DNA from: an uncultured Sphingomonas sp.
GTDB lineage: Bacteria; Pseudomonadota; Alphaproteobacteria; Sphingomonadales; Sphingomonadaceae
Direction: 5' to 3'
Assembly: GCA_946886845.1 (NCBI GenBank)
Contig: CAMPJH010000073.1
Coordinates: 1-7,432, forward strand
Length of the DNA stretch: 7,432 nucleotides
This document shows positions 1 to 7,432 of this stretch, in pieces (the first letter of the stretch is position 1; each line of letters starts with the position of its first letter). The notes below the pieces were generated by a model that searched no databases, was not told the origin of the DNA, and saw nothing but the letters and a program-made list of their open reading frames with translations. A program made the position numbers and the translations under genes.

Positions 1-718
1 CTCGAACAGCGCGACCCAGATCCAGATGTTCGAAGCGCTCGGGGCCGGACCGCCTCGCTTTGCCCATGAAGCGTTGCTGGTCGCCGCCGAAGGCAAATTG
101 TCGAAGCGGCTCGGCTCCTACGGGGCGGAGCATCTGCGCGAGGAAGGGGTCGAGCCGATGGCTTTGCTGTCGCTGCTCGCCCGGATCGGTACCTCGCAGC
201 CGGTCGAGCCGGTCGCCAGCCTCGACGAGCTCGCCCGCGAGTTCGATTTCGCGCACTTCGGCCGCGCCCCCGCGCACTTCGACCCGCATGAGGTCGAGCT
301 GCTCAACGCTCGACTGCTGCATGCGCTTGATTTTGCCGCGGTCGCCGACCGCTTGCCGCCGGCCGCAAGCGAAGCGGATTGGCTGCTGCTCCGGCCGAAT
401 CTCCAGCGATTGTCCGATTTTCCCGACTGGTTCGAGGTCCTGCACGGCGAGATCGAGCCGCCGGAGCTCGGCCATGACGAACGGATGCTGGCCCGCGATG
501 CCGCCGTCGCCGCCGAAGCAGTCGACTGGTCAGGAGAGCCGTGGCGGTCACTGACCGACGAGCTCAAGCGGACCACCGGGCGCAAGGGCCGCGAGCTGTT
601 CCACCCCCTGCGCCTGGCGCTGACGGGACGCGAAAGCGGGCCGGAGATGGCCGGGCTGGTGGCGCGCATGGGCAAGGCCCGCGCCGTCCGCCGGCTCGAG
701 GCCGCGGCCAAGCGTTAA
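1..718 (+). CDS. gltX: Glutamyl-tRNA synthetase, 3' partial
   Basis: This is the C-terminal 238 codons of a class I glutamate-tRNA ligase, the cytoplasmic enzyme that charges tRNA-Glu. The gene is open from the left edge in the frame whose first full codon is at base 2, so the Rossmann-fold N-terminus is outside the window. The visible part begins just ahead of the family stretch SNSATQIQMFEALG and contains the ATP-binding signature KLSKR at 95-109, a KMSKS variant. After it comes the helical anticodon-binding region, ending in TGRKGRELFHPLR, LALTG and a basic tail, as in short bacterial GltX proteins of roughly 440-450 residues. Alphaproteobacteria often carry two gltX copies, one of which can act on tRNA-Gln, and the fragment does not show which one this is. 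It ends in TAA at 716-718. Family call is firm; substrate subtype is open. Confidence 0.93.
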   Translation, partial: SNSATQIQMFEALGAGPPRFAHEALLVAAEGKLSKRLGSYGAEHLREEGVEPMALLSLLARIGTSQPVEPVASLDELAREFDFAHFGRAPAHFDPHEVELLNARLLHALDFAAVADRLPPAASEADWLLLRPNLQRLSDFPDWFEVLHGEIEPPELGHDERMLARDAAVAAEAVDWSGEPWRSLTDELKRTTGRKGRELFHPLRLALTGRESGPEMAGLVARMGKARAVRRLEAAAKR

Positions 719-745
719 TCGGCTGGGCCACCGCAACGATTTTGC

Positions 746-780
746 TTGAGCATAACGTGTAATGTTGTAACATTGCTCAA
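746..780 (+). promoter_or_regulatory. Inverted-repeat operator and likely promoter of tonB
   Basis: This AT-rich island lies in the 87-base gap between gltX and the TonB-like gene. The core is AATGTT (761-766), GT, AACATT (769-774). An outer pair TTGAGC (746-751) and GCTCAA (775-780) also matches. A possible sigma-70 promoter, TTGAGC (746-751) with 16 bases to TAACAT (768-773), would lie under the dyad, so a bound protein would block it. The core resembles the AATGTT/AACATT arms of proteobacterial Zur boxes, which would fit a TonB gene involved in metal uptake. The repeat is seen directly; the regulator is inference, and another metal or redox regulator is possible. Confidence 0.5.
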
Positions 781-792
781 TGACTCGCGTCG

Positions 793-798
793 AAGGAG
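793..798 (+). promoter_or_regulatory. Strong Shine-Dalgarno for the TonB-like gene
   Basis: AAGGAG ends seven bases before the ATG at 806. It is the best ribosome-binding site in the window. It decides the start in favour of 806 over the in-frame ATG at 746, which lies inside the operator repeat and has no such site. Confidence 0.75.
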
Positions 799-805
799 TC
801 GGGCA

Positions 806-1448
806 ATGAATGTTTATGCTCCAGTTCCCGCTTATGCGGACCGCAAGCGCCACCCGCGCGCACTCATCCTGATCGTCGGAATCCATGCGGGCTTGCTGGC
901 CGCGGTGATGGCGGCGAAGATGGACCTGCCGCCGCCGTTCGCTCCGACACCGACGACGGTCAAGCTGATCCCCGAGCCGCAGGTCCCGCCGGCGAACCCG
1001 CCGCCGCAGCCCAGGCAGGATCCGCGCGGCTCGCGGATCGACCAGATGCCGAGGGTGATCCCGGTTCCGCAGCCGCGCTTTCCGGTGATCGACAGCCTGC
1101 CGATGCCGCTGCCCGATCCCGGGCCGATCGTCACCCAGGATCCCGCGCCGGTGCCGGCGCCGGTCCGCTTCGGCCCGCGTTTCGCGACCCCGGAATCGCT
1201 TTTGAAGCCGCCTTATCCGCAGGCGAAGCTGCGGCTCGAGGAGGAAGCGGTGCTGCGGCTGCGGCTGACCATCGACGATCGCGGCCGGGTGACCGCCGTC
1301 GAGCCGGTCGGCCGCGCCGACCCGGTCTTCCTCGCCCGCCGCCCGCCGCCACCTGCTCGCCCATTGGCGCTACAAGCCGGCGAGCGAGGACGGCCGGCCG
1401 GTGGCGAGCTCGACCGTGATCACGCTCCGGTTCCAGCTCGACCAGTAA
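806..1448 (+). pseudogene. TonB-family energy transducer, apparent frameshift
   Basis: TonB-type proteins span the inner membrane and pass proton-motive energy from ExbBD to outer-membrane receptors. The reading starts MNVYAPVPAY, has a basic patch then one membrane helix at about residues 18-38, a long proline-rich periplasmic spacer (about 41-125), and a TonB C-terminal domain beginning near PPYPQAKLRL. At residue 177 (codon 1334-1336) the frame fails. The rest of the domain, RRHLLAHWRYKPASEDG to LRFQLDQ, continues in the next frame and stops at TAA 1446-1448. Removing one C from CCC at 1335-1337 restores LAAARRHLL and a 213-residue protein of normal TonB layout. This may be a real disabling mutation or a read error in a GC-rich CGCC repeat. 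Without repair, the first frame runs on into the next gene. exbB and exbD are not in the window, so which receptor it serves is unknown. Confidence 0.8.
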
Positions 1449-1489
1449 CTCCACTGGCGAGAGCGCGGCCGAGCGCCTATCTTGCCGCA

Positions 1490-1810
1490 ATGTCCTGGTT
1501 TCCCCGCCCCGTCGGTCCAAGCGCCGCGTTCCGCGACCTTGCCGCCTTCATGCGGCAGCGCAGCCGCGAACAGATGATCGGCGCCTCGCTGGCGCTGCTC
1601 GCGACGATCATCATCGTCATCCTGTTCTTCGTCGATTCGAAGATCAACACGGCGCCGCCGCCGCAGCTGATCTACGCCGAAAGCTGGAACGCCAACCGCA
1701 CCGATGCCGAAATCGTCGCGCAGCAGAAGAAGGACCAGGCGGCGCGGCACGCGGCGTTGGCGGAGAAGCAGCGCCAATATCAGAAGCTCGAGAAACGATT
1801 CGGCATGTGA
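1490..1810 (+). CDS. Small single-pass membrane protein, unknown function
   Basis: This 106-residue protein does not match a function I recognise. It has a short N-terminal region rich in Arg and Phe (residues 1-28), one clear membrane helix (about 29-48, GASLALLATIIIVILFFVDS), then a polar C-terminal part from about residue 70. That part is dominated by Ala, Gln, Glu and Lys and ends KRFGM, and is probably an alpha-helical or coiled-coil segment. The ATG at 1490 was chosen because it gives a complete protein after the TonB stop at 1448; no strong Shine-Dalgarno precedes it. Its stop overlaps the ribD start in GTGA, so translation of the two is probably coupled. Because of the upstream frameshift, this gene is also in frame with the TonB N-terminal part, and an unrepaired sequence reads as one long chimeric frame. 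Confidence 0.72.
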   Translation: MSWFPRPVGPSAAFRDLAAFMRQRSREQMIGASLALLATIIIVILFFVDSKINTAPPPQLIYAESWNANRTDAEIVAQQKKDQAARHAALAEKQRQYQKLEKRFGM

Positions 1811-2784
1811 CGGACGATCGCCGGTTCATGGCCGAGGCCGTGGCCCTGGGCGAAGCCGCGCGCGGGACGACCGCGCCCAATCCCAATGTCGGCTGCCTGA
1901 TCGTCTCGGCCAAGGGCGAGGTCGTCGGACGCGGCGCCACCGCCCCCGGCGGCCGGCCGCACGCCGAGGCGCTTGCACTGGCCGAAGCAGGCAAGCGCGC
2001 GCTCGGCTCGACCGTCTACGTGTCGCTCGAACCCTGCGCGCATGTCAGCGAGCGCGGTCCGGCCTGCTCCGACCTGCTGGCGGAAGCGAAGCCGGCGCGA
2101 ATCGTGATCGCCCTGAAGGATCCGGACCCGCGCACCGCCGGCAAGGGCATCAAGCGGCTGCGCGAATCGGGGATCGAGGTGAAGACCGGCACCGGCCGCA
2201 AGGCGGCGGCGCAATCGCTCGCCGGCTATCTGACCCGGCTGAAGCTGGGCCGCCCGCGGATCACCCTCAAGCTGGCGCTGTCGATCGACGGCAAGATCGC
2301 GCTTCCGTCCGGCGAATCGCAGTGGATCACCGGCGAGGACGCGCGCCGCCACGTGCATTTGGAGCGCGCCCATTCGGACATGATCCTGGTCGGCCGCGGT
2401 ACCTATATGGCCGACGCGCCGCGGCTCGACGTCCGGCTGCCGGGCCTAGAAGACCGGTCGCCGAAGCGGGCCCTGCTGACTCGCGGCGAGGCGGTCGACG
2501 GCTGGGAAACCCTGTCATCTCCGCAGGATGTGCATCGCCTTCATGACGTCAACGACCTGCTGGTCGAGGGCGGCTCGGCGACCGCGACCGCCTTCCTTTC
2601 GGCCGATCTGGTCGACCGGATCCTGATCTACCGGGCGCCGATCCTGATCGGCGACGGCAAGTCGTCGCTTGGCTATGTCGGGCTTGACGCCATCGCCGAC
2701 GCGCACGGCAAATGGCGCGCGGCCGGCGAGCAGCGGCTCGGAGTCGACCGGCTCGAAGTTTACGAGCGGGTGCGCGAGCGCTAG
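1807..2784 (+). CDS. ribD: Bifunctional riboflavin deaminase/reductase RibD
   Basis: RibD carries out two successive steps of riboflavin synthesis in the cytoplasm. It deaminates 2,5-diamino-6-(phosphoribosylamino)pyrimidinone, then reduces the ribosyl side chain with NADPH. The N-terminal cytidine-deaminase-like domain (about residues 1-145) shows NPNVGC, the zinc/catalytic motif HAE (52-54) and the ligand segment PCAHVSERGPAC with C77 and C87. The reductase domain (about 150-325) shows LKLALSIDGKIA, the GTYMADAPRLDVRLPG region and LLVEGG (252-257). At 325 residues it is somewhat shorter than E. coli RibD (367) but both domains look complete. The start is GTG at 1807, overlapping the previous stop. 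Downstream, ribE follows after nine bases, so ribD and ribE are probably co-transcribed with the upstream small gene. Confidence 0.95.
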   Translation: MTDDRRFMAEAVALGEAARGTTAPNPNVGCLIVSAKGEVVGRGATAPGGRPHAEALALAEAGKRALGSTVYVSLEPCAHVSERGPACSDLLAEAKPARIVIALKDPDPRTAGKGIKRLRESGIEVKTGTGRKAAAQSLAGYLTRLKLGRPRITLKLALSIDGKIALPSGESQWITGEDARRHVHLERAHSDMILVGRGTYMADAPRLDVRLPGLEDRSPKRALLTRGEAVDGWETLSSPQDVHRLHDVNDLLVEGGSATATAFLSADLVDRILIYRAPILIGDGKSSLGYVGLDAIADAHGKWRAAGEQRLGVDRLEVYERVRER

Positions 2785-2793
2785 GCGGCGGGC

Positions 2794-3402
2794 ATGTTCA
2801 CCGGGATCGTCACCGACGTCGGCACCGTCGCCAGCGCCGAGCAGCGCGCCGACCTGCGGCTGACTATCCGCTGCGGCTACGACATGGCGACGGTCGAGCT
2901 CGGCGCGTCGATTGCCTGTTCGGGCGTCTGCCTGACCGTGGTCGACAAGGGCGACGACTGGTTCGCGGTAGATGTCTCGACAGAAACGCAGTCGCGGACC
3001 GCGCCGGGCCTGTGGAGCGAGGGCGCAAGGCTCAATCTCGAGCGGCCGCTGCGGGTCGGCGACGAACTCGGCGGCCATTTCGTCACCGGCCATGTCGATT
3101 GCCTCGGTGACGTCATCGCCGTCTATCCCGAAGGCGGGTCAAGCCGAATCACCGTGTCTGTCCACGGCGCGCTGGCACCGATGATCGCGCCCAAGGGGTC
3201 AATCACGCTCGACGGCGTGTCGCTGACCGTTAACGACGTCCGCGATGCCGAGGACAGGACGACGCATTTCTCGGTCAACATCATCCCCCACACCGCCGGT
3301 TGCACGACCCTGGGCAACCTTGCCGCTGGAGGACAGCTCAATGTCGAGGTGGACGTGCTTGCGCGCTATATCGACCGGATGATTGCGGCGCGGTCACACT
3401 AG
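2794..3402 (+). CDS. ribE: Riboflavin synthase (alpha subunit)
   Basis: This enzyme dismutates two molecules of 6,7-dimethyl-8-ribityllumazine into riboflavin and the pyrimidine precursor, which is recycled. The 202-residue protein has the family's normal length and two lumazine-binding repeats, roughly residues 1-95 and 96-200. Each repeat keeps its signature: MFTGIV at the start with ACSGVCLTV (41-49), then GHFVTGHVD (94-102) with TLDGVSLTV (138-146) and IPHT (164-167). It starts at ATG 2794, nine bases after the ribD stop, with only a weak ribosome-binding site, which suggests coupling to ribD. The symbol follows the ribE usage for riboflavin synthase; E. coli literature also calls it ribC. 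It is followed by the palindrome-bearing gap before ribB. Confidence 0.95.
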   Translation: MFTGIVTDVGTVASAEQRADLRLTIRCGYDMATVELGASIACSGVCLTVVDKGDDWFAVDVSTETQSRTAPGLWSEGARLNLERPLRVGDELGGHFVTGHVDCLGDVIAVYPEGGSSRITVSVHGALAPMIAPKGSITLDGVSLTVNDVRDAEDRTTHFSVNIIPHTAGCTTLGNLAAGGQLNVEVDVLARYIDRMIAARSH

Positions 3403-3425
3403 GCACATCGCTGTTGCTGCTTTCA

Positions 3426-3443
3426 ATCACATTGCAATGTGAT
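3426..3443 (+). promoter_or_regulatory. 18-bp perfect palindrome, putative ribB operator
   Basis: ATCACATTGCAATGTGAT is identical to its own reverse complement. It sits in the 52-base gap between ribE and ribB, ending 11 bases before the ribB ATG. Weak promoter-like hexamers overlap it: TTGCTG at 3414-3419 and TGTGAT at 3438-3443, 18 bases apart. With no loop and no following T-run it is a poor terminator, and it is unlike a CRP site because the TGTGA and TCACA halves are in the opposite order. An operator for a dimeric regulator is the best reading. The gene it precedes begins with an HTH-like domain, making self-regulation the leading hypothesis. Palindrome: seen. Function: inference. Confidence 0.65.
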
Positions 3444-3454
3444 ATTGGGCGCCC

Positions 3455-4762
3455 ATGAGCACCACCTTGATCGAGCAGCTGACCGCCATCATCGACACCG
3501 GCGAGATCAGCCGCGCCGCCCTCGCCCGCGCCGCCGGGCTTCACCCCAACAGCCTTCGCAAGCTCGGCGCCGACGACTGGAACCCGACCGCCGATACGCT
3601 CAAGCGGCTCGAAAAGCTGATCCAGCGCGGCACCACCGACGTCCTGGTCGGCGCCGAAGCGATCATCGACGAGGCGCGCAACGGCCGGATGTTCATCCTG
3701 GTCGACGACGACGACCGCGAGAACGAAGGCGATTTGGTGATCCCGGCGCAGATGGCGACCCCGGACGCGATCAACTTCATGGCCCGCCACGGCCGCGGCC
3801 TGGTCTGCCTGGCGCTGACCAAGGAACGCGCCGACTCGCTCGGCCTCGAGCCGATGACCCGCACCAACCGCAGCCGCAACGAAACCGCCTTCACCGTCTC
3901 GATCGAGGCCAAGGAGGGGATTTCGACCGGGATCAGCGCCGCCGACCGGGCGCGGACGGTGGCGGTGGCGATCGATGCGTTGAACGGCCCCGACGCTTTG
4001 GTCTCGCCCGGCCATGTCTTCCCGCTGGTCGCCCGGCCGGGCGGAGTCCTGGTCCGCACCGGCCACACCGAGGCGGCGGTCGACGTCGCCCGGCTCGCCG
4101 GCCTCAACCCCAGCGCCGTGATCTGCGAGATCATGCGCGACGACGGGACCATGGCCCGGCTCGACGATTTGATGGATTTCGCCCGCGCCCACGGGCTCAA
4201 GATCGGCACGATCCGCGACCTTATCGCCTATCGGCTGAAGAAGGACCATCTCGTCGAGCGCACCGCCACCACCCTGTTCCGGGCGGTCAGCGGCGCCGAA
4301 TGGCAGGCGCAGGTGTTCCGCGACAAGGCCAGCGGCGAGGAGCAGCTGGCGCTGGTCCATGGCACCCTCAGCCCGGACGAGCCGGTGCTGGTGCGGATGC
4401 ACAGCCTCGACCTGTTCGCCGACGTGCTTGGCGAGGGGGGGGCCAAGTCCGGGCTTCTCCAGGGCGCGATGCGGATGATCGAGCGCTACGGGTCGGGGGT
4501 CGTCGTCGCGCTCCATGCCGCGGCTCCGGGATCGCTGTCGCGGTCGATCGACCTGCGCGCGGGCAATCCGGTCGACGGCGGCGACGCCGTCCGCAGCTAC
4601 GGCACCGGCGCGCAGATCCTCGCCGCGCTCGGCATCCACGACATGATCCTCTTGTCCAACACCCGCCATTCGCCGGTCGCTCTGTCGGGCTACGGGCTGA
4701 CGATCGTCGACGAGCGGCCGATCGAGGTCGAAGGCCCTTCGTCGGGCTCAGGACGGGCCTGA
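3455..4762 (+). CDS. ribB: HTH-DHBP synthase-degenerate RibA fusion (RibBX type)
   Basis: The central domain is 3,4-dihydroxy-2-butanone-4-phosphate synthase, which converts ribulose-5-phosphate to the four-carbon riboflavin precursor plus formate. It spans about residues 64-262 and keeps DRENEGD (87-93), [16 protein letters not shown] (157-166), PGHVFPL (185-191), RTGHTEA (201-207) and CEI (224-226), so it should be active. Residues 1-58 are extra: helices around [19 protein letters not shown] and [14 protein letters not shown] look like an XRE-type HTH. Residues about 266-424 resemble GTP cyclohydrolase II, but the three zinc cysteines align with D319, A330 and S332, and RQEGRG is replaced around 354-361. 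That matches the inactive RibX type of C-terminus known from proteobacterial RibBX proteins. No clear Shine-Dalgarno precedes the ATG. A palindrome lies just upstream, and ribH follows after four bases. Confidence 0.92.
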
Positions 4763-4766
4763 CGCC

Positions 4767-5189
4767 ATGGCCACCATCCTCCTCGCCGAAGCGCGCTTTT
4801 ATCCGCACCTCAACGACATGCTGCTCGACGGCGCCCGCGCGGCGATCGAAGCGGCCGGCCATAAACACGAGACTCTGACGGTGCCGGGGGCGCTCGAGCT
4901 GCCCGGAGCGATCGCCCTTGCCGCGCGCAGCGGCCGCTTCTGCGCCTTCGTCGCCTTGGGCGTGGTCATTCGCGGCGAAACCTATCATTTCGAGGTCGTC
5001 GCCGAGGAAAGCGCCCGAGCGCTGATGGACCTGACCACCCAGGGCTTCGCCATCGGCAACGGCATCCTCACGGTCGAGAATGAGGCGCAGGCGCTGGAGC
5101 GAGCCGACCCGGCCCAAGGCGACAAGGGCGGCGGCGCGGCCCGAGCGGCGCTGGCGCTGTACGAGCTGCGCGAAAAGTACGGCGCTTGA
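4767..5189 (+). CDS. ribH: 6,7-dimethyl-8-ribityllumazine synthase
   Basis: RibH condenses the four-carbon phosphate from RibB with the ribitylaminopyrimidine to make lumazine, the substrate of RibE; the family forms pentamers or icosahedral shells. The 140-residue protein is a compact but complete member. Visible motifs are the substrate-stacking aromatic in RFY (10-12), PGALELP (40-46), [14 protein letters not shown] (65-78) with the catalytic histidine H74, and [14 protein letters not shown] (97-110) followed by R112. It starts four bases after the ribB stop and its own stop overlaps the TTG start of the transporter gene, so the three are probably translated from one message. In many proteobacteria nusB follows ribH; here a transporter gene does. 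Confidence 0.95.
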
Positions 5190-6085
5190 CCGCAAGCGAG
5201 CGTTCGCCCCACCGGCTGGCCTTCCCGGCGCTGCTCCTGGGCAATTTCTCGCTGGCGATCGGACCCTGGTTCGTCCGGCTTGCCGACGTCGGGCCGGTGG
5301 CGGTTGGCTTCTGGCGGCTGTTGCTGGCCTTGCCGTTCATCTGGCTGGTCGCCCGGGTTGCTCGTCAGCCCCAGCGCATCCCGAAGCGATCGCTGCTGCT
5401 GGTGATCCTCGCCGCGGCGATCTTCTATGCGCTCGACCTAGCGGCGTGGAACGCCGGGATCCTGCTGACCAAGCTCGGCAACGCCACTTTGTTCGGCAAC
5501 AGCGGCAGCTTCGTCTTTGTCGTCTATGGCCTGTGGCTCGTCCGAAGCTTGCCGTCGCCCAGGCAATCCGCCGCCCTTGCTCTCGCGCTTGCCGGAACCG
5601 GCCTGCTGATGAGCAGCAGCTATGATCTGAGCCCGGCCAACTTCGCCGGCGACCTGCTGACCCTCATCGCCGGCTTTCTTTACGGCGGCTATCTGATCTT
5701 CATCGACCGGGCGCGAACCAGGCTTCAGCCGCTACCGCTGCTGCTGCTTGTCACCCTGCTCGGGACGCCGATGCTGCTGGCAATCAGCGTCGGGCTGGGC
5801 GAGCGATTGTGGCCCACCGATTGGACTCCGCTGATCATCTTCGCGCTGACCAGCCAGGTAATCGGCCAGGGCCTGCTGATCTATTCGATCGGCGTGTTCC
5901 CGCCGTTCGTCGTCGGCCTGGTCCTGCTGAGCCAGCCGGCAATCGCGGCGCTGATCGGCTGGTTCGCCTATGGGGAGGGACTTGCCGCGGCCGATTGGGT
6001 CGGAGCAGTGGCGGTTGGCCTCGCTTTGGTTCTCGTCCGCCTGCCGCAGCGGGGGTTGCGCGCTGGCGCGCCGCAGCCCAGTTGA
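5186..6085 (+). CDS. DMT/EamA transporter, possible RibN-type riboflavin carrier
   Basis: This 299-residue inner-membrane protein has about ten hydrophobic helices, at roughly 11-30, 38-58, 69-88, 96-118, 128-144, 152-172, 183-203, 213-233, 241-262 and 269-285. They fall into two EamA-type halves, and the second half keeps the characteristic [16 protein letters not shown] segment (249-264). The start is inferred as TTG at 5186, inside the ribH stop (TTGA). The first in-frame ATG is residue 142, which would delete half the protein. EamA proteins carry many small molecules and cannot be assigned by fold alone. RibN riboflavin importers of Rhizobium and other proteobacteria belong to this superfamily, and the overlap with ribH makes riboflavin or a precursor the best guess. 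Family call is firm; substrate is inference. Confidence 0.87.
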
Positions 6086-6091
6086 GCGGCG

Positions 6092-6739
6092 ATGGACGGC
6101 CCGAGCCCTCTCGAGAAGATCCGCCAGCGCCTCGCTTTGGCGGTCGGCGAGAATGCCGTGTTCGATGGCTGGACCCGCGCCGCGGTCGATTCGGCTGCCG
6201 GTAAGCTCGGCATGGACCAAGCGCAGGCGCGGCTTGCGTTTCCCAAGAGCCAGTCGGCGATGATCGATGCCTATGTCGCGGGCGTCGACCGCGAAATGGA
6301 GAACCGGCTGCCACCCGACAAGCTGGCGGGAATGAAGATCCGCGAGAAAATCCGGGCTTTGGTATGGGCCAGGCTCGAGATCATGGGACCCGCGCGGGAA
6401 GCCGTACGCCGCGCGCTTTCCATTCTGGCGATGCCGCAGAATGTGCCGACCGCGGCGCGGATCGGCTGGCGCTCGGCCGATCTGATGTGGCGGCTGGCCG
6501 GCGACACCAGCACCGACTTCAACCATTACACCAAGCGGATGACGCTCGGCGCGGTTTACGGCTCGACCCTGCTGGCCTGGCTCGACGACGACAGCGACGA
6601 CTGGAGCGAAACCGCCGCCTTCCTCGACCGGCGGATCGACAATGTCATGCAGTTCGAGAAGTGGAAGGCCCAGTGGCGCGGGCAGGAACGGTTCAGCGTC
6701 AGCCGCTTCTTCGGCCGGCTCCGCTACCCGCCCCGCTGA
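6092..6739 (+). CDS. COQ9-family ubiquinone biosynthesis protein
   Basis: COQ9 proteins bind lipid and present ubiquinone intermediates to COQ7-type hydroxylases at the membrane; in bacteria the family is typical of alphaproteobacteria. The 215-residue protein has the expected layout. An N-terminal TetR-like helical part (about 25-75, with AAGKLGMDQ and a following FPKSQSAMIDAY) is not expected to bind DNA. The COQ9 signature follows at about 126-160: WRSADLMWRLAGDTSTDFN, then YTKRMTLGAVYGST. AFLDRRIDNVMQF (177-189) comes next, then a basic aromatic tail (SRFFGRLRYPPR) that may form the membrane-contacting helix. It starts at ATG 6092, six bases after the transporter stop, so it may share that transcript, although its role is not flavin synthesis. 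No terminator is visible after the TGA at 6737-6739. Confidence 0.9.
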   Translation: MDGPSPLEKIRQRLALAVGENAVFDGWTRAAVDSAAGKLGMDQAQARLAFPKSQSAMIDAYVAGVDREMENRLPPDKLAGMKIREKIRALVWARLEIMGPAREAVRRALSILAMPQNVPTAARIGWRSADLMWRLAGDTSTDFNHYTKRMTLGAVYGSTLLAWLDDDSDDWSETAAFLDRRIDNVMQFEKWKAQWRGQERFSVSRFFGRLRYPPR

Positions 6740-6763
6740 CCACCCCTAGTTGTTATTGATAAT
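6736..6763 (+). promoter_or_regulatory. Possible promoter of the iron-uptake gene
   Basis: CTGACC (6736-6741) and GATAAT (6758-6763), 16 bases apart, form a plausible sigma-70 promoter. The -10 lies inside the Fur box, the usual arrangement for iron repression. The -35 match is weak. An alternative TTGTTA (6750-6755) with TGTTAT (6775-6780) has 19-base spacing and would place the -10 over the first ATG. Confidence 0.35.
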
Positions 6764-6770
6764 CATTCGC
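6752..6770 (+). promoter_or_regulatory. Fur box
   Basis: GTTATTGATAATCATTCGC matches the classical Fur consensus GATAATGATAATCATTATC at 15 of 19 positions, with an unbroken run TGATAATCATT in the centre. It lies between the COQ9 stop and the start of a cytochrome c/iron-permease gene, eight bases before the first possible ATG. This is where an iron-loaded Fur protein would repress transcription. In alphaproteobacteria Fur-like sites can also be used by related regulators such as Mur, but the downstream gene favours iron control. Confidence 0.8.
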
Positions 6771-6778
6771 ACTCTGTT

Positions 6779-7432
6779 ATGCCTCCGGTCATGACGGCCC
6801 ACCTTCCGCGCCTGCTGGCCTGGCTCGCTTTGCTCCTCGCAGCGGCGGTGCTCGCGGTTCCGGCGCAAGCGGCGACGGCCGACCAGGACGTCCAGACCAG
6901 TTGGCGGCTGCTCGACTATATCGCCGTCGACTATCGCGAGGCGGTCTCCGGCGGGCGGGTCATCAATCCGCTCGAATATGACGAAATGGTCGAGTTCTCG
7001 TCGTCCGTCTCCAGCAAGCTCGCCGTGCTTCCCGATAAGCCGCAACGCGCCGCGTTGGTCGCCGACTCGAGGCAGCTGCAGTCGGCGATCGCCGCCAAAC
7101 GCGAACCCGCCGAGGTTGCCCGGCTGGCCAAGGGGCTCGCCGGCCGGCTGCTCGCCGCTTATCCGGTGCCGCTGGCGCCGCAGAGTCCGCCCGACCTGTC
7201 CCGCGGCGCCGCGCTCTACGCTGAAAATTGCGCAACCTGCCATGGCGGCAAAGGCGAAGGGCCGTCGGGCGCCTTCGCGCAGCTCGATCCGCCACCGATC
7301 GCCTTCGCCGACCGCGACCGGGCGCGCGAGCGCAGCCTGTTCGGCCTCTACCAGGTTGTGACCCAAGGGCTCGAGGGCACGGCGATGCAGAGCTTCGGCT
7401 CGCTGCCCGAAGAGGACCGCTGGGCGCTGGCC
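6779..7432 (+). CDS. Cytochrome c protein, probable N-terminus of cyt c-FTR1 iron permease, 3' partial
   Basis: The gene is open to the right edge (218 codons seen). The N-terminus has a Sec-type signal (residues about 8-31, basic residue, hydrophobic core LLAWLALLLAAAVLAV, cleavage near AQA). An alpha-helical periplasmic region with LLDYIAVDYREAV, about 37-130, precedes a class I cytochrome c domain from about 141: RGAALYAENCATCHGGKGEG with heme ligands C151, C154 and H155, and a likely axial Met in GTAMQSFG (M203). This order is typical of proteins in which a cytochrome c domain is fused ahead of an FTR1-type ferrous-iron permease with REXXE motifs. That permease part would lie beyond the window. 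A Fur box directly upstream supports iron uptake. ATG 6779 gives the longest form; ATG 6791 is in frame and equally plausible, and neither has a clear Shine-Dalgarno. Confidence 0.8.
   Translation, partial: MPPVMTAHLPRLLAWLALLLAAAVLAVPAQAATADQDVQTSWRLLDYIAVDYREAVSGGRVINPLEYDEMVEFSSSVSSKLAVLPDKPQRAALVADSRQLQSAIAAKREPAEVARLAKGLAGRLLAAYPVPLAPQSPPDLSRGAALYAENCATCHGGKGEGPSGAFAQLDPPPIAFADRDRARERSLFGLYQVVTQGLEGTAMQSFGSLPEEDRWALA

Follow-up and report, generated by a model that had tools for sequence, protein, structure and literature searches.

A Cro/C1-type helix-turn-helix fused to RibBX, and a palindromic candidate operator in the promoter of its own gene, point to a probably autoregulatory riboflavin enzyme in Sphingomonadaceae

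We propose, with a probability of roughly 0.7, that a riboflavin-pathway enzyme of the RibBX type, here named HTH-RibBX, would bind its own promoter through an additional N-terminal helix-turn-helix (HTH) domain and repress the ribBX-ribH genes, perhaps under the control of a ligand. A protein-based autoregulator acting at the palindrome upstream of the gene had already been suggested in the preliminary description of this DNA, and we now consider it probable given the co-occurrence and co-loss of the HTH domain and the operator in relatives. The window, that is, the whole stretch of 7,432 nucleotides that was analysed, contains in this order a partial gltX, an unassigned ORF, ribD (1807-2784), ribE (2794-3402), the HTH-RibBX gene (3455..4762, plus strand; 435 aa, assigned by Pfam domains and a PDB sequence match), ribH (4767..5189, plus strand), an EamA-family transporter, COQ9, and an ORF cut by the window end. 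The ribH gene begins 5 bases past the ribBX stop, and the two are probably co-transcribed; a ribH match also follows immediately 3' of ribBX in 68 of the 76 loci with enough flanking sequence. The nearest named relatives among the matches listed belong to Sphingomonas and Sphingomicrobium, and all genome-wide counts given here come from the genomes of relatives and not from the window's own.

The enzyme part consists of an intact RibB (DHBP synthase) domain at residues 68-259 (3656..4231, plus strand; PF00926, E 3e-83), with its DRENEGD and GHTEA motifs present, followed by a GTP cyclohydrolase II-like X domain at residues 281-421 (4295..4717, plus strand; PF00925, E 1.8e-29) from which the zinc cysteines are absent. 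When the latter is compared with Mtb RibBA (4i14), the three cysteines of HSEC...RCDC, which we take to be zinc-binding, are substituted, and the residues of EGRGIGL, presumably the catalytic motif, differ too. The best PDB sequence match of the whole protein is 6mnz, titled RibBX of A. baumannii, and a second strong PF00925 match (188-218 bits) is found elsewhere in all 14 relatives searched, 8 of them with the HTH and 6 without it. Because the RibA-like part lacks the zinc cysteines and the relatives carry a separate strong PF00925 match, the protein is best named HTH-RibBX. The RibBX proteins of A. baumannii (6mnz), Shewanella, and Aeromonas likewise join RibB to a RibA-like domain without zinc-binding residues, and share with the window the gene order ribD-ribE-ribBX-ribH, an intact-looking RibA being present elsewhere in relatives (PMC10012899). 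For the solved relatives found by sequence, which include 6mnz and Mtb RibA2, the alignment begins only near residue 61, and they have no HTH in front. In the full-length AlphaFold model, the RibB core is poorly predicted (pLDDT below 50 at residues 115-178 and 183-202), and therefore we claim no geometry of the HTH relative to the enzyme dimer. Some genomes carry two or three RibBX-type copies, as in G640 (L295, L309, L322), G554 (L300, L301), and G068.

The stretch of about 60 extra residues before RibB had been read as an HTH of the XRE type, and this reading is supported: the DHBP_synthase domain starts only at residue 68, and residues 3-58 (3461..3628, plus strand) read as a Cro/C1-type HTH by Pfam, alignments, and AlphaFold2. 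A misread start codon does not explain the extra domain, since residues 1-75 are matched at E<=1e-3 by 3365 of the 3897 scored candidates. Two HTH families were tested, PF01381 and PF13443; the full protein matches HTH_26 with E 8e-4 (20.0 bits, under the curated cut-off of 22), while residues 1-72 alone match HTH_3 with E 1.2e-3 (19.3 bits, under the curated cut-off of 23). An HTH_3 match at E<=0.01 occurs in 10 of 29 relatives (best 3.6e-4), and two of the best 120 relatives listed (P0165 and P0187) bear a precomputed PF01381 annotation. AlphaFold2 predicts four helices in the N-terminal domain, at residues 3-15, 20-26, 33-36, and 46-58, with moderate confidence (pLDDT 75); no match from Foldseek reached E 0.001, and every VIA Z value was below 8. 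The PDB sequence search with residues 1-72 returned chance-level matches only (best E 0.16). In PHROGs the hits were weak; 7 of 10 belonged to transcription regulation, and the best one (E 0.012) was a transposition protein. Taken together, residues 1-60 look like a Cro/C1-type HTH that would bind DNA. The weak Pfam scores would also suit a domain that is now a structural remnant, with a separate regulator reading the palindrome, and TGTGA-type half-sites are indeed read by other regulators too; we hold this very improbable, given that two alignments, of 29 and 38 sequences, show no variation at eight HTH residues (A24, R25, G28, L29, H30, N32, L34, and R35), and given further points against a remnant that appear below.

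The candidate operator is a perfect 18-bp palindrome, ATCACATTGCAATGTGAT, at 3426..3443 (no strand assigned), within the 52-bp gap before the ATG at 3455, and its two strands read ATCACATTG/CAATGTGAT. With up to two mismatches allowed, the pattern TCACAT-N4-ATGTGA is present once in the window, with zero mismatches, against a mean of 0.07 in shuffled sequences (at least one in 13 of 200). We scored relatives by the count of the 12 fixed letters of this pattern found within 200 bp upstream, a measure by which 20 of 2000 letter shuffles reach 10 or more. Among 80 HTH loci from named Sphingomonadales and related records, the score was 12 in 42, 11 in 27, 10 in 10, and 9 in a single one, L070.

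The HTH domain and the operator travel together. Over two genome samples, every fetched ribBX copy with the HTH has the operator (10-12 of 12) upstream (85/85), and every fetched copy without the HTH lacks it, scoring at most 9 (105/105). The order sample comprised 147 genomes, with a RibB match in 142, and its copies were taken from among the matches listed: here, 57 of 57 HTH-bearing copies (30/30 plus 27/27) score 10-12 and 73 of 73 fetched HTH-less copies score 9 or less, giving a Fisher p of 5e-25 for 27 HTH-bearing versus 73 HTH-less copies, in a set from which 19 further listed HTH-less copies were absent, with one of them, G053:C6, added afterwards. In the family sample of 149 genomes, all 32 new HTH-less copies among the matches listed were fetched, but just 28 HTH-bearing ones; 28 of 28 of the latter score 10-12 and 32 of 32 of the former at most 8. 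In five genomes holding both kinds of copy, the operator stands solely at the HTH-bearing one, the scores with versus without HTH being 12 versus 7 in both G094 and G053, 11 versus 7 in both G567 and G599, and 11 versus 8 and 7 in G640. Such joint change of domain and site, even between two copies of one genome, also speaks against the remnant explanation.

One may ask whether the HTH and the palindrome were simply co-inherited without any functional link, given that the fusion is found almost solely in one family-level group and that the well-supported independent changes are few. On a tree of the RibBX core (151 rows, 50 of them HTH-less, omitting L255 and L256 for their long branches and L338 and L339 for being short), the HTH-less genes are not merely an outgroup, and the best tree requires 12 changes of the HTH and 13 of the operator. 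Its well-supported branches yield 4 independent pairs, in all 4 of which the operator changes with the HTH (sign test p 0.125), a number too small for significance alone. Against a pure lineage effect stand these repeated changes, the copies within one genome that differ in HTH and operator together, and the retention of the site in loci without an adjoining ribE match (19 of 77), and we therefore regard it as highly unlikely. Comparison supports well the domain anatomy, the operator, and, through co-occurrence and co-loss, the link between the two.

The candidate operator is also nearly confined to ribBX. Exact sites in 14 genomes with the HTH lie at ribBX in 9 of 10 cases, and those in 30 such genomes (two of them shared with the set of 14) in 17 of 19, while 20 HTH-less genomes contain zero, a further point against a separate regulator with a remnant HTH. 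With one mismatch allowed, 19 further sites appear in the 14 HTH-bearing genomes, 4 at ribBX and 15 elsewhere; the latter look like background, because 14 HTH-less genomes hold 11 such sites (the reversed pattern gives 3 and 1), and weak extra targets may exist. Scanning with a weight matrix yields 90 promoter sites over 80 loci, plus 6 sites elsewhere in 868 kb, of which 3 belong to the promoters of two loci with a late-starting match. Near the intact RibA, no strong operator was found in 14 genomes, 8 of them with the HTH (best 1.3 bits). The pattern resembles that of a regulator whose one main target is its own gene. No wider regulon emerged, and the extra exact site of genome G001, just 3' of an ORF that reads as enolase, is about what chance would give. 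A second exact match away from ribBX in an HTH-bearing genome lies at G114:C12:158004-158019.

The position of the palindrome suggests how it would act. A putative core promoter, TTTCAA - 16 bp - TATTGG (3421..3448, plus strand), with the operator in its spacer, was read by eye, aided by letter frequencies in 133 aligned promoters and by the preferred distance to the start codon; in 90 of 137 promoters, the distance from the first base of the site to the aligned start is 27 to 32 bases (mode 28, in 55). Conservation outside the palindrome is one-sided, with the letters T, T, G or T modestly conserved starting seven bases ahead of it and, again on one side, an A (72%) right after its outer T. 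From this eye-read promoter, transcription is predicted to start at about 3454-3455, which would leave the mRNA nearly leaderless. We infer repression because the operator apparently occupies the spacer between the -35 and -10 elements. The same HTH could instead bind the operator and activate, or could set expression by protein concentration without any metabolite signal, and we find this rather unlikely: the computed evidence fits repression and activation equally, and autoregulation through the protein level alone requires no ligand, but an operator that apparently lies in the spacer and touches the putative -10 sits in the position of a repressor, and activators usually bind further upstream. 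A further ATGTGA half-site, present at most 60 bp upstream in 63 of 133 promoters as against 3 of 129 for a control stretch, and usually 19-24 bases ahead of the palindrome, could serve activation or repression alike; it may allow cooperative binding, and the window promoter does not have it.

Under repression, the preferred reading, the events would run as follows. RibBX would have gained a phage Cro-like DNA-binding domain; RibB enzymes are homodimers, and in such a dimer the two recognition helices would contact TCACAT-N4-ATGTGA at a spacing of about one turn. The dimer would bind this operator, which apparently falls between the -35 and -10 elements of the gene's own promoter, and transcription of ribBX-ribH would be shut off once there is enough of the protein, or of the protein in the right ligand state. 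The candidate ligand of the RibB or X domain would be ribulose-5-phosphate, DHBP, a flavin, or GTP.

The predicted start practically at the ATG would leave almost no leader and no room for a riboswitch, and the window has no Rfam match at gathering score, RF00050 included. The preliminary description had the protein switch replacing the FMN riboswitch, a claim that stands only in part. In the order sample, RF00050 is found in 16 of 147 genomes, in none of the 57 with the HTH versus 16 of the other 90 (p 2.5e-4, uncorrected for kinship). In the family sample, it is found in 0 of 149 genomes, the HTH-less ones included, under strict filters by which weak matches can be lost. A riboswitch-for-HTH swap at each gene is accordingly rejected as stated: since the HTH-less family members are also without the riboswitch, its absence is a lineage trait and not a gene-by-gene exchange.

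Regarding the origin of the domain, profile searches found small stand-alone HTH relatives, up to 48% identical to the window domain, in two bacterial genomes (L262 and L263, the ones examined of 14 non-full-length matches among 18) and in phage contigs. By hhalign, the HTH alignment matches L262 with a probability of 98.5 (E 2e-15). The ORF facing L262 head to head has an HTH_26 match (25.0 bits, above the cut-off) and the one facing L263 is Peptidase_S24-like (21.6 bits, below the cut-off of 23.3), while L343, L344, L346, L347, and L348 face ORFs that are repressor-like by reading alone. A TCRCAT-N4-ATGYGA-like palindrome (at least 10 of 12) lies within 100 bp upstream in 9 of 13 stand-alone relatives, no score being reached in more than 1.7% of shuffles, and is missing from L263, L349, L354, and L355. 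Under the strict RibB pattern, 5 of 13 score 10 or more. The start of L347, L349, L354, and L355 was set at the first matched base instead of a start codon. Upstream of L346 stand TCCCATCTTGATGTGA and, closer to the start, TCACATTCAGATGTGT. These similar sites are one more argument against the remnant explanation. The phage contigs L344 and L353 each encode a small Cro-like HTH protein with an apparent row of operator-like palindromes or half-sites upstream, resembling an OR region. The IMG/VR contigs do hold stand-alone relatives, and the window HTH alone as a query gave zero matches there; INPHARED tblastn gave zero matches to the HTH or L262, and within the order of L262 only L262 itself was found (1 of 43 genomes). 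As the stand-alone relatives, mostly on phage contigs, have similar palindromes, the domain probably derives from a phage Cro-type regulator whose DNA preference it kept, which in turn supports the view that the HTH itself reads the operator. That an ancestor of the Sphingomonadaceae took up both the phage Cro domain and its operator, yielding a self-contained, near-single-target switch on an almost leaderless mRNA, gated by a ligand of the RibB domain or of the degenerate RibA one, is a broader proposal whose chances we judge to be evenly balanced. If it were true, the X domain would be sensory, and the switch would provide the principal flavin feedback of a family in which FMN riboswitches are missing.

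Several known systems resemble this arrangement. RbkR is an archaeal HTH-riboflavin kinase that controls pathway genes; like HTH-RibBX, it fuses a DNA-binding domain to an enzyme of the flavin pathway, although the enzyme is a different one and the system in the window apparently has one main target site. The analogy drawn earlier with RbkR is therefore fair in the sense of working alike, but does not extend to family membership, as a Pfam search of the window protein at E<=1 gave HTH, DHBP_synthase, and GTP_cyclohydro2 only, with no riboflavin kinase domain. BirA, PutA, and other enzyme-repressors (“trigger enzymes”) also carry a DNA-binding domain on a metabolic enzyme, and the BirA domain occurs in only a subset of lineages (PMC5343134). 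They differ from HTH-RibBX in the enzyme, and here the DNA binding and the ligand control are proposed. Phage Cro/CI-type repressors such as P22 c2 share the predicted fold and the WNPT motif, and L343, L344, L346, L347, L348, and L353 (IMG/VR) show identically laid-out palindromes no more than 100 bp from the start; unlike HTH-RibBX, these repressors and the stand-alone relatives are small, several face a repressor-like ORF, and they are unfused to any enzyme. No paper on an HTH-RibB fusion was found in the literature searched, whose coverage excluded most subscription papers.

Where FMN riboswitches are not found, the question arises of what controls riboflavin synthesis, and in the present case the enzyme is its own probable regulator. 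Our proposal would also give the puzzling X domain of RibBX a possible role, and a phage Cro-type domain, perhaps along with its operator, would have been reused for metabolic control. Given a defined operator and one main target, the idea is testable with one protein and a 50-bp DNA.

Some neighbouring features of the window deserve mention. In ORF 746-1810, a proline-rich N-terminal part precedes a C-terminal part that looks unrelated and contains a hydrophobic helix; an NCBIfam search gave zero matches, and perhaps two genes were joined here by a frame error. At the ribE stop, 5' of the operator, the loci L004, L005, L015, L021, L031, and L033 of close relatives contain AGGAACA-N4-TGTTCCT followed by a T-rich stretch, perhaps the ribDE terminator, whose window counterpart (3400-3420) is decayed. 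Lastly, the EamA-family transporter ORF (5186-6085) overlaps the end of ribH, and such a gene follows ribH in 34 of 74 loci; in NCBIfam it has a weak general match alone. RibN flavin importers are members of the EamA superfamily, and this ORF could be a flavin transporter under the ribBX operator.
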